From the NCBI GenBank assembly GCA_000955795.1, contig JYOB01000010.1:666590-730589 (forward strand): a DNA stretch of 64,000 bases. Reading direction: 5' to 3'. This DNA is from Burkholderiaceae bacterium 26. Its GTDB lineage: Bacteria; Pseudomonadota; Gammaproteobacteria; Burkholderiales; Burkholderiaceae. Positions 1 through 64,000 of the stretch are shown one piece after another (the first letter of the stretch is position 1; the number at the start of each line of letters is the position of its first letter). The position numbers and the translations under genes are program-made. The notes beneath the pieces were generated by a model, which was not told the origin of the DNA, did not search any database, and saw only the letters and a program-made list of their open reading frames with translations.

Positions 1-402
1 CACAGGCACGGCAGGCGTCTCCACCGGTGGCAACGCCTCGACCACGATCGGCAGCGCCTCAACGGCAGCGGCCTCCACGTTGGCGGGCACAGCAAACGTT
101 CCACCTTTGATTTCAGCCATCTGCCGGCGCAGCAGCGATACCTCGTGCTCAAGCTGCGCCACACGTTCCTGCAGCGTGGCAGGCTGTGGCGACACGGCAG
201 CCTGCGCGGGCGCGTGGCCCTGCGCAGCGCCGGCTGCGCCCGGCACGTCGGGCGGATTTGCCCACTGCGCGCTGGCCCGCTTGTCCATGTACAAAATCAG
301 CGATGCCAGTCCCAGACCGACCAACGCCCCAAAGAACGCCCCGACGACGCCCCCCGACAGGCCCCCAAGCAGCAGGCCCACGATTCCGAATATCCAACGC
401 AT
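1..402 (-). CDS. DUF2339-type membrane protein, N-terminal part (runs off window)
   Basis: The reading frame is open from an ATG at 402 to the window edge, 134 codons without a stop. It opens with a glycine-rich hydrophobic segment of about 30 residues (MRWIFGIVGLLLGGLSGG), probably one or two membrane passes. A Pro/Ala-rich linker follows, then a short heptad stretch (LQERVAQLEHEVSLLRRQM) that looks like a coiled coil. This opening is typical of large multi-pass DUF2339 inner-membrane proteins, whose function is unknown. The polytopic body lies outside the window, so the family call rests on the N-terminus alone. A weak purine-rich Shine-Dalgarno precedes the ATG. Confidence 0.6.
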   Translation of the reverse strand, partial: MRWIFGIVGLLLGGLSGGVVGAFFGALVGLGLASLILYMDKRASAQWANPPDVPGAAGAAQGHAPAQAAVSPQPATLQERVAQLEHEVSLLRRQMAEIKGGTFAVPANVEAAAVEALPIVVEALPPVETPAVPV

Positions 403-573
403 CGTTCTGATTGTCCTGTTTGGATAGGAAAAATATGCGCCGAATAGCGCACGCACCGCTCGTATACCGCAAACCGCCGCCGTTGGGAATGCGCCAGGCC
501 AATGCCGTCAGCTTCACCGGCCCGTGCGACAATGCGCGCTTTGCCAAAAACGGCCCATCCACCGACCACCCGC

Positions 574-1125
574 ATGGCCCTGAAATCCACGATCTACAAG
601 GTCGATCTGCAGATCGCCGACATGGATCGCCACTACTACGCCAATCACGCGCTGACCGTCGCCCGCCACCCCAGCGAAAACGACGAGCGCATGATGGTGC
701 GCGTGCTCGCCTTCGCCCGCCACGCCAGTGAAACGCTTGCCTTCACGCGCGGCCTGTCCGAGCCTGACGAACCCGAACTCTGGCAGCGCGACCTGACCGA
801 CGCCATCGAGCTGTGGATCGACCTCGGCAACCCCGACGACACCCGCATCCGCAAGGCCAGCAACCGCGCCGAACAAGTCGCCGTCTATACATATAGCGGC
901 AACGCAAGCCGCGTGTGGTGGCAACAAATCGAGACCAAGATCACGCGCTTTGCCAACGTGTCGGTGTACGAGGTTGCTGCGGACACCGTGGCCGCGCTGG
1001 CCGCCATGGTGGAACGCACCATGCGTCTGCAAGTCACCATCCAGGACGGCGACATCTGGATCGCCAACGACGCCGACAACGTCCACGTCCAGCTCGAAAC
1101 GCTCAAGGCCGCGGACGCCGCCTGA
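574..1125 (+). CDS. yaeQ: YaeQ family protein
   Basis: A 183-residue soluble protein starting MALKSTIYKVDLQIADMD, the conserved opening of YaeQ. The family has a PD-(D/E)XK nuclease-like fold and was linked historically to suppression of RfaH loss; its biochemical role is unsettled. The centre carries the conserved block around residues 85-125 with an IRKASNRAE motif followed by VYTYSG and WW. Length matches the family (about 180 residues), which favours the ATG at 574 over the in-frame ATG at 502. No strong Shine-Dalgarno is visible. It lies 42 bases upstream of the FKBP gene on the same strand and could share its transcript. Confidence 0.85.
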   Translation: MALKSTIYKVDLQIADMDRHYYANHALTVARHPSENDERMMVRVLAFARHASETLAFTRGLSEPDEPELWQRDLTDAIELWIDLGNPDDTRIRKASNRAEQVAVYTYSGNASRVWWQQIETKITRFANVSVYEVAADTVAALAAMVERTMRLQVTIQDGDIWIANDADNVHVQLETLKAADAA

Positions 1126-1167
1126 GCCCTTTCCCCTCATCACCCACGCCACTCCACGAGGCTCATC

Positions 1168-1521
1168 ATGACCATCGAAACCACCGCAAGCGGCCTGCAA
1201 TACGAGGATGTCGTCGTCGGCGACGGCGCTGAAGCCACGGCCGGCAAATACGTCACCGTGCACTACACCGGCTGGCTCTACGAAAACGGCCAGGCCGGCA
1301 AGAAATTCGACTCCAGCAAAGACCGTAACGACCCCTTCGCCTTCCACCTGGGTGGCGGCATGGTCATCAAGGGCTGGGACGAAGGCGTTCAAGGCATGAA
1401 GGTCGGCGGCACGCGCAAGCTGATCATCCCGGCGGCCCTGGGCTATGGCGCACGCGGCGCAGGCGGCGTGATCCCCCCGAACGCAACGTTGCTTTTTGAG
1501 GTCGATCTGCTGGAAGTTTGA
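1168..1521 (+). CDS. FKBP-type peptidyl-prolyl cis-trans isomerase
   Basis: A 117-residue, single-domain FKBP with no signal peptide, so a cytoplasmic prolyl isomerase. The FKBP core is complete: VHYTGWLYENG near residue 31, a DSS turn, FHLGGGMVIKGWDEGVQGM around residue 60, and the C-terminal GYGARGAGGVIPPNATLLFEVDLLEV-type strand, which forms the FK506-binding pocket in characterised members. Size matches the minimal FKBP12-like class. An AGGCTCATC stretch upstream of the ATG is a modest ribosome site. The tRNA-Cys gene lies 64 bases downstream. Client proteins cannot be inferred from sequence. Confidence 0.93.
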   Translation: MTIETTASGLQYEDVVVGDGAEATAGKYVTVHYTGWLYENGQAGKKFDSSKDRNDPFAFHLGGGMVIKGWDEGVQGMKVGGTRKLIIPAALGYGARGAGGVIPPNATLLFEVDLLEV

Positions 1522-1585
1522 TCCTGCGCTAGAATCCGCCCCGGCTTGCGATGCATCACGCGGTGCATCGCAAGCCGCCTCCCTC

Positions 1586-1661
1586 GGCGGGGTGGCAGAG
1601 TGGTCAATGCTGCGGCTTGCAAAGCCGTATAAGACGGTTCAATTCCGATCCCCCGCCTCCA
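1586..1661 (+). tRNA. tRNA-Cys (anticodon GCA)
   Basis: The sequence folds as a cloverleaf. The acceptor stem pairs GGCGGGG at the 5' end with CCCCGCC near the 3' end, followed by a T discriminator and an encoded CCA. The anticodon loop TTGCAAA presents GCA, which reads cysteine codons UGC/UGU. The T-arm contains the GGTTCAATTCC element. The gene stands alone; no adjacent tRNA or integrase gene is present. Confidence 0.95.
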
Positions 1662-1797
1662 GTTTTCCGGCTGCGCATGCTTCACCGTTGCGGCCGCGCC
1701 ATAGTCAAACGTCCCCCGAGCATCGCAACGCCCTGTTTCCGGGCCATCGGCCGTCCGCCCGCGTGACCACTCGTAACGATTGCTCTATGCTTGCGAC

Positions 1798-2547
1798 ATG
1801 GCCGTCACCCGAGAGGATCTCGAACAGAACCGGTTGCGCGCCGCCCTGGGTGATTCGCCCGTCGCGTCGTCGTTGCTGACCGAGGCTGCGCTGGAAGCGT
1901 CGCTTGCATCGACGCTCGCGCGGTTGTCGGCTGCGCACGGCGAATGCCAGGACGCCTGGGTGTTCGGCTACGGCTCGCTCATCTGGAACCCGATGATCTT
2001 CCACACCGAGGCCGCCCGCGCCACGGTGCGCGGCTATCACCGCGGCTTCTATCTCTATTCCCGTATCAATCGCGGCACTTGGGACAACCCCGGGCTCGTG
2101 CTTGGCCTGGACCGTGGCGGCAGCTGCCGTGGCGTGGCTTTCCGCGTTCCGCGCGAGCATGCCGAGCATGAATTCCGGGTGCTCTGGCGCCGCGAGATGC
2201 TGACCGGCGCGTACCTCCCCCGCTGGCTGCCCACCGAAATCAATGGCCGACGCGTCATGGCGCTGGCTTTTGTCATGAACCGCGCACACGAGGCCTATGC
2301 CGGCCGGCTGCCCGACGAACGCGTGGTCGGTTGCCTGCGCGAGGCGGTCGGGCTGTACGGCCCGGCACGCGAATACCTGCAGCGCACGCTGATCGGCCTG
2401 GCCAGCAATGGGCTGCACGATCCGTATCTGGACCGCCTGTGGTCGCGCCTGCAGGAGACCGACGCAGCAAACGCCCCCTCCGCCACAACCGACGCAACGG
2501 ACGTAACCGACACCGCACCGCTGCCCGATCCCTACCTCAGCGCCTGA
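1798..2547 (+). CDS. ChaC-like gamma-glutamylcyclotransferase
   Basis: A 249-residue protein of the ChaC / glutathione-specific gamma-glutamylcyclotransferase family, which cleaves the gamma-glutamyl group from glutathione as 5-oxoproline. The diagnostic VFGYGSLIWNP motif sits near residue 56. It is followed by conserved blocks GYHRGFYLYS and RGTWDNPGLVLGL, and by the region WRREMLTGAYLPRW containing the conserved glutamate. The last 30 residues are a Thr/Ala/Asp-rich tail of low complexity. The ATG at 1798 is chosen because the family begins close to MAVTREDL; an in-frame ATG lies 18 bases upstream. An ankyrin protein starts 11 bases after its stop, so the two may be co-transcribed. Confidence 0.88.
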   Translation: MAVTREDLEQNRLRAALGDSPVASSLLTEAALEASLASTLARLSAAHGECQDAWVFGYGSLIWNPMIFHTEAARATVRGYHRGFYLYSRINRGTWDNPGLVLGLDRGGSCRGVAFRVPREHAEHEFRVLWRREMLTGAYLPRWLPTEINGRRVMALAFVMNRAHEAYAGRLPDERVVGCLREAVGLYGPAREYLQRTLIGLASNGLHDPYLDRLWSRLQETDAANAPSATTDATDVTDTAPLPDPYLSA

Positions 2548-2558
2548 ACCCGCCCGCC

Positions 2559-3353
2559 ATGCTCATCGCTCCGCACCCCGCGATCAACCAGCTCATCGGC
2601 GTCATGCTGGGGATGGCACTGGCCGTGGGCGACATGGCCAATGCGTGGCAGGAGCAGCATCTGCCGATCGTGCATGTTGCAGCCAACGCCAGCACCAAAG
2701 TGGCACCCGGCGCGGCACGTGCGCCCGACGCCCGCCCCGTCCGCCACAGCGACCCCGCCACGCGTGACCGCGACCTGATTCTGGCCGCGCAGGCCGGAAA
2801 CACCATGGCAATCCAGTCGTTGCTGGCCGAAGGTGCCAGCCTCAAGGCGCGTGATGCCGACGGCCGCACCGCGCTCATCGCCGCCGTCATGGCGCACATG
2901 GGTGCGGCGGCACGCTTGCTCATCCAGGCCGGTGCCGACGTCAACCTGCAGGACAACACGCAGAACAGCGCCTTCCTGCTCGCTGCCATCCAGGGCGATG
3001 CGGAAACGGTGCGCCTGGCCCTCTCGCACGGTGCCAACCTGCGCGCCACCAACGCTGACGGCGACACCGCGCTCATCCCGGCGGCGCGCCGTGGCTACGT
3101 GGAAGTCGTCAACGAACTCGTGAAGGCGGGCGTACCGCCCGATGCCACCAACAACCTGGGCCTGACCGCGCTGATCGAAGCCGTGGCCCTGGGCGATGGC
3201 AGCGACAAATACGAGAAGACCGTGCAACTCCTGCTCGACGGCGGCGCCGACCCGAACCTGGCCGACCGCGGGGGCGTCACGCCGATGCGGCATGCGCGTC
3301 AGCGTGGCTTCCACGGCATCGGCGCCCTTCTGTTCAAGGCGCGCGGACATTGA
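2559..3353 (+). CDS. Ankyrin-repeat protein with probable export signal
   Basis: A 264-residue protein. The first 30 residues contain a hydrophobic stretch (LIGVMLGMALAV) ending at ANA, which could be a signal peptide cleavage site. About five ankyrin-type repeats fill residues 70-260, recognisable from DGRTALIAAVMAHMGAA, GADVNLQDN, DGDTALIPAARRGYVEVV and GGADPNLADRGGVTPM. Ankyrin repeats mediate protein-protein contacts; the partner is unknown. Bacterial periplasmic ankyrin proteins are sometimes linked to oxidative stress defence, but nothing here proves that. It follows the ChaC gene by 11 bases and is followed directly by a strong terminator. Confidence 0.8.
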   Translation: MLIAPHPAINQLIGVMLGMALAVGDMANAWQEQHLPIVHVAANASTKVAPGAARAPDARPVRHSDPATRDRDLILAAQAGNTMAIQSLLAEGASLKARDADGRTALIAAVMAHMGAAARLLIQAGADVNLQDNTQNSAFLLAAIQGDAETVRLALSHGANLRATNADGDTALIPAARRGYVEVVNELVKAGVPPDATNNLGLTALIEAVALGDGSDKYEKTVQLLLDGGADPNLADRGGVTPMRHARQRGFHGIGALLFKARGH

Positions 3354-3354
3354 A

Positions 3355-3380
3355 AAAGGGGCCACTCAGGCCCCTTTCTC
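3355..3380 (+). terminator. Rho-independent terminator after the ankyrin gene
   Basis: A nine-base perfect stem AAAGGGGCC / GGCCCCTTT with an ACTCA loop begins two bases after the ankyrin stop codon. The A-rich 5' arm and T-rich 3' arm let it act in both directions, so it could also end the convergent acyl-CoA ligase transcript. Confidence 0.8.
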
Positions 3381-3402
3381 TTGATGCACTCTGATGCCCT
3401 CT

Positions 3403-5109
3403 TTAGGCTGCCGCCGGTTTCTCGGCTGCGTCGTTCCTGGCGTTTTCCTGCTCCTGCAGCGTCCGCCACATCACCTTGCCCGTGCCGGATTTGGGTAGCG
3501 CATCCACAAACTCCACCACGCGCGGGTACTTGTAGGCGGCCATGTTGTCGCGCGCCCAGTTGATGATGTCGTCTTCGGTGGTCTTGCCCTTGGCGTGGGC
3601 CTTGAGCACCACCACCGCCTTGACCGACTCGCCGCGATACGCATCGCGCGTGCCGATGATGCAGGCCTCCTGCACGTCGGGATGCTTGTACAGCAGGCTT
3701 TCCACCTCGGCCGGCCAGACCTTGAAGCCTGACGCATTGATCATGCGTTTCAGGCGATCGGTGAGGAAGAAGTAGCCGTCTTCGTCCATCCTGCCGAGGT
3801 CGCCCGTGCGGAAGAAGCGCTTGCCTTCGAACTCGATGAAGACTTCGGCACTGGCCTGCGGCTTGCCCCAGTAACCCAGGAAGACTTGCGGGCCGCTGAC
3901 GATGATTTCACCCACCTCGCCAATCGGCAGCTCCTGCAGCGTCTGCGGATCGACGATGCGGGCGTCGGTGTTGAATACGGGAATGCCCAGGCACTGCTGC
4001 TTGGCCCGATCCGCCGGGTTGCTGTGCGTAGGCGCGATCGTTTCCGACAGGCCGTAGCCTTCCTGGTACGCGAGGTTGAAATCCTTCAGCAGCCGCTCGG
4101 CCACAGCCTGCGGCATCGCCGCGCCGCCGCCGCCGATGTAGGCCAGGCTCGACAGGTCGAACTCCGCCAGCTGCGGGCTCGCCAGGAAGTCGATCACCAT
4201 GGTCGGGATGTTCGTCCAATGCGTGATTTTGTAGCGCGAGATCAGCCGCCCTGCCACCTCGCGATCCCAGCGCGGCAGCATCACGACCGTGGAGCCCATG
4301 TAGATCGGTGCGTTCATGCCGTACTGCATGCCGGTCACATGGAACAGCGGAATGATCGACAGACTCACGCCTTCCTTGGTCGAACTCGACCACATCGAAC
4401 CACCGACGATGTTGTGCATGACCGTGCGATGCGGGTGCATGCAGCCCTTCGGGAAACCCGTCGTGCCCGACGTGTATGGCATCACTGCCAGGTCGTCCGG
4501 TCCGGCGGTATGCGGGCCGGGCACGAGGCGCTGCGCGAGCGCATCGTTCCATGCAACGGCACCGGGCTGCGCCGGATGCTGCGCGGTGATCCACGCGGGG
4601 GGTGCATCTTCGGGATATTCGTACTGGGCCGGCAGAGCATCGGCGTACGACGTGACCAGCAGATGCTGGGTGCGTTGCGCCTCCGGCAGCTCGGCGTTGG
4701 CCGTGGTCACGTTGACGGCCAGATCTGCACTGCAAATGACCGTGGCCGCGCCCGCATCGGTGATGTAGTGCTTGAATTCTTCCGGCCGGTTCATCGGATT
4801 GACCGGCACGACCACCGCATCGGCGCGCAGGATGCCGTAATACGCGGCCATGAACTGCGGACAGTTCTGCATGTACAGCAACACGCGGTCGCCCTTCTGC
4901 ACCCCCGCCACCTGCTGCAACCAGCCCGCCACGGCCACCGCATCGTCGTGCAACTCACGGAAGGTGGTGTGGCGACCGTAAAAGATGATCGCGTCCTTGT
5001 CTGGATAGCGTCGGGCAGACACTTCCAGGTTGTACCAAAGGCTCGTATGCGGCGAGCTGATGTTGTGCGGCAAACGTCGGGGCCAGAACTGGAAGTGCGG
5101 TCGTGTCAT
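3403..5109 (-). CDS. Long-chain fatty-acid-CoA ligase / AMP-dependent synthetase
   Basis: A 568-residue member of the ANL adenylate-forming superfamily, which activates a carboxylic acid with ATP and then transfers it to CoA. The core motifs are present in order: YTSGTTGFPKG (A3, phosphate loop) near residue 212, QEGYGLSET (A5) near residue 340, FFRTGDLGRMDEDGYFF (A7) near residue 440, DRLKRMINASGFKVWPAEVE (A8 hinge), and PKSGTGKVMWR (A10 catalytic lysine) near the C-terminus. Overall resemblance is to medium/long-chain acyl-CoA ligases, but substrate length cannot be read from sequence. It is monocistronic, with a palindrome about 50 bases upstream suggesting a repressor site. Confidence 0.88.
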   Translation of the reverse strand: MTRPHFQFWPRRLPHNISSPHTSLWYNLEVSARRYPDKDAIIFYGRHTTFRELHDDAVAVAGWLQQVAGVQKGDRVLLYMQNCPQFMAAYYGILRADAVVVPVNPMNRPEEFKHYITDAGAATVICSADLAVNVTTANAELPEAQRTQHLLVTSYADALPAQYEYPEDAPPAWITAQHPAQPGAVAWNDALAQRLVPGPHTAGPDDLAVMPYTSGTTGFPKGCMHPHRTVMHNIVGGSMWSSSTKEGVSLSIIPLFHVTGMQYGMNAPIYMGSTVVMLPRWDREVAGRLISRYKITHWTNIPTMVIDFLASPQLAEFDLSSLAYIGGGGAAMPQAVAERLLKDFNLAYQEGYGLSETIAPTHSNPADRAKQQCLGIPVFNTDARIVDPQTLQELPIGEVGEIIVSGPQVFLGYWGKPQASAEVFIEFEGKRFFRTGDLGRMDEDGYFFLTDRLKRMINASGFKVWPAEVESLLYKHPDVQEACIIGTRDAYRGESVKAVVVLKAHAKGKTTEDDIINWARDNMAAYKYPRVVEFVDALPKSGTGKVMWRTLQEQENARNDAAEKPAAA

Positions 5110-5155
5110 GCCATGTCTCCGTGAATCTGTGTGTTGTTTTTACCGGATGGTATCC

Positions 5156-5167
5156 GAACGATCGTTC
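5156..5167. promoter_or_regulatory. Perfect palindrome upstream of the acyl-CoA ligase, candidate TetR-type operator
   Basis: GAACGATCGTTC is a perfect 12-base palindrome located 47-58 bases upstream of the ligase ATG, in the space shared with the divergent thioredoxin gene. TetR-family regulators of acyl-CoA metabolism often bind short palindromes with a CGNNCG-like centre. The position suits promoter control, but no regulator gene is adjacent, so the assignment is inference. Confidence 0.45.
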
Positions 5168-5319
5168 TATTTTCAACCATTGCTCTGACATACGTTATTG
5201 CGGCGGACAAAGGACGGGCAGATTGCCTAGAAACGGGCCGCCCCACCCCCAAGTAAAATGCACGATACCTCTCGCCGGTGTGTGTACCGGCGCCATTGCC
5301 CCTCAGGAGAATCCCGACG

Positions 5320-6165
5320 ATGAGCGACATCACCTCGCAGAATTTCGCGCAAGAAGTGATCGAAACCTCTCGCCAGGTCCCGGTGCTAGTTGATTTCTGG
5401 GCGCCATGGTGCGGTCCGTGCCGCACATTGGGTCCGATGCTGGAAAAGCTGGAGGCTGAGTACGCCGGCAAATGGAAGCTCGCCAAGATCAACTCGGACG
5501 AAAACCCGGAGCTTTCCGCCCAGTTCCACGTGCGCAGCATCCCGTATGTGGTGGCGTTTGTGGATGGCAAACCGGTCGACCAGTTCGTCGGCGTCTTGCC
5601 CGAAGCGCAATTGCGCGCGTTCCTGGATCGCGTGATTCCGCAACCTGCAGAAATCGCCTATCGCGAAGGCCTGGCCGCAAGCCAAGCCGGCGAAACCACC
5701 CATGCGCGCGAAGCGTTCCAGAACGCGCTGGCATTCGACCCCGGCTTCGATGCCGCCCGCTTTGAACTGGTGAACCTCTTGCTGGACAGCGGCGACGCGC
5801 ATGCCGCGCAGGGTGAGTTCGCATTGCTTTCGCCCAAGGCGCCGCAGGACGAGCGCTATGCCCCGCTACAGACGCGGCTGAAGGCCACCGAACGGGCCGA
5901 TGCGCTCCCCGACGCCGGTGCCCTGCGCACGGTCGTGGAAGCGGAGCCCGGCAATCTGCAGGCGCGGCTCGATCTGGCGCAACAGTACATCGCCGGCCAG
6001 GATTACGAAGCGGCCCTGGAGCAATTGCTCGCCATCGTCGAGCGGGATCGCGCATTCCGTGATGACGTCGCCCGCAAGACGATGGTCTCGGTATTCGACA
6101 TGATGCGCGACGCGCCGCAGGCGGTTTCGCACTGGCGCCGGCAGCTGGCGTCCAAACTGAATTGA
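5320..6165 (+). CDS. cnoX: Thioredoxin-TPR co-chaperone (CnoX/YbbN type)
   Basis: A 281-residue cytoplasmic protein. An N-terminal thioredoxin domain (residues 1-110) carries a full WCGPC active site at residues 30-34 and the cis-proline motif SIPYVVAF. TPR-like helical repeats follow (residues 115-280), for example AQAGE-type and YIAGQDYEAALEQLLAI helices. This is the YbbN/CnoX architecture: a holdase that protects clients from overoxidation and hands them to GroEL or DnaK. E. coli CnoX has SQHC in place of CGPC, whereas this protein keeps both cysteines and so may also be a reductase. The ATG at 5320 is preceded by CAGGAG. A DsbA-like gene starts 9 bases downstream, so they are probably one operon. 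Confidence 0.88.
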   Translation: MSDITSQNFAQEVIETSRQVPVLVDFWAPWCGPCRTLGPMLEKLEAEYAGKWKLAKINSDENPELSAQFHVRSIPYVVAFVDGKPVDQFVGVLPEAQLRAFLDRVIPQPAEIAYREGLAASQAGETTHAREAFQNALAFDPGFDAARFELVNLLLDSGDAHAAQGEFALLSPKAPQDERYAPLQTRLKATERADALPDAGALRTVVEAEPGNLQARLDLAQQYIAGQDYEAALEQLLAIVERDRAFRDDVARKTMVSVFDMMRDAPQAVSHWRRQLASKLN

Positions 6166-6174
6166 GGAGCCGCC

Positions 6175-6840
6175 ATGCGACTGATCTATGTAGCCGATCC
6201 GATGTGTTCGTGGTGCTACGGCTTCGGCCCGCAGTTGGCTGACCTGCGCAAGCGGCTGGCCGATACCCTTGGCGCGCCGGTGCCCGTGACGCTCATCACC
6301 GGCGGCCTGCGCCCCGGCCAGCGCGAGCCGATGGCAGCGGACAAGCGCGACGAAATCCTCCACCACTGGCATGCCGTGGCCGAACGCAGCGGCATGCCGT
6401 TCGACCAGTCGCCCGAAGTGGCCATGCGCCGCGATGGCTTCGTCTACGACACCGAACCCGCCTGCCGCGCTGTTGTCATGGCGCGCGAGCACTGGGCGGA
6501 GGACGACGAGCGCGTGCTCACCGTCTTCCATGCCATCCAGCACGCCTTCTATGCCGAAGGCCGCGACACCACACAAGCCGACGTGCTGCGCGACGTTGCG
6601 CTCACCAATGGCGTTGAGGCGGCACACTTCGATGCAGTGTTCGACACGGATGCGCTGCGCGACGAAACGCGCGAAGACTTCCGCCTGTCGCGCCGCTGGG
6701 GCATAAGCGGCTTTCCCAGCCTGCTGGCCGAGCAAGGCGGCACGCTGTATCAGATCGGGCGTGGCTATGCGCCGTCGGTGGCGCTGTACACACGGGCGGT
6801 AGAAGTGCTGCAGCAGCATCCCGCACCGGACGCCGGCTAA
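6175..6840 (+). CDS. DsbA-family thioredoxin-fold oxidoreductase
   Basis: A 221-residue protein of the DsbA / 2-hydroxychromene-2-carboxylate isomerase clan. It has a CSWC active site at residues 11-14 just after the first strand (MRLIYVADPM), a long helical insertion, and a cis-proline loop GISGFPSLL near residue 180. There is no signal peptide, so it acts in the cytoplasm, unlike classical DsbA. It probably performs thiol-disulfide chemistry or a glutathione-dependent reaction; the substrate is unknown. It sits 9 bases after cnoX, which suggests joint expression in thiol homeostasis. Confidence 0.85.
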   Translation: MRLIYVADPMCSWCYGFGPQLADLRKRLADTLGAPVPVTLITGGLRPGQREPMAADKRDEILHHWHAVAERSGMPFDQSPEVAMRRDGFVYDTEPACRAVVMAREHWAEDDERVLTVFHAIQHAFYAEGRDTTQADVLRDVALTNGVEAAHFDAVFDTDALRDETREDFRLSRRWGISGFPSLLAEQGGTLYQIGRGYAPSVALYTRAVEVLQQHPAPDAG

Positions 6841-6921
6841 CACGTTTGCCCGACGTCAAACTGTGGCGAGGTGGCCGTCGCTTAAGCTGACCGCCTCGCC
6901 CATCCAATTCTTCAGCCTGCC

Positions 6922-7338
6922 ATGCCCGTGATCGAATGGTCCGAGGCGCTCCAACTCGGAGACGCCGCCACCGACGCCAACCACGCCGAGTTCTGCGCCC
7001 TGCTCAACGCCATTGCCGACGCTTCGGACGCCGAATTCATTCCCGCGCTCGACGCCTTCATCGACCACACCGAGCACCATTTCGGTGAAGAAAACGCGTG
7101 GATGGACGCCGCGGACTTCCCCCCGCGCTACTGCCACCGCGGTGAGCACGACAACGTGCTGGCGCTGTGCCGCGAAGTGCGCAAGCGCGCCGCCGCCGGC
7201 GAGATGGACTTGGGCCGACGCCTTGTGGCGGAACTGCCCGCCTGGTTTGCCCAGCATGTCGACGTGATGGATCGCATGATGACGACGTACCTGGCGCAAG
7301 TGGGCAACACCGTGCGCAACATCGAGCACGTCGACTGA
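6922..7338 (+). CDS. Bacteriohemerythrin
   Basis: A 138-residue single-domain hemerythrin, an oxygen-binding protein with a non-haem di-iron centre. The ligand pattern is visible: H21 in DANHAEF, H53 and E57 in HHFGEEN, H72 and H76 in CHRGEHD, and H112 plus D117 in AQHVDVMD. Length fits free-standing bacteriohemerythrins (about 130-150 residues), which are linked to oxygen supply or oxygen and iron sensing. No signal peptide. The ATG at 6922 follows CAGCCTGCC, a weak ribosome site. Flanked by thiol-redox genes on the same strand. Confidence 0.9.
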   Translation: MPVIEWSEALQLGDAATDANHAEFCALLNAIADASDAEFIPALDAFIDHTEHHFGEENAWMDAADFPPRYCHRGEHDNVLALCREVRKRAAAGEMDLGRRLVAELPAWFAQHVDVMDRMMTTYLAQVGNTVRNIEHVD

Positions 7339-7435
7339 ACGCGGGTTGTCGACCGGCGGTCTGGTGCCTAGAGTCAAAGTGGCCCTGCCCGCTGGCCTTC
7401 GTTGCGCGGGCGTCCACTCCACGCTGGGAGCGCCC

Positions 7436-7804
7436 ATGAAGATCGTCAACGATGCCTCGTTTCAATCCGATGTGATCGATGCCTCGCAACGCAACCCGGT
7501 GGTGGTGTGCTTTGCCGCAGAGTGGAGCCACCCGAGCCAGTCGGCCGTCGCCAGCCTCGAACAAATGGAGTCGAGCTACGCCGGACGCGCCACATTCGTC
7601 ACCATGGATTTCGACGAGAACCAGCACACCGCCGATCGATACGGCGTATCGGTCATGCCCGGTTTTGTGGTCTTTGCCGACAGCCAGCCGCGCGACGGGT
7701 GGTCGGGCGTGTATGCCGACGCCATCCGCGAGAAGCTTGATCAGGTCATCCCTCGATCAAGCAGCACGCCGTCAAACGCCGGCGATCGCACGCAGCGCCG
7801 TTGA
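7436..7804 (+). CDS. Thioredoxin-fold protein lacking both active-site cysteines
   Basis: A 122-residue thioredoxin-like protein with the usual order of elements: an N-terminal helix, VVVCFAAEW strand, active-site turn, central strand FVTMDFDEN, cis-proline loop SVMPGFVVFADS, and a C-terminal helix. Where thioredoxins have WCGPC this protein has WSHPS (residues 30-34), so both redox cysteines are serine. The only cysteine is C25 in the preceding strand. Disulfide exchange is therefore unlikely; a binding or chaperone role is an inference. The basic tail after residue 105 is disordered-looking. Its 3' end overlaps the convergent tcdA gene by 33 bases. The ATG at 7436 is chosen because it begins the fold. 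Confidence 0.75.
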   Translation: MKIVNDASFQSDVIDASQRNPVVVCFAAEWSHPSQSAVASLEQMESSYAGRATFVTMDFDENQHTADRYGVSVMPGFVVFADSQPRDGWSGVYADAIREKLDQVIPRSSSTPSNAGDRTQRR

Positions 7805-8677
7805 CGCGGCCACCATCCCGAACACCGCCGTCACGCATACGGACGAGCCAAAGCCGGCGCATGCAAGGCCTTGCGGCCCCTGCTGCGCAGGCTGCGGAGC
7901 CGGCGGCGCATTAACCACGGCAATGTCCCCAGCCGCTGCAAGCTCGTCGATGCCGGCGTGACTGGACTCGACCGGCAACTCGACGTCGCACGCCTGCTGC
8001 TCGGGTTCTGGGTAGCGCAGCGGCTCATCCGAGAAGACTGCGTCGATACCGAAGCGTGACTTCGGGTTTTTCGGAAAGCCATGCTGGCGGCGCAGGTTGC
8101 CGCGCACCTTGGCGAGCAGCGGGTCTTGAATCGTGCGCGAGAGGTCCGTCACGCGAATGCGCGTCGGGTCCAGTTGCCCGCCGGCCGCGCCGCACGTCAC
8201 CACGCGTTTGCCGGTGCGTTTGCAGAACGCGATGATGGCCGTCTTCACCTTCACCGCATCGATCGCGTCGATTACGTAATCGAACGGGTGGTCGAGCAAT
8301 GCCTCGACGTTCTCGACCGTCACGAAATCATCAATGCGGCTGATCTCGGCGCGCGGATTGATCTGCAGGATGCGCTCGGCCATCGCGTCGACCTTGGCCA
8401 TGCCATACGCATCGCCCAGCGCGTGAATCTGCCGGTTGGTGTTGGACACCGCGATGTGATCGAGGTCGATCAGCGTGAACTTGCCGACACCGCAGCGCGC
8501 CACCGCCTCGGCAACCCAAGACCCCACACCGCCGATGCCGATCACGCACACGTGCGTCGCCGCAAAACGCTCTAGCGCCTGTGGCCCGTACAACCGGGCG
8601 ACACCGCCAAACCGGCGTGCGTATTCATCATCGAGGATGGGCGGGTGCGCTGGCGCGCTGATTGCTACTTGGCTCAT
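7772..8677 (-). CDS. tcdA: tRNA threonylcarbamoyladenosine dehydratase
   Basis: A 301-residue E1-like ThiF/MoeB-fold protein matching TcdA (CsdL/YgdL), which uses ATP to convert t6A37 in tRNA to the cyclic ct6A. The nucleotide loop VIGIGGVGSWVAEAVAR lies near residue 45, followed by the conserved acidic region LIDLDHIAVSNTNRQ and VIDAIDAVKVK, then the GAAGGQLDPTRIRV block. The C-terminal 60 residues are Pro/Ala-rich and end with a hydrophobic tail. The ATG at 8677 matches the family start; the frame is open upstream but would overlap asmA. It is divergent from the asmA-like gene, with only 81 bases between them. Confidence 0.9.
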   Translation of the reverse strand: MSQVAISAPAHPPILDDEYARRFGGVARLYGPQALERFAATHVCVIGIGGVGSWVAEAVARCGVGKFTLIDLDHIAVSNTNRQIHALGDAYGMAKVDAMAERILQINPRAEISRIDDFVTVENVEALLDHPFDYVIDAIDAVKVKTAIIAFCKRTGKRVVTCGAAGGQLDPTRIRVTDLSRTIQDPLLAKVRGNLRRQHGFPKNPKSRFGIDAVFSDEPLRYPEPEQQACDVELPVESSHAGIDELAAAGDIAVVNAPPAPQPAQQGPQGLACAGFGSSVCVTAVFGMVAASTALRAIAGV

Positions 8678-8758
8678 GACACAATTGAATCGTGGTTGCG
8701 CCGAACTATATATCAACGTGCGCAGTCGCATTTTTGTGCCAATACCAACAAAAAGACG

Positions 8759-11044
8759 ATGCGTACATCCGGCAAACTCGCCCTCGGACTGGTCATCACA
8801 CCCGTCGTCATCGTGGCAGCGGCGGTCATCTTTGTGCTGACGTTCGACTGGAACCGCGCCAAGCCCTATCTGAATGATCGCGTCTCGCAAGCCATCGGGC
8901 GCCCCTTCGCCATCAACGGCGATCTGATGCTCACGTGGAAGAAGCCCGAGGGCGAATCCGGCTGGCGTGCGTATGTACCCTGGCCGCGATTGATCGCCAA
9001 CGACATCACCGTCGGAAACCCGGATTGGGCCAAGCAGCCGAACGTGGCCACCATCCATCAACTCACGTTTGTGCTGGAGGCGCTGCCGCTGCTGGCGCAT
9101 CGCATCGTCATCCCGAGCGTGACGCTGGACACGCCGGCCATCGCGCTCGAACGCGACAAGCAGAACCGCAACAACTGGACGTTCGATCTGGCGGGCAGCG
9201 AGGGCGACAACAAGACGCCGTCGGACTGGAAACTGGACCTGCGCGAGATCGCCTTCAGCAAGGGCTCGCTGGCGTTGGACGATGACGTCAAGCGCATTCA
9301 CCTGACTGCGACGATCGACACCGTCGACAACCAGACGCTGTACACCGCCGCTAACGGCACGGCCATCACGAGTGCAGACCAGCCCGCCACGGCACCGACG
9401 GCGTCCGGCGCGGCAGCATCCGATACCACGGCACAGACGCCGACGGTGGCCGATCCGCAGCAGCCTTACGGCATCGCGTGGACGGTCAAGGGAACCTACA
9501 ACAACGCCACCATCAAGGGCAGCGGCAAGGCCGGCGGCGTGCTGCGCCTGCAGGATGCAAAACGGCCCTACCCGCTGCAGGCCGACGTGACGGTCGGTAA
9601 GACGCGTATCGACCTGGCAGGCACGCTCACAAACCCCGCCAGCCTGACGGCCCTCGACTTACGCCTGCACCTGTCGGGCGCGAGCATGGCGCAGTTGTAT
9701 CCGCTAACCGGCGTGGTGCTGCCGGATACGCCGCCGTTCGACACCCGCGGCCGGCTGATCGGCGAACTTCGCAAGCAAGGCTCGACGTGGCGCTACGAAA
9801 AATTCACGGGCCGCGTGGGCGGTTCCGATTTGGGCGGCACGCTCACCTTTGCGATGCGCCAGCCCCGTCCGCAATTGACTGGCGAACTCGTTTCGCATCA
9901 ATTACTGTTCGCTGACCTCGCGCCAATCATCGGCGCCGACTCGAACGCCAGCAAGGCCAAGCGCGCCGATCCGAGCGCCGACCCAGGTGACAGCAAAACC
10001 GTGCCGCAGCCCCCCGACAAGGTGCTGCCGGTCGAGCCCTTCCGCACCGATCGCTGGAACGCGATCGATGCCGACGTGAAGTTCACCGGCGAGCGCATCG
10101 TCCACACAGCAGATCTGCCGATCAACCACCTCGTTACGCACGTCAAGCTGCAGGACGCGGTGCTCACGCTCGACCCGCTCAATTTCGGCATTGCGGGCGG
10201 CACGCTTTCCTCCAACATCCAGCTCGACGGACACGCCACGCCCATGCAGGCACGCGCTGCGCTGGCGGCACGGCACTTCAAGATCAAGCAACTGTTCCCG
10301 AAGATCGAATCGGTGCGCGCCAGCGTGGGTGAGATCAACGGCGATGCGCGTCTCTCGGCCACGGGCAATTCGGTGGCGGCTCTGCTCGGCTCATCGAATG
10401 GCGAGGTGAAGCTCTTGGTCGAGCAAGGCACCATCAGCAAGTTCATCCTGGAAGCCATGGGGCTGAACGTCGGCAACGTGATCCTCACCAAGCTCTTTGG
10501 CGACAAGCAGGTCACCATCAATTGCGCGGCCGTCGACTTTGCCGTAAGCAATGGCCTGGCGCAGGCGCGCACGTTTGTGGTGGATACGCAGGATGCCGTC
10601 ATCGACGTGACCGGCGCAACGAGCTTCAAGCAGGAGGCGCTGGACTTCACCATCCACCCGGATTCGAAGGGGCTGCGCGTGTTTTCGCTACGCACACCGC
10701 TGTATGTGAAGGGCACATACAAGCATCCGGATGTGTCGATCAATCCGGCAGTCGTGGCGCTACGGGCAGGCGGCGCAGTGGCCCTGGCGTTGACGGCGCC
10801 GGTGGCGGCGGTATTGCCGGTGCTTGAGCTCAAGCCTGCACCGGAGAGCGCCTGCGGCAAGCTGCTCGCCGATGTGCGACTGCGCCCGACTGCGCCGCCG
10901 CCGGGCAAGACGTATCACAGCAAGAACCCCGGCCGCACCCCGGAAGGCGATCTGAAATCGACGCAGCCCGGCTCGAGCAAGACCGCCGCGCCCCAGCGTC
11001 CCGCAGCACCCACGTCGCGTGACCCGCTTACGACCGGCGGCTAA
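8759..11044 (+). CDS. AsmA family envelope protein
   Basis: A 761-residue protein anchored by one N-terminal membrane segment (LALGLVITPVVIVAAAVIFV, residues 7-26), with the remainder in the periplasm. The AsmA signature follows directly: NDRVSQAIGRPFAINGDL, then repeated beta-strand segments. The C-terminal third holds the AsmA-type block with LLFADLAPIIGA, FRTDRWNAIDADVKFTGERI and ISKFILEAMGLNVGNVI. AsmA-like proteins are long beta-groove lipid-transfer bridges involved in phospholipid transport to the outer membrane. The tail after residue 720 is Pro/Thr-rich. The start at 8759 puts the membrane helix at the N-terminus. Confidence 0.88.
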   Translation: MRTSGKLALGLVITPVVIVAAAVIFVLTFDWNRAKPYLNDRVSQAIGRPFAINGDLMLTWKKPEGESGWRAYVPWPRLIANDITVGNPDWAKQPNVATIHQLTFVLEALPLLAHRIVIPSVTLDTPAIALERDKQNRNNWTFDLAGSEGDNKTPSDWKLDLREIAFSKGSLALDDDVKRIHLTATIDTVDNQTLYTAANGTAITSADQPATAPTASGAAASDTTAQTPTVADPQQPYGIAWTVKGTYNNATIKGSGKAGGVLRLQDAKRPYPLQADVTVGKTRIDLAGTLTNPASLTALDLRLHLSGASMAQLYPLTGVVLPDTPPFDTRGRLIGELRKQGSTWRYEKFTGRVGGSDLGGTLTFAMRQPRPQLTGELVSHQLLFADLAPIIGADSNASKAKRADPSADPGDSKTVPQPPDKVLPVEPFRTDRWNAIDADVKFTGERIVHTADLPINHLVTHVKLQDAVLTLDPLNFGIAGGTLSSNIQLDGHATPMQARAALAARHFKIKQLFPKIESVRASVGEINGDARLSATGNSVAALLGSSNGEVKLLVEQGTISKFILEAMGLNVGNVILTKLFGDKQVTINCAAVDFAVSNGLAQARTFVVDTQDAVIDVTGATSFKQEALDFTIHPDSKGLRVFSLRTPLYVKGTYKHPDVSINPAVVALRAGGAVALALTAPVAAVLPVLELKPAPESACGKLLADVRLRPTAPPPGKTYHSKNPGRTPEGDLKSTQPGSSKTAAPQRPAAPTSRDPLTTGG

Positions 11045-11066
11045 CCCGCCGCCGGCACCATCGCCG

Positions 11067-12350
11067 CTACTTCGCTGAACGCCGCTTGGCGATGGCCTCC
11101 GCCGTCACCGCCGGCGTGGCCGGATCGCCAAACTGGCGCGTGACGTAGTTCGTCAGCGCGGCGAGCTGTTCGTTGGACAACTGACGCCCGAAAGCTGGCA
11201 TGCCGATGTGCTTATCGCCGGCCTTGCGTTCAATGCCGAACAACATCACCTGCACGAGGTTGGTTGTGTCCCGCGTGCCGACCGTGGAGTTGTGCAGCAG
11301 CGGCGGGTAATAGCCATCGGGCGTGCCACGCCCATCGGCCTGGTGACACGTGGCGCAATTGCCAAGGTACAGACGCGCAGCATCAATCGTGGTTTCGATG
11401 GGCTTGCCTCGCAGCGCCGCCACATCGGTGGCGGGCTTGCCCCAATCCTGCCGTGCGCGTTCAAGATTATTGCTCACGGCTGGCACGGTGCGCAGGTATT
11501 CGGCGATGGACTGGACGTCCTGCATCGTCATCCGCGAAAAGCTGTGCTGCACCGCTTCGCCCATCGGCCCTGCGGCCTGTGCCACGCCGGGGACGCTGCC
11601 GGTGCGCAGATATTGGACGAGCTGCTCGGGCTTCCACGCGCCGATGCCGCTCGTTGGGTCCGACGTGATGTTGAACGCCGTCCAGCCCGCGAGCGTTGAG
11701 CCGGACAGATAACCGCTGCCGCGCTCGTCCAGCGCCTTCTCCTGCATGGCGAAGCCGCGCGGCGTATGGCACGTGCCGCAGTGTGCGAGGCCTTGCGTAA
11801 GGTACGCACCCCGATTCCACGTCGGCGACTTGTCACCCTTCGGGGTGTACGGCTCGCTCTTGAGGAAAACGAGGTTCCACAGCTTGAGCGGCCAGCGCAT
11901 GTTCAGCGGCCAGCGAATCGTGCTCGGTGGCGGATCGTTCTGCACGGCCGTCACGCCGTTGTGGAAATACGCATAGAGATCGCGCATGTCCGAATCGTTG
12001 ATCTTCGCGTACGACGGATACGGCATGGCCGGATACAGATTGTCGCCGGCATCGTCCACGCCTTTTCGCACGGCGCGCTCGAATTCTTCGTAGGTCCATT
12101 TGCCGATGCCGGTCTTCTCATCGGGCGTGATGTTGCTGCTGTAAATGGTGCCTAGCATCGGAATCTGCATCGGCAAGCCGCCGGCAAAGGGCTTGCCGCC
12201 GGGCGCCGTATGGCAGGCCGCGCAGTCCGCCGCAATCGCGAGGTATTCACCGCGTTTGATCTGCGCGGCGTCAGCCGGTGTGTCTTTCGCCCAGGCATTC
12301 GCCACGAGGCCTGCCAGCAAAAGCATCGAGAAAGAAGCGGTCGATTTCAT
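11067..12350 (-). CDS. Triheme cytochrome c subunit of a membrane-bound sugar-acid dehydrogenase (beta)
   Basis: A 427-residue protein with a Sec signal peptide (residues 1-21, ending AWA) and three c-type haem sites: CAACH at 43-47, CGTCH at 191-195 and CATCH at 332-336. This is the triheme subunit of alcohol, gluconate and FAD-glucose dehydrogenases, which passes electrons from the flavin subunit to ubiquinone. It is the last gene of a compact gamma-alpha-beta operon, starting one base after the alpha subunit stop. The sequence between haems 1 and 2 (SNITPDEKTGIGKWTYEEF) is conserved in this family. Substrate identity comes from the alpha subunit. Confidence 0.9.
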   Translation of the reverse strand: MKSTASFSMLLLAGLVANAWAKDTPADAAQIKRGEYLAIAADCAACHTAPGGKPFAGGLPMQIPMLGTIYSSNITPDEKTGIGKWTYEEFERAVRKGVDDAGDNLYPAMPYPSYAKINDSDMRDLYAYFHNGVTAVQNDPPPSTIRWPLNMRWPLKLWNLVFLKSEPYTPKGDKSPTWNRGAYLTQGLAHCGTCHTPRGFAMQEKALDERGSGYLSGSTLAGWTAFNITSDPTSGIGAWKPEQLVQYLRTGSVPGVAQAAGPMGEAVQHSFSRMTMQDVQSIAEYLRTVPAVSNNLERARQDWGKPATDVAALRGKPIETTIDAARLYLGNCATCHQADGRGTPDGYYPPLLHNSTVGTRDTTNLVQVMLFGIERKAGDKHIGMPAFGRQLSNEQLAALTNYVTRQFGDPATPAVTAEAIAKRRSAK

Positions 12351-12351
12351 C

Positions 12352-13962
12352 TCACGCCTCCTTCTTCAGTTGGTCGGCAATGCGCAGGGCCAGCGCCGCG
12401 ATGGTCAGCGTCACGTTGACGGTCCCCACGGTCGGCATGGTGGAACTGCTGCTGATGAACAGATTCGGGTGGTCAAACGTCCGGCAATCCTTGTCGACCA
12501 CGGAGTCTTTCGGATCGGCACCCATGATGGTCGCGCCGGTGATGTGGTTGTTTGGCGCAAAGTCGTCGTGGAATTCGACATTGGTGCCGCCCATCACCTG
12601 CGCTGCCGTCGCGTAGACCTCTCGCGTATGGACCGCGCTGCGTTTGACGTAGTCGTCAATGTGGTACGTGATTTCGGGGCGCGGAATACCGATGGCATCC
12701 ACTTCCGTCGCACTCGGCACGATGCGGTTCTCGGGCAGCGGCAGGATCTCGTGAAAACTGTCGAACTGCACGTAGCGCGCAGCCTGGTCGCGGATGCGCG
12801 CATCCAGGTCGGCGGGCTTGATGAGCTTGCCTTCCTTGAAGATGCGCTGCGTCTCCTGCTCGATGCGCGAGATATTCGACAGGTGCAGTTTCTTGCCAGC
12901 CTGCGTGGCGCGGAAAGGCCCATCGCGAAAGCCGATCAGCGACGTCATTTCCTGCGGCCCGCGCCCCGGCCATAGCTTGCGGTCGGCATAGAAGCTCACG
13001 CCGGTGCCGGGGTGGTCCATCAGGTTGCGGCCCACCATATCGGAGCTGTTGCCCACGCCCTTTGGAAAATCCTGGCTCGTCGACATCAGCATCAGCTTGG
13101 GCGTTTCGATGCCGTTGGCGGCCAGCACGAACCACTTGCCTTCCACGCGGTGCTCGGCACCTTTCGCGTCTTTGTAGCGCGCGGCCACGATGCGCTTGTT
13201 GGGACCGACTTCGAGCTTGAAAACCACGGCGTTTTCGATCAGCCGCGCGCCGGCCTGCTCGGCTTTCTCCACATGAAAAATGCCGTTGTACATCGCGCCG
13301 ATCGGGCAGATCGGCATGCAGTTGTTGTTGCCACAGCAGGTCGGGCGGCCGTCGTACGGGCGGCTGTTGCGCGCCACGGGTTCGGTCACCACGTGGAAGC
13401 TCGCGTCGTGCGCATTGAGCGCTTCCTTGATCGTGCGTTCATTGAACGAGAGCGGGAGCGGAGCCGTGGGATACGGCTGGCTGCGCGGCGAGCCGAGGTC
13501 TTCGTCGTTCGGCCCCCATACGCCCAGCGCCTCTTCGGCCAGGCCGTAATAGCGCTCCAGATCCTGATACTGGATCGGCCAGTCGCGCGCGATGCCGTAC
13601 ACGCTGCGCAGCTTGAAATCATTTGGCAAAAAGCGCCACGTCGATGCAGCCCAGTGCCACGTCGTGCCGCCCACCGCCCGGATGTACTGCGAGTTGAACT
13701 GATGCTCGCCCTTGAGCACGAGGTAGTTGTTGGGCGGCCCGTATTCAGGGTGCGGTGCCCAGGGCGTGGATGGATACGGCGCCATAAAATCCATCTTGTC
13801 GGCCTGGTTGCGGAAGCGCTCAACGATCTCCCAGCGCGGCAGGCGCGGACCCGCTTCGAGCATCAGCACCGACTTGCCCGCGCGCGCCAGCTCGTACGCC
13901 ACCAGCGCCCCGGCCACGCCGGAGCCCACCACCACGATATCGGCTTGTTGGGTATCGGCCAT
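12352..13962 (-). CDS. GMC-family FAD dehydrogenase catalytic subunit (gluconate 2-dehydrogenase or FAD-glucose dehydrogenase alpha)
   Basis: A 536-residue GMC oxidoreductase. The FAD-binding dinucleotide fold VVGSGVAGALVAYELARAG starts at residue 11. A cysteine set C209, C210 and C215 (TCCGNNNCMPICPIGA) matches in spacing and position the [3Fe-4S] ligands of the Burkholderia cepacia FAD-glucose dehydrogenase. The C-terminal GMC region contains NHITGATIMGADP with the catalytic histidine and TVGTVNVTLTIAALA with the partner asparagine. It has no signal peptide and would be exported folded with the Tat-tagged gamma subunit. Gluconate is favoured over glucose because a 2-ketogluconate operon lies at 34-39 kb, but sequence alone does not decide. 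Confidence 0.88.
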   Translation of the reverse strand: MADTQQADIVVVGSGVAGALVAYELARAGKSVLMLEAGPRLPRWEIVERFRNQADKMDFMAPYPSTPWAPHPEYGPPNNYLVLKGEHQFNSQYIRAVGGTTWHWAASTWRFLPNDFKLRSVYGIARDWPIQYQDLERYYGLAEEALGVWGPNDEDLGSPRSQPYPTAPLPLSFNERTIKEALNAHDASFHVVTEPVARNSRPYDGRPTCCGNNNCMPICPIGAMYNGIFHVEKAEQAGARLIENAVVFKLEVGPNKRIVAARYKDAKGAEHRVEGKWFVLAANGIETPKLMLMSTSQDFPKGVGNSSDMVGRNLMDHPGTGVSFYADRKLWPGRGPQEMTSLIGFRDGPFRATQAGKKLHLSNISRIEQETQRIFKEGKLIKPADLDARIRDQAARYVQFDSFHEILPLPENRIVPSATEVDAIGIPRPEITYHIDDYVKRSAVHTREVYATAAQVMGGTNVEFHDDFAPNNHITGATIMGADPKDSVVDKDCRTFDHPNLFISSSSTMPTVGTVNVTLTIAALALRIADQLKKEA

Positions 13963-14447
13963 CAGGCTTGCCTCTCGACGGGGGGCTCGGCCCAGAAGCC
14001 GGGCTGGTTGGGGCAGTACGTGCGGATGACGAGCGTGTCGGAGACCACGCTATACATCAGCGCCTGCTCGTACGTGACGACATTGCCGTCGACCACGCCC
14101 AGGTACCACGCTTCCAGAATCTGCAGCGCGGTCTTCTGCTGCGCATCGGAAAGCGAGCCCGCCGCCAATGCCTGCGCCAGTGGCCGCAATTGCGCGGCAA
14201 AGTCGGCGCTGGATTTGCCCAGCGCCGCCAGCAACCGCGTGCCGACGCCGCGATCCAGCGCCGGCCGCGCCGTCAGCGCCTGTGACAACGCCATGAACGC
14301 GTCCAGCGATTCAGTCGGGGCCTGGGCGATCGCACGCAGCGCCTGCGAGCCCGCCAGCCCGGCCGCAGCCAATGCCAGCGTGCCTTGCAGCCACTGGCGG
14401 CGCGTCAGGCCGGCGGCGGTGTCGGGAAAATGGGAACGGGGGGCCAT
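13962..14447 (-). CDS. Tat-exported small subunit (gamma) of the membrane-bound dehydrogenase
   Basis: A 161-residue subunit with a twin-arginine signal: TRRQWLQGTLALAAAGLAGS at residues 15-34. In FAD-glucose and gluconate dehydrogenases the small gamma subunit is the chaperone that carries the leaderless flavoprotein through the Tat pathway. The mature part is helical and ends with the conserved segment YLGVVDGNVVTYEQALMYSV, typical of the sugar dehydrogenase small-subunit family. It is the first gene of the operon and overlaps the alpha subunit start by one base (TGATG), so their translation is probably coupled. Confidence 0.88.
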   Translation of the reverse strand: MAPRSHFPDTAAGLTRRQWLQGTLALAAAGLAGSQALRAIAQAPTESLDAFMALSQALTARPALDRGVGTRLLAALGKSSADFAAQLRPLAQALAAGSLSDAQQKTALQILEAWYLGVVDGNVVTYEQALMYSVVSDTLVIRTYCPNQPGFWAEPPVERQA

Positions 14448-14651
14448 TTCGACATCCTGTTGAAATTTTTGTGGGGAACATGGCAGGCGGCGCCAGCCTG
14501 ACGCCCTTGACTAGCCAATATAGGCGGCGCGGGACAGATCGCCAGCACCCCGCCCCAAGCGCAAACCGTGCCAGCCCTTGCGCGCGAGCAAAGGACGACG
14601 GGCCGCGTTTGTCTATACTCGGCCCGTTCGCATGCTGCTTCCACCACACTC

Positions 14652-15290
14652 ATGACCTCCATTGCCGATATCCGCACCGATTACGCCCGCGCTTCGCTCG
14701 ACATCGCCGACGTCGACACCAACCCCCTGCGCCAGTTCCGCCGCTGGTTCGACGAGGCCCTGAAGTCCGAGGTGGCTGAAGTCAACGCCATGACGCTCGC
14801 CACGGTGGACCCGCAGGGCCAGCCCTCCGCCCGCATCGTGCTGCTCAAGAACCTGGACGAACGCGGCTTCACCTTCTTCACCAACTACGCCAGCCACAAG
14901 GGCGAAGAACTGGCCGCCAACCCGCGCGCTGCGCTGCTGTTCCATTGGATTGGGCTGGAGCGGCAAGTGCGTGTCCAGGGCATCGTCGAAAAAGTGAGCG
15001 ACGCCGAGAGCGATGCCTACTACCACTCACGCCCGCTGGGCTCGCGCTTGGGAGCCTGGGCGTCCGAGCAGAGCAGCGAAGTGCCCGACCGCACCACGCT
15101 GGAGGCCCGCGAAGCCGAATATCGCGCACGCTTTGGCGACGCTCCGCCGCGCCCGCCGCACTGGGGCGGCTACCGTCTGCTGCCGGAGCAGCTGGAATTC
15201 TGGCAGGGCCGCCCATCACGCTTGCACGACCGGCTGGAGTACCGGAAGCAGGCGGACGGCAGCTGGACGATCGTCCGCCTCGCCCCGTAG
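14652..15290 (+). CDS. pdxH: Pyridoxamine 5'-phosphate oxidase
   Basis: A 212-residue FMN flavoprotein that oxidises pyridoxamine or pyridoxine 5'-phosphate to pyridoxal 5'-phosphate, the last step of vitamin B6 salvage and synthesis. Conserved blocks appear in order: [40 protein letters not shown] (FMN phosphate site), [25 protein letters not shown] (PLP site), and the C-terminal [13 protein letters not shown] plus a final W.IVRLAP. Length equals the family norm. The ATG at 14652 is the start that places the family N-terminus correctly. It stands alone, with an inverted repeat after the stop. Confidence 0.97.
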
Positions 15291-15301
15291 CCGGGCGAGC
15301 A

Positions 15302-15326
15302 GATGCGCAACACGTTATTGCGCATC
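15302..15326. repeat. Inverted repeat between pdxH and cfa
   Basis: GATGCGCAA and TTGCGCATC form a perfect nine-base inverted repeat around a seven-base CACGTTA centre, beginning 12 bases after the pdxH stop. There is no T-run, so it is not a standard terminator. It could be a weak transcript end, an mRNA-stabilising hairpin or an operator for cfa 162 bases downstream. Confidence 0.5.
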
Positions 15327-15487
15327 GCGTCATACCGGCACGGCGCTTGCTGCGGATGATTGGCTCGGCACGCGCCCGCTAAGACCCGCACAGCACAATG
15401 GGAAAGTTTGTCGTAAGCTAATGTGATCCGTTCGGGCTGCAAATCCGATGGCTGCCTCGAACACCTGCACATCAGGGAGGCGTCGAC

Positions 15488-16708
15488 ATGTTTTTCCAAC
15501 AGGCGATTGACCGCAAACTCGAACAGTGGATCCGGGACATCCGCGAGTCTGCCGACCTTCCTTTACGCCTGCGGTTATGGAACGGTGATCAATACGAACT
15601 GGGCCGCTTCGAGCAGCCCCGCGTCACGCTCACCGTGCGCGAAGCGAGCGCTCTGCCGCTGCTGCTGTCCCCCACGCTCAACAACCTTGGCGAGGCGTAC
15701 GTTCAGGAGAAGATCGATCTGGACGGCAAGCTGGCCGACATCATCAACGTGAGCTACAGCCTGGCTTCTGCGGCTGCGGTCAGCAGTGGAAACGCGCTGG
15801 CCCGCGTGGTGCGCCACTTCGCCCACACGAAGGAAGGCGACAAGGAAGCGATCCAGTATCACTACGACGTTTCCAACGATTTCTACAAGCTGTGGCTGGA
15901 CCAGAACATGGTCTACTCCTGCGCCTACTTCGAAAATGGCGATGAAACGCTCGACGAGGCGCAGCTCAAGAAGATCGACCACATCCTCACCAAGATCCGC
16001 TTGCAGCCCGGGCAAACGCTGCTCGATATCGGCTGCGGCTGGGGCGCGCTGGTGCTGCGTGCCGCGCAGAAGTACGGCGCGCGCTGCCTGGGCGTGACGC
16101 TGTCGCAAAACCAGTACGAGCTTGCCACCGAACGCGTGCGGGCGGCCGGCTTGCAAGACCAGATCGAAATCCGCATCCAGGACTACCGCGACCTCACCGG
16201 CCAGTTTGATCGCATCACGAGCGTCGGCATGTTCGAGCACGTCGGCCGAAAGAACCTGCCCGGGTATTTCCGCCGCATACACGATCTGCTGGCCGACGGC
16301 GGCGTTGCCATGAATCACGGCATCACGTCTTCCGACACGGCTGGCGGCGAGAGCTCGATGGGCGGCGGCGATTTCATCGATCGCTACGTCTTTCCGCAAG
16401 GTGAACTACCGCACATCTCGCTGGCGCTGAGCGCCGCACAAGATGGCGGCCTGGAAGCGCTTGACGTTGAAAGCCTGCGCCGCCACTATGCGCGCACGCT
16501 CGAGCACTGGGCCGAGCGGTTCGAGACCAACGGCGAGACCATCCGCGCGATGGTGGGCGAGAAAAAATACCGTATCTGGCGCGTCTACCTGGCCGGCTGC
16601 GCACACGCTTTCGACGCAGACGAAATCTCGATCTTCCAGACCGTGCTGCAGAAGGCCGGCAAGTCAGCGACGTCGATCCCGTGGTCGCGCCGCTATATTT
16701 ACGCGTAA
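15488..16708 (+). CDS. cfa: Cyclopropane-fatty-acyl-phospholipid synthase
   Basis: A 406-residue SAM-dependent enzyme that methylenates the double bond of unsaturated phospholipid acyl chains, usually on entry into stationary phase or acid stress. The N-terminal lipid-binding region is followed by YHYDVSNDFYKLWLDQNMVY near residue 120. The SAM-binding motif LLDIGCGWGALVLRAA lies near residue 178, and the Cfa-specific segments SVGMFEHVGRKN and FIDRYVFPQGELPH come later. A clear Shine-Dalgarno (AGGGAGG) precedes the ATG. A DUF72 gene begins four bases after the stop, so the two are probably co-transcribed. Confidence 0.95.
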   Translation: MFFQQAIDRKLEQWIRDIRESADLPLRLRLWNGDQYELGRFEQPRVTLTVREASALPLLLSPTLNNLGEAYVQEKIDLDGKLADIINVSYSLASAAAVSSGNALARVVRHFAHTKEGDKEAIQYHYDVSNDFYKLWLDQNMVYSCAYFENGDETLDEAQLKKIDHILTKIRLQPGQTLLDIGCGWGALVLRAAQKYGARCLGVTLSQNQYELATERVRAAGLQDQIEIRIQDYRDLTGQFDRITSVGMFEHVGRKNLPGYFRRIHDLLADGGVAMNHGITSSDTAGGESSMGGGDFIDRYVFPQGELPHISLALSAAQDGGLEALDVESLRRHYARTLEHWAERFETNGETIRAMVGEKKYRIWRVYLAGCAHAFDADEISIFQTVLQKAGKSATSIPWSRRYIYA

Positions 16709-16712
16709 CCAT

Positions 16713-17798
16713 TTGACCGCCAGTTCCCCCATCGACGATCTGTTCGGCGCGCCGCCCGTACCCAGCGACAGCGCGGCCGCCGAACCAGACAAGTCCGCTC
16801 CGAAAACCAAACGTTCCCCCACCCGCCAGGGCGTTCTGCCAGCCGCGGTCGCACCCGAAGTGGCCGAACTCGCGCAACGCTTGCCGCGCGGCCTGCGCAT
16901 TGGCACTTCGTCGTGGTCGTATCCGGGGTGGGACGGGCTGGTGTATGCGGGCGAATATTCCGAATCCATGCTCGCGCGCAAGGGCCTGGCGGCTTATGCC
17001 CAGCACCCGCTGCTGCGCACGGTCAGCATCGATCGCGGTTTCTATTCGCCGATTCCGCTGGCGGACTACGTCGCCTATGCGGCCAGCGTGCCGGAAGATT
17101 TCCGCTTTGCAGTCAAGGCAACTTCCGCCGTATGCGACGCGTGGATTCGGGAATCGGACGGGCGCGGGCGCATGGCCAATCCCGCCTTCCTGAATGCTGA
17201 ATTTGCGATCCGCGATTTTGTCGAGCCGGCCACCCGCGGGCTCGGGACGCGATGCGGGCCGCTGGTGTTTCAGCTTTCGCCGCTGGGCGCGCTGGCCGAA
17301 GATGCCACCGGCTTTGTAGAGCGGCTTGAGGCGTTCCTGACCGCCCTACCGCCGCTCGATCCGCAACTCAATCCCGATGCCGTCTACGCGGTGGAATTGC
17401 GCGACGCCACGCTGCTCACGCCACGCTTGATCAAGATGCTGCGCGCCGCTGGCGTGCGTTATTGCGTCGGCCTGCATGAGCGGATGCCGGCGGTGGACCG
17501 GCAAGCCGCCGCCGTTGCTTTGCTGGATGAGGGCGCGGGCGGCCCGCTGGTGGTGCGCTGGAACCTGAATAGCCGCTATCGCTACGCGCAAGCCGAAGCG
17601 GCGTACAAACCGTTCAACAAGCTCGTCGATGAAGACCCGTTCTCGCGCGAGACGTTGGCCGACATGGCGGTTGCCGCGCTGGCGGCCGGGCGCAAGGTGA
17701 CGATCCTGGTCAGCAACAAGGCGGAAGGATCGTCCCCGTTGTCGTGTATCAAGCTGGCCGAGGCCATCGCCGCGCGTCTCCCAGCGGACGCGGCGTAG
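16713..17798 (+). CDS. DUF72 domain protein
   Basis: A 361-residue protein of the DUF72 (YecE-like) family, a TIM-barrel fold of unknown biochemical role. Recognisable features are RIGTSSWSYPGWDGLVYAG near residue 60, LRTVSIDRGFYSPIP, the FAVKAT strand, PLVFQLSPLG and the C-terminal block VRWNLNSRYRYAQAEAAYKPF. The N-terminal 50 residues are charged and probably disordered. No ATG lies at a sensible position, so a TTG at 16713, four bases after the cfa stop, is the best start. The close spacing suggests translation coupled to cfa. Confidence 0.78.
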   Translation: MTASSPIDDLFGAPPVPSDSAAAEPDKSAPKTKRSPTRQGVLPAAVAPEVAELAQRLPRGLRIGTSSWSYPGWDGLVYAGEYSESMLARKGLAAYAQHPLLRTVSIDRGFYSPIPLADYVAYAASVPEDFRFAVKATSAVCDAWIRESDGRGRMANPAFLNAEFAIRDFVEPATRGLGTRCGPLVFQLSPLGALAEDATGFVERLEAFLTALPPLDPQLNPDAVYAVELRDATLLTPRLIKMLRAAGVRYCVGLHERMPAVDRQAAAVALLDEGAGGPLVVRWNLNSRYRYAQAEAAYKPFNKLVDEDPFSRETLADMAVAALAAGRKVTILVSNKAEGSSPLSCIKLAEAIAARLPADAA

Positions 17799-17813
17799 CC
17801 TCGGCGCCCTTCC

Positions 17814-18374
17814 CTAGCCCTGCAAGCGGTGCGCGAACTGCTTGCGGAACTTCGCCACCTTAGGCGAGATCACGAACGCGCAGTAGCCTTGCGCCGGGTG
17901 GTCGCGGAAGTAGTTCTGGTGCTCGTCTTCCGCGCGCCAGAAGGTCACCTTGCCGTCAGCGGCATCCACCAGTTCCGTCACGATGGGCGCTTCAAAAATA
18001 TCGCTGGCGCCGAGTTCGGCAATGGCCGTGCGCGCCGTCGCCAATTGCTCGGGCGTTTGCGCAAAGATGGCTGAACGGTATTGCGGACCGACATCGTTGC
18101 CCTGGCGATCCACGGTGGTTGGGTCATGAATGGCGAAGAAAATGTCGAGAATCTCGCGATACGGAATCACGGCCGGATCGAACTTCACGGCCACCACTTC
18201 GGCATGACCAGTGTTGCCGTTGCATACGGCACGGTAGCTCGGGCGATCGACATGGCCGCCGGCATAGCCGGACACCACGCTTTGCACGCCTTGCACCTGC
18301 TGGAACACGGCCTCCAGGCACCAGAAGCAGCCTCCGCCCAGAATGGCGGTCTCAAGGGCGCGTTGTTCAGTCAT
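17814..18374 (-). CDS. msrA: Peptide methionine sulfoxide reductase A
   Basis: A 186-residue MsrA that reduces methionine-S-sulfoxide in proteins and free methionine. The catalytic GGGCFWCLEAVF motif sits at residues 14-25, with the nucleophilic cysteine in GCFW. The substrate pocket region YAGGHVDRPSYRAVCNGNTGHAEVV follows, and a possible resolving cysteine occurs in GYCAFVI near residue 163. No signal peptide, so cytoplasmic. A good Shine-Dalgarno (CAGGAGAATCCGA) precedes the ATG. It converges with the DUF72 gene, 15 bases apart. Confidence 0.96.
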   Translation of the reverse strand: MTEQRALETAILGGGCFWCLEAVFQQVQGVQSVVSGYAGGHVDRPSYRAVCNGNTGHAEVVAVKFDPAVIPYREILDIFFAIHDPTTVDRQGNDVGPQYRSAIFAQTPEQLATARTAIAELGASDIFEAPIVTELVDAADGKVTFWRAEDEHQNYFRDHPAQGYCAFVISPKVAKFRKQFAHRLQG

Positions 18375-18531
18375 TCGGATTCTCCTGCGGTTGATTAGGC
18401 TGCCATTGGTCGGCCGAAGACACTAATCCTGACACAGGCACCGTCTTGTGATCGCAGAATCACGCAAAGCCCTACCCCGGCGCGGCCTATCGGGCGTCCG
18501 TTACAATTGAGCATTACTTTCGGTAGTTTTC

Positions 18532-19134
18532 ATGGACCAACACGGAGCCATTCCCATGGATGCGCGCGCCCCGGAATCTTTCGCGCGCGAGGCGTCGGCA
18601 CATCGACGCCCACATGGCCGCGCCAACCCGCCCGATTTTGACGCCGCGCACTTCCGACATGCACTGTCCCAGTTTGCCACTGGCGTGACGGTAGTCACCA
18701 CGCGCTCGGAAGGCCGGCCAGGCACGCCGGCGTTCGTAGGCGTAACGGCCAGCTCGTTCAATTCGGTGTCGCTGGATCCGCCGCTGGTGCTGTGGAGCCT
18801 GGGCACGCAGGCCAATTCGTTTCCGCTATTCCACGCCGGCTCGCACTACGTCATCAATATCCTGGCGGCCGAGCAGTTGGACCTGTGCAAGCGCTTCGCC
18901 ACGCTCAAAGGCGACCGCTTTGCCAACATCGACTATCGCCTGAGCCCAACTGGCCTGCCGATCCTCGCGCAATCGCTGGCGTGGTTCGAGTGCCATAACC
19001 GCAGCCGATATGACGAGGGCGACCACGTCATCTTCGTGGGTGAAGTCGAGCGCTGCGGCGTAATCGACGCGGACGGCGCACCGCTGGTGTTCCATCGCGG
19101 CGCGTTTTCGTCGCTCACGCGCATCGGCGACTGA
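18532..19134 (+). CDS. Flavin reductase-like domain protein
   Basis: A 200-residue protein with a 45-residue polar N-terminal extension, then the FMN-binding split-barrel flavin reductase domain. Recognisable parts are FRHALSQFATGVTVVTTRSE, VTASSFNSVSLDPPLVLWSL (FMN contact region), FHAGSHYVINILAAEQ, and the C-terminal GDHVIFVGEVERCG plus PLVFHRGAFSSL. Relatives use NAD(P)H to supply reduced flavin to two-component monooxygenases. No monooxygenase gene is adjacent, so the partner is unknown. An in-frame ATG 24 bases downstream is an alternative start. Confidence 0.87.
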   Translation: MDQHGAIPMDARAPESFAREASAHRRPHGRANPPDFDAAHFRHALSQFATGVTVVTTRSEGRPGTPAFVGVTASSFNSVSLDPPLVLWSLGTQANSFPLFHAGSHYVINILAAEQLDLCKRFATLKGDRFANIDYRLSPTGLPILAQSLAWFECHNRSRYDEGDHVIFVGEVERCGVIDADGAPLVFHRGAFSSLTRIGD

Positions 19135-19147
19135 CAAGCCGGTAACG

Positions 19148-19354
19148 TCACGTGGAAGTGGCTGCCTTCTGCGGCGCTTCCGCCTCGATGCCCCAATCCC
19201 CGAATTCATACCAATCGTCGCCGAGCAACTCGGCCGGGTGCTGCGTGCGGCCCGAGCCGTTGCCGCAGCCAAGGGCGGCGGTGGAGCAATACTTGTCGCA
19301 GCCCCAGCAGATGCGCTCAGGGTGCACAGGATGCAGCGGAAACTTCTTGGCCAT
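19148..19354 (-). CDS. DUF3079 small cysteine-rich protein
   Basis: A 68-residue protein matching DUF3079, a short conserved family in beta- and gamma-proteobacteria. It opens MAKKFPLHPVHPERICWGCD and carries cysteines at C16, C19, C23 and C30 in a CWGCDKYC / GCGNG arrangement that suggests metal binding. The conserved GDDWYEFGDWG segment follows. Function is unknown. The stop lies 13 bases from the convergent flavin reductase gene. Confidence 0.82.
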   Translation of the reverse strand: MAKKFPLHPVHPERICWGCDKYCSTAALGCGNGSGRTQHPAELLGDDWYEFGDWGIEAEAPQKAATST

Positions 19355-19443
19355 GGCCCGCTCCGGTCGACAACACAGGGGCCACTATCTGCGCATGCTT
19401 GCAGTAGGGGATTGATTCTCGTCAGAAACTCCTGCGCTAGCGT

Positions 19444-19971
19444 CTACTTTGCCTTCCCTCGCTTGCTCGCCGCCCCGCCCTCCAGCGGGCGCACGCCACG
19501 CGCTTCCATCAGCAGCGCAAGGCCGCCATCGCGGTCCTTGATGGTACGCAGGACGATATTGGAGCGGATGTCCATCACGCCGGGCGTCTTGTACAGCCGC
19601 TCGATGATGAACTCCGAGTAGTGCTGCAGGTTGGGCGCCTGCACGCGCAGGATGTAGTTGCAATCCCCGGTGATGATGTAAGCGGCCACGATCTCGGGCC
19701 AACTCTGCACCGCAGCCATGAACGTCTCGTGCCAGCCCGTCACGTCCTGACGCATCGACACCTGCACGATGGCTTCGAGTTCCAGCCCGAGTGCCGCGCG
19801 CCCCAGCTGCGCCCGATAGCCGGTGATGGCACCACCCTCTTCCAGCATCCGCACACGCCGCAGGCAAGCGGACGGCGACAGCGCCACGCGCTCGGCCAAG
19901 TCTTGGTTACTGATGCGGCCGTCTTCCTGCAATACCTGCAGAATGCGCAGATCGGTGGTATCGAGTTGCAT
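19444..19971 (-). CDS. kynR: Lrp/AsnC-family regulator of the kynurenine operon
   Basis: A 175-residue Lrp/AsnC protein. Residues 1-60 form the helix-turn-helix ([20 protein letters not shown], then [17 protein letters not shown]). Residues 65-150 form the RAM effector domain, with the conserved [14 protein letters not shown] segment. It is transcribed divergently from kynB-kynU-kynA. This arrangement is that of KynR, which in Pseudomonas and Burkholderia activates the kyn operon in response to kynurenine. A 7-9-7 inverted repeat lies between the two promoters. The C-terminal 20 residues are lysine-rich and variable. Confidence 0.9.
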
Positions 19972-20004
19972 CTGTCGTCGTTCTTTGCGTGATTTCTTGT
20001 ATAT

Positions 20005-20027
20005 GTTGAATATTATGCGAATTCAAC
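20005..20027. promoter_or_regulatory. Inverted repeat in the kynR-kynB divergent promoter, candidate KynR site
   Basis: GTTGAAT and ATTCAAC form a perfect seven-base inverted repeat around a nine-base centre, inside the AT-rich gap between kynR and kynB. It lies 34 bases from the kynR start and 93 bases before the kynB start. Lrp/AsnC proteins bind imperfect palindromes of about this size. Confidence 0.5.
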
Positions 20028-20119
20028 GAGATAGCACGCACGATTATGCACACCCATTGCGCGTGGTTTTCCCTATCATTTCGGCACGGATTCGACGAAT
20101 TTTCCGCCCTGGAGCCGCC

Positions 20120-20749
20120 TTGGAACGCACTTTGTGGGACATCAGCCCCGCCCTATCGCCCGCCACGCCCACTTGGCCCGGCGACACGCCGTTTTCGCAG
20201 GAAATTGCGTGGAAGTTGGAAGGCGACTGCCCAGTCAACGTCGGGCGCATCACGCTCTCGCCGCACACGGGCGCGCATGCCGACGCGCCGCTGCACTACC
20301 GCGCCGACGGTGCTGCCATCGGGCACGTGCCGCTGGACGCTTACCTTGGGCCGTGCCGCGTCATTCACTGCGTGGGCGTGGCGCGCGTCGAGCCGGAACA
20401 CATACGTGAAGCGCTGACCAACACACCGCCGCGCGTGCTGCTGCGCACGTACGCACACATGCCGCAGAACGCGTGGGACGACCACTTTGCCGCCGTTGCG
20501 CCCGAAACCATCGCGCTGCTGGCTACCCACGGCGTGAAGCTTATCGGCGTCGACACCGCTTCGCTCGACCCGCAAACCTCCAAGACCATGGACGCGCACC
20601 ACGCCGTCGGCAAACACGGCCTCGCCATCCTCGAAGGGCTGGTGCTCGACGACGTGCCTGCCGGCGATTACGAACTGATCGCCCTGCCCCTCAAGTTCGC
20701 CACCCTCGATGCAAGCCCGGTGCGCGCTGTGCTGCGCAGCCTGCCCTGA
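20120..20749 (+). CDS. kynB: Kynurenine formamidase
   Basis: A 209-residue arylformamidase that hydrolyses N-formyl-L-kynurenine to kynurenine, step two of tryptophan catabolism. The family start [21 protein letters not shown] is followed by the metal-binding motif [14 protein letters not shown] at about residues 51-64. [19 protein letters not shown] and a C-terminal [20 protein letters not shown] complete the cyclase-like fold. Length is the family norm (about 210). No ATG fits; the TTG at 20120 gives the expected N-terminus, so non-ATG initiation is proposed. First gene of kynBUA. Confidence 0.92.
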
Positions 20750-20796
20750 TCGATACGACGACAGAACCCCAACCGATTTTTCGCCCCCGCACTCAC

Positions 20797-22050
20797 ATGA
20801 CAATCACCCGCAACTCCTGCCTCGAACGCGACGCGGCCGATCCGATCGGCTCGCTGCGCGACGCCTTTGCGCTGCCCGACGGCGTGATTTATCTGGACGG
20901 CAACTCGCTCGGCGCACGCCCGAAAGCTGCCCTCGCCCGCGCGCAGGAAGTCGTCGCCAGCGAATGGGGCGACGGCCTGATCCGCAGCTGGAACCAAGCC
21001 GGCTGGTTTGAACTGCCGCGCCGCCTCGGCAACAAACTGGCGCCGCTGATCGGTGCGCGCGAAGACGAAGTCGTCGTCACAGACACCACGTCGATCAACC
21101 TGTTCAAGGTGCTTGCCGCGGCGATTCGCGTACAGCGCGAAGACGCGCCAGACCGCAAGATCATCGTTTCGGAAACGCACAACTTCCCGACCGATCTGTA
21201 CATCGCGGAAGGACTGGCCGATATGCTGCGCGACGGCTACAAGCTGCGACTGATCGATTCGCCGGAGGAACTTGAAGGCGCGCTGGGCGACGACGTCGCC
21301 GTCACCATGCTCACGCACGTCAACTACAAGAGCGGGCACATGTATGACATGGCGGCCGTCTCCGCGCTGGCGCACAAGCACGGCGCACTGGCCGTCTGGG
21401 ATCTTGCGCATTCGGCCGGCGCGGTACCCGTGGACCTGCACGCAGGCGGCGCCGATTACGCCATCGGCTGCACCTACAAATACCTGAACGGCGGCCCAGG
21501 CTCGCCAGCCTTCGTGTGGGTGGCTCCAGCGCTGCGCGAACGCTTCTGGCAGCCGCTGTCGGGCTGGTGGGGCCATGCTCGGCCCTTCGCGATGGAGTCG
21601 CGCTACGACGCCGATGCCGGCATTGGCCGCTTCCTTTGCGGCACGCAGCCGATCACGTCGATGGCAATGGTGGAATGCGGGCTCGACATCTTCGCGCAAA
21701 CATCGATGACCGCGCTGCGCGCCAAATCGCTCGCGCTCACTGACCTTTTCATCACGCTGGTGGAAACGCGCTGCGCAGGCTTCCCGCTCACGCTCGTCAC
21801 GCCGCGTGAGCACGCCATCCGCGGCAGTCACGTCAGCTACGAACACCCCAACGGCTATGCCGTGGTGCAGGCACTGATCGAGCGAGGCGTGATCGGCGAC
21901 TACCGCGAGCCGCGCATCATGCGTTTCGGGTTCACGCCGCTGTACACGAGCTTTGCCGATGTGTGGGATGCCGTGGAGGTGCTGCGCGATGTGCTGGAGA
22001 CCGGCGCATGGCAATCGGCCCAATTCAACGAACGTACGCTGGTGACCTGA
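20797..22050 (+). CDS. kynU: Kynureninase
   Basis: A 417-residue PLP enzyme that cleaves kynurenine to anthranilate and alanine. Conserved segments are [15 protein letters not shown] near the N-terminus, [47 protein letters not shown], and the PLP-lysine motif [16 protein letters not shown] at about residues 224-239. The C-terminal [17 protein letters not shown] matches the family. It starts 47 bases after kynB, and kynA begins one base after its stop, so the three form an operon. Confidence 0.97.
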
Positions 22051-22051
22051 G

Positions 22052-22927
22052 ATGTCGAACCCGAATCAACCCGCAGCATCTGGCTGCCCCATGCATGCCG
22101 CCCAGGACGAAGGCTGGCACGACGCACAGCTCGATTTCTCGAAATCGATGAGCTATGGCGACTACCTCGCGCTCGACCAGATCCTGAACGCGCAACACCC
22201 GCGCTCACCCGATCACAACGAGATGCTGTTCATCGTCCAGCATCAGACCACCGAGCTGTGGATGAAGCTGATGCTGCACGAGCTGCGTGCCGCGCGGGAT
22301 TGCGTGCGCAATGACAACCTGCCGCCCGCATTCAAGATGCTGGCGCGCGTGTCGCGCATCATGGATCAGCTGGTGCAGGCGTGGAACGTGCTCGCTACGA
22401 TGACGCCACCGGAGTACTCGGCCATGCGACCGCACCTGGGGCAATCGTCGGGCTTCCAGTCGTATCAGTACCGCGAGATCGAGTTCATTCTCGGCAACAA
22501 GAACGCGGCGATGCTCAAGCCACACGCGCACCGCACCGAGCATTACGAACAGGTCAAAGCTGCATTGGAAACGCCGTCGCTGTATGACGAGGCCGTGCGT
22601 TACATGGCGCGCCACGGCTTTGCATTCGACGCGGATTGCGTCGAGCGTGACTGGTCCCGCCCGGTCACCTACAACGCCTCGGTGGAAGCAGCGTGGCTGG
22701 AGGTCTATCGCGACCCGACGCACCATTGGGAGCTGTACGAACTGGCCGAGAAGTTCGTCGATCTGGAAGACGCGTTCCGGCAATGGCGCTTCCGGCACGT
22801 GACGACGGTGGAGCGCGTGATTGGCTTCAAGCGCGGCACGGGCGGCACCGAGGGTGTCGGCTACCTGCGGAAGATGCTGGATGTCGTGTTGTTTCCGGAG
22901 CTTTGGAAGCTGCGCACCGACCTTTGA
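22052..22927 (+). CDS. kynA: Tryptophan 2,3-dioxygenase
   Basis: A 291-residue haem dioxygenase that opens the indole ring of L-tryptophan to give N-formylkynurenine, the entry step of the pathway. Conserved regions include [47 protein letters not shown] and the C-terminal [19 protein letters not shown] (haem histidine and tryptophan-binding loop). Length matches bacterial TDO. It starts one base after kynU, so translation is probably coupled. It ends the kyn operon and converges with an IclR gene 10 bases downstream. Confidence 0.97.
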
Positions 22928-22937
22928 TCGACGCGGC

Positions 22938-23762
22938 TCAGGCTGGCTCGACCACTTGGCCGAGCCTTGCCGCGAACTCTTTCAGCGCAGGGGCTAGCTC
23001 GTCGCGAATGCGCTCTGCGTCGGCGGCCGTGTAAGGCGCGCTGCAGCTCACCACGTAGGGCTCACGCTGGCTCGGCGCGAAGAACGCCACCGCACACGCG
23101 TGGATGGCTGGATGCCAGTCGCGCAAGGATACGGCGTAGCCATTGCATATGCCGGCTTTCACTGCGTCATCTGCTGCGGCCCCCTCTGCCGCCCACTGCG
23201 CCGGCTGCTGCGTGCGCAGTGCTTCGTACAAGCGCTCACGCCGCGCTGCAGGCAACGAAGCCAGATACGCCCGTCCCATCGAACTCGACAGCAGCGACAG
23301 CCGCGAGCCCACGCCCAGCCCGGACGACCCGCTCATCGAGGGGCTGTCGTGACGGATCGTTTCCAGATACACCATGTCCAGCCGATCGCGCTTGCCCAGC
23401 GAGATCGACACGCCAAAGCGCTGCGCAAATGCGCTCATGTGCGGCCGCGCGAGCTGGATCACGTCGCTCAAGGCCAGATAGGCAAACCCGAGCGCAAGCA
23501 CGCCAGCGTCCAGCCCATATTTGCCGAGCGCATCGTCGTAACGCAGGTAGCCGAGCGAGACCAACGTGCCGGCCAGCCGGCTGACCGTGGCTTTGGGAAA
23601 GCCCGTGCGCCGCACGAATTCCTGGTTGCCGAGCAGCGTGTCGCCCGGGCGAAATGCGCGCAGCAGCTCCAGCCCGCGCGCCAGTGCCGTGACGAAATTC
23701 GGGTCGCTCGACTCGGCGGGCGCCGTATCGAATTCGGGGTCAGGGAGACGGGTTGTGCTCAT
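22938..23762 (-). CDS. IclR-family transcriptional regulator, adjacent to gcdH
   Basis: A 274-residue IclR protein. An N-terminal winged helix-turn-helix (about residues 25-90; LLGNQEFVRRTGFPKATVSR) precedes the effector-binding domain with conserved FGVSISLGKRDRLDMVYLET and SSMGRAYLASLP. It is transcribed divergently from gcdH, with a perfect palindrome near the gcdH start. By position it is likely the regulator of glutaryl-CoA dehydrogenase; the effector may be a lysine or tryptophan breakdown product, which is inference. Confidence 0.87.
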   Translation of the reverse strand: MSTTRLPDPEFDTAPAESSDPNFVTALARGLELLRAFRPGDTLLGNQEFVRRTGFPKATVSRLAGTLVSLGYLRYDDALGKYGLDAGVLALGFAYLALSDVIQLARPHMSAFAQRFGVSISLGKRDRLDMVYLETIRHDSPSMSGSSGLGVGSRLSLLSSSMGRAYLASLPAARRERLYEALRTQQPAQWAAEGAAADDAVKAGICNGYAVSLRDWHPAIHACAVAFFAPSQREPYVVSCSAPYTAADAERIRDELAPALKEFAARLGQVVEPA

Positions 23763-23824
23763 GGCAAAAAAGCCCTGGAAATTGTCGATGCTTGCGCTAT
23801 GATAGCTCTAAATTTCGAAACTGT

Positions 23825-23841
23825 GTTCCGTATATCGGAAC
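23825..23841. promoter_or_regulatory. Perfect IclR-type palindrome in front of gcdH
   Basis: GTTCCG-TATAT-CGGAAC is a 17-base palindrome with perfect six-base arms. It lies 24 bases upstream of the gcdH GTG and 62 bases from the IclR start. IclR-family operators commonly have a TTCCGNNNNNCGGAA form, so this is the best candidate site for the neighbouring regulator. Confidence 0.6.
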
Positions 23842-23865
23842 AACAAAGACTCGGAGACTACCGCT

Positions 23866-25059
23866 GTGACTGCTCGCAATGCCTTCAATTGGGCCGACCC
23901 GCTGCTGCTCGACCAACAACTGACCGACGACGAGCGCATGGTGCGCGACGCCGCCGCGTCGTACTGCCAAGACAAGCTGATGCCGCGCGTGCTGGAGTCG
24001 TTCCGGCATGAGAAGACCGACGCATCGATCTTTCGTGAGATGGGCGAGCTGGGCCTGCTGGGCCCCACGATTCCCGAGCAGTACGGCGGCCCCGGCCTGA
24101 ACTACGTCAGCTACGGCCTGATCGCGCGTGAAGTCGAACGTGTGGATTCGGGCTATCGCTCGATGATGAGCGTGCAGTCTTCGCTGGTGATGGTGCCGAT
24201 CTATGAATTCGGCAGCGAAGCGCAAAAGCAGAAGTACCTGCCCAAGCTGGCAACCGGCGAGTGGATCGGCTGCTTTGGCCTGACCGAGCCGAACCACGGT
24301 TCCGACCCGGCCTCGATGATCACGCGCGCCAAAAAGGTCGACGGCGGCTACTCGCTGTCAGGCGCCAAGATGTGGATCACCAATTCGCCCATCGCCGATG
24401 TGTTCGTCGTCTGGGGCAAGCTGCCGAATGACAACGGCGAGGACGAAATCCGCGGCTTCATCCTCGAGAAAGGATGGAAGGGTCTGACGGCACCTGCCAT
24501 CCATGGCAAGGTCGGCTTGCGTACGTCGATCACCGGTGAAATCGTGCTGGACGAAGTGTTCGTGCCGGAAGAGAACCTGATGCCGGGCGTGCGCGGTCTC
24601 AAGGGCCCGTTCACGTGCCTGAACTCGGCGCGCTACGGCATCGCGTGGGGCGCCCTGGGCGCTGCAGAAGCTTGCTGGCACATCGCGCGCCAGTACGTGC
24701 TGGATCGCAAGCAGTTCGGTCGCCCGCTGGCCGCCAACCAGCTTGTGCAGAAAAAGCTGGCCGACATGCAGACCGAAATCACGCTCGGCCTGCAAGGCTG
24801 CCTGCGTCTGGGCCGCATGAAGGACGAAGGCACGGCGGCGGTGGAAATCACGTCGATCATGAAGCGCAACTCGTGCGGCAAATCGCTCGACATCGCCCGC
24901 GTGGCGCGCGACATGCTGGGCGGCAACGGTATCTCCGATGAGTTTGGCGTAATCCGCCACGTGGTGAATCTGGAAGTGGTGAATACGTACGAAGGCACGC
25001 ACGATATTCATGCGCTGATCCTGGGCCGCGCACAGACCGGCATCCAGGCCTTCTTCTGA
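23866..25059 (+). CDS. gcdH: Glutaryl-CoA dehydrogenase
   Basis: A 397-residue acyl-CoA dehydrogenase that oxidises and decarboxylates glutaryl-CoA to crotonyl-CoA in lysine and tryptophan degradation. The family-specific start [19 protein letters not shown], the FAD/substrate motif [29 protein letters not shown] and [12 protein letters not shown] are all present. The catalytic glutamate is in [20 protein letters not shown] at the C-terminus, a signature that separates GcdH from other acyl-CoA dehydrogenases. Translation starts at GTG; no ATG fits. The upstream palindrome and divergent IclR gene suggest induction by pathway intermediates. Confidence 0.93.
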
Positions 25060-25076
25060 TTGCGCTTTGTTTTTCC

Positions 25077-25109
25077 GGCGAGTTGGGGCACACTCGTGCA
25101 CCACTCGCC
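25077..25109. other. Hairpin after gcdH
   Basis: GGCGAGT pairs with ACTCGCC and an inner GCAC pairs with GTGC, giving a long hairpin 18 bases after the gcdH stop. It lacks a T-tract on the + strand and so is not a canonical terminator; it may limit read-through or protect the gcdH 3' end. Confidence 0.4.
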
Positions 25110-25469
25110 ACACCCGCTGCCGCACCTCTCGCCCGTCCTGGGCACTGTTGTTCTCCTTCCCTCGCGATATACCAATTTGCAAATGACCGGGATACGCCAC
25201 GCCGCATGAATCGGCGGTAGCGCGCGTCTATGCTTCGGTCCAAGTGTCGGCGGATTGTTGGGCCGCACGCCCCTCACACCGATAGAACGAGCGCGCGATC
25301 CACACGCAGATTGCAGCGCCACGCGACAAAACCAATCGCGAGACAACGGTCTGGAGAATGCCGGCGCGCGTACGCAGGCACCCGTACCGATATCAAAACC
25401 AGAACAGGGCACCTTACGCGGACGACCAAGATCGGCCGGCGCGGAGTCCTGCCAGGAGACAAACCCACC
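25110..25469 (+). other. Long untranslated leader before the NCS2 permease
   Basis: This non-coding stretch of 360 bases lies between the gcdH 3' hairpin and the permease start. I see no conserved reading frame and no match to the purine or guanidine riboswitch cores that I can recognise by eye. A CAGGAG ribosome site lies 9 bases before the permease ATG. Confidence 0.4.
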
Positions 25470-26852
25470 ATGGCTGAACAGTCCATTCCGTCGTCGACGG
25501 AACTTGGCGCCGCTGGCATCGCCGATGCGCGTGCCATTGATCGCTACTTCCAGATTTCTGCACGCGGCAGCACGCAAAAGCGCGAGGTCGTGGCTGGCAT
25601 CACCACCTTCATGGCGATGGTCTACGCCGTGTTTGTCGTGCCAGGCATGCTGGGCAAGGCCGGCTTTGATACCAGCGCAGTCTTCGTCGCAGTGTGTCTG
25701 ACCACCGCCTTCGGTTCGCTGCTGATGGGCCTGTGGGCCAAGCTGCCGATCGCCATCGGCTGCGCAATTTCGCTGACCGCGTTCATGGCCTTTGGTCTGG
25801 TGCTTGGGCAAAAGCTGACGCCGGAAATCGCGCTGGGCGCCGTGTTCCTCATGGGCGTGGCCTTCACGGCCATCTCGGCTACGGGCGTGCGCTCCTGGAT
25901 CCTGCGCAATCTGCCCTCGGGCGTGGCGCATGGCACGGGCATCGGCATCGGCCTGTTCCTGCTGCTGATCGCCTCCAACGACGTCGGTCTGGTGGTCAAA
26001 AACGCGGGCGAGGGCCTGCCTGTTGCGCTGGGCCACGTGACCGCCTTCCCGGTCATGATGTCGGTGCTGGGTCTGGCCGCCATCTTCGGCATGGAGCGTC
26101 GTCGCGTGCCAGGTGGCATCCTGATCGTGATCATCGCCATCTCGATCCTGGGCCTGATCTTTGACCCCGCCGTGAAGTTTACCGGCGTGTTCGCCGTGCC
26201 TTCACTCGCCGCCGCAGGTCATGCCTCGCTGATCGGTGCAATGGATATCCGCGGTGCGCTCACCGCCGCCGTGCTGCCGAGCGTGCTGGCGCTGGTGATG
26301 ACCGCCGTGTTCGATGCCACCGGCACGATCCGCGCCGTGGCCGGCCAAGCCGGTCTGCTCAACGACAAGGGCCACATCATCAACGGTGGCCGCGCGCTGA
26401 CAGCCGATTCGATCAGCTCGATCTTCTCGGCGTTCTTCGGTGGTGCTCCGGCAGCGGCTTACATTGAGTCGACGGTTGGCGTGGCGGCAGGCGGCAAGAC
26501 GGGCCTGACGGCTGTCGTGGTCGGCGTGATGTTCCTGGCGGTGATGTTCTTTTCGCCGCTGGCCGGCCTGGTGCCGTCGTACGCTACGGCCCCGGCGCTG
26601 ATGTATGTCGGCCTGCTGATGCTCTCCAGCGTGAGCAAGCTGCACATGGACGACATGGTTGACGCGCTGTCTGGCCTGGTCTGTGCCGTGTTCATCGTGC
26701 TGACCTGCAACATCGTCACCGGCATCATGCTCGGCTTCAGCACGCTGGTGATCGGCCGCCTGGTGGCCGGCGAATGGCGCAAGCTGAACATCGGCACCGT
26801 GGCGATTGCCGGCGCGCTGGTGGCCTTCTACGCAGGCGGCTGGGCGATCTGA
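25470..26852 (+). CDS. NCS2-family (AzgA-like) purine permease
   Basis: A 460-residue inner-membrane transporter with about 12-14 hydrophobic segments. AzgA-type features are visible: an N-terminal [19 protein letters not shown], the substrate-site helix [18 protein letters not shown], the [18 protein letters not shown] segment and [20 protein letters not shown]. AzgA relatives import hypoxanthine, guanine or adenine with protons; which base is used here is not decidable from sequence. The ATG at 25470 follows CAGGAGACAAACCCACC. Monocistronic, with a strong terminator after the stop. Confidence 0.9.
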
Positions 26853-26880
26853 TCGCACACTGAACCGTCTTCACAAAAGA

Positions 26881-26920
26881 CAAACCGGCCAGACCCGAAA
26901 GGGCTGGCCGGTTTTGTTTT
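26881..26920 (+). terminator. Strong rho-independent terminator after the NCS2 permease
   Basis: CAAACCGGCCAGACCC pairs with GGGCTGGCCGGTTTTG around a GAAA tetraloop, with one mismatch, and is followed by a T-rich run. It begins 28 bases after the permease stop. Confidence 0.9.
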
Positions 26921-26948
26921 GCCTAGGAACCGGTTCAGGATCCAACGC

Positions 26949-26975
26949 AAAAAACGCCCGGCACAGGGCCGGGCG
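26949..26975 (-). terminator. Rho-independent terminator of the peroxiredoxin gene
   Basis: Read on the minus strand, CGCCCGGC and GCCGGGCG form a perfect eight-base stem, followed by six T. It lies 25 bases past the peroxiredoxin stop codon and faces the permease terminator. Confidence 0.88.
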
Positions 26976-26999
26976 GCAATCACACTACCAAGGAGACGG

Positions 27000-27638
27000 T
27001 CACTTGTTGGGCTGCGGCGTCAGGCGCAGATACGGCCGCACCGCCTTGTAGCCCTTCGGGAATTTCTGCTTGAGGACTTCCTCGTCCTTCAACGACGGCA
27101 CGATGACCACGTCGTCGCCATCTTGCCAGTTGCCCGGCGTGGCCACGCTGTGGCTGTCGGTCAACTGCAGCGAGTCGATCACGCGCAGCACTTCATTGAA
27201 ATTGCGCCCCGTCGAAGCCGGATACGTAATCGTCAGGCGGATCTTCTTGTTCGGATCGATCACGAACAGCGAACGCACGGTAAAGGTCTCGCTCGCATTC
27301 GGATGGATCATGTCGTACAGCTGCGAGACCTTGCGATCGGGGTCCGCAATGATCGGAAAGTTGACGCTGGTGTTCTGGGTCTCGTTGATGTCGTTGATCC
27401 AGCCCTTATGCGACTCGACCGAATCGACCGACAGCGCAATGGCCTTGACATTGCGCTTGGCAAATTCATCCTTCAGCTTGGCGGTCAGGCCCAGTTCGGT
27501 GGTGCAGACCGGCGTGTAATCGGCCGGGTGCGAAAAAAGCACGCCCCAGCTATTGCCCAGCCACTCATGAAACTTGATGTGGCCTTCACTGGAATCCTGC
27601 TCGAAATCAGGGGCGATATCGCCCAAACGTAGAGACAT
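27000..27638 (-). CDS. 1-Cys (Prx6-type) peroxiredoxin
   Basis: A 212-residue peroxiredoxin that reduces hydrogen peroxide and organic peroxides. The peroxidatic motif SHPADYTPVCTTELG is at about residues 38-52. The C-terminal region (FPIIADPDRKVSQLYDMI, then VRSLFVIDPNKKIRLTITYP and TGRNFNEVLRVIDSLQ) is that of the Prx6 subfamily, with no resolving cysteine. The ATG at 27638 has an ideal GGAGG Shine-Dalgarno six bases upstream. It is monocistronic, with its own terminator. Confidence 0.94.
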   Translation of the reverse strand: MSLRLGDIAPDFEQDSSEGHIKFHEWLGNSWGVLFSHPADYTPVCTTELGLTAKLKDEFAKRNVKAIALSVDSVESHKGWINDINETQNTSVNFPIIADPDRKVSQLYDMIHPNASETFTVRSLFVIDPNKKIRLTITYPASTGRNFNEVLRVIDSLQLTDSHSVATPGNWQDGDDVVIVPSLKDEEVLKQKFPKGYKAVRPYLRLTPQPNK

Positions 27639-27829
27639 CGTGTCCTCCATACACAGATTGGGAACCACTATAGCCAGATTGCCATCCAACCAAAACGACT
27701 ATAAATTCACAACAACATCACTTTTCGTCATTAGGCGCGGCATTTGCTGACAACAGGGTGGAAGGCGTGCGCACATTGCCGGACAATGACCGAAGCCTTG
27801 ATCCATCGCAGTGCGCGCGACGCGAGCGC

Positions 27830-27859
27830 TTGAAGTTTCGCAGCGCTCACACATATGCT
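27830..27859 (+). promoter_or_regulatory. Candidate sigma-70 promoter of the DUF883 operon
   Basis: TTGAAG and TATGCT are separated by 18 bases, 62 bases upstream of the DUF883 start. The match to the consensus is fair and the position suits a short leader. Confidence 0.35.
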
Positions 27860-27920
27860 AGCGAATAAGCGCGCCAAGATATTGACGATTGAACTACCCC
27901 CCGACACCGAGGACCCGACC

Positions 27921-28247
27921 ATGACGAACACTTCCCCCAACCTGGCCGATTCCGTCAATAAGGAGAAACTGATGACCGACGTGAAGACTGTACTGTCCGA
28001 CGCTGAAACCCTGCTCAAACAAGCTGCCTCCAGCAGCGGCGAAAAAGCCGCCGAACTGCGCGAACGCGGCATGGGCATGCTCCGCCAAGCCAAGGAAAAG
28101 GCGCAGGACCTGCAAGACGCGGTCGTCCACAAGAGCAAGGCTGCCGCACGCGCTACCGATGACTACGTCCACGATCATCCGTGGCAAGCCGTGGGCGTGG
28201 CGGCCGGCGTGGGCCTGCTGATCGGCCTGCTGCTCAACCGCAAGTAA
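27921..28247 (+). CDS. DUF883 (ElaB/YqjD-like) membrane-anchored protein
   Basis: A 108-residue protein. Residues 10-80 are a long amphipathic helix rich in Ala, Lys and Glu (for example TVLSDAETLLKQAASSSGEK). The C-terminal 22 residues form a single membrane helix, preceded by DDYVHDHPWQAVGVAAGVG, the DUF883 signature. In E. coli the relatives YqjD and ElaB are tail-anchored in the inner membrane and bind ribosomes in stationary phase. The ATG at 27921 follows a GAGGA site. It heads a three-gene set with a holin-like YqjE and a third small membrane protein. Confidence 0.88.
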   Translation: MTNTSPNLADSVNKEKLMTDVKTVLSDAETLLKQAASSSGEKAAELRERGMGMLRQAKEKAQDLQDAVVHKSKAAARATDDYVHDHPWQAVGVAAGVGLLIGLLLNRK

Positions 28248-28387
28248 CCCGCAGCAGCCTTTCTGGCCGATGGCGCGCGCCCTGTGGATCGCGCCATCGG
28301 CCAGTTGCATTTTGGCGGCCCCATTCCGGGCATGGCGCGTGCTGCGTCCGCAGTGGCGCCATTGGCCTAGCACCCTCTCAACACCTC

Positions 28388-28765
28388 ATGACCGACGACA
28401 CCAGCCCAAAGCTGTTCGCTTCCTTAAAGAAACTGGCCGGCACGGTCGTCTCGATGCTGCAGACGCGGCTCGAGCTGGCGAGCGTCGAACTGGCTGAAGA
28501 AAAAGAACGGCTGCTCGGCACGGCTTTCCTGGGCATGCTGGCCGTGAGCCTGATCGGCCTGTCCATCATGACGCTGACGGCGCTGGTGGTCATCTTGTGC
28601 TGGGATACGTATCGCTGGCAGTCTCTTGCCGTGATGGCCGCGCTGTATGCGCTGGGCGCGGCGGCGTGCTTGTGGAAGGTACGCTCGCTCCTGCGTAACG
28701 CACCGCCACTGTTCGAGGCCACGCTGGCCGAACTCGACAAAGACCGGGAGATCCTGCGCCGATGA
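28388..28765 (+). CDS. Phage-holin-like YqjE family membrane protein
   Basis: A 125-residue protein with an amphipathic N-terminus (residues 1-40) and two transmembrane helices (residues 45-70 and 78-98) joined by a short WDTYRWQS loop. This is the putative actinobacterial holin-X / YqjE family, found next to yqjD in E. coli and presumed to act in envelope stress rather than phage lysis. Start chosen at the ATG at 28388. The next gene overlaps its stop by four bases (ATGA), so they are translated together. Confidence 0.83.
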   Translation: MTDDTSPKLFASLKKLAGTVVSMLQTRLELASVELAEEKERLLGTAFLGMLAVSLIGLSIMTLTALVVILCWDTYRWQSLAVMAALYALGAAACLWKVRSLLRNAPPLFEATLAELDKDREILRR

Positions 28766-29289
28766 CCGATCCGACCGAACACACGCCATCGCCCGGCCCG
28801 TCAATGAACGAACCCGCATCGAGTGCACGACATCATGTGCGGCCATCACGCCGCGGTGCCGAAACGCGCCTGCCGCTAAGCGTCCGCAAGGAATTGCTAC
28901 TGACACGCGCTGCGCTGGAGCGCTACGACTACGCCCAGGCCCGCAACGATGTACATCGCGCCACCAGCCGTACCTTCAGCCTGGGCGGCCTTGGCGCGTT
29001 GCTACCCAACATCATCCGCCCGCTGGCGCGCCCCAATGGCCTGATGCGGGCGCTGGGCATTGCGCGTGAATATCCGCTGGTGGGCACCGCCCTGTCGCTC
29101 GCGTATGCAGGATTGCGCCGCACCTTCATCGGTCGGATCACGCGCAAGCTCGGCAAGGTGGGGATCGTGGCGGGAGCGGCTTGGTGGGGCTACAAGAAAT
29201 GGCAGGATGCACAAGGCGAGCCGGTCAGTGCGCCAACGCCCGCGTCTAATGCCGATGCTAACGAGATCATCCCGGGCAGCACCTCCTGA
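28762..29289 (+). CDS. Conserved hypothetical protein, third gene of the yqjD-yqjE-like operon
   Basis: A 175-residue protein that I do not assign to a named family. It has a polar, Arg-rich N-terminus (residues 1-45), the segment VRKELLLTRAALERYDYAQA, a Gly/Leu-rich stretch FSLGGLGALLPNIIRP, then two weakly hydrophobic helices (PLVGTALSLAYAGLRR and VGIVAGAAWWGYKKW). It occupies the place of YqjK in the E. coli yqjCDEK locus and overlaps the holin-like gene by ATGA. A role in the same membrane complex is likely by context only. Confidence 0.7.
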   Translation: MTDPTEHTPSPGPSMNEPASSARHHVRPSRRGAETRLPLSVRKELLLTRAALERYDYAQARNDVHRATSRTFSLGGLGALLPNIIRPLARPNGLMRALGIAREYPLVGTALSLAYAGLRRTFIGRITRKLGKVGIVAGAAWWGYKKWQDAQGEPVSAPTPASNADANEIIPGSTS

Positions 29290-29310
29290 AAGGGCTACCC
29301 GCCCGCCAAA

Positions 29311-29334
29311 AAAGGCCGGAGCAATCCGGCCTTT
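29311..29334. terminator. Bidirectional terminator between the yqjDE-like operon and a convergent gene
   Basis: AAAGGCCGGA and TCCGGCCTTT form a perfect ten-base stem with a GCAA loop. A-rich and T-rich flanks allow termination in both directions, serving the operon on the left and the gene on the right. Confidence 0.85.
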
Positions 29335-29355
29335 CTCGTTTGTGGCAGCGCAATA

Positions 29356-29721
29356 TCAGTGCAGCGGAATCGGATGGCGCATGCGCTCCCAGCGCCGGGC
29401 CATGTTCTGGCGCAAACCAGCGAGCCCGTGCGGCTGCTCCGTTGCACCCACCGCGGCGGGAGCTGGTTGCACTGTCACGTCCGCGTCACGCCCGATGCGC
29501 CGCCGGCCGTGCCACATCAGCGCGCCGCTGGCGGTCCAGCCGATCACGAACAGCGTGTCACCAACATGTCGAAGGGAATCGGGTGACGTGCCCGCATGGA
29601 AGATGGCGCCCAGCATATCGGGAGGCAACTCCGCGCAGACCCAGAGAAAAATGGCTGGCGCAGAAGCAAAGACTCCCGGCTGCCACCATGGGTGGGCAAC
29701 TTGCACTTTGTCGGTCTCCAT
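29356..29721 (-). CDS. Hypothetical protein with two hydrophobic segments
   Basis: A 121-residue frame with two moderately hydrophobic segments (FASAPAIFLWVCAELPPDM and VGDTLFVIGWTASGALMW), possibly membrane-inserted, and a basic C-terminus. No family is recognised. A good GGAGGGCGCC ribosome site precedes the ATG, and the gene ends just before a bidirectional terminator, which supports it being expressed. Overlapping frames on the other strand look like shadows. Confidence 0.5.
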   Translation of the reverse strand: METDKVQVAHPWWQPGVFASAPAIFLWVCAELPPDMLGAIFHAGTSPDSLRHVGDTLFVIGWTASGALMWHGRRRIGRDADVTVQPAPAAVGATEQPHGLAGLRQNMARRWERMRHPIPLH

Positions 29722-29970
29722 GGCGCCCTCCGTCGCTTCTTCTAGTGATGTTTCGATCCTATGCCTCGCATGTGCAAATGGCGACCCGCCCGTTGCTGAA
29801 TGGCATGTCGGATTCGTCCGACATCGGCCACCGGTCAGCGCATTCAGGCTGGTCCGTTTGGGCTAGGGGCCACTCCGCATGGCACGCGGATGGCGTAACC
29901 ACGCGGCGACGGCACAGCGCCTGCGCAGGCGAGTTCAGGATTACGGCGGCGGAGCCCAGCCCCCGCTCAT

Positions 29971-29984
29971 ATGCATAATGCATA
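29971..29984. promoter_or_regulatory. Tandem ATGCATA repeat upstream of fetA
   Basis: Two directly adjacent copies of ATGCATA lie 48-61 bases before the fetA start, in an AT-rich pocket (CATAATGCATAAAAG) that may include a -10 element. It could be a regulator site for the iron exporter; no matching regulator is nearby. Confidence 0.3.
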
Positions 29985-30031
29985 AAAGCGGCGCATTGAT
30001 GCCGTACCGTACGCAACACACTCGCCCCACC

Positions 30032-30706
30032 ATGCTGGCCGCCTCCCATCTCCAACGCCGCGATGCACGCACCGGTGTCACGCTGCTGCAACCTGCCACG
30101 CTTGCCGTGCAGGCCGGCGATCGCATTGCGCTGACCGGGCCCTCAGGTGCGGGCAAAAGCGTGCTGCTGCGCGCGCTGGCATTGCTCGATCCGCTCGATG
30201 GCGGGCAGGTGACATGGCATGGCCAAGTGATCGGACCGCGCGCGGTTCCGGCCTATCGTTGCCAGGTGGCGTACGTGCGTCAGCGCCCCGCGTTGCTCTC
30301 TGGCACAGTGGAAGACAACCTGCACATGCCATACGGCCTACATGCGCGGCGACATAGCACCGGATTCGATCGCGACGCCGCCATCGCCCTGCTTGCGGGC
30401 GCCGAGCGCGACGCCATCTTTCTAGACAAGAACGCCATCGATCTTTCCGGCGGTGAAGCGCAGATCGCAGCGCTGGTCCGCACGCTGCAGACAGGGCCGA
30501 CCGTCCTGCTGCTTGACGAACCTACAGCCGCCCTTGACCCCGCCTCCGCACGCGCCGTTGAGGCGCTTTTGCAGCATTGGTTCGCTCAGGCGCCCGAGCG
30601 GCATGCGTGGATATGGGTGACGCACGATCCGGCGCAGGCGGAACGCATCGGCAATCGGCATTGGCGCATGGTTGCCGGACGGCTCGACACGGAGCCCACG
30701 CGATGA
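30032..30706 (+). CDS. fetA: Iron efflux ABC transporter ATP-binding protein
   Basis: A 224-residue ABC ATPase. It has Walker A GPSGAGKS near residue 40, Q-loop VAYVRQRPALLSGTVEDNL, signature LSGGEAQIAALVRTL, Walker B VLLLDEPTAALD and the switch histidine VTHD. With the downstream FetB permease it matches FetAB (YbbL/YbbM), which exports iron and raises resistance to peroxide stress in E. coli. An upstream in-frame ATG at 29999 would add 11 residues. The permease gene overlaps its stop codon (ATGA). Confidence 0.87.
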   Translation: MLAASHLQRRDARTGVTLLQPATLAVQAGDRIALTGPSGAGKSVLLRALALLDPLDGGQVTWHGQVIGPRAVPAYRCQVAYVRQRPALLSGTVEDNLHMPYGLHARRHSTGFDRDAAIALLAGAERDAIFLDKNAIDLSGGEAQIAALVRTLQTGPTVLLLDEPTAALDPASARAVEALLQHWFAQAPERHAWIWVTHDPAQAERIGNRHWRMVAGRLDTEPTR

Positions 30707-31512
30707 ACGGGCAGGACCTCTCGCTCTCCGCTTGGCGGGTCGGCATTGCGGCTGCGCTGATCCTCGTGAACGGCGCGCTGTCCATCGGGCTGGGGCTTGG
30801 GCTCGAGCGACGCCTGGCCTGGGCAGCCCTGCGCACCGTCGTGCAGTTGCTGGCGGTAGGCTTCGTGCTGGAATGGGTATTCGCGCACGCGCATTGGCCG
30901 GTGGTGCTGGGCATCGTGGCTGTCATGACGTTGATTGCCGGCCATGCGACCGGCAGCCGGGGCGCGCGCGGCTATGCGGGCCTGCGGCTGGATGGCACGT
31001 TGTCGGTCTTCGGCAGCACATGGCTGATCGGAGCGATCGGGCTGGTGGCCGTACTGCATGCGCGGCCGTGGTATGAGCCGCAATACGCGATCCCGATCAT
31101 GGGGATGATCCTGGGGAACACGCTCACCGGCGTGGGCCTTGCGCTGGAGCGAATGACCGGCGAACTCACTGCCACGCGCGACCAAGTGGAGACAATTCTC
31201 GCGCTGGGTGGCACACGCTGGGAGGCCGCTCGCAATGCCGCACGCACGGCCGTGCGCGCCGGCATGACGCCGATCATCAATCAGATGACCGTCGTGGGCG
31301 TGGTGAGCCTGCCCGGCATGATGACGGGCCAGGTGCTGGCTGGGCAGTCACCGCTGGAGGCCGTGCGCTACCAGATCGTCATCATGTTCCTGCTCGCAGC
31401 GTCTTCGGGGCTAGGCACCGTCGCGGCCGTCCTGCTGGCCTACCGCCGGCTATTCAGCCGCGAGCACCAATTGCTGACTGCACGCATCACGCAACGCGTC
31501 GGAGCGAAATAA
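30703..31512 (+). CDS. fetB: Iron efflux ABC transporter permease
   Basis: A 269-residue polytopic membrane protein of the UPF0014 / FetB family, with about seven hydrophobic helices. Family hallmarks are EWVFAHAHWPVVLGIVAVMT, the conserved IPIMGMILGNTLTGVGLALE, a cytoplasmic coupling region (ILALGGTRWEAARNAAR), and VVGVVSLPGMMTGQVLAGQ. It is translationally coupled to fetA by an ATGA overlap; a NUDIX gene starts one base after its stop, so the three share a transcript. Confidence 0.9.
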   Translation: MNGQDLSLSAWRVGIAAALILVNGALSIGLGLGLERRLAWAALRTVVQLLAVGFVLEWVFAHAHWPVVLGIVAVMTLIAGHATGSRGARGYAGLRLDGTLSVFGSTWLIGAIGLVAVLHARPWYEPQYAIPIMGMILGNTLTGVGLALERMTGELTATRDQVETILALGGTRWEAARNAARTAVRAGMTPIINQMTVVGVVSLPGMMTGQVLAGQSPLEAVRYQIVIMFLLAASSGLGTVAAVLLAYRRLFSREHQLLTARITQRVGAK

Positions 31513-31513
31513 C

Positions 31514-31975
31514 ATGCCGATCGCCCTATCCTGCGGCATCGTCCTGCTCAACGAAGACGGCGACGTTCTCCTCGCCCACGCCACAGAAACGCGCCACTGG
31601 GACATCCCCAAAGGCGCCCCCGACCCGGGCGAAAACGACCGCGACGCCGCCCTGCGCGAGACACGCGAGGAAACCGGCCTCGTGCTCGACAGCCACGCAC
31701 TGATCGAACTGGGCCGCTTTCCCTATCGCCGTGACAAGGAGCTCCACTTGTTCGCCACGCGCCTGCGCCGCGCGGAAGTTGCGCTCGACACGCTGAAGTG
31801 CACGTCGATGTTCAACAGCTATCACACCGGCCGGCTCATCCCCGAGATGGATGCATACCGCTGGACCACGGCGGACGAAGTACCGCAGTACGCGAGCCAA
31901 TCGCTCACGCGGCTGTTTGCGCAGACGTTGACGCTGGCGAGTATTGATGCTCGTTTGCGTGAGAACGGTATCTAA
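31514..31975 (+). CDS. NUDIX hydrolase
   Basis: A 153-residue NUDIX protein that hydrolyses a nucleoside diphosphate linked to another group. The Nudix box is intact: a glycine in GAPDPGEN, then RETREETGLV (pattern GX5EX7REUXEEXGU), at about residues 34-57. The rest is a compact alpha-beta sandwich with FPYRRDKELHLFATRL. Substrate not predictable. It lies one base downstream of fetB and probably shares that transcript. The AT-rich island begins right after its stop. Confidence 0.87.
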   Translation: MPIALSCGIVLLNEDGDVLLAHATETRHWDIPKGAPDPGENDRDAALRETREETGLVLDSHALIELGRFPYRRDKELHLFATRLRRAEVALDTLKCTSMFNSYHTGRLIPEMDAYRWTTADEVPQYASQSLTRLFAQTLTLASIDARLRENGI

Positions 31976-32167
31976 TTGCTTAGGACGACACGCACACAAG
32001 GCCGTCTCTGTCAAAGATATCGTCTATCGATTTAACGCACCACCGTGATATCAATATAACAAAATAGATATCCAAGAAATCACTTGAAAACCGGTAAAAT
32101 TTCACCTGCTCCATATCCCAATGGAACCTCGCTCAAATATCAAAAATCCGAAACCACGTTAATTAAA
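31976..32167. other. AT-rich leader at the left edge of the acquired island
   Basis: After the NUDIX stop the composition drops abruptly in G+C. Two GATATC sites flank an A/T-only stretch near 32047-32072. No gene is seen. It is probably the promoter region of the beta-helix gene and the left edge of a horizontally acquired segment. Confidence 0.4.
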
Positions 32168-33211
32168 ATGAATATTTATTCTTCTGCACCTTATATTTTT
32201 ACGCCCAGCCCCAACTCCGACAACAGCCCAGCAATCCAGAGCCTGATTGCAGCAGGGAATCGGTGGATTCAAATTGACGGCGACCAATGCCCAATTAGCA
32301 CCACAATCAGCCTACAGGATTCCAACAAGAACCCTTATCATGGCGTTATTATCGAACCATCTCCGAATTTTTCCACGGTCACAATCGATACGAGTAACAT
32401 CGGAAGAAATCCGGCGGCACCGACTGATCCAAGCTACGCCGCCTTCGAATACCACGGCAACCTGGATGCTGCCGGATACCTGACGCAAGCCGCAAACCCT
32501 GATCGTCTTGAGATATTCGTTAATGATGGATCGCTCTATTCCCCTGGGGATTGGATTTTTATTTCCGATGCTTCAACCAATCCGGAACAGTATTTGCTCC
32601 CAGCGGATGGACCGATGGAGATTGGTCGTGTGCTATACACATCAGCCAATTCGCTGATCCTCGGCGCCGCTCTTAAACGTTCGCACCCCATCAATGCAAT
32701 TGTCGCATTTTGCAAGCCGATCAGAAATTTGGTTTTTCGTGACCTAGAGTTCACCGGCGACTCGGCTGTCGGTATTCATGTACACATGTCACATGATGGC
32801 CTTTTTGAGAGAATTACTGCCGCCGATTGGCAAGGGCGCACGATGCTTCTTTTGGATAGTGGCGGAAAGAACAATACGGTCATTGATTGCTACTGCACCG
32901 CCACCACACCCGGCATTGGTGCCGGACAATCGATTTGGGGCATTGCGCTTGAGGGTCAGGACCAGAGCCGTGTCATCAATTCTGGAGGCGAACAATGCGG
33001 TGCCGGTGTCACGCTGAACTATTGCATTGATACGATGGCAGTTAACGCTCGCGCGCGCAACAACACGGTGAATTTGGGCGTCTACACGTACTCAATTCGG
33101 ACTGGCTTCATTCGACCGCAAACGGCGTCGCCGCAAATTGTTGACACCGTCATCACTGACGGCTGCGTCGATTGCTACATGCTCGACAAACAACCCCTGA
33201 CTCTACCCTGA
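32168..33211 (+). CDS. Probable right-handed beta-helix (pectate-lyase-fold) protein, horizontally acquired
   Basis: A 347-residue protein with codon use and base composition visibly more AT-rich than every neighbour. The N-terminal part (YIFTPSPNSDNSPAIQSLI, then GGDQ-like turn) resembles the start of pectate-lyase-3 or phage tailspike beta-helices. From about residue 190 on it shows short strands with turns every 20-25 residues (NLVFRDLEFTG, GLFERITAADW, NTVIDCYC, SRVINSGGEQCG, NTVNLGVYTYS), the pattern of parallel beta-helix repeats. Six or more cysteines lie in the C-terminal half. There is no signal peptide. Function could be a glycan-active or adhesive protein. An upstream TTG at 32084 is a less likely start. 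Confidence 0.6.
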   Translation: MNIYSSAPYIFTPSPNSDNSPAIQSLIAAGNRWIQIDGDQCPISTTISLQDSNKNPYHGVIIEPSPNFSTVTIDTSNIGRNPAAPTDPSYAAFEYHGNLDAAGYLTQAANPDRLEIFVNDGSLYSPGDWIFISDASTNPEQYLLPADGPMEIGRVLYTSANSLILGAALKRSHPINAIVAFCKPIRNLVFRDLEFTGDSAVGIHVHMSHDGLFERITAADWQGRTMLLLDSGGKNNTVIDCYCTATTPGIGAGQSIWGIALEGQDQSRVINSGGEQCGAGVTLNYCIDTMAVNARARNNTVNLGVYTYSIRTGFIRPQTASPQIVDTVITDGCVDCYMLDKQPLTLP

Positions 33212-33212
33212 T

Positions 33213-33238
33213 AAAAAAGCCGCCTTTTGGCGGTTTTT
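33213..33238. terminator. Terminator after the beta-helix gene
   Basis: AAAAAAGCCGCC pairs with GGCGGTTTTT around a TTTT loop, immediately after the beta-helix stop. The symmetrical A and T tracts let it work in both directions, so it may also end the kgu-operon transcript coming from the right. Confidence 0.85.
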
Positions 33239-33295
33239 GCAATGTCATACCGCCCTTATGTAGAAAATGAAGACAGATTGAAGGCTTTCCAACAC

Positions 33296-33602
33296 CTAAA
33301 CCAGCACATCACCTTCAATGGTCGTGCGATGCAGCGTGCGCTGATATTTGTCGGGGCAGCCTGGCGCGAAGTAGATGCTGGATCGGTTATCCCAGAGCGG
33401 CATGTCGCTGGCACGCCAGTGGTGCGTGTAGACGTTGTCGGCGCGGATGCTGTGAGCGAAGAGCTGCTCCAGCACGCTGGTGCTTTCGTCTTCCGGCAAG
33501 CCGATGATGTGCGAGGTGTCTTGGAGACACCATCCGGTGCAGACACGGACGGCGTCGACTGCCGCGAAGGAAGCAATCCGCAACCGCATATCCAGCGCAC
33601 GA
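33296..33602 (-). pseudogene. 3' remnant of a TauD/TfdA-type dioxygenase gene
   Basis: On the minus strand, the frame ending at 33296 encodes about 75 residues that match the C-terminus of TauD/TfdA Fe(II)/2-oxoglutarate dioxygenases: SHIIGLPEDESTSVLEQLF, then YTHHWRASDMPLWDNRS (iron-site WDNR) and YQRTLHRTTIEGD (the last histidine and arginine of the active site). The N-terminal two thirds, with the HxD iron motif, are missing; upstream sequence runs into the 3' end of the deoxyribosyltransferase gene. It is therefore a truncated, non-functional fragment beside the AT-rich island, showing a deletion or insertion at this point. Confidence 0.75.
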
Positions 33603-34088
33603 CTATGCGTAGTGCGCGCGCATGCGCTCCAGGCACACGCGCACATCGCCCACGACGAGGCGGCAGCTGCAAGCAATCATGAGGTTGCGCGGCAGGCCGA
33701 AATCTTCCACGGCCCAGCCATCTGCATCGTTGCCGTTAGTGTTCGGCACCTGCCCCAAGAGTGGCTCGGCGGGCACGTTGTAGCACCACACGTCTTTGCC
33801 ACGGGCAATGGCGTAGCCGATTTCAAAGCACGTGCCGGAATCGGGTTCGTAGCCGCGAAAATCAGCCACATTGGCAAGCACGGCGTCGGCTGAATCGATC
33901 AGCGCGATGTTCTGGCGGTAGATTTCCGCGGCGGTCGCAGGGCCATTGGCCTGGGGTGCGATGGAGTTGTCGAGCGGATACAGGCCGATATAGCCGAACT
34001 CCTCACACAACGCCTTGAGTGTGTCGCCGTGTGCGACGGGCTCCGGTCGGAAAACGTCCGGCCCGGCAAGATACAGGCGCAACGTCAT
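33603..34088 (-). CDS. Nucleoside 2-deoxyribosyltransferase
   Basis: A 161-residue protein of the nucleoside 2-deoxyribosyltransferase family, which moves 2-deoxyribose between bases or hydrolyses modified nucleosides. Conserved features are LYLAGPDVF at the N-terminus, YPLDNS, the IYRQNIALIDSADAVLANV segment, and DSGTCFEIGYAIARGKDVW with the catalytic glutamate (E in CFEIG). It overlaps the ptxS stop by four bases (ATGA), so it is translated with the regulator at the end of the kgu gene set. A link between this enzyme and ketogluconate use is not known and may be accidental. Confidence 0.87.
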   Translation of the reverse strand: MTLRLYLAGPDVFRPEPVAHGDTLKALCEEFGYIGLYPLDNSIAPQANGPATAAEIYRQNIALIDSADAVLANVADFRGYEPDSGTCFEIGYAIARGKDVWCYNVPAEPLLGQVPNTNGNDADGWAVEDFGLPRNLMIACSCRLVVGDVRVCLERMRAHYA

Positions 34089-35149
34089 GACGCCTCCTCC
34101 ACCGAATGCGCTGTCGACGCACGTTCGACCAGCGTACCCGGCAGCAACACGACTCGCGCATCCCCGCTCACGCCTTCGATGCGCTCATGCACGAATTCGA
34201 CTGCCTTGTAACCGATGTCGTATGTCGGTTGCCGAATCGTGGTGATGCCGATCAACTCCGCCCATTCCGGATCATCGATCGACAGCAGCGCCGCCCTCTC
34301 CTGCCAAACCGGGCCAAATTGCGTGCGCAGATGCCGCGCAACGACGAGCGCAACCGGCGCGTTGGCGATAAACAGCGCCAGTCGCTTTCCGCCCTGCCGG
34401 TGCACTGTGTCGATGCGTGCATCGATCTCTGCCAGCGCACGCTCGACTGAGGCCGGATCGGTTGGGTCCAGCACCACGGTCGGCTCCGCTGGACGCCCGT
34501 GCGCTGCCATCGTTTCTCGGAAGGCGAGTTCGCGCTCACGCCGCGAACTGACCTGCTCAAACGGCTGCACGATGAACTGGATGGAATCGAAACCTTGATC
34601 CAGCAAATGCTGCACACCCAATCTGACGGCGTTGCGGTTGTCGAGGCCCACCAGGTCCGCGTCGAACCCTTCGACCGTGCGATCCACCAGCACGGCAGGA
34701 ATGCCGCCGCCCCGCAGCGGGCGCAATACAGCCTCTTCTGCACCGAGCGCGTTGACGATCAATCCCTCGACCCGGTACGTCGTCAGCAACTGGACGAACC
34801 GGCGCTCCATCTCGACCTCGTTTGCGGCGTGGCAGATGAGCGGCATGTAGCCGAGCGCGTGGCAGGCCGCCTCCACGCCTTGCAGCACTTCGATCGTATA
34901 AGGATTGGTCAGATCAGCCACCAGCATGCCGAGCAGGCGGTTGCGGCCGCGCTTGAGACCGCGCGCCATCTGGTTGGGCCGGTAGTTCAACCGCTGGATG
35001 GCGGCTTCGATGCGCTGTCGCAAGTCTTCGGAAAGGACTTGTGTCTCGCCATTCAGATAGCGGGACACGCTGGTCTTGCCGGTTCCCGCTTCGCGAGCCA
35101 CGTCGGTGATGGTCGCAGGGCGCGAGGAAGAGGATGGGAGATCAGTCAC
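34085..35149 (-). CDS. ptxS: LacI-family repressor of 2-ketogluconate use
   Basis: A 354-residue LacI/GalR protein. The N-terminal helix-turn-helix (ITDVAREAGTGKTSVSRYL, residues 14-32) and hinge helix (YRPNQMARGLKRGRN) precede a periplasmic-binding-type effector domain (residues 70-340). Position next to kguD and a palindrome of PtxS type upstream of kguE indicate PtxS, which in Pseudomonas represses kgu genes and is released by 2-ketogluconate. Translation starts at GTG. It lies 79 bases after kguD on the same strand. Confidence 0.85.
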   Translation of the reverse strand: MTDLPSSSSRPATITDVAREAGTGKTSVSRYLNGETQVLSEDLRQRIEAAIQRLNYRPNQMARGLKRGRNRLLGMLVADLTNPYTIEVLQGVEAACHALGYMPLICHAANEVEMERRFVQLLTTYRVEGLIVNALGAEEAVLRPLRGGGIPAVLVDRTVEGFDADLVGLDNRNAVRLGVQHLLDQGFDSIQFIVQPFEQVSSRRERELAFRETMAAHGRPAEPTVVLDPTDPASVERALAEIDARIDTVHRQGGKRLALFIANAPVALVVARHLRTQFGPVWQERAALLSIDDPEWAELIGITTIRQPTYDIGYKAVEFVHERIEGVSGDARVVLLPGTLVERASTAHSVEEAS

Positions 35150-35228
35150 GATGCGCTTCAGAACAGTCCGTCGGCGCGAGGGGCCGGAGCCAGGGTGCGA
35201 GGATCATAGCGCAATCCCGGCATTCGAC

Positions 35229-36203
35229 TCATGAAGTGCGGGCACGCTCCAGCACCTGCGGATTGACCAGGTTCTCACGCAACGTGCCGGCCAGCGCCTT
35301 GACCAGGTTGTCGGCGGCGCAGCGGGCCATGGCGTGTCGCGTCTCGTGCGTTGCGGAGCCGATATGGGGCAATGCCACCACGTTCTTCATCGCCAGCAAT
35401 GGCGAGTCGGCGGGCAGCGGCTCGTGCTCGAACACGTCCAACCCCGCGCCTCGGATGGTGCCGTTGCGCAATGCATGGATGAGCGCTGTCTCGTCAACGA
35501 CGGGCCCACGCGACGCATTGATCAGGATCGCACTGCGCTTCATCTTCGCCAACTCCTCCGCGCCGATCAGGTGCTGCGTTTCAGGCGTCAGCGGCACCTG
35601 CAGGCAAACAAAATCGGCTTCGGCCAGCAACGTGTCGAGCGTCACGCGGCGCGCGCCGTACTGCGCTTCGGCCTCGGGATATGGACGCCGGTTTGTGTAC
35701 AGCACACGCATTCGGAAACCCAGCGCTGCGCGGCGAGCCACTGCCGCACCGATGCGGCCCAGTCCGACGATGCCGATCGTCTTGCTGTGAACGTCCGTGC
35801 CATAGAGCTCGGGGCCGATGCTGCGCTGCCAGTTGCCTGCCCGGACCCACTCAGCAAGCTCCACGACACGACGCGCCGACGCGAGAATCAGCGAGAACAC
35901 GGTATCGGCGGTCGACTCGGTCAACACATCAGGTGTGTGCGCCAGCGCAATGCCACGACGCGTGAGATCAGGCACGTCGAAATTGTCATAGCCCACAGAG
36001 ATCGTGGACCACGCCTTGAGCCGGGGCGCGCGGTCGAGCATCTGGGGCGTGATCTTCAGGCTTGCACCGATCGCGCCCTCGGCGTTGGCAAGCGCCTCGG
36101 TCAACGCCGCAGCACCGTCGACCTGCACGAGTTCAACATGCTCGCGCAACTGGGCGACGACATCGTCGGGCAATGGCTTATAGGCAACGACGACAGGTTT
36201 CAT
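35229..36203 (-). CDS. kguD: 2-ketogluconate 6-phosphate reductase (D-isomer 2-hydroxyacid dehydrogenase)
   Basis: A 324-residue NAD(P)-dependent dehydrogenase of the D-2-hydroxyacid family. The nucleotide motif [16 protein letters not shown] is at about residue 145. Catalytic residues sit in [13 protein letters not shown] (Arg), [10 protein letters not shown] (Glu) and [12 protein letters not shown] (His). In the kgu pathway it reduces 2-keto-6-phosphogluconate to 6-phosphogluconate, which enters the Entner-Doudoroff or pentose phosphate route. The ATG at 36203 lies four bases after the kguT stop; a longer start would overlap kguT. Confidence 0.87.
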
Positions 36204-36207
36204 CAAT

Positions 36208-37488
36208 TCATTTTCCAGGTACGGGATGGGCGAGCGCGTAAGCATCACGCGGTTGCGGCTTGACGCAGAGCGTGAAGATCACGGCCGCCAAAAGCGCGGC
36301 GCTCATGAATGCGTACGACGCAAGCGGCGAGCCGGTGGCACCGTTCAGGTAGCCAACGAAGTACGAGCCAACAAACGAACCGAGGGCACCCATGCTGTTG
36401 ATCAGCGCCATCGCACCACCGGCAACGTTCTTTGGCAGAAGCTCCGGCACGATCGCGAAAAACGGACCATACGGCGCATACATCGCCGCGCCGGCGATGA
36501 CGAGCAACGCATACGACATCCAGAAATGCGTTGACCCAAGTCCATACGATGCGGCAAACGCCGCAGCGCCCACCAGCAGGAACGGCCAAACGAAACCGCG
36601 CCGCGAACCTACCTTGTCAGACGCCCACGACGCCACGAGCATCGCAATGGTGGCAGCCAGATACGGCAGCGCCGACAGCCAGCCCGTCTCGACCATGCTG
36701 AGCGACGAGCCGTTCTTCACGATGGATGGCAGCCACAGCACGAAGCCATAGACGCCGATGCTCCAGCAGAAGTACTGCGCACACAGCTTGATGACGACCG
36801 GCGAGCGGAAAGCCTCGCCATAGTTACGCATCGGCTTGATGGCCGCTTGCTCCGCCGCCAATGCCTGTTCCAGGTCGCGCCTTTCCTGTGTGCTCAGCCA
36901 CGATGCCTGCGCGGGCTTGTCCTGCACCAGGCACCACCAGCACACCGCCCAGATGATGGCGGGCACGCCCTCGGCGATAAACATATGGCGCCAGCCGAAC
37001 TCGCGCACGAGGTAGCCCGACACCACCGACATCCAGAGCACGGTCACAGGATTACCGAGAATCAGGAACGTGTTCGCGCGCGATCGTTCCTGCTTGGTAA
37101 ACCAGTTGCTGATGTAGATGAGCATTGCGGGCATGACGGCCGCCTCAACCACGCCCAGCACGAACCGGATCGCCAGAAGCGAGGGAATGTCACTCACGAC
37201 GCCCGTGAGCGCCGCGCACAAACCCCACAACACCAGGCTGATGAACACGAGCTTCTTCACGCTCCGGCGCTCGGCATAGATCGCGCCCGGAATCTGGAAG
37301 AAGAAATAGCCGAGGAAGAACAGCGCACCAATCAACGACGATAGCCCCTGGCTGATCCCCAGATCGTGATTGATGCCGGCCGCCGCCGCGAAGCCATAGT
37401 TCGCGCGATCGAGGTAGGCCAGGCTGTAGGTGATAAAGACGATCGGCATGATCATCCACCAGCGCCGCGCAGCGAGTTGCGTTGCCAT
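36208..37488 (-). CDS. kguT: MFS transporter, probable 2-ketogluconate importer
   Basis: A 426-residue major facilitator with about 12 membrane helices, of the anion:cation symporter type. It starts [21 protein letters not shown], with the [10 protein letters not shown] motif typical of this group, then an ERRSVKKL loop between helices 2 and 3 and [10 protein letters not shown] near helix 5. Position between the ketogluconate kinase and reductase genes indicates that it imports 2-ketogluconate. A good Shine-Dalgarno (AAAGGAGACACGACC) precedes the ATG at 37488. Confidence 0.86.
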
Positions 37489-37547
37489 GGTCGTGTCTCC
37501 TTTGATGGTTTGCGTCGCCCGCGAGGGGCGGCAGTCGAAGCGCTGCG

Positions 37548-38537
37548 TTACACGCTGGAAATGGGTTCCGGCTCGCACACAATGCGGGCCGCTTGTTCAA
37601 GCACATCAAGCTCGGCGCGGGTCGGAAGGCCTTCGGAATCCCCGATCACCTGGATCGCCAGCGCGCCGATACGGTTGCCGCGCGCAACGGCCAACTCGGG
37701 TGACTGCCCTTCGAGCAGCGCGCTGACAACGCCCACCGCAAAGCCGTCGCCCGCGCCCACCGTGTCGACGACGCGCTCCACGCGCACGCCGTCGGCGATG
37801 CCTTCTGCACCGTCGGCGGTCTGGTAGTAGGCGCCGGCAGCACCCAGCTTGATGGCAACGCCACGGGCACCTTGATCGAGATAGAAGCGGGCGATATCGG
37901 CCGGGCTGTCATAGCCGGTCAGTTTCTGCCCCTCGGCCAAGCCAGGCAGCACCCAATCGGAAAGCGCCGCCAGCGCGTTCAGCGTGCTCACCATCTCGGC
38001 AGCGGACGGCCACAGCGTGGGTCGCAGATTCGGATCGAACGAGATCGAGCCACCCGCCGCGCGCATTTCCCTCGCGAGGTGAAACGCAAGTTCACACGAC
38101 GATGCAGAAATCGCGGGGGCCACACCCGTGAGATGCAGATGGCGAGCGCCGAGCACATAGTCGGCGACATAGTCGGCGCAGGAGAGCCGGCTGGCGGCCG
38201 ACCCCTTGCGGAAGTACTCAACACGCGGGTCGCTGCCGTCGTCAGCCCGCGACTTCAACTGGAAGCCGGTCGGATATTGCCGATCTACCGTCACGCACGA
38301 GGCATCGATCCGTTCGCGCGCGAGCGTTTCCAGCACATATTCGCCAAACGAATCCTGCCCCACCCGGCTCACATAGCCGACGCGAAAACCGAGGCGGCTC
38401 AAGCCAACGGCCACGTTCAGATCGGCACCCGCAATGCGCTTGGTGAACTGCGTGGCTTGCGCGAGCGGCCCAGGCGCGTTCGACACGAACATCGCCATGG
38501 CTTCGCCGTAGGTGATGACATCCAGCGTATGTGACAT
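37548..38537 (-). CDS. kguK: 2-ketogluconate kinase (PfkB family)
   Basis: A 329-residue ribokinase-like sugar kinase. The N-terminal GEAMAMFVSN and GADLNVAVGLSRLGFRVGYV regions match the substrate site of ketogluconate and 2-keto-3-deoxygluconate kinases. The C-terminal anion hole and catalytic aspartate lie in VVDTVGAGDGFAVGVVSALL. It phosphorylates imported 2-ketogluconate at O6. The ATG at 38537 has an AAAGGAGC ribosome site; the gene starts 29 bases after kguE. Confidence 0.88.
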   Translation of the reverse strand: MSHTLDVITYGEAMAMFVSNAPGPLAQATQFTKRIAGADLNVAVGLSRLGFRVGYVSRVGQDSFGEYVLETLARERIDASCVTVDRQYPTGFQLKSRADDGSDPRVEYFRKGSAASRLSCADYVADYVLGARHLHLTGVAPAISASSCELAFHLAREMRAAGGSISFDPNLRPTLWPSAAEMVSTLNALAALSDWVLPGLAEGQKLTGYDSPADIARFYLDQGARGVAIKLGAAGAYYQTADGAEGIADGVRVERVVDTVGAGDGFAVGVVSALLEGQSPELAVARGNRIGALAIQVIGDSEGLPTRAELDVLEQAARIVCEPEPISSV

Positions 38538-38566
38538 GCGTAAGCTCCTTTGATGTCGAGTCACAG

Positions 38567-39337
38567 TCAGGCGGCCTTGAGCCACGTGACATGCCGATGC
38601 GCATCGACAGCGAGATCGACCGCGTCGAACGGAAATTCGATGCCGCGCGGGACATCACCCGGCAATGCCGCCAGCACAGCGGCGAACCGCGCATCGTTGC
38701 CCGCGGGTGCCACCGCAAAACGACGTGCACCCTCGCCCGCGACGCTTTTGCAATGGATGTATTCAACGTACGGAGCCAAGGCCCGTGCGCACGCCAGCGG
38801 CGCTTCGCCCGACCATTCCCAGTTGCCGACGTCGAACGTCATGCCCAGCATGTCGGCCACACCCGCGCTTTCCAATGCGTCGAACAAACCTCGGAACTGC
38901 GCGAGCGAGCCACCCACCGTCTGCTGACCGTTCTCAACCAGCACCCGTGGGCGCCAGCCTCGCAGCAATTGGGCCAGCGCCTCTGCCGACGCATCATCGG
39001 CAAACCCGCCAAGCTGGAACTTCACGATGCGCGCGCCCAAGGCTTGCGCTTCGACCAGCGCGCCGCGGATAGCGGCAGCATCCAGAGCACCGTCGTCCGT
39101 GTACAGCGTGGCTGGCGTCGAATAGACCGCCCAGAGGCCATGCGCGGCAATCAGCCGGCCCAAGGCAGCGAGAAGCGTTGTCGATACCGCGCCATCGAGC
39201 CCCGCCGGCAACAGTTCACGCCGCACCTCGAAGCCGGCGGCACCGACCGACGCAGCCACGGGAACATAGGAGTGATGTCCCTGATCCAGCACCTGGGCGG
39301 CGCCGAACGCGCTTGCCACGATCACGATATCTGCCAT
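38567..39337 (-). CDS. kguE: Sugar phosphate isomerase/epimerase-like protein
   Basis: A 256-residue TIM-barrel protein of the AP-endonuclease-2-like isomerase/epimerase family, first gene of the kgu operon. Recognisable segments are LGARIVKFQLGGFAD, LVENGQQTVGGSL, MTFDVGNWEWSGE (conserved metal-ligand region) and YIHCKSVAGEG. In Pseudomonas the kguE product is needed for growth on 2-ketogluconate, but its reaction is not settled. A GGAGAAAAG ribosome site precedes the ATG, and the operator palindrome starts 20 bases upstream of it. Confidence 0.83.
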   Translation of the reverse strand: MADIVIVASAFGAAQVLDQGHHSYVPVAASVGAAGFEVRRELLPAGLDGAVSTTLLAALGRLIAAHGLWAVYSTPATLYTDDGALDAAAIRGALVEAQALGARIVKFQLGGFADDASAEALAQLLRGWRPRVLVENGQQTVGGSLAQFRGLFDALESAGVADMLGMTFDVGNWEWSGEAPLACARALAPYVEYIHCKSVAGEGARRFAVAPAGNDARFAAVLAALPGDVPRGIEFPFDAVDLAVDAHRHVTWLKAA

Positions 39338-39356
39338 TTGTGCGCTTTTCTCCGTA

Positions 39357-39370
39357 TGGAACCGGTTCCA
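39357..39370. promoter_or_regulatory. Perfect 14-base LacI-type palindrome, candidate PtxS operator
   Basis: TGGAACCGGTTCCA is fully palindromic and lies 20-33 bases upstream of the kguE ATG. Known PtxS operators in Pseudomonas have the form TGAAACCGGTTTCA, differing only at the third base of each half. Its position over the promoter supports repression by the ptxS product. Confidence 0.78.
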
Positions 39371-39574
39371 ATAGAGAATATGGTGGTTGTTGGTAGCTAT
39401 CAGCGCTATAGAGGAAATCCCTAGCGGCGCCGGCAGAATGCGACGCGCCGGGCATGTGACCGGCGACGATCAGGGGATGACGCTATGGGAAAGGCGCAGC
39501 GTGCTATCGATGTCGAAGCTGCAGCCACGCAGAGCGCGAGGAGATGAAGTTGTCCGGAAGGACAGCCAAACAAA

Positions 39575-39602
39575 AAGGGCCGACAGTTGCCTGTCAGCCC
39601 TT
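39575..39602 (-). terminator. Terminator of the tRNA-Lys transcript
   Basis: Read on the minus strand, AAGGGCTGACAG pairs with CTGTCGGCCCTT (one mismatch) around a GCAA loop and is followed by TTTTTG. It begins eight bases past the tRNA 3' end. Confidence 0.8.
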
Positions 39603-39609
39603 CGAATTT

Positions 39610-39685
39610 TGGTGGGTCCTGCGGGATTCGAACCCGCGACCAATAGATTAAAAGTCTACTGCTCTACCGACTGAGCTAAAGACCC
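39610..39685 (-). tRNA. tRNA-Lys (anticodon TTT)
   Basis: A 76-base cloverleaf on the minus strand. The acceptor stem begins GGGTCT and pairs with GGACCC at the 3' end, followed by an A discriminator and encoded CCA. The anticodon loop CTTTTAA presents TTT, and GGTTCGAATCC forms the T-loop. No integrase or direct repeat is seen at this tRNA. Confidence 0.95.
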
Positions 39686-39737
39686 CAAAGACCGCGATTA
39701 TAGGAAGATATCGGCAATTCTGTCAACGCCCGTCAGA

Positions 39738-40853
39738 TCAAGCCAGACGCTCCATCCGCCACATCTGGTAGCGGAACGCCAGCACCGCGCCGATCACAAT
39801 ACCGGCCAGCGCGATGAACGAGCCGATTGCCAGCGTCGACACGCCCGACAGCCCCTGCCCGATCGTGCAACCCAGCGCCGTGACGCCACCAATGCCCATC
39901 AGGATGCCGCCAATGATGTGGTTGCCCGTGTCCTCGGCATTGGCAAAACCTTCCCAGCGGAACGAGCGCGTGGCCACTGCCACCGCCGCCGAGCCCGCAA
40001 TCACGCCCAGCACGCTCACGATGCCGACCGTAAGCACCTTCGACGTATCGCTGAAGAACATCAGCCACTCCAGCGTGTACGACACCGGCGCCACGAAGCT
40101 CAGCGCTTCCATGCGGCCGCTGTTGGTCGCCACAAACGCTTCCTGCAGCGTGTTCGGATCTTCCTGCACGTAGCCGAGATGCCCCGAGACGTACCACATG
40201 CCGACGATGATGAGCCCGACGCCGATGCCTCCGAGCAGGTTGTCACCCGTGCGGAAATCGCGCGCGAGCAGCGCCCACAGCGACAGCGCCCCGCCAATCA
40301 CCAGCGCCAGCACCAGGCGCAGCATGCGCGCATCGGCGGAGAACGCGTGGCCCAGCACGCTCGGTAGATCCTGCGACGTCGGCAACGTAATGGCCACGCT
40401 GTCCACCGTTGCCACACGCACCACGCCAAACACGCCCTTGAGCGTCATGTACGCCGCCAGCCCCAGAAACACAAACACGACGACCGACTTCAGATTGCCG
40501 CCGCCAATGCGCACCAGCGTCTTGCTGCCGCAGCCCGAGCCCAGCACCATGCCGAAACCGAAAAGCAGACCGCCCACTAGCGACGACAGCCACAGCAGCT
40601 TGCTCGCCGTGTAGATCGTCTTGCTTGTATCGATCAGGCCAAGCCAACTCAGGCAGCCCGTGCCGATCATGGCCACGCCGATGGCCAGCGCCCACATGCG
40701 CAACCGGTTCCAATCGCCGATGTTGACGACGTCGGACACCGCACCCATCGTGCAGAAGTGCGTGCGCTGGAGGATCGCGCCAAGCACGAACGTAAGCGCA
40801 AACGTGGCCCACAGCACCGTGTGAGACAACGCGTTGAGGTCGATATCAGGCAT
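39738..40853 (-). CDS. YeeE/YedE-family sulfur-compound transporter
   Basis: A 371-residue polytopic membrane protein with about ten helices. Conserved motifs of the YeeE/TsuA family are QRTHFCTMGAVSDV near residue 30, FGFGMVLGSGCGSKTLVRIG near residue 100, and GGILMGIGGVTALGCTIGQG near residue 325, each with a cysteine. In TsuA such cysteines pass thiosulfate across the membrane. Thiosulfate or a related sulfur species is the probable substrate. It lies six bases after queC on the same strand. Confidence 0.87.
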   Translation of the reverse strand: MPDIDLNALSHTVLWATFALTFVLGAILQRTHFCTMGAVSDVVNIGDWNRLRMWALAIGVAMIGTGCLSWLGLIDTSKTIYTASKLLWLSSLVGGLLFGFGMVLGSGCGSKTLVRIGGGNLKSVVVFVFLGLAAYMTLKGVFGVVRVATVDSVAITLPTSQDLPSVLGHAFSADARMLRLVLALVIGGALSLWALLARDFRTGDNLLGGIGVGLIIVGMWYVSGHLGYVQEDPNTLQEAFVATNSGRMEALSFVAPVSYTLEWLMFFSDTSKVLTVGIVSVLGVIAGSAAVAVATRSFRWEGFANAEDTGNHIIGGILMGIGGVTALGCTIGQGLSGVSTLAIGSFIALAGIVIGAVLAFRYQMWRMERLA

Positions 40854-40859
40854 GGTTCT

Positions 40860-41534
40860 TCAGGCGTAGCGAGTGGGGTCGGGCACGCCGGCGGCGTCAA
40901 ACCCAGCCTTGCGGATGCGGCACGAATCGCACACGCCGCACGCGCGGCCGTCGTCGTCGGCCTGGTAGCACGACACAGTCAGGCCGTAGTCCACGCCCAG
41001 CCGCACGCCGGCCTGGATGATCTCTGCCTTGGTCATGTTGATGATGGGTGCGTTCACGCGGATGCGCTCGCCTTCCACGCCGGCCTTCGTCGCCAGGTTG
41101 GCGAGCGTTTCGTAAGCGGCAACGTATTCGGGACGGCAATCGGGATAGCCGGAGTAGTCCACCGCGTTTGCGCCAAAGAACAGGTCACGTGCGCCAACCG
41201 CCTCGGCCCACCCAAGCGCCAGCGACAGCATGATCGTGTTCCGCGCCGGCACATACGTGATCGGGATGCCCGATTGCGCACCGTCGGTCGGCACGTCAAG
41301 CGCATCGTCCGTCAATGCGGAACCACCGAACTTGCGCAAGTCCAGATCGACGATTTCATGGCGCACTGCGCCCAGCGTCGCCGCCACTTTCTTGGCCGCT
41401 TCCAGCTCAGACGAATGGCGCTGGCCGTAGCGCATCGACAGCGCGTAAGTCTCAAAGCCATCGGCATTGGCCATGGCGAGCACGGTGGCAGAGTCCAGCC
41501 CGCCGGAGAGCAGGACGATGGCGCGTTTTTTCAT
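40860..41534 (-). CDS. queC: 7-cyano-7-deazaguanine synthase
   Basis: A 224-residue enzyme that converts 7-carboxy-7-deazaguanine to preQ0 with ATP and ammonia, in queuosine biosynthesis. The PP-loop [11 protein letters not shown] is at residues 10-20. The C-terminal zinc site comprises the cysteines in [19 protein letters not shown] at about residues 189-207. [17 protein letters not shown] and [18 protein letters not shown] are family signatures. The ATG at 41534 begins MKKRAIVLL. Confidence 0.96.
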
Positions 41535-41635
41535 GGGCGAAGCCTTGCAAAGCAAATCGGGAAGGCCCGCATTTTAGCGTGCCGCCGCCCTGCCCGCGCC
41601 CGGCCCGGCATATGCCCGCCATTCGGCGCTCTATG

Positions 41636-41668
41636 AAAAACGCCCGCCGGTGCAGCCACGGGCGGGCG
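41636..41668 (-). terminator. Terminator of the tol-pal operon
   Basis: On the minus strand CGCCCGCC and GGCGGGCG form an eight-base stem around a twelve-base loop, followed by TTTTT. It lies 29 bases past the cpoB stop and separates the tol-pal genes from queC. Confidence 0.85.
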
Positions 41669-41696
41669 CTTGTTCATATGCTGGGCGGCTTGCCGA

Positions 41697-42482
41697 TCAG
41701 CGCATCGTCTTCAGACGGCTTTGCGCGGTCTTGGCCTGCTCGGTACCGGGATACTGCGAGACCACCGATTCCAGCGTCTTGCGTGCGGCCGCCTTCTGGC
41801 CCGACTCGCCCTGGTTGGTCGCCACCTGCAACAGCGCATCGGGCGCCTTCGGATGCTGCGGATTGCTGCGCGCCATGTTCTCCAGCACGTAGCTCGAACC
41901 CTTGTAGTCGCGCTGCGCATAGAGCGCATTGCCCAGCCAGAACTGCGCCAGCGGCAGATACGGGCTTTGCGGATACTTCTTCACGAACGCCGAGAACTGG
42001 TTGCCCGCGCCCTTGAAGTCGCCACCCTGAAATGCCTTGAGCGCAGCGTCGTATTCCGGCTTCTCGTTCGGCTGGACCATGCCCTCACGGCCGTCCACCG
42101 TCGCTTGCTGCGGCTCGAACTTCTTCAGGCGCGCGTCCAGGTCAGAGTAGTAATCCTTCTGCTGCTTGGTCAGCGTATCGACGCTGTTCTGCAGCACTTC
42201 GTTCTGCCCGCGCAGGCGAGCCACTTCCGATTTGAGCGTTTCAATCTGGTTTTGCGCGTCGATCAGGTTCTTGCTGTTCTGATCGATGCGCTGGGCCGCC
42301 GTCGACTGGAAGTTGTTGAACTTGTCGCGCATGTCGATGATGGCGCGGCGCGCCTCATCGTCGTCAAACACCCCCGCTGCCGCCGGGCCGGCCATGGTGA
42401 GGGCGCCACCCGCGACGAGCGTCGCCATCAGGATGGCCCGACGCATGGCCCCATAAGCGCGCTGTTTCATCATCGTATTCAT
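41697..42482 (-). CDS. cpoB: Cell division coordinator CpoB (YbgF), Tol-Pal accessory
   Basis: A 261-residue periplasmic protein. A signal peptide (residues 1-36, ending AAAG) is followed by a coiled coil (residues 45-120, including NQIETLKSEVARLRGQNEVL) and a TPR domain (residues 135-260; EYDAALKAFQGGDFKGAGNQ and YAQRDYKGSSYVLENMA). In E. coli CpoB binds TolA and PBP1B and links outer-membrane constriction to septal peptidoglycan synthesis. Last gene of the operon, 68 bases after pal, with a terminator behind it. Confidence 0.92.
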   Translation of the reverse strand: MNTMMKQRAYGAMRRAILMATLVAGGALTMAGPAAAGVFDDDEARRAIIDMRDKFNNFQSTAAQRIDQNSKNLIDAQNQIETLKSEVARLRGQNEVLQNSVDTLTKQQKDYYSDLDARLKKFEPQQATVDGREGMVQPNEKPEYDAALKAFQGGDFKGAGNQFSAFVKKYPQSPYLPLAQFWLGNALYAQRDYKGSSYVLENMARSNPQHPKAPDALLQVATNQGESGQKAAARKTLESVVSQYPGTEQAKTAQSRLKTMR

Positions 42483-42550
42483 GTGATTGCCAACGTAAGA
42501 ACGCCGGCCGCAACCTCGCAGCCGGCGCGTTCCACTTCAAACCGTACCGA

Positions 42551-43072
42551 TTAATAGACGATATCGGCGCGGCGGTTCTGTGCCCACGAGTCTTCGTCGT
42601 GGCCGGTCGCTTGCGGCTTTTCCTTACCCAGGCTCACGGCTTCCATTTGGCTGTCAGGCACGCCCATCGACGACAGGGCGCGACGCACGGCCTCGGCACG
42701 CTTCTGACCCAGTGCGAGGTTGTATTCGCTGGTGCCGCGCTCGTCGGTGTTGCCCTGGATCAGGACCTTACGCTGGTTGTGCGACTGGAGGTAACGCGAG
42801 TGCTGACCCAGCAGGCCTTGGTACTCCGGCTTGACCGAGTAGCTGTCGAAATCGAAGTAGATGCTGCGCTTGGCCAGCGGGCTGTTCGGGTCGGTCAGCT
42901 CGTCACGACCCACGTCCACCGGGGTCACCGTGCGGGCATCAGCGCCAGTGCCGGCGGCACCGCCCGTACCGTTCTTGGCGGTGTCATCGAGCTTCACGCC
43001 CGAGCTGCAAGCGCCCAGGGCCAGCAGCGCGGCAATGGCTGCGAGTTTGATCATGGTTTGGGACTTCGACAT
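42551..43072 (-). CDS. pal: Peptidoglycan-associated lipoprotein Pal
   Basis: A 173-residue outer-membrane lipoprotein. The lipobox LGACSS places the lipidated cysteine at residue 22. The OmpA-like domain fills residues 65-173: SIYFDFDSYSVKPEYQGLL, then IQGNTDERGTSEYNLALGQKRAE with the meso-DAP-binding Asp and Arg. It tethers the outer membrane to peptidoglycan and is moved by TolQRA-TolB during division. It follows tolB by 29 bases. Confidence 0.97.
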   Translation of the reverse strand: MSKSQTMIKLAAIAALLALGACSSGVKLDDTAKNGTGGAAGTGADARTVTPVDVGRDELTDPNSPLAKRSIYFDFDSYSVKPEYQGLLGQHSRYLQSHNQRKVLIQGNTDERGTSEYNLALGQKRAEAVRRALSSMGVPDSQMEAVSLGKEKPQATGHDEDSWAQNRRADIVY

Positions 43073-43101
43073 GTCCGATTTCTCCTAGTGGAACAGCTTC
43101 G

Positions 43102-44400
43102 TTATTGCATGAAAGGACCCCACGCCGGCTCACGAACTTCGCCGGCCTGGAGGGAAAGAACCTGGCGCGTACGGCCATCGGTCGACACGGCGGCCAACAC
43201 CGATTTGCCGCCAACGCGCGTGGAATACAGGATGAACTTGCCGTTGGCAGCAAAGCTCGGCGATTCATCGTGCGACGTATCCGTCAGCGCATTCACATCG
43301 CCGTTGGACAAGTCCTGCGTGTACAGGCGGAACGCACCGCCCACGCGCGAGATGTATGCCAGCAGCTTGCCGTCCGGCGACACACGCGGGCTCGTGTTGT
43401 AGTTGCCCTTAAACGTCACGCGTTGCGCACCGCCCGACTCTTCGCCATCAACCGACATGCGATAGATCTGCGGCGCACCGCCACGGTCGCTGGTGAAATA
43501 GATATAGCGGCCATCCGGCGAGAACGACGGCTCCGTATCGATCGCGCTGCTGCGGCTCAGGCGGCGCAGGCCCGAGCCATCGGCGTTGACCATGTAGACC
43601 TGCGTATTGCCATCGCGCGAGAGCGACACCGCCACGTGGCGGCCGTCCGGCGACCAGGCCGGCGCCGAGTTGTTGCCCTTTTGGTTCGAGATGACCGTGC
43701 GGCGGCCCGCCACCAGGTCATGCACGTACACCACCGGCTTCTTGCTCTCGAACGACACATACGCGACCTTGGTGCCGTCCGGCGACCACGACGGCGAGAT
43801 GATCGGCTCATTGCTCGTCAATGCGATCTGCGGGTTGGCACCGTCCGAGTCGGAAATCTGCAGCTGGAAGCGGCGGCCAACCTTGGACACGTACGACAGA
43901 CGCGTCGCAAAAATACCGCGCTCGCCAATCAGCTTCTGATAGATGTAATCGGCAATTTCGTGCGCAGCCAAGCGCAGTTGGCCAGGGCCGCGCGTAAGCG
44001 ACAGGCCGCCCAGGCTTTCGCCCTTGGCGGTGTCGTACAGGCGGAAGCGGATTTCGTAGCGATCGCCGTTGCGGGTCACGGTGCCGCCCACAAATGCTGC
44101 TGCGCCCTTGGCTTTCCAGGCACCCAGGTCAGGTGCCGGGCTTTCCGGCACCACCGCGCCGGCAACATCGACGTTCGAGAATCGGCCGCTGCGCACCAGG
44201 TCTGCCCGGACGATGGCCGAGAGGTTTTGCGGGGCCTGTGCCTCACCCTGGAAGTTGGCGATCGCGATCGGGTACTGGCTGGCGCCGACGCCCGAGATCT
44301 CCACGTTGAGCTGGGCATGGGCCACGCCGGCGCTTGCCGCAGTCAGCAGGAGTGCCTGCGCTGCGCGTCGAAACATCGGGATCCACATCGTTCGCATCAT
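43102..44400 (-). CDS. tolB: Tol-Pal system protein TolB
   Basis: A 432-residue periplasmic protein with a signal peptide (ending AHAQ near residue 25), an N-terminal alpha/beta domain that contacts TolA and Pal, and a six-bladed beta-propeller. The propeller repeats show [55 protein letters not shown] and [16 protein letters not shown]. The ATG at 44400 has an AGGGA ribosome site eight bases upstream; ATGs at 44406 and 44397 are alternatives. Part of ybgC-tolQRAB-pal-cpoB. Confidence 0.95.
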
Positions 44401-44473
44401 GTTCATCTTCCCTACTATCAAATCCGGAATCTGAGTACCGTTGGCCGACGCCGCGCAGGCGAGCACCGACCCG

Positions 44474-45502
44474 TTATTCCTTCGGCCGGAACGTCAGGAT
44501 GACGCTCGACGGCGCTTTGCCATTGGTATCGCGTGGCAACGGGTCAGAGCGCTCGACCGCGCGCATGACAGCCTCGTCATAGGCGCCGTTGCCGCTCGAT
44601 TTCGTCAGCCGCTTGGACAAGATCGAACCATCCGGCGCCATCTGCACCGACACGACCGCCGACGGGTTGCCATTGACGGCCGAAGGATCGAACAGGATGT
44701 TTGGCTTAACCTTGGCTCGCACACGCTCGGCATACCCTGCCGATGCTGTACCGCCCGTGCCCTGAGCATTGCCGACGCCACCACCGGAGCCCGCCACCGT
44801 GCCCGTCGCACCCGCACCCGCCATTGCGCGCAGCCGATCCAGCTGCGCCTGGCGTTGCGCATTGGCGCGCGATTCATTCGCCTTACGCTCGGCATCGGCC
44901 TTGGCCTTGGCTTCTGCGGCAGCCTTGGCTTTCAATTCCTTCTGCTTCGCTTCGGCTTCCGCCTTGGCTTTTGCTTCCGCCTGGGCTTGCAGTTGCGCAT
45001 TCTTGCGAGCCTGCGCCGCGTCCGCGGCAGCCTTCTCGGCTGCCTTTTCCTTGGCCTGCTGTTCGGCCAGAGCCTTGCGCTGGAGTTCCGCCTGACGGGC
45101 TTGTTGCTCTTCCTTCAGACGGGCCTGACGCTGCGCTTCGGCACGGTCTTCTGCGGCGCGGCGGGCGAGCTCGGCCTCACGGGCGGCTGCAGCCTCCTGC
45201 TCGCGCTTGCGCTTCTGCTGCTCCAGCGCGATATCGGCTTCCTCTTCCACCTTGGCCGGCGGCGCCTTGATCACCGGTTCCGGCTTGACCTCAGGCACCG
45301 GCGCGGCCTGCTGCACGGCCTGCTGAACCGCCGCTTCGTCCCACAGCTCGGCCTCTTCGCCGCGCGGGGTGCTGCTCTGCCACTGCACACCAAAGTACAG
45401 AAAGACGATCAGCAGAACGTGTGTCAGGACCGCCAGCCCGAACGCGCGCAGCGTACCGCGCTCGCGCACAGGCTCATAACGATGCAACGACGTCGTAGTC
45501 AT
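44474..45502 (-). CDS. tolA: Tol-Pal system protein TolA
   Basis: A 342-residue inner-membrane protein. One N-terminal helix ([19 protein letters not shown], residues 23-41) anchors it. A long Ala/Lys/Glu/Gln-rich helix spans residues 80-225 and crosses the periplasm. A C-terminal TonB-like domain (residues 255-342; [11 protein letters not shown] and [18 protein letters not shown]) contacts TolB and Pal. The alanine-lysine repeats are the usual low-complexity TolA domain II. It lies between tolR and tolB. Confidence 0.95.
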
Positions 45503-45554
45503 GACGTTCAGGTTGCCCCGCCTTGGTTCGTCAACGCTCGGTTCATCAAGGTGC

Positions 45555-45989
45555 TCATGACGATTTCACCATCAGGCCGACGCGCTTCACGCCATCGGCC
45601 TTGAGCACGCTCATCACGGTCAGCACGCGGTCGTATTGCACCGACTTGTCGGCGGCAATCACGACGGGCTGATCGGGGTTTTCGTCAGTGCGCTGCTTCA
45701 CAAATGCGCGCAGCTCGTTGTTGTTGGCGAGCTTCTGCTCGATTGCTCCCGAACCTGTTTTGACTCGAGCAAGGATCGTGCCGTCACCCTTGATGGTCAC
45801 GACGATGGGCGGCTGGGTCTGTTGCGGCGTGGCGTTGGCCACGGAGGGCAAATTGACCACCCCCGGGTTCACCACGGGCGCCGCCACCATGAAGATGACC
45901 AGCAGCACCAACATCACGTCGATGTACGGAACGACGTTGATGTCGGCCTTGGCCCGTCGAGCGCGGCGCGTTCGCTGGATGGTAGCCAT
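45555..45989 (-). CDS. tolR: Tol-Pal system protein TolR
   Basis: A 144-residue ExbD/TolR protein. A basic N-terminus precedes the single helix with the proton-site aspartate D24 in VVPYIDVMLVLLVIFMVAAP. The periplasmic part ends with VVIAADKSVQYDRVLTVMSV and VGLMVKSS, typical of TolR. It works with TolQ as the proton-driven motor of the Tol system. It starts 12 bases after tolQ. Confidence 0.97.
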   Translation of the reverse strand: MATIQRTRRARRAKADINVVPYIDVMLVLLVIFMVAAPVVNPGVVNLPSVANATPQQTQPPIVVTIKGDGTILARVKTGSGAIEQKLANNNELRAFVKQRTDENPDQPVVIAADKSVQYDRVLTVMSVLKADGVKRVGLMVKSS

Positions 45990-46001
45990 GAGCGCGGCTC
46001 C

Positions 46002-46694
46002 TTAGCGCGTCTGGCGCTGGAGGATGTTCGAGAACTCTTCCATGAAGCTCTCGAAGCGGTTGGCCAGGCGGTCCATCTCGGTGGCGTAGCGGTTGTAGGC
46101 AATCACCGCCGGAATTGCCGCAAACAGGCCGATGGCCGTGGCGACCAGTGCTTCGGCAATACCGGGCGCCACCGCCGACAGCGTCGCCTGCTGCACGTTG
46201 GACAGGCCACGGAAGGCGTTCATGATCCCCCAGACGGTACCGAACAGGCCGATATACGGGCTGACCGAGCCGACGGATGCCAGGAACGGCAGGTGCGATT
46301 CGAGCGAGTCCATCTCACGCTGGTAGGCCGCGCGCATGGCGCGGCGGGAAGCATCGAGAATGGCGCTCGGATCGCCGCCGCCGCGCTGCAGCTCGCGCGC
46401 CTTGAGGTATTCGCGCATGCCGGCTTCAAAGATGCGCTCCAGCGCCCCGGTGGTGTGGCGGTTGTTGGCGGCGCTCTGATACAGCGCCTGCAGGTCGCCG
46501 CCGGCCCAGAAATCGCGCTCGAACGATTCGGTTTGGCTGCGCGCGGCGCGCAGGGCAAAGGCTTTGCGGAAGATGTACGTCCAGGAGAACAGCGACATCA
46601 CCAGCAGCAGGCCCATGACGAATTGGACCAGGAGGCTGGCGTGCAGCACCAGCGAGACGATCGACAGATCTTGTGTGACCTCGACGGGATTCAT
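46002..46694 (-). CDS. tolQ: Tol-Pal system protein TolQ
   Basis: A 230-residue inner-membrane protein with three helices (residues 15-38, 135-160 and 170-195). Conserved segments are SLFSWTYIFRKAFAL, SPYIGLFGTVWGIMNAFRGL and APGIAEALVATAIGLFAAIPAVIAYN, forming the proton channel with TolR. The ATG at 46694 overlaps the ybgC stop (ATGA), so translation of the two is coupled. Confidence 0.97.
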   Translation of the reverse strand: MNPVEVTQDLSIVSLVLHASLLVQFVMGLLLVMSLFSWTYIFRKAFALRAARSQTESFERDFWAGGDLQALYQSAANNRHTTGALERIFEAGMREYLKARELQRGGGDPSAILDASRRAMRAAYQREMDSLESHLPFLASVGSVSPYIGLFGTVWGIMNAFRGLSNVQQATLSAVAPGIAEALVATAIGLFAAIPAVIAYNRYATEMDRLANRFESFMEEFSNILQRQTR

Positions 46695-47095
46695 GCGGCG
46701 GCTTTGATGGTTGCGAGTACGGGAGCGGGAATCGGGGTCGGCCGGAAAGTGAGCCTGTCGACACATCCAACACGAATCGTGCCTGATGCGAGCAAAATGT
46801 CGCCGCGCCAGCCTTCCTGGGCGAATTGGACCGACGCGGGGCCGACCCGTTCCATACGCGAACGGATCTGCAGCAGGTCGTCCAGGCGCGCCGGCGCGCG
46901 GTAATCCACGGCGGTGCTGCGCACCACAAAAATGGCCCCGGTCGTGTCGGCCAGCACCTGCTGGTCGACCCCAAGCGCGCGCAGCCACTCAGTGCGGGCG
47001 CGCTCGAAAAATTTCAAATAGTTGGCGTAAAACACCACGCCACCTGCGTCGGTATCTTCCCAATACACGCGCAGGTTCCAGTCAAAAGAAGCCAT
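46691..47095 (-). CDS. ybgC: Tol-Pal associated acyl-CoA thioesterase
   Basis: A 134-residue hot-dog-fold thioesterase. The catalytic motif RVYWEDTDAGGVVFYANYLK with its active aspartate lies at residues 9-28, followed by the helix FFERARTEWLRALGV. YbgC is the first gene of the tol-pal operon in many proteobacteria and hydrolyses short or hydroxylated acyl-CoA; its link to Tol function is unclear. It overlaps tolQ by four bases. Confidence 0.95.
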   Translation of the reverse strand: MASFDWNLRVYWEDTDAGGVVFYANYLKFFERARTEWLRALGVDQQVLADTTGAIFVVRSTAVDYRAPARLDDLLQIRSRMERVGPASVQFAQEGWRGDILLASGTIRVGCVDRLTFRPTPIPAPVLATIKAAA

Positions 47096-47164
47096 CGGGT
47101 AATTTTACCAAGACGCAAGTGACGGCCAGCCATCCACCGACCGGCCGAGGGCTTGCGCTGGGAT

Positions 47165-47917
47165 TCAGGCCATGCCTCGCGTCACGCTGGTGGCCGAGAA
47201 TGACTGGCAAACGGGCATCAGCTCCATCGCGTTGACATTGAAGTGCGCGGGAAGCGCCGCCATCCAGTAGACGGCCTCGGCGATGTCGTCGGCGGTCAGC
47301 GCTTCCGTGCCTTCGTAGACCTTCTCCACGCGGGCATCGTCGCCCTTGAAACGCACGTTGGAAAACTCTGTGCCGGAGCAAAGACCTGGCTCGACGTTCG
47401 AAACGCGTACGCGGGTTCCGGTCAGGTCCGCGCGCAAGTTCAGCGAAAACTGGCGCACGAACGCCTTGGTCGCGCCATACACGTTGCCGCCCGGATACGG
47501 GTACGTCCCGGCGATGGAGCCGATATTGATGATGTGACCGCGGTTGCGCTCGACCATGGCCGGAAGCAACGCACGCGTCATATGAACCAGCCCGGAGCAG
47601 TTGGTACCGATCATACGGTCCCAATCAGACAGGTCAGCGCGCTGGGCGGGTTCGAGGCCCAGGGCCAGGCCAGCGTTGTTGACCAGCACGTCGACTTCGC
47701 GCCAGCCCTCAGGCAGCGTGCCCGGCAACGCCGCAACGGCATCGGCGTCCAGCACGTCCAGCACGAATGGCAGCACGGCGTCGCCCAATTCAGCTTTGAG
47801 CACGTCGAGGCGGTCCTGGCGACGGCCTGCCGCGATTACACGATGGCCTTCTCGCACGAAACGCCGCGCGATGGCCGCGCCGAACCCGGCGGTTGCGCCG
47901 GTCACGAATACGATCAT
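47165..47917 (-). CDS. ydfG: Short-chain dehydrogenase, YdfG type
   Basis: A 250-residue classical SDR. The cofactor motif TGATAGFGAAIARRF is at residues 6-20, an RR pair after the second strand (AAGRRQDRL) suggests NADP, NNAG is at about residue 80, the catalytic serine lies in INIGSIAGTYPYPG, and the YGATK active site is near residue 147. It resembles YdfG, which oxidises 3-hydroxy acids such as serine and 3-hydroxypropionate. It is separate from the tol-pal transcript by a 69-base gap but on the same strand. Confidence 0.9.
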   Translation of the reverse strand: MIVFVTGATAGFGAAIARRFVREGHRVIAAGRRQDRLDVLKAELGDAVLPFVLDVLDADAVAALPGTLPEGWREVDVLVNNAGLALGLEPAQRADLSDWDRMIGTNCSGLVHMTRALLPAMVERNRGHIINIGSIAGTYPYPGGNVYGATKAFVRQFSLNLRADLTGTRVRVSNVEPGLCSGTEFSNVRFKGDDARVEKVYEGTEALTADDIAEAVYWMAALPAHFNVNAMELMPVCQSFSATSVTRGMA

Positions 47918-48014
47918 GGAAGTGTCTCCGGACCTTAAGAAAGCGAAAGATCAGAGTTTACCTGAAGCCTTGATCCGCATTGCACTGCAATGTGCGTGTC
48001 TGCACGCTCGCTTC

Positions 48015-48043
48015 TTGCGGCGGCCATGGGGCTGTCGTACACT
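48015..48043 (+). promoter_or_regulatory. Candidate sigma-70 promoter for glyA
   Basis: TTGCGG and TACACT are separated by exactly 17 bases, about 280 bases upstream of the glyA ATG. This would give glyA a long 5' leader. Confidence 0.45.
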
Positions 48044-48319
48044 CGCGGGCAACCATTCCACCTTGCGCGACTGGCGAATCCTGAAGCTGCTTCAGCAGCT
48101 TCGACATGTGGGCAGCGACCACGAGGAAGCGCAAGGTTTCTGGCGTCATGCACAACGGCGCCTGCCGCTCGCCTGGGCAGCGAATGGGAAGCACAGGGTG
48201 ACTTGGACACCCGCTGCAATCGGCCAACACCGGGCGCAGTTGTTCAAGCCGCGCGCATGTTTCCCCACGCCTCGCCCGATCTCCGCCATTTCCGTTTTGT
48301 TTCAGACCAGACACTCGCC
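48044..48319 (+). other. Long glyA leader with a strong hairpin
   Basis: About 270 bases without a recognised gene. A perfect stem GAAGCTGC-TTCA-GCAGCTTC (48083-48102) is present; an alternative pairing CTGAAG / CTTCAG in the same sequence is mutually exclusive with it. I do not recognise a glycine, folate or SAM riboswitch core here. Confidence 0.4.
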
Positions 48320-49567
48320 ATGTTCGAACGCAGCCGCTATACGATCGACCAGATCGATCCCGAAATCTTTGCCGCCATCCAGAAGGAAAATCAGCGTCAG
48401 GAAGACCACATCGAGCTGATTGCCTCCGAGAACTACACTTCGCCGGCCGTGATGGCAGCGCAGGGTTCGCAACTGACCAACAAGTACGCTGAGGGCTACC
48501 CCGGCAAGCGTTACTACGGCGGTTGCGAATATGTGGACGTGGTGGAACAGCTCGCCATCGACCGCGTGAAGCAGCTCTTTGGCGCGGAAGCCGCCAACGT
48601 GCAGCCGAACTCCGGCTCGCAGGCCAACCAGGGCGTGTTCTTCGCCGTGCTCAAGCCGGGCGACACGATCATGGGCATGAGCCTGGCCGAAGGCGGTCAC
48701 CTGACGCACGGCATGGCGCTCAACATGAGCGGCAAGTGGTTCAACGTTGTGAGCTACGGCCTCAACGCGCAGGAAGACATCGACTACGAAGCGCTCGAGG
48801 CCCTGGCGCAAGAGAAAAAGCCGAAGCTGATCATCGCCGGCGCATCGGCATTTGCTCTGCGCATCGATTTCGAGCGCATCGGCAAGATCGCCAAGTCGAT
48901 CGGCGCGTACTTCATGGTGGACATGGCGCACTACGCCGGCTTGATCGCCGCAGGCGTGTACCCCAACCCCGTGCCGCACGCTGACTTTGTGACGACGACC
49001 ACGCACAAGAGCCTGCGCGGCCCGCGCGGCGGCGTGATCCTGATGAAGGCCGAGCACGAGAAGGCCATCAACTCGGCGATCTTCCCGGGTATCCAAGGCG
49101 GCCCGCTGATGCACGTGATCGCCGGCAAGGCAGTGGCGTTCAAGGAAGCCCTGTCGCCGGAGTTCAAGGCTTATCAGCAACAGGTCGTGAAGAACGCTGC
49201 TGCCATGGCTGAAACGCTGATGGCCCGCGGCCTGCGCATCGTGTCGGGCCGTACCGAAAGCCACGTGATGCTCGTCGACCTGCGCGCCAAGAAGATCACC
49301 GGCAAGGAAGCCGAAAAAGTGCTTGGTGACGCACACATCACGGTCAACAAGAACGCAATCCCGAATGACCCGGAAAAGCCGTTCGTGACCTCGGGCGTGC
49401 GCCTGGGCTCGCCTGCCATGACCACGCGTGGCTTCAAGGAAGCCGAGGCGGTGAAGGTCGCCCACCTGATCGCCGATGTGCTGGACAACCCGCACGACGA
49501 AGCAAACATCGCCGCCGTGCGCGCCAAGGTGGCTGAGCTGACCAAGCAGTTCCCGGTCTACGCCTAA
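48320..49567 (+). CDS. glyA: Serine hydroxymethyltransferase
   Basis: A 415-residue PLP enzyme that interconverts serine and glycine with tetrahydrofolate, the main source of one-carbon units. Conserved blocks include [60 protein letters not shown] and the PLP-lysine motif [15 protein letters not shown] at about residue 226. Length is the bacterial norm. The ATG at 48320 is the family start ([17 protein letters not shown]). nrdR follows after 125 bases, a gene order shared across beta-proteobacteria. Confidence 0.98.
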
Positions 49568-49692
49568 GGCATCCGCCGATGGCCGGATCTTCCGGCCACG
49601 TAGTACCCTGCCGCGATGCGCCCGCCCGGGCCATCGCGGCGTTGTTCTTTTAGCGCAGTGCGTTCTTTGAGGTTGCCGAGGAGACCACCGGC

Positions 49693-50157
49693 ATGAAATG
49701 CCCCTTTTGCGGCCACGCGGCCACCCAGGTGATTGATACCCGCATGTCGGAGGAAGGCGATACCGTGCGCCGCCGCCGTCGCTGCGAATCCTGCGACCGC
49801 CGCTTCACGACCTATGAACGCATCGAGCTGTTCTTCCCCGCCGTCGTCAAAAAGAACGGCAGCCGCGTCGACTACGACCGCAACAAGGTCAAAGACTCCA
49901 TGCGCTTGGCGCTGCGCAAGCGCCCCGTTTCCGCCGAGGCCATCGACGAGGCCATCGCCCGCATCGAAGAAAAACTGCTCAGCCACGGCGAGAAGGAAAT
50001 CGGCAGCGACCGCGTGGGCGAACTCGTGATGCGCGAACTCAAGCGGCTCGACAAGATCGGGTACATCCGGTTTGCGTCGGTGTACCGGAGTTTTGAGGAT
50101 GTGTCGGAATTTCGCGACGTTTTGGATGAGATTGCGGCGACGAACGTGCGGAAATGA
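49693..50157 (+). CDS. nrdR: Transcriptional repressor NrdR
   Basis: A 154-residue repressor of ribonucleotide reductase genes. An N-terminal zinc ribbon uses CPFC (residues 3-6) and CESC (residues 31-34), with the basic [19 protein letters not shown] region. An ATP-cone domain (residues 49-139) senses ATP/dATP. The start follows a GAGGAGACC ribosome site. In relatives ribD comes next, but here about 13 kb of pilus genes intervene. Confidence 0.97.
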
Positions 50158-50233
50158 GTTTCTCGCAGGACGTCCACTCTCTCGTCACCATCATCGAATT
50201 TGCTATTCCATCAAACACTCGACCCAATGAGCA

Positions 50234-50869
50234 TTAGGAGGACGCCGGTAGGTCGCTTTCGTTGGATGGTTCAATCTGGAACTCCAGTTCCCTTACCGCA
50301 GCCACATCCGCTCCTAAGCGCTTAGCAGGTACAAAGCGCGTCTCCATGAGAATCAAAGCCAATCTGGCTGCGGCGGCACGATTGTCATCGCTCGCGCGGA
50401 CGATTTCAGCGCGCACAACCGCACCATCAACGGCGATATAAACGCGCAATGTTATCGGCGATGAGTTTGCGACTAACGCCGTCACGTCCAGAAGTTCAAG
50501 TGTGCTAGCTGGCAAGGCCTGGCGATCCACTTCCGTCGACGCATAAAACCGCATCCCGTCGACATTCTCTGAAGGAGAAATCCCAGGTGGGGATCCTTTC
50601 GGCTGGTGACTTGCGCTGTCAGAGAAGCTTGCGTTCAGCGGCGTGACACGTCGCTGGCGTGGGGAGAGTGCAGTTTGCGTACCTACGCCTCTTTGCCCGT
50701 TCGCGCTGGCGCCCTCCCCTACCGGCGCCGCCGGCAGACCGACGAATAGTAGCGGGGGACCGACTTCGCCCTTGTCCCCCGGCGTTTGAGGTTTCCAAAT
50801 GCTGGCAGCATGCAGGAAAGCCAAATGGCCCGTCACTGCAACAGCGCAGGCGATCCAGCTACGCCTCAT
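50234..50869 (-). CDS. TonB-like protein at the end of the pilus operon
   Basis: A 211-residue protein with a single N-terminal hydrophobic segment (WIACAVAVTGHLAFLHAASIW), a Pro/Gly/Ser-rich middle, and a C-terminal domain (residues 135-205; LRVYIAVDGAVVRAEIV, then AARLALILMETRFVPAKRLG) that resembles the TonB C-terminal fold. It lies 68 bases after pilY1 on the same strand, so it is probably the last gene of the full-size minor-pilin operon. No ExbBD genes are near. A role in envelope energy transfer or in secretion of the pilus tip is inference. Confidence 0.65.
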   Translation of the reverse strand: MRRSWIACAVAVTGHLAFLHAASIWKPQTPGDKGEVGPPLLFVGLPAAPVGEGASANGQRGVGTQTALSPRQRRVTPLNASFSDSASHQPKGSPPGISPSENVDGMRFYASTEVDRQALPASTLELLDVTALVANSSPITLRVYIAVDGAVVRAEIVRASDDNRAAAARLALILMETRFVPAKRLGADVAAVRELEFQIEPSNESDLPASS

Positions 50870-50937
50870 ACTCGGCCTATTTCGTCTTGGCGCTTAGCGC
50901 TACGTCGCGGTGCCGCGTCGTCATGGTCGGATCATCG

Positions 50938-53900
50938 TTAGTCGGCCGTAGGCACTTCACGCCAGTTGATCTGACGGATAGCCTGCACCACTGTAGGAAC
51001 CAATGGCACAGAATTGATCGCGCTGTTGTCTGTACCGGCCTCCAGCCGGACCGAACCATTGACATTCAGGTAGGACAGATCAACCACCAGTCCGCCCCCG
51101 GCGAAGTAGGGCTGCAGCACGCCCACACTATTGACCACGCGGCTGATACCGGTACCGATATCCATCGAGAACACGCGGTTCGTCCCGGATGGATTGCATG
51201 CATCTCCGTTGGGCAAGTTCGCGGCAAACGACACCGTACCGAAGTTCGAGACAGGCGCCACGTTGACGCGTTCGGCCACGCCGTTGGACGACTGGCCCAG
51301 GTCGATGTAATACCCCATGACCGACGTCGGCGCACCGCCAATCCCCTTCAACAGATTGGTGTCCGCGTTGAGATCCTTGCGCTGAATCGGGAAAGTGACA
51401 CCGGCCGGGAGATCCGTACTGCTGTTGAAGCGTTGCACCACGCCGTCGTAGATGACGTAGAAGCTCTGCGTCTGACTGCTGGCAATATCGGTGCTACCGA
51501 GCAGACGGCCGGTGCCAACCATGACGTAGCGCTTCAGCGAGTTGGGCTGAATCTCGATCAGGGGCGGCGTGGTAACGGGTTGTGCATTGCCGCTTGGATC
51601 GGTCAGCTGCGCAATCTGGGTCGGTGCCGGATAGGCGCCGCTTGCAGCCGTAAGGTCAAAACGCCAGACGTTGCCCAGCAGGTCGCCGGCGTAGATGGAG
51701 TCCGCAGTGTTGTCCGTGTAGTCAGCAACATAGGCAGACGCATAGGCTAGACCTGCGGGTGAGCTTGCGGAACCAACACCCGTGGAGATCGACTCCAGCA
51801 ACGCCCCGGTCGCCGGGTTCAGGATAAAGAGCCGTCCCACGCCATCGGCGTTGTTGTAGCCCGACGGCACCGCCACGATCCAACCGTACTTCTTGGTCTT
51901 CACAACGATCGGGTCTCCATAGGTGAAGCCCAAGGTGCCTTGCTGCGCGTTGGCGGGACCACCGAATTCCCACATCACTTTGCCGGCGAGTGCGGTCTCG
52001 GTGGTGATCGTGGTGGGGTCGGTAATGTCGAGCGCGTAGTAGCCCTTGCCGCCCTTGCCCAGACCGCCGATCAGCATCGTGTGCCAGTCGGAGGTGCTCG
52101 ACGAAGACGGCTTGGCACCACCGGCGCGCGACAGGTCGATATCAAAGGCCTGTGGCGTGGCATCCACCATGGCGTGGTGGACGAAATTCGTGCCAGACAA
52201 GCCCAGCGATGCCAGACCATTGACAGTGGGCGTGCAAGTGCCGGAAGTGCACGGCCCTTGATAGAGGAAGCTCGGCACATAGGCAAACAGTTCGTTGCCA
52301 CTCGTTGTACGGCCGACGGTGCCGTCGAATGCGTGCATCATGCCGTCGTTTGCGCCAACGTAGACCACCGGGTTGCGACTGGCATAGGTGCTCTTGAACA
52401 ATGCGTAACCCGGGTTGGTCGCACTTGACAAGACAGCGACGGGAGGGCCCACCGCGTCGACTTTCGAGCCCACGATATCCCCCAACAAAAAGGCACGCTG
52501 ACGATAGACAGCCTTGCCGTTCGTGCCTTCGTTGGTGCTATCTCCCCGCAGGTAATTCAGGAAGTCCTGGTTGTTCCAATTCTTCACGGCCGAGTTACTA
52601 AGTGCACTCTGGTTGGTCGTCGTGAGCTTTGCGAATTGGAACGGGACACCCTGCGCGGTGCCAACGCTATTGCTGGTGGCAATCAGGCGTGACGAACTCG
52701 ATTGGTTTGCGAGTTGCGTTTGCGCAGACCACGCCTTCGTCTGCGTGGGCAGCCCAGTCTTGGCATCAAAACTAAGCGAACTGCCGACGACGTCCCCGGT
52801 CCAGGTTGAGGAATTGTAGGAAGCTGAATACCCAATGTTGCCGGTCAAGCTTACGTTGGCGGAAGAGACCGCCAGCGCCGTTGTGGCCGCCTGAATATCG
52901 TTGGAGATGTTCTGGAACGCAGAATTCAGACCGTTCACCATCAGGTCTGCCTGACCCGCCAGGTAGTAGTTGTCCGGCATCGGCTTGCCGTTGGGGTCCG
53001 TGTTGCCACTCGCATTCCATAACGACTGAGCCAACGCCGTGGTGTTGCTGACGTTGTAGTTGCTGGGGACACTGAAACCGCCATACTTTGCCGCCAGCCA
53101 GAACTGATTCTGATACTTGTACTGCTGGTACTCCTGCACATCCAGCCAATAGGTCGAGATGGTCTGGATCTTAGACTTGTTACCGAGGCTGTCCTTAAAG
53201 TCGTTCGGGCGGATATCGCGCACGTGCGAATCGTAGGCAAGCCCAGCCATCAGGAAGGTGTTGTTGTCCCCACAGCACCATGACGGCGAAGCCGTGTTGA
53301 GACTACCGATGCCCTCCATCTTGCCTACGAGGCTGGTCGCGGAGTCCACATTGACAGTGGTATCGCTCGTCACCTCCGCAGGCATCGCAGGCTCGTACTT
53401 GGTATTGGCGATCGTGCTGCGCGGCAGATTCGCATCCGCGTGGGTGTTGACGTCGCCAATGCCGAGAATGTAGTTCTTTTGGCAGGAGTATTGGATGGGG
53501 TCATCCCACGTCTGGATAACCGGGAAACCATCCACGAGGGTGGCATTGGTGTTGGAGGAATAGCTGGCAACGTTGCCCAAGTTCTTGTAGTACCGGATAC
53601 CTGCGTAGTACAGCTCGCCAACGGGGTCATACGTCTTGTAGTTCTTGGAGGCGGAACCGAACTTGTTGAGGTAGTTCATGACCCCGCTGTTCGTCACCCC
53701 GGTTGCCGTGGCGTCGGACGTATCTGGGTTGGAAACCATCGTGCCGTCTGTTGCGCTCCATTCGGCCACCGTGTTGGTCGTGGGGCTCTTGCCCGGAACC
53801 GGCTGAGTTGGGCCGATGAACTTCATCCGCGCGCGTAACACCCCGCCATCGCGCATGATGCTCGAGTCGTTGAGGTAACCGAACGCGCCAAACCGGATAC

Positions 53901-54669
53901 GCTGCGAGTACTGCTGCATCAGACCTTCCGGCTTGTAGTTGCTGCCGTACTTTGTGCAGTTCGCCTCCGGCTGCGACGGATCGCACACCTTCACACGCAC
54001 GTAGACCGACCAAACCTTAGACGCATTGGGAGACGCGCCAGAACTGTAGGTATTGACGGGATCCGAGTCCAGATTACCTTTATTGGTGAAATACAGTTTG
54101 TTGCCGGCGCCGTAGATGCGCACGCCGATACTGTTCCAACTGAACGGCGTAATTGCCGCCACTGTCGTGCCGCCGCTGACGGTGCGGTTTGGTGTTTCGC
54201 CAGAGCCGCCCTGGCCAGATGCCCAGGCTTTCTCAAGCACGGTAAGCGATGCTGTATCCGTGACGCGGTAGCCACCTGTCAGCGCCCATCGAAATGGATC
54301 GATGGTCTGCATCGCTGCCCAGTTCAGGAATGCGCCACTCCAGTAGTTATTGCCACTGGCACACTGATAGTTGCTATTTGCAGCCGTTGCCGGAACGAAA
54401 TAGTTGTTGGCGTCGACGTTGGCGTCGTATTGATACGTATAGCACTTGAGCGGATCGAAGTAACCGAGGTACTTGACCCCCGCCGAATAGCCGCTGACGT
54501 ACGCAATACTGTTGGCTGTCGGATACTCCACCGACAGCGAGAGCAGCAGATTGCCCGGCACCGACACGGAGCTGAAGAGCGGCTGGTCGGCCAGGTCGGT
54601 CTGTGCAGCCGACACCAGTAGTGCAGGTAACAACAAGGCGCTTGCAAGCAAGCCGCGCAGGAAAGTCAT
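50938..54669 (-). CDS. pilY1: Type IV pilus tip adhesin/assembly protein PilY1 (full length)
   Basis: A 1243-residue exported protein with a signal peptide (TFLRGLLASALLLPALLVSA, residues 2-21). The N-terminal half (to about residue 700) is the variable part that includes the putative tip adhesin region. The C-terminal half is the PilC/PilY1 beta-propeller: VGANDGMMHAFDG near residue 770, LIGGLGKGGKGYYALDITDP, and a calcium-loop-like element VADYTDNTADSIYAGD followed by LGNVWRFDL near residues 980-1008. PilY1 sits at the pilus tip with minor pilins and controls extension, retraction and adhesion. A GGAGCCC ribosome site precedes the ATG. Follows pilX by 71 bases. Confidence 0.93.
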   Translation of the reverse strand: MTFLRGLLASALLLPALLVSAAQTDLADQPLFSSVSVPGNLLLSLSVEYPTANSIAYVSGYSAGVKYLGYFDPLKCYTYQYDANVDANNYFVPATAANSNYQCASGNNYWSGAFLNWAAMQTIDPFRWALTGGYRVTDTASLTVLEKAWASGQGGSGETPNRTVSGGTTVAAITPFSWNSIGVRIYGAGNKLYFTNKGNLDSDPVNTYSSGASPNASKVWSVYVRVKVCDPSQPEANCTKYGSNYKPEGLMQQYSQRIRFGAFGYLNDSSIMRDGGVLRARMKFIGPTQPVPGKSPTTNTVAEWSATDGTMVSNPDTSDATATGVTNSGVMNYLNKFGSASKNYKTYDPVGELYYAGIRYYKNLGNVASYSSNTNATLVDGFPVIQTWDDPIQYSCQKNYILGIGDVNTHADANLPRSTIANTKYEPAMPAEVTSDTTVNVDSATSLVGKMEGIGSLNTASPSWCCGDNNTFLMAGLAYDSHVRDIRPNDFKDSLGNKSKIQTISTYWLDVQEYQQYKYQNQFWLAAKYGGFSVPSNYNVSNTTALAQSLWNASGNTDPNGKPMPDNYYLAGQADLMVNGLNSAFQNISNDIQAATTALAVSSANVSLTGNIGYSASYNSSTWTGDVVGSSLSFDAKTGLPTQTKAWSAQTQLANQSSSSRLIATSNSVGTAQGVPFQFAKLTTTNQSALSNSAVKNWNNQDFLNYLRGDSTNEGTNGKAVYRQRAFLLGDIVGSKVDAVGPPVAVLSSATNPGYALFKSTYASRNPVVYVGANDGMMHAFDGTVGRTTSGNELFAYVPSFLYQGPCTSGTCTPTVNGLASLGLSGTNFVHHAMVDATPQAFDIDLSRAGGAKPSSSSTSDWHTMLIGGLGKGGKGYYALDITDPTTITTETALAGKVMWEFGGPANAQQGTLGFTYGDPIVVKTKKYGWIVAVPSGYNNADGVGRLFILNPATGALLESISTGVGSASSPAGLAYASAYVADYTDNTADSIYAGDLLGNVWRFDLTAASGAYPAPTQIAQLTDPSGNAQPVTTPPLIEIQPNSLKRYVMVGTGRLLGSTDIASSQTQSFYVIYDGVVQRFNSSTDLPAGVTFPIQRKDLNADTNLLKGIGGAPTSVMGYYIDLGQSSNGVAERVNVAPVSNFGTVSFAANLPNGDACNPSGTNRVFSMDIGTGISRVVNSVGVLQPYFAGGGLVVDLSYLNVNGSVRLEAGTDNSAINSVPLVPTVVQAIRQINWREVPTAD

Positions 54670-54740
54670 AACAGAAGGGCTCCGCGAAGCGCTGGCCTTC
54701 CAACCTCGGTCACGAGTGGGGTGCATGGCAGTTCAGCAAC

Positions 54741-55343
54741 TCAGAGAGAAACAGTGGTCTGGAGGAACGTCTGGCTATTGCGCGGCCCATCGACCCGCAC
54801 GCTGATACGGTAGACAGGCACCGAAGGCGGCTGGGCCTGACCACGATACGGCAGAACAGTCCCCCCCTTGGCGGAACCGATCGAACTGACAACGCAAGCA
54901 TTGGAGGGATCAGTCGAGCCTGTCGCGTTACAGAGGCGATCGATCATGTAGTAAATAGTGATGCCGTCGCCGCCGTTGATCTTGGTGTTGGCGACCGGGG
55001 TATCCAAGGCGACCAGGCTGTTTGGCAGGCCATGCTTGTCCGTGGGCTGCATCGTGGCGTAATAGCCGCTTGCAGCCTGGTTGCTCTGGCGCACCGCTTC
55101 CTGGTTAAGCGCACCGCTGGTCAGGGCAGCCTTGGCGGCCACAATGCCCAACTCACCGCGGTTGGTCATATCCCGCTTGAATGCGAGGTTGCCCGCGTTG
55201 AACAGCGCGGCATCGGACGAGCGAAACAGCGCAACGGTGCCGATGGCCAGGATGACCACGGCAATCAGCGCAATCAGCAGAACAATGCCGGACTGACGCC
55301 GACGCAAGGCGCGATTCGACCGAAACTTGAGCGTGGTTGGCAT
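54741..55343 (-). CDS. pilX: Minor pilin PilX
   Basis: A 200-residue type IV minor pilin. A basic leader (residues 1-19) ends at glycine before IVLLIALIAVVILAIG; like other PilX proteins it lacks glutamate at mature position 5, so it belongs at the filament tip. The globular part contains paired cysteines (LCNATG and NACVVSS). It starts two bases after pilW and precedes pilY1, the usual order. Confidence 0.88.
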   Translation of the reverse strand: MPTTLKFRSNRALRRRQSGIVLLIALIAVVILAIGTVALFRSSDAALFNAGNLAFKRDMTNRGELGIVAAKAALTSGALNQEAVRQSNQAASGYYATMQPTDKHGLPNSLVALDTPVANTKINGGDGITIYYMIDRLCNATGSTDPSNACVVSSIGSAKGGTVLPYRGQAQPPSVPVYRISVRVDGPRNSQTFLQTTVSL

Positions 55344-55345
55344 CG

Positions 55346-56593
55346 TCAGCGCTGCAACAACGTGTTGCGCAAAGGAATCGTGGCTTCCAACACGCGGTAA
55401 CGATAGTTCTGCTCCGCGCCTGCGAGCTTCCGTGTGTAGGCCAGCCCAGGTACATCGGCAAACAAGACCAGCGGCCCCGAACTGACGACGCCCGTTGCGG
55501 TGGTTGCGCTGGCACTCGTCACGTATTGCTGCGCGCGTTCGAGCAACGACGTCCGCAGGATCAAACCAATACGTATCGCCTTGATCGCATAGAGATTGGC
55601 CGCGGCAGTCTGCGTGCCGTTGGACAGCGTAGCCGCATCGAATGCGCCCGTCGGCGCTTGCCAGCTGACGTTACCGGTGTTGTTCGGATCGATGCCGTAC
55701 AGAGCATGCATTTCCACCACGCCATCGGTAAGTGGGATTGCGGTATAACCGTTGCCCCCCGATTGCAGCAAGTCGTAAAACATCAACGTGTTATTGGCGC
55801 CTACGCCATACACCCCAAAGGCCGGCAAGTTGCCGCCGCCGACATTGCCGAGGTTCATGGCAACGCCCGTTGCCGAGACGCTGGCCGCATTGCCATCCTT
55901 GCCGACCGACGCGTCATAGGCACCGGCCAGCGGCAGTTGCACGGCGACGCTGCCGGTAAAGCCGGTCTGCACTTGTCCGACATAGCAAGGCTGTACGTTG
56001 CCCTGGGCATTGTTGCGGTCTGCCATGAGCACAAGGTTGCCAGCATTGAAGGTCATGGTGTTGATCAGACTAAGGCTCACCACGCTTCCGGAAATCGTCG
56101 GTGCGGTATTGGAAAACTCGGTCGGAATCTCTCCATAGCCAGCATTGCCCGCCATGGTGATGATCGCGTCAGAACTTCCGGTGGTCAGGGGCGTGCCGTT
56201 TTGCACGATCAGTAGCGGAGCCAATCGGAACCCGCCCAACTGCGTCGACAGTTTGTCGAACGGCGGCGGAACCTTGGTCGGTGACGGGAGAATCTGATCA
56301 CCGTTCAAATTGACATTCAGGTGGCAGCCATAGGTCAGCGGCCAGTTCTGGGAATAACCCGACCCTGCACTGCGGATCGCCTTATCCAACTGGTACAAAG
56401 CGAACACACCGCTTTGGTTGATGTCGCTGACTGACATCGTGGTGCGCTTGCGCCCTTCCGACACGCTCATCAGGCCAAACACTGCACCCACAATGACCAT
56501 GCTGACGACCAACGCCACCATCAGCTCAATTAGGCTGAGGCCGGTCTGGCGGGCGGCACGCAATGGCCGCTTGGCTGGAGTTCCGGCGTTCAC
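55346..56593 (-). CDS. pilW: Minor pilin PilW
   Basis: A 415-residue minor pilin. The leader ends RAARQTG, followed by the mature helix LSLIELMVALVVSMVIVGAV with E5 in place. The large C-terminal domain is typical of PilW, with MHALYGIDPNNTGNVSW near residue 310 and VEATIPLRN-like ending. The start is a GTG at 56593 that overlaps the pilV stop (GTGA), which indicates coupled translation; a longer frame would run deep into pilV. Confidence 0.88.
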   Translation of the reverse strand: MNAGTPAKRPLRAARQTGLSLIELMVALVVSMVIVGAVFGLMSVSEGRKRTTMSVSDINQSGVFALYQLDKAIRSAGSGYSQNWPLTYGCHLNVNLNGDQILPSPTKVPPPFDKLSTQLGGFRLAPLLIVQNGTPLTTGSSDAIITMAGNAGYGEIPTEFSNTAPTISGSVVSLSLINTMTFNAGNLVLMADRNNAQGNVQPCYVGQVQTGFTGSVAVQLPLAGAYDASVGKDGNAASVSATGVAMNLGNVGGGNLPAFGVYGVGANNTLMFYDLLQSGGNGYTAIPLTDGVVEMHALYGIDPNNTGNVSWQAPTGAFDAATLSNGTQTAAANLYAIKAIRIGLILRTSLLERAQQYVTSASATTATGVVSSGPLVLFADVPGLAYTRKLAGAEQNYRYRVLEATIPLRNTLLQR

Positions 56594-57075
56594 GGCAGCA
56601 CCACCTGCGTCACATACCGGCTCGTGCTGCTCATACCCGCGGTCGCGTTCACACCGTGAGACGGCGCTTGCCAAGTGATGGTGATCGTCGCGATATTGGT
56701 CGTGCTATCGACGGAGACCGAACCCGTACCGTTAGGCAGGCCACCGAGTCCGCTACCGACGGGGCTTGATGCGCTGGCCGTCCTGTAGCTCACGTTGGTA
56801 CCAACCATCGTTTGCCACGCAGCGACCGACGACGCCGGCAGATTGACCGTGTGGTTCTGCCACATCGTGCTGGCCAGTTCATTGGCCAACAAAGCGGCCC
56901 GGTTGCGGTCTTCGGCGTCAACCGACACCTGCGAGGCACGAATTTGCGCCATCACCATGGCCGTCAACGCCACGGTCAGCAGCAACATCGCAATCAGCAC
57001 CTCAATAAGCGTCATCCCGCTCTGCGAGCGTGAGCTGCATTCGACGAGGTTTGGGGCGGGGTTAGCTGCACGCAT
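56590..57075 (-). CDS. pilV: Minor pilin PilV
   Basis: A 161-residue minor pilin. The leader ends SRSQSG, followed by MTLIEVLIAMLLLTVALTAM with E5. A globular domain of about 110 residues follows, ending SSTSRYVTQVVLP. The ATG at 57075 overlaps fimT by 14 bases. It belongs to the priming complex with PilW, PilX, PilE and FimU-type pilins. Confidence 0.87.
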   Translation of the reverse strand: MRAANPAPNLVECSSRSQSGMTLIEVLIAMLLLTVALTAMVMAQIRASQVSVDAEDRNRAALLANELASTMWQNHTVNLPASSVAAWQTMVGTNVSYRTASASSPVGSGLGGLPNGTGSVSVDSTTNIATITITWQAPSHGVNATAGMSSTSRYVTQVVLP

Positions 57076-57667
57076 CTGGACTACCCTGCGACAAAGACTT
57101 GCTCGGATCGCACACACGGATCGAACCGCCCAGGCTCACGGTCACGTTCAGTGCGCGCGCAGTAGAAGACCGGCTGTTCGTCACGTTGTAAGTCACAGTG
57201 CCCGAGGTCGGAACGGTGCAGTTGTACGTGCCATCGTTGAGCGTGGTCAGCCGGCCCAACGAGTTGAAGCAGATCGAAGCTGGCCCCGCGAGTTGCGCGT
57301 TGGGCGAAGCGGCGCCAATTGCACCGCTTTGCACCATCAACGGGAACGCGGATTTGGTGTACGACTCGCCTGCTGTCGTGTTCGGGATCACGGTAGCGAA
57401 CCAGTTCTTGCCATTCGCTTGGGCTGCCACACCGTCCCCCGGCGCGCTATTTGTCAGCACCAGAGCCACTTGGCGATGGCGGCGCGCCGCCTCGGCTTGG
57501 GCAACGCGCAGACCGTTCTGCAGTGATTCGGCCGCGGTACGCACCTGCGCATCCTGAATCCAGCCCGTAAAACTCGGTGCCGCCAGGAGCATCAAAAAGG
57601 CAAACACCGAAATCGTGACGAGCAGTTCGATCAGCGTGAAGCCGCGGCGCCGGGCGCCTGCGACCAT
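57062..57667 (-). CDS. fimT: FimT/GspH-type minor pilin
   Basis: A 201-residue pseudopilin of the FimT/GspH family. The prepilin site is RRRG before FTLIELLVTISVFAFLMLLA. The body has GspH-type features, including AESLQNGLRVAQAEAARRHR and SICFNSLGRL, and a C-terminal pair of cysteines (RVCDPSKSL and DACS). FimT in other species binds DNA during uptake; FimU primes assembly. The ATG at 57667 overlaps the pilE stop by one base. Confidence 0.87.
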   Translation of the reverse strand: MVAGARRRGFTLIELLVTISVFAFLMLLAAPSFTGWIQDAQVRTAAESLQNGLRVAQAEAARRHRQVALVLTNSAPGDGVAAQANGKNWFATVIPNTTAGESYTKSAFPLMVQSGAIGAASPNAQLAGPASICFNSLGRLTTLNDGTYNCTVPTSGTVTYNVTNSRSSTARALNVTVSLGGSIRVCDPSKSLSQGSPDACS

Positions 57668-58188
57668 CAGCACGACTGCCCTCGCTTAGTCACCCAGCAC
57701 GTCGTGGACGTGTTCCAGCCCGCAGGTGCTGCCGTCGTCTGCTGAACGTTTGCTTCATTCACCGTGTAGGTGAAGCCCGCTGTGGTTCCGGAGCCCGTGG
57801 CGGTCATCGTGTAGGTATTACCGGTGCCCCCAATCGAGCAAACCAACGAAAACTCGGCCACAGCCGAAATCGCCTGACAGGGCGGGGTGAATGTCCCGAC
57901 CGCTGCGTAGGTGCGGTTGTCCTGGTAATACTGTTCCATCTGCGCGCGAATACCCGCGAGCATGTTGGTCACGTTGGCCAGCTTGCCACGCGTGATGTAG
58001 TCGGTATAGCTGGGATAGGCGATCGTCGCCAAGATGGCCACGATGGCCACCGTAATCATGAGTTCGACAAGCGTGAACCCAGATGCACGCGCAATTGCCG
58101 GACGCAACCGTGCTCTTCGAACGGAAGAGTGAACGGCCAAATCGGAATCACGCGACACGCTTGCGTTAACGCAGAGCGGCGCAGACAT
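57667..58188 (-). CDS. pilE: PilE-like type IV pilin
   Basis: A 173-residue pilin, first gene of the left cassette. The prepilin site RASG precedes FTLVELMITVAIVAILATIA with E5. The body shows GKLANVTNMLAGIRAQMEQY and a C-terminal cysteine pair. The 36-residue leader is longer than usual; an in-frame GTG at 58134 would give an 18-residue leader. It is a minor pilin of the PilE type rather than the major pilin PilA by context. Confidence 0.83.
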   Translation of the reverse strand: MSAPLCVNASVSRDSDLAVHSSVRRARLRPAIARASGFTLVELMITVAIVAILATIAYPSYTDYITRGKLANVTNMLAGIRAQMEQYYQDNRTYAAVGTFTPPCQAISAVAEFSLVCSIGGTGNTYTMTATGSGTTAGFTYTVNEANVQQTTAAPAGWNTSTTCWVTKRGQSC

Positions 58189-58784
58189 GTCAATGCCGCC
58201 GCAGAACGTTCGACCGCGAAAGAGTTATCTTGACCCAATACATGTAGCCCCCCGGCTGCTTGAAATAACAAATGCATCTACGTAAAGACGCATCATTCCC
58301 GATTACCCGACTACTTTCTTTTGATTCTGCTGCCTGTGATATCTGGCAGATACGACGTCAAGGCGAATGGTCGCAATCATGGAGGATGCTGCGGACCAGT
58401 GTCAATAGACGGTCCCCGACGAGCGGGCATCGTTTGTTGGGACAATGCAACCGCTGGATTGCCCGGATTTGAGCACGGGGACCAGCGTTGCTTTGCCTGA
58501 AGCAGGGGTGTCCACAGCCAGAAGAGCCGCCGGGTGGTCAAAACCAATTGCGATGGGTGAACCACCACGGCAGCTCCAACTCCGCCCGGGCAACCGATAT
58601 ACGGCCCTTGATGGTTCGCCCCAAACAAACCAGCGCAGTGTTGAGAGGCGCGGCGATAAAACAGCATCACGAACGGTGAAGACCGTCGCCAGGCTGCCAG
58701 CGCAGCATATTGACCAGATGTGACAGTTATACGGCCAAATTGGCACTAACTTAAGCGGCTCTTTCAAAACGCGTTAGCCGAGTC
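58189..58784. other. 596-base spacer between two divergent pilus cassettes
   Basis: This gap holds the promoters of both cassettes. It is slightly less GC-rich next to pilE. No gene, transposon end or repeat is convincing; frames of about 90-120 codons on both strands in 58377-58767 look like chance. A TGGCAC element at 58738 is a partial sigma-54 match, but its spacing is wrong by one base. Confidence 0.5.
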
Positions 58785-58976
58785 ATGCCTGCCCACCCCC
58801 ACAACCGATTCCAGCGCGGTGCAATCCTGCTCGAAGGTCTCATTGCCTTGGCGATTCTGTCGCTCGGTGCGGCAGCCATGTTCCGCACGTTCGATTACCT
58901 GGAAGCTACCAGCCACGCTGCCCGCCAACTCAGCGACGAAGGCCGCCGCCTACTCGACTTCGCCCAGACCCGCTGA
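58785..58976 (+). CDS. Helix-only PilV-like prepilin, first gene of the second cassette
   Basis: A 63-residue peptide. The leader ends FQRG and is followed by AILLEGLIALAILSLGAAAM with E5, a complete class III prepilin signal and N-terminal helix. The helix continues amphipathically to the stop at residue 63, with no globular domain. pilW-like starts one base later, so there is no room for a missing domain and no frameshifted remnant. It could be a mini-pilin or the result of an internal deletion in a pilV ancestor. Confidence 0.72.
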   Translation: MPAHPHNRFQRGAILLEGLIALAILSLGAAAMFRTFDYLEATSHAARQLSDEGRRLLDFAQTR

Positions 58977-58977
58977 G

Positions 58978-59901
58978 ATGCCGCGCCTGCTCCCCAAGCC
59001 CGTACGCGGTGTATCGCTAGTCGAAATGCTGATCGGCATGACCATCGCTCTGATGGTGTTGGCCATCGCATTGCAGTTGATGCTGCTTGCCCGGGCTCGC
59101 TACCAGCGGTTGGCCGATGAGGCACTCATCGAGGAACGCGGCAACCAAGCGTTGGAACTGCTAGGACGAGCCGTGCGGCAGGCGGGGTGGATCACCGACA
59201 CCCCAGCCTCAACATCGATACGCAGTTGGCCCCATACGGAAGCGCCATCGCTGATGGGCGCCGAGAATTGCCGCGACCCGAAGAGCACGCCAGCGTTCGG
59301 GTGCAATCGCAACGACGGCAAAACCGGCGATGCGCTGCTCGTTCGCTTCGCCGGTCGCAGCGCGAAGCCGGACGGGGTGGACGCCGACGGGGCCACGCGC
59401 GACTGTGGCGGCTACGGCGTGCCAGAGCGCGTCGCAAGCGAGAGCGATCCGCATCCTGGCCGCATGCTTTTGTTCGTCGGACCTAACTCTACAGATAAAG
59501 AACTTGAACTCAGATGCAAATCCCTCGACCGCAAAGACCCGTCCAAGGACGGCGATGCCCAGGGCATGGTGCGAGGTGTCGAAACATTGCAGCTCCTCTA
59601 CACGCTTGGACCCTTCGCATCCGCGCCTCGCATAACAAAATCGGCACGTGCCATGACGAATGAAGACTGGGGCCGCGTCCGGGAGGTTCACGTTTCGATT
59701 ATCGTGCGCGGCGAGAGATCTTCGGCCAGGAAGCCCGTCGCGAGCACGATTGCGCTCTTCCCACATCTACCAAGGAATCACGTCGAAGCGCTTCGCGAAG
59801 ACTTGAGCTTCACCCCCGCTGATCCTGGTCGCAACCGTGCGCACTTCGTCGCCACGTTCGCCGTACGCAATCCGCTCGTTTGCGAGGTCAACGCGTGTTG
59901 A
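58978..59901 (+). CDS. PilW-like minor pilin, second cassette
   Basis: A 307-residue minor pilin, about 100 residues shorter than the left PilW. The prepilin site PVRG precedes VSLVEMLIGMTIALMVLAIA with E5. The head domain has four cysteines (ENCRDPK, FGCNRN, RDCGGY and LRCKSL). Start ATG at 58978, one base after the mini-PilV stop. Its frame overlaps the next gene by a few bases. Confidence 0.82.
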   Translation: MPRLLPKPVRGVSLVEMLIGMTIALMVLAIALQLMLLARARYQRLADEALIEERGNQALELLGRAVRQAGWITDTPASTSIRSWPHTEAPSLMGAENCRDPKSTPAFGCNRNDGKTGDALLVRFAGRSAKPDGVDADGATRDCGGYGVPERVASESDPHPGRMLLFVGPNSTDKELELRCKSLDRKDPSKDGDAQGMVRGVETLQLLYTLGPFASAPRITKSARAMTNEDWGRVREVHVSIIVRGERSSARKPVASTIALFPHLPRNHVEALREDLSFTPADPGRNRAHFVATFAVRNPLVCEVNAC

Positions 59902-60518
59902 CTTCGCAGACGCACGATCGCGGCTTCTCGATCATTCTTGTCATCGGTGCGTTGAGCACCATCAGCCTCTTGATGGTCGCTGCACTTCATTTAGTACAGG
60001 ATCACCGTCGTCGGTCCTCGCTCTTCGCCGACCACGCACTTGCGCTGCAGGAGGCTGAAGCCGCTCTAGCAGTCGCCGAATGTGAGCTGGCGCTCGCAAC
60101 GGACACCCCCTCGTTAGGCGACTGCACTCCCGCGCCAAGTGCCGCGCGTATCACTGCACTCAACCCCATCAACTTGGCAGGCTTTGTACGGGGGCACTGT
60201 GGGCAGGACACGCCACGGCGTGGGCTCTGCTGGCCGGCCGAAGGCCTGTCTGCTCAGGCGCTGGCGGGGTTAGCCGGCACAACGAGCAGCAACGCCGTGC
60301 CCCTGCCCAGGACGACCACGGTCAGCCCCCGGCAACCAATGCGCAATGCCCGCTACATCATTGAACCGATCCCGGATACGCAAGTCGGTCAATGGGTCGA
60401 CGCCGGCACCCCACCTTCGCCCTGGCTCTTTCGAATTACGGCCGTGGGCTTTAGCGCGGACGAGCACGTCAATGTGCTGCTGCAGACTGTCTACCGGCCC
60501 AGGGCGATTCAACCATGA
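59895..60518 (+). CDS. PilX-like minor pilin, second cassette
   Basis: A 207-residue protein. The prepilin site is HDRG before FSIILVIGALSTISLLMVAA, lacking E5 as expected for PilX. The body has a cysteine-containing segment (ECELALATD, GDCTP, GHCGQD, GLCWPAEG). No ATG is available; a GTG at 59895 or a TTG at 59898 that overlaps the pilW-like stop are the likely starts. The PilY1-like gene overlaps its stop (ATGA). Confidence 0.78.
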   Translation: MLTSQTHDRGFSIILVIGALSTISLLMVAALHLVQDHRRRSSLFADHALALQEAEAALAVAECELALATDTPSLGDCTPAPSAARITALNPINLAGFVRGHCGQDTPRRGLCWPAEGLSAQALAGLAGTTSSNAVPLPRTTTVSPRQPMRNARYIIEPIPDTQVGQWVDAGTPPSPWLFRITAVGFSADEHVNVLLQTVYRPRAIQP

Positions 60519-62332
60519 ACGCGCGACGGCTCAGCGCGTGGCTGGTAGCCGCGCTTGCCTGCTCGGCTCCCGCAGCGACCGGCAACCACCCGACAGGCCA
60601 ACTACCCACGCACATCCTCGCCGCACGCGGTAACGATGCCTGGAGCGGTCGGCTGCGGGCGCTGCAGTTTTTGCCGACGCTCGGCACGGTTGATGCGCCG
60701 TTGCCGCCCGATCTTTGGGAGGCGGCGTGGATACTCGATGAGGCGTCTCACGACGAACGCCAACTCTGGACATTCCGTCACGGCGACGGGGCGGAACGCA
60801 GGCCGGCACGGCTGCGTTGGGAAGCACTCTCTTCAGCGCAGCAAACGGCCGTTGACTCAGCCAGCGATCTTGGCATCAAGCGTATCCATTATCTGCACGG
60901 CGCGCGCTACGCCGAGTTCGACGGAACCGGCCTACGACGGCGTACGTCGATCTTGGGTGCCATGCATGGCGCACGTGTGCAGTTGCTTGGGCCACCCGGT
61001 TTCGTACTCGACCCTCGTCATGCGAGTTTCCGCGAGGCGCACGCACAGCGGCCGTGGATGGTCTATGTGGGTGCAAACGATGGTCTATTGCATGGCTTCG
61101 ATGCACGCACCGGCGTGGAACGCTTTGCCGTCATTTCCGACGCCACTCTGCCGACCGCTGCGCGCAACACATCACCCGGCCAGCCTGTGCCGGGCCCTGT
61201 GTGCAGCCGGCCGTTTGTCGCCGACGCATGGACGGGTTCGCGATGGCAGTCGCTACTCGTGTGCGGAAATGGCCCAATGGGCACTGGCCTTTTCGTTGTC
61301 GACGTCACGGATCCAACCTCCCCCTCCCCTCCACCCGTGCTGGCCTATGACGCCAGCGACGACGCCACGGTCGGGCACATCAACGGCCCTATTCCCATTG
61401 TTCCGCTCGCCAGCGCCGGTACCGGTGAGTCGCACTGGTTCATCGTCGCAGGCAACGGCCGCGGAAACCCGAGCAAGGTCAGCCGCCTGCTGTTGCTGGC
61501 GCTCGACCGATCGAAACATCCTGCCTATACGATCGACGTGCCAGCCAAAACCGGCGAACTGGGCTCGCTTGGCGGCCTAGGCTCACCCGCGGTGGCGCTA
61601 GCGCCGCAAGGGCATGCCACCCTCGCCTATGCCGCAGACAAGCAAGGCCAAATCTGGCGCTTTAATCTCAGCGGCGTGGCGCCATGGACAAACGCGCTCG
61701 GGCGTAATGAAACGGAGCGAAGCACTCCATTTTTCAGCGCTGTTTCGCGCAGCAAACTCACGCAACGTATTGGACCGATTTTGATAGCCGCCACTACCGG
61801 GGGGCCGTTGCTTGTGTTCACTGCAGTCGACACTACTGGGGGCGCCACGCTGTACGGCGTGATCGACACCGGCGACCGCAACCTATCGCGCGAAAGCCTG
61901 GCTGGCCTGCGTGTTACCGAAGCAGCAGGCAGCGTAACGATCCAGCCGGGCAACGAGAGGGCCACAAGCGGCTGGCGCATTGACTTACCCAGCGGGCAAG
62001 TGCCGGACGACCTCGCCCGCGCAGGTTCACACGACTTTCTGCTCACCACACGCGACACGGCTGGCCGTAAACACGCCTATCTCCTCGATTCGCGCACCGG
62101 CTTGCCTGCCGATAGCGAGGGCCACACCGGACAGATACTCGTTGGCACACCGCTCATCACCACGATCGACGCGCCGCCAACTCAGACGCCGAGCGGCACA
62201 ACCATACAAACCACCCGCACCACCCTGTGGCAAGCCGATGAAAGCCACATCCACCAAATGGATACCCGGATCTACTCACGCCAACTGGGCCGGCTAAGCT
62301 GGCGCGAGATGACGGAAATGGGGGCGCGCTGA
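60515..62332 (+). CDS. Half-length PilY1-like protein, second cassette
   Basis: A 605-residue exported protein with a short signal peptide (residues 1-22, ending APAAT). It consists mainly of the PilY1 C-terminal beta-propeller: WMVYVGANDGLLHGFDARTG near residues 180-200, the block LVCGNGPMGTGLFVVDVTDP, and AYAADKQGQIWRFNLSG near residue 380. The N-terminal adhesin half of the long PilY1 is absent. At the place of the calcium loop, the two conserved acidic residues are replaced by Q and T, so calcium control is probably lost. It overlaps pilX-like and its last base is shared with the PilE-like start. Confidence 0.82.
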   Translation: MNARRLSAWLVAALACSAPAATGNHPTGQLPTHILAARGNDAWSGRLRALQFLPTLGTVDAPLPPDLWEAAWILDEASHDERQLWTFRHGDGAERRPARLRWEALSSAQQTAVDSASDLGIKRIHYLHGARYAEFDGTGLRRRTSILGAMHGARVQLLGPPGFVLDPRHASFREAHAQRPWMVYVGANDGLLHGFDARTGVERFAVISDATLPTAARNTSPGQPVPGPVCSRPFVADAWTGSRWQSLLVCGNGPMGTGLFVVDVTDPTSPSPPPVLAYDASDDATVGHINGPIPIVPLASAGTGESHWFIVAGNGRGNPSKVSRLLLLALDRSKHPAYTIDVPAKTGELGSLGGLGSPAVALAPQGHATLAYAADKQGQIWRFNLSGVAPWTNALGRNETERSTPFFSAVSRSKLTQRIGPILIAATTGGPLLVFTAVDTTGGATLYGVIDTGDRNLSRESLAGLRVTEAAGSVTIQPGNERATSGWRIDLPSGQVPDDLARAGSHDFLLTTRDTAGRKHAYLLDSRTGLPADSEGHTGQILVGTPLITTIDAPPTQTPSGTTIQTTRTTLWQADESHIHQMDTRIYSRQLGRLSWREMTEMGAR

Positions 62333-62727
62333 TGCGCCGGATGCGGGCGTTCACTCTGCTGGAGATCATGGTGGTGCTTGTCATAACGGGCACCCTGGCA
62401 TTTGTCGCCCTGTCAGCATGGCCCTCGTACGTGCAGCGCTCGCGGCGTGCGGCAGCCGGCGCCGCCTTGATTGCAACCCTGGCGCAACTGGAAATGCAGC
62501 ATATGCGCACGGGCAAGTACGATCCGGAGGATTCCGGCCCGCCACTAGAGGTCGATGGCTATTCCCTGCAGCCCCAGAACTGCACGCGTCTTGATCTTGT
62601 GAAATTTCCCGACGACTGCGTGCAAGTAGTTGCAATGTCGACCGCCCCCAGTGACCGCGCATGCCCCGTGCTAATCCTGCGCAGCACCGGCGAGCGCGAA
62701 CCGGACGACCCGGCATGCTGGCCATAA
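62332..62727 (+). CDS. PilE-like minor pilin with Ala at the cleavage site
   Basis: A 131-residue minor pilin. It begins MRRMRA, then FTLLEIMVVLVITGTLAFVA with E5. The residue before the cleavage point is alanine instead of the near-universal glycine. The short head has three cysteines (QNCTRL, DDCVQV, RACPVL) plus DDPACWP at the end. Its first base is the last of the PilY1-like stop. The fimT-like gene overlaps its 3' end by 13 bases. Confidence 0.8.
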   Translation: MRRMRAFTLLEIMVVLVITGTLAFVALSAWPSYVQRSRRAAAGAALIATLAQLEMQHMRTGKYDPEDSGPPLEVDGYSLQPQNCTRLDLVKFPDDCVQVVAMSTAPSDRACPVLILRSTGEREPDDPACWP

Positions 62728-63296
62728 CACAACGCTTACTGCGGCTTCGCCAGGCGGGTGTCACGCTCGTCGAGCTGGTGATCGTATTGGCCATCCTTGG
62801 CGTGTTGGCCGTGGCGGCGGCGCCATCGGTGGTCGATCGCTGGCAACGCGACACCGTGATCCTGCTTGCTGAGCAATTCGCCAGCGCCGCTTCCCTGGCA
62901 CAGACAATGGCCCAGTATCAGCATCTTCAGACCAATCTTGTTCCGCTTGATACCCAAAAAGGCTGGGCTGGTGGTTGGAAGTTAACCACGTCGCCTGCCG
63001 CAAGCGATCCTGATAGGACAATCTCAAATCCCCAGGAAGAGACCACGTTTTCCATATCGCCGCCGATCACGCAGGCCGTGCGTATCAACTGGAGCGCTGG
63101 CGCCGGGCTTTCCTACGCACCTGTGGGATACTCACGGCGTAGCAATGGGGGGCAACTGTACGGCACGCTGGAAATATCCTGGGGCCGGCATGTGCGCCAA
63201 GTGCGGATCAACAGCGTTGGCCGCGCCCGCATCTGCAACCCGACCACGGACGGCAACAGCTGCAAACCGATGGGTGTCGACGCCCCCGATCCCTAA
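62715..63296 (+). CDS. FimT/GspH-like minor pilin, second cassette
   Basis: A 193-residue pseudopilin. The prepilin site is RLRQAG before VTLVELVIVLAILGVLAVAA with E5. The head resembles the FimT/GspH fold, with WGRHVRQVRINSVGRARIC near the C-terminus, a segment also seen as SICFNSLGRL in the left cassette. It overlaps the PilE-like gene by 13 bases and ends 21 bases before ribD, so read-through into riboflavin genes is possible. Confidence 0.8.
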   Translation: MLAITQRLLRLRQAGVTLVELVIVLAILGVLAVAAAPSVVDRWQRDTVILLAEQFASAASLAQTMAQYQHLQTNLVPLDTQKGWAGGWKLTTSPAASDPDRTISNPQEETTFSISPPITQAVRINWSAGAGLSYAPVGYSRRSNGGQLYGTLEISWGRHVRQVRINSVGRARICNPTTDGNSCKPMGVDAPDP

Positions 63297-63317
63297 CCCA
63301 ACCCCAGCTTCAAACCC

Positions 63318-64000
63318 ATGTTCTCCGACTTCGACCACGCCATGATGCAGCGCGCCCTGGCGCTGGCCGAGAAGGGCTTGTTCACCACGACGCCCAACCC
63401 GCGCGTCGGATGCGTGATCGTGCGTGACGACACCGTCATCGGCGAAGGCCATACGCAACCCGCCGGCCAGGACCACGCTGAAATCCAGGCGATCAAGGAT
63501 GCCCAGTCGCGCGGCCAGGACGTGCGCGGGGCCACCGCATATGTGACGCTGGAGCCCTGCAGCCACTTTGGCCGCACCCCACCCTGCGCAGATCGACTGG
63601 TCGAAGCCGGCATCGCGCGCGTGGTCGCAGCCATGGAAGACCCCAACCCCGCCGTCTCCGGACGCGGCTTGCAGAAGCTGCGCGATGCCGGAGTGGACGT
63701 GCGTTGCGGACTGCTGGAGCGGGAGGCGCGTGAGCTGAACATCGGTTTCGTTTCACGCATGACGCGCGGCACGCCGTGGGTACGCGTGAAGGTCGGCGCG
63801 TCGTTGGACGGCCGCACCGCGCTGGACAATGGCATCAGCCAGTGGATTACCGAAACCGAAGCGCGCAACGACGGCCACCGCTGGCGCGCACGCGCCTGTG
63901 CCATCCTCACCGGCATCGGCACGGTGCGCGAAGACAATCCCCGGCTGACCGTGCGCGCTGTCAATACGCCACGCCAGCCACGCCGCGTGCTGATCGACTC
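63318..64000 (+). CDS. ribD: Riboflavin biosynthesis protein RibD (partial at window end)
   Basis: The first 227 residues of the bifunctional deaminase/reductase that makes 5-amino-6-ribitylamino-uracil precursors in riboflavin synthesis. The N-terminal deaminase domain has the zinc site HAEIQAI and LEPCSHFGRTPPCADRL near residues 53-95. The reductase domain begins around residue 150 (VRVKVGASLDGRTAL, WITETEARNDGHRWRA). The frame is still open at the window edge. In relatives it follows nrdR directly. Confidence 0.97.
   Translation, partial: MFSDFDHAMMQRALALAEKGLFTTTPNPRVGCVIVRDDTVIGEGHTQPAGQDHAEIQAIKDAQSRGQDVRGATAYVTLEPCSHFGRTPPCADRLVEAGIARVVAAMEDPNPAVSGRGLQKLRDAGVDVRCGLLEREARELNIGFVSRMTRGTPWVRVKVGASLDGRTALDNGISQWITETEARNDGHRWRARACAILTGIGTVREDNPRLTVRAVNTPRQPRRVLID

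What the first reader, a model, noticed from the sequence alone, without database searches (positions are those of the whole stretch)
57062..63296. Two divergent, non-identical minor-pilin/PilY1 cassettes back to back
On the minus strand the order is pilE-fimT-pilV-pilW-pilX-pilY1; on the plus strand it is pilV-pilW-pilX-pilY1-pilE-fimT. Both sets contain all six types, but the right set is shorter throughout and shares only motifs with the left. This suggests two alternative pilus-tip or priming modules for one filament, or a degraded but still coherent copy. Every gene in the right set has an intact frame, with tight overlaps, which argues against decay.
Basis: partly seen in the sequence, partly recalled or inferred. 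Interest (0 to 1): 0.75.

Follow-up and report, generated by a model that had tools for sequence, protein, structure and literature searches.

The report
Two swappable pilus-tip gene cassettes
Between two housekeeping genes, Ralstonia bacteria keep two independently exchanged gene sets for the tip of their grappling-hook pili, and in some species one set has lost its tip adhesin PilY1 except for a short tail that is now fused to the neighbouring pilin PilX.

Summary
In detail: two six-gene minor-pilin/PilY1 cassettes lie back to back between nrdR and ribD (left 50938-58188, minus; right 58785-63296, plus), sharing 20-28% identity. "Shorter throughout" fails for pilX and fimT. The right set is neither a recent copy nor decaying: it sits beside ribD in 16 of 16 Ralstonia genomes held, with dN/dS 0.12-0.50. 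The locus behaves as two exchange slots. The left slot holds four PilY1 classes, the right slot two lineages; flanking proteins stay 94-100% identical while cassettes swap independently between species (AU p < 1e-29 for four species groupings; two pairs have cassette dS 0.08-0.09 against 0.29-0.55 for housekeeping genes). New: in 7 of 16 genomes right pilY1 is missing and PilX runs in frame into PilY1's last ~60 residues (LGRLSWREL or close). Each of 16 right cassettes carries exactly one such tail, on PilY1 or on PilX. A second genus (probably Pandoraea; unverified) with no PilY1 detected in 32 genomes has a similar tail on 15 of 15 PilX found. This fits the published, prediction-only proposal that PilY1's C-terminus docks on PilX by beta-strand addition; my own structure models did not settle it. 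New variant of a known kind.

The parts
50234..50869 (-). 211-aa protein, weakly TonB-like, that accompanies left class A
   Evidence: Found next to left class A in 4 of 5 class A genomes (the fifth, G014, ends inside pilY1) and in no other Ralstonia genome; no Pfam match, weak NCBIfam match E 0.00028
50938..54726 (-). left pilY1, 1262 aa, class A
   Evidence: PF05567 124.2 bits
54741..55343 (-). left pilX
   Evidence: by place; no Pfam match
55346..56593 (-). left pilW (GTG start assumed)
   Evidence: PF16074 and N_methyl over cut-off
56590..57117 (-). left pilV
   Evidence: N_methyl; TIGR02523 50.4 of 52.2 bits
57062..57673 (-). left fimT
   Evidence: GspH and N_methyl over cut-off
57667..58188 (-). 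left pilE
   Evidence: ComP_DUS and N_methyl over cut-off
58189..58784 (.). central intergenic region, boundary between the two slots
   Evidence: sequence similarity between genomes starts or stops here in pairwise alignments
58708..58725 (+). start of a conserved block upstream of mini-pilV
   Evidence: alignment of 16 upstream regions; one exact and one 2-mismatch match in the genome
58785..58976 (+). right mini-pilV, 63 aa
   Evidence: homologues of 63-75 aa in 16 of 16 genomes
58978..59901 (+). right pilW
   Evidence: PF16074 39.3 bits
59880..60518 (+). right pilX
   Evidence: PF13681 38.3 bits
60515..62332 (+). right pilY1, 605 aa, propeller only
   Evidence: PF05567 45.5 bits; model matches 3hx6 at E 2.5e-21
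62150..62329 (+). codons of the PilY1 end that are found fused to PilX in 7 relatives (about residues 546-605)
   Evidence: alignment; match 544-603
62285..62308 (+). terminal motif LGRLSWRE (residues 591-598), the proposed docking peptide
   Evidence: G592, R593, W596, R597, E598 invariant in 15 of 15 aligned short PilY1
62332..62727 (+). right pilE
   Evidence: N_methyl over cut-off
62661..63296 (+). right fimT
   Evidence: GspH and N_methyl over cut-off
63318..63998 (+). start of ribD, right flank of the locus
   Evidence: 94-100% identical protein in 16 genomes

Best explanation
The nrdR-ribD interval of Ralstonia is a two-slot exchange locus for type IVa pilus tip (priming and adhesion) cassettes. 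Each slot encodes minor pilins and normally a PilY1, and the two slots are replaced independently between species, probably by homologous recombination through the conserved flanks and the central intergenic region. In the right cassette a propeller-only PilY1 is proposed to dock on PilX through its last residues (LGRLSWRE), adding a beta-strand to PilX. Where pilY1 was lost from this cassette, an in-frame event left that tail attached to PilX, so PilX would keep the strand in cis and the minor-pilin cap could form without its own adhesin. Shown: the slots, the exchanges, the fusion, selection on the tail, and a similar tailed PilX in a second genus. Inferred: that the tail docks on PilX, that it does so in cis after fusion, how exchange happens, and the effect on the pilus.
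For: Right cassette in 16 of 16 Ralstonia genomes. Seven changes of the right state on the 4-gene tree against one on the right-cassette tree; AU test rejects four species groupings, p 7e-80 to 9e-30. Sharp breakpoints at nrdR, centre and ribD. Recent sharing in two pairs: dS 0.08 and 0.09 against 0.29-0.55. Fusion in 7 of 16, aligned over about 60 residues, one clade. Exactly one tail motif per right cassette, 16 of 16 (a loose pattern). Pooled pN/pS 0.27 in the motif, 0.72 in the linker, 0.36 in the PilX body, with pS in the motif not reduced. Motif invariant in 15 of 15 short PilY1. Tail on 15 of 15 PilX found in genus g27, no PF05567 match in 32 genomes. Published models of PilX-PilY1 strand addition (passages).
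Against: AlphaFold2 of the fused PilX left the tail at pLDDT under 50 and put a weak strand before the motif (226-234), not on it (only 2 of 17 rows carried the tail). No significant fold match for that model. The fusion in G014 reads WLEL, not WREL, and in G009 LGPLNWREL. The motif statistic rests on about 17 codons. In one search only 2 of 15 pairs chosen show cassette dS clearly below housekeeping dS; in other same-class pairs it is equal or higher (for example left G000/G010 0.48 against 0.13-0.26), so exchange there rests on topology. The g27 tail is linked to PilY1 by motif and position only; 17 of 32 g27 genomes gave no PilX match, and the tool warns that its PF05567 null is not proof of absence. 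No expression or pilus data.
Confidence: 0.65

Rival explanations
1. The tail on PilX is a passive remnant of a deletion, or is kept because the end of pilY1 carries translation signals coupled to pilE.
For: pilY1 and pilE overlap in the window (62332), and fused pilX overlaps pilE likewise; the linker evolves fast (pN/pS 0.72).
Against: The motif is held at the protein level (pN/pS 0.27) while its synonymous sites are free (pS 0.48); genus g27 has a similar tail on PilX.
Confidence: 0.2
2. The mixed distribution comes from old paralogues or alleles sorted by differential loss, not from transfer between species.
For: Both right lineages are deep; most cassette comparisons have dS over 1.3.
Against: Left PilY1 of G006/G009 and right pilW of G008/G009 have dS 0.08 and 0.09, below housekeeping dS of the same pairs; each genome examined holds one allele per slot.
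Confidence: 0.08
3. The right set serves another filament, such as a type II secretion pseudopilus.
For: Two more ATPases match the PilB model below its cut-off (543 and 483 bits); right PilE and FimT match GspG/GspH models weakly.
Against: Right PilW, PilX and PilY1 match type IV pilus families over the cut-off.
Confidence: 0.06
4. The right set is a decaying duplicate of the left.
For: Short PilV and short PilY1; pilY1 missing in 7 of 16 relatives.
Against: Open frames in 16 of 16 genomes, dN/dS 0.12-0.50, 20-28% identity to the left set, and its own relatives beside ribD in Cupriavidus.
Confidence: 0.03

Closest known systems
fimU-pilVWXY1E minor-pilin/PilY1 operon of type IVa pili (Pseudomonas aeruginosa; recalled, and as described in PMC13190605 passages)
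   Same: Gene content and neighbourhood: FimT/FimU, PilV, PilW, PilX, PilY1, PilE.
   Different: Two such sets back to back; the right one with a helix-only PilV and a propeller-only PilY1.
Myxococcus xanthus minor-pilin/PilY1 clusters 1-3 (PMC11046646, PMC13190605, passages)
   Same: Several clusters in one genome; PilY1 C-terminus modelled as a strand added to PilX.
   Different: No natural PilX-tail fusion in the passages seen ('fusion' occurs 0 times in PMC13190605); not described there as exchange slots.
Xanthomonas translucens pilus gene variation (PMC5217246, passages)
   Same: Minor pilins and PilY1 28-52% identical between pathovars while 15 of 22 pilus genes are over 94%.
   Different: One cassette; no fusion reported in the passages seen.
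Ralstonia solanacearum pilX and pilY1 under balancing selection (PMC6580516, passages)
   Same: Same genus, same gene families, alleles kept in populations.
   Different: Single genes in a genome scan; whether its pilX lies at this locus was not checked.
Streptococcus sanguinis PilA/PilC minor pilins (PMC9934059, one passage)
   Same: One minor pilin stabilises another, by modelled strand complementation.
   Different: No PilY1 and no fusion in the passage seen.

Membership tests
T4aP minor-pilin/PilY1 cassette (right set) | PilW, PilX and PilY1 families present in one gene cluster | tested here: met
   PF16074, PF13681, PF05567 over cut-off
T4aP minor-pilin/PilY1 cassette (right set) | Class III prepilin signal on each pilin | tested here: inconclusive
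   N_methyl over cut-off for pilW, pilE, fimT; pilV 20.7 of 21.2 bits; pilX none
T4aP minor-pilin/PilY1 cassette (right set) | PilY1 propeller fold | tested here: met
   Model pTM 0.80, 3hx6 at E 2.5e-21
T4aP minor-pilin/PilY1 cassette (right set) | PilY1 N-terminal adhesin domain (vWA, lectin or other) | tested here: not met
   605 aa with propeller match only; some PilY1 relatives are known to vary here, so it limits the claim 'complete PilY1', not 'PilY1 family'
T4aP minor-pilin/PilY1 cassette (right set) | Calcium-binding loop of PilY1 | tested here: not met
   Pattern (recalled) found in 0 of 9 right PilY1; among left ones in the 4 class B1 proteins only
T4aP minor-pilin/PilY1 cassette (right set) | Type IVa pilus machine in the same genome | tested here: met
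   One PilB over the cut-off, 767.3 of 675.65 bits; other machine parts not searched
T4aP minor-pilin/PilY1 cassette (right set) | Products located at the pilus tip | not testable with these tools
   Needs microscopy or pilus proteomics
PilX-PilY1 beta-strand addition | PilY1 C-terminus forms a strand on the PilX sheet | tested here: inconclusive
   Single-chain model of a natural fusion left the tail at low confidence; the tail of PilY1 alone is unstructured (593-605 under pLDDT 50); complexes cannot be predicted here

The most novel reading that the evidence does not exclude
PilY1's part in building the pilus tip can be reduced to a short C-terminal donor strand: in at least two lineages a cassette has dispensed with the adhesin while keeping this strand covalently on PilX, giving self-primed, adhesin-free pilus caps that are swapped in and out of species.
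Probability: 0.4. Interest if true: 0.8.

Novelty: new variant of a known kind. Interest (0 to 1): 0.6.

Why it matters
In the papers I read, how PilY1 is anchored to the minor pilins is known from structure prediction. Natural PilX-tail fusions are independent evolutionary evidence for that contact and offer single-chain proteins in which to test it. The two slots also show that tip modules of pili move between species independently of each other, which bears on how bacteria vary adhesion and (inference) phage reception.

Tried and rejected
Rejected: decaying duplicate; a genome-wide regulon for the upstream element (two matches in the genome, one exact). A first species tree was wrong because the loci were not oriented; one search replaced it. 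AlphaFold2 of fused PilX did not settle the docking, and Foldseek found nothing significant for it (best E 1.8). A profile search of solved structures with the PilX alignment found nothing credible. One search was translated in the wrong frame; one search corrected it. The genus behind code g27 was not verified: 31 genomes of 3.6-6.5 Mb and one of 1.2 Mb fit Pandoraea as I recall it (species list). The window's own species was not identified; seven Ralstonia contigs were named. Ten paper searches gave listings in which I saw no natural PilX-PilY1 fusion and no such two-slot locus; subscription papers and preprints are not held, and most listed papers were not opened, so this does not show that it is unpublished. 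The allele groups of P. aeruginosa minor pilins are recalled only; the listing was not followed up.

Full report
What is there. The window holds two complete minor-pilin/PilY1 cassettes back to back between nrdR and ribD. The left one runs on the minus strand from 58188 to 50938, the right one on the plus strand from 58785 to 63296. Partner proteins share 20-28% global identity and pilX shows no significant match. The right set has two odd members: a 63-residue PilV that is little more than a prepilin signal and helix, and a 605-residue PilY1 that is the propeller alone. A model of the latter (pTM 0.80, 15 rows) matches the solved P. aeruginosa PilY1 domain 3hx6 at E 2.5e-21.

Whose genome. 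Seven matching contigs name the genus as Ralstonia; the window's species was not identified. Sixteen genomes of the genus are held. One PilB passes the curated cut-off in the window's genome and two other ATPases fall below it. A third cassette with its own PilY1 lies on contig C22 beside a T2SSE-type ATPase; its PilY1 is found in 10 of 16 genomes, in G012 split over two frames.

The right cassette is old and selected. It occurs beside ribD in 16 of 16 Ralstonia genomes (the mini-PilV of G014 was seen and placed). dN/dS is 0.12-0.50 in the six closest pairs of each of six genes, 36 pairs. Among 80 named ribD loci, short PilY1 relatives sit beside ribD in 9 of 11 Cupriavidus loci; of the other two, one is a 4.3-kb contig and one (C. 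pauculus UM1, L116) keeps a broken remnant; the 62 loci that are neither Ralstonia nor Cupriavidus gave no hit. In 249 family genomes the right PilY1 finds a match at E 1e-30 in 33.

The locus is a pair of exchange slots. ribD and nrdR proteins are 94-100% and 95-100% identical across the genus (16 and 15 genomes), while right-set proteins have median identities of 46-63%. Left PilY1 proteins fall into four classes by identity: A (G000, G010, G011, G012, G014), B1 (G001, G006, G009, G013), B2 (G002, G004, G005, G007, G008, G015) and C (G003, in tandem orientation as in outgroup genera). Identity is 70-99% within classes and 28-42% between them, the highest between-class values coming from partial sequences. 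A four-gene tree of the genus needs 7 changes for the fused or unfused right state and 6 for left types A, B (B1 and B2 together) and C; the right-cassette tree needs one for the fused state. The AU test rejects four species groupings on right-cassette data, p 7e-80 to 9e-30. Pairs of close genomes align well up to the ends of ribD and nrdR and lose similarity between them, with a further boundary in the central intergenic region. Of 15 pairs compared, two show clear recent sharing: G006/G009 on the left (dS 0.08 against 0.37-0.55) and G008/G009 on the right (0.09 against 0.29-0.41); in other pairs with the same allele class cassette dS is equal to or above housekeeping dS. Left types A and B each occur with both fused and unfused right cassettes, so the slots move independently.

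The fusion. In G004, G005, G008, G009, G010, G012 and G014 (7 of 16) there is no right pilY1. PilX runs on in frame into about 60 residues that align with the end of PilY1. The seven form one clade in the right-cassette tree (100/100), with G007, which keeps pilY1, as sister; single-gene trees agree for pilW, pilX, pilE and fimT, and mini-pilV needs two changes. Two of the genomes have 2 and 3 contigs, so an assembly fault is unlikely. In each of 16 right cassettes exactly one protein carries the terminal motif under a loose pattern; G014 reads WLEL instead of WREL and G009 LGPLNWREL. Among the seven fused genes (21 pairs) pooled pN/pS is 0.36 in the PilX body, 0.72 in the linker and 0.27 in the motif, while pS in the motif is not reduced; the motif is only about 17 codons. 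In 15 aligned short PilY1 (6 Ralstonia, 9 Cupriavidus) G592, R593, W596, R597 and E598 are invariant although mean column identity is 48%. Left PilY1 ends carry a looser form in 15 of 16 Ralstonia genomes; the sixteenth (G014) is cut by a contig end. The 9 Cupriavidus right PilX shown have no tail.

A second case. Over 249 family genomes, 23 matched the fused protein at E 1e-8; it matched full length or nearly so (1-261 in G004) without a stop only in the 7 Ralstonia, and reached into the tail in G248 and G077 of another genus, g27. There the cassette has no pilY1 within the 12 kb fetched and PilX ends in a similar tail. Searching 32 genomes of that genus gave 15 with a PilX match at E 1e-5; the tail is present in all 15, one of them (L206) in a frame interrupted upstream. 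The other 17 gave no match and say nothing. PF05567 matched 0 of 32 genomes; the tool warns that a null alone is no proof, and the same model does find three PilY1 in G000. On a quick tree of 44 PilX bodies the two tailed groups lie apart, needing at least two changes; it has some long branches. That the g27 tail comes from a PilY1 is inferred from motif and position only.

How it probably works. Papers of which I read passages report AlphaFold-Multimer models in which the PilY1 C-terminus adds a beta-strand to PilX in Myxococcus and Neisseria (PMC11046646; PMC13190605). In S. sanguinis one minor pilin stabilises another, by modelled strand complementation (PMC9934059). In Kingella, loss of the minor pilins resembles loss of the PilC adhesins (PMC12607826). 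The simplest reading is that the conserved tail is this donor strand, that PilX needs it, and that a cassette can lose the adhesin only if the strand stays on PilX. My single-chain models neither confirm nor exclude it: the tail is unstructured in PilY1 (residues 593-605) and low-confidence in fused PilX, where a weak strand is placed before the motif, not on it. Exchange by natural transformation and selection by phages or surfaces are guesses.

Standing. Divergent tip genes beside conserved pilus genes are known in Xanthomonas (PMC5217246, passages), and pilX and pilY1 show balancing selection in R. solanacearum (PMC6580516, passages). Several PilY1 clusters per genome are known in Myxococcus. 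What I did not meet in ten searches of one open library is the two-slot exchange and the natural PilX-tail fusion. I therefore rate it a new variant of a known kind.

Noticed in passing
window 58708-58762: A block upstream of the right mini-pilV is conserved across most of the 16 genomes (most divergent in G003 and G013) far better than the genes it precedes; its core has one exact and one 2-mismatch match in the genome.
   Followed up: partly
window 58785-58976: A helix-only PilV of 63-75 residues is kept in 16 of 16 Ralstonia genomes; a longer candidate was seen in Cupriavidus L074.
   Followed up: partly
L183 (G000 contig C22, 59000-75000): A third minor-pilin/PilY1 cassette beside a T2SSE-type ATPase; its PilY1 is in 10 of 16 genomes.
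   Followed up: partly
window 50234-50869: A 211-aa weakly TonB-like protein travels with left class A (4 of 5 class A genomes, the fifth cut by a contig end).
   Followed up: no
L116 7846-8905: In Cupriavidus pauculus UM1 the right cassette is a broken remnant: pieces of PilV and of the PilY1 end remain in separate frames.
   Followed up: partly
L078, L132, L133, L134, L139: Five Cupriavidus loci also show a left set in the opposite orientation to the ribD-side set, so the back-to-back layout is not limited to Ralstonia.
   Followed up: no
window 48057-48185: ZMP/ZTP riboswitch (53.7 bits, cut-off 39) upstream of glyA.
   Followed up: no
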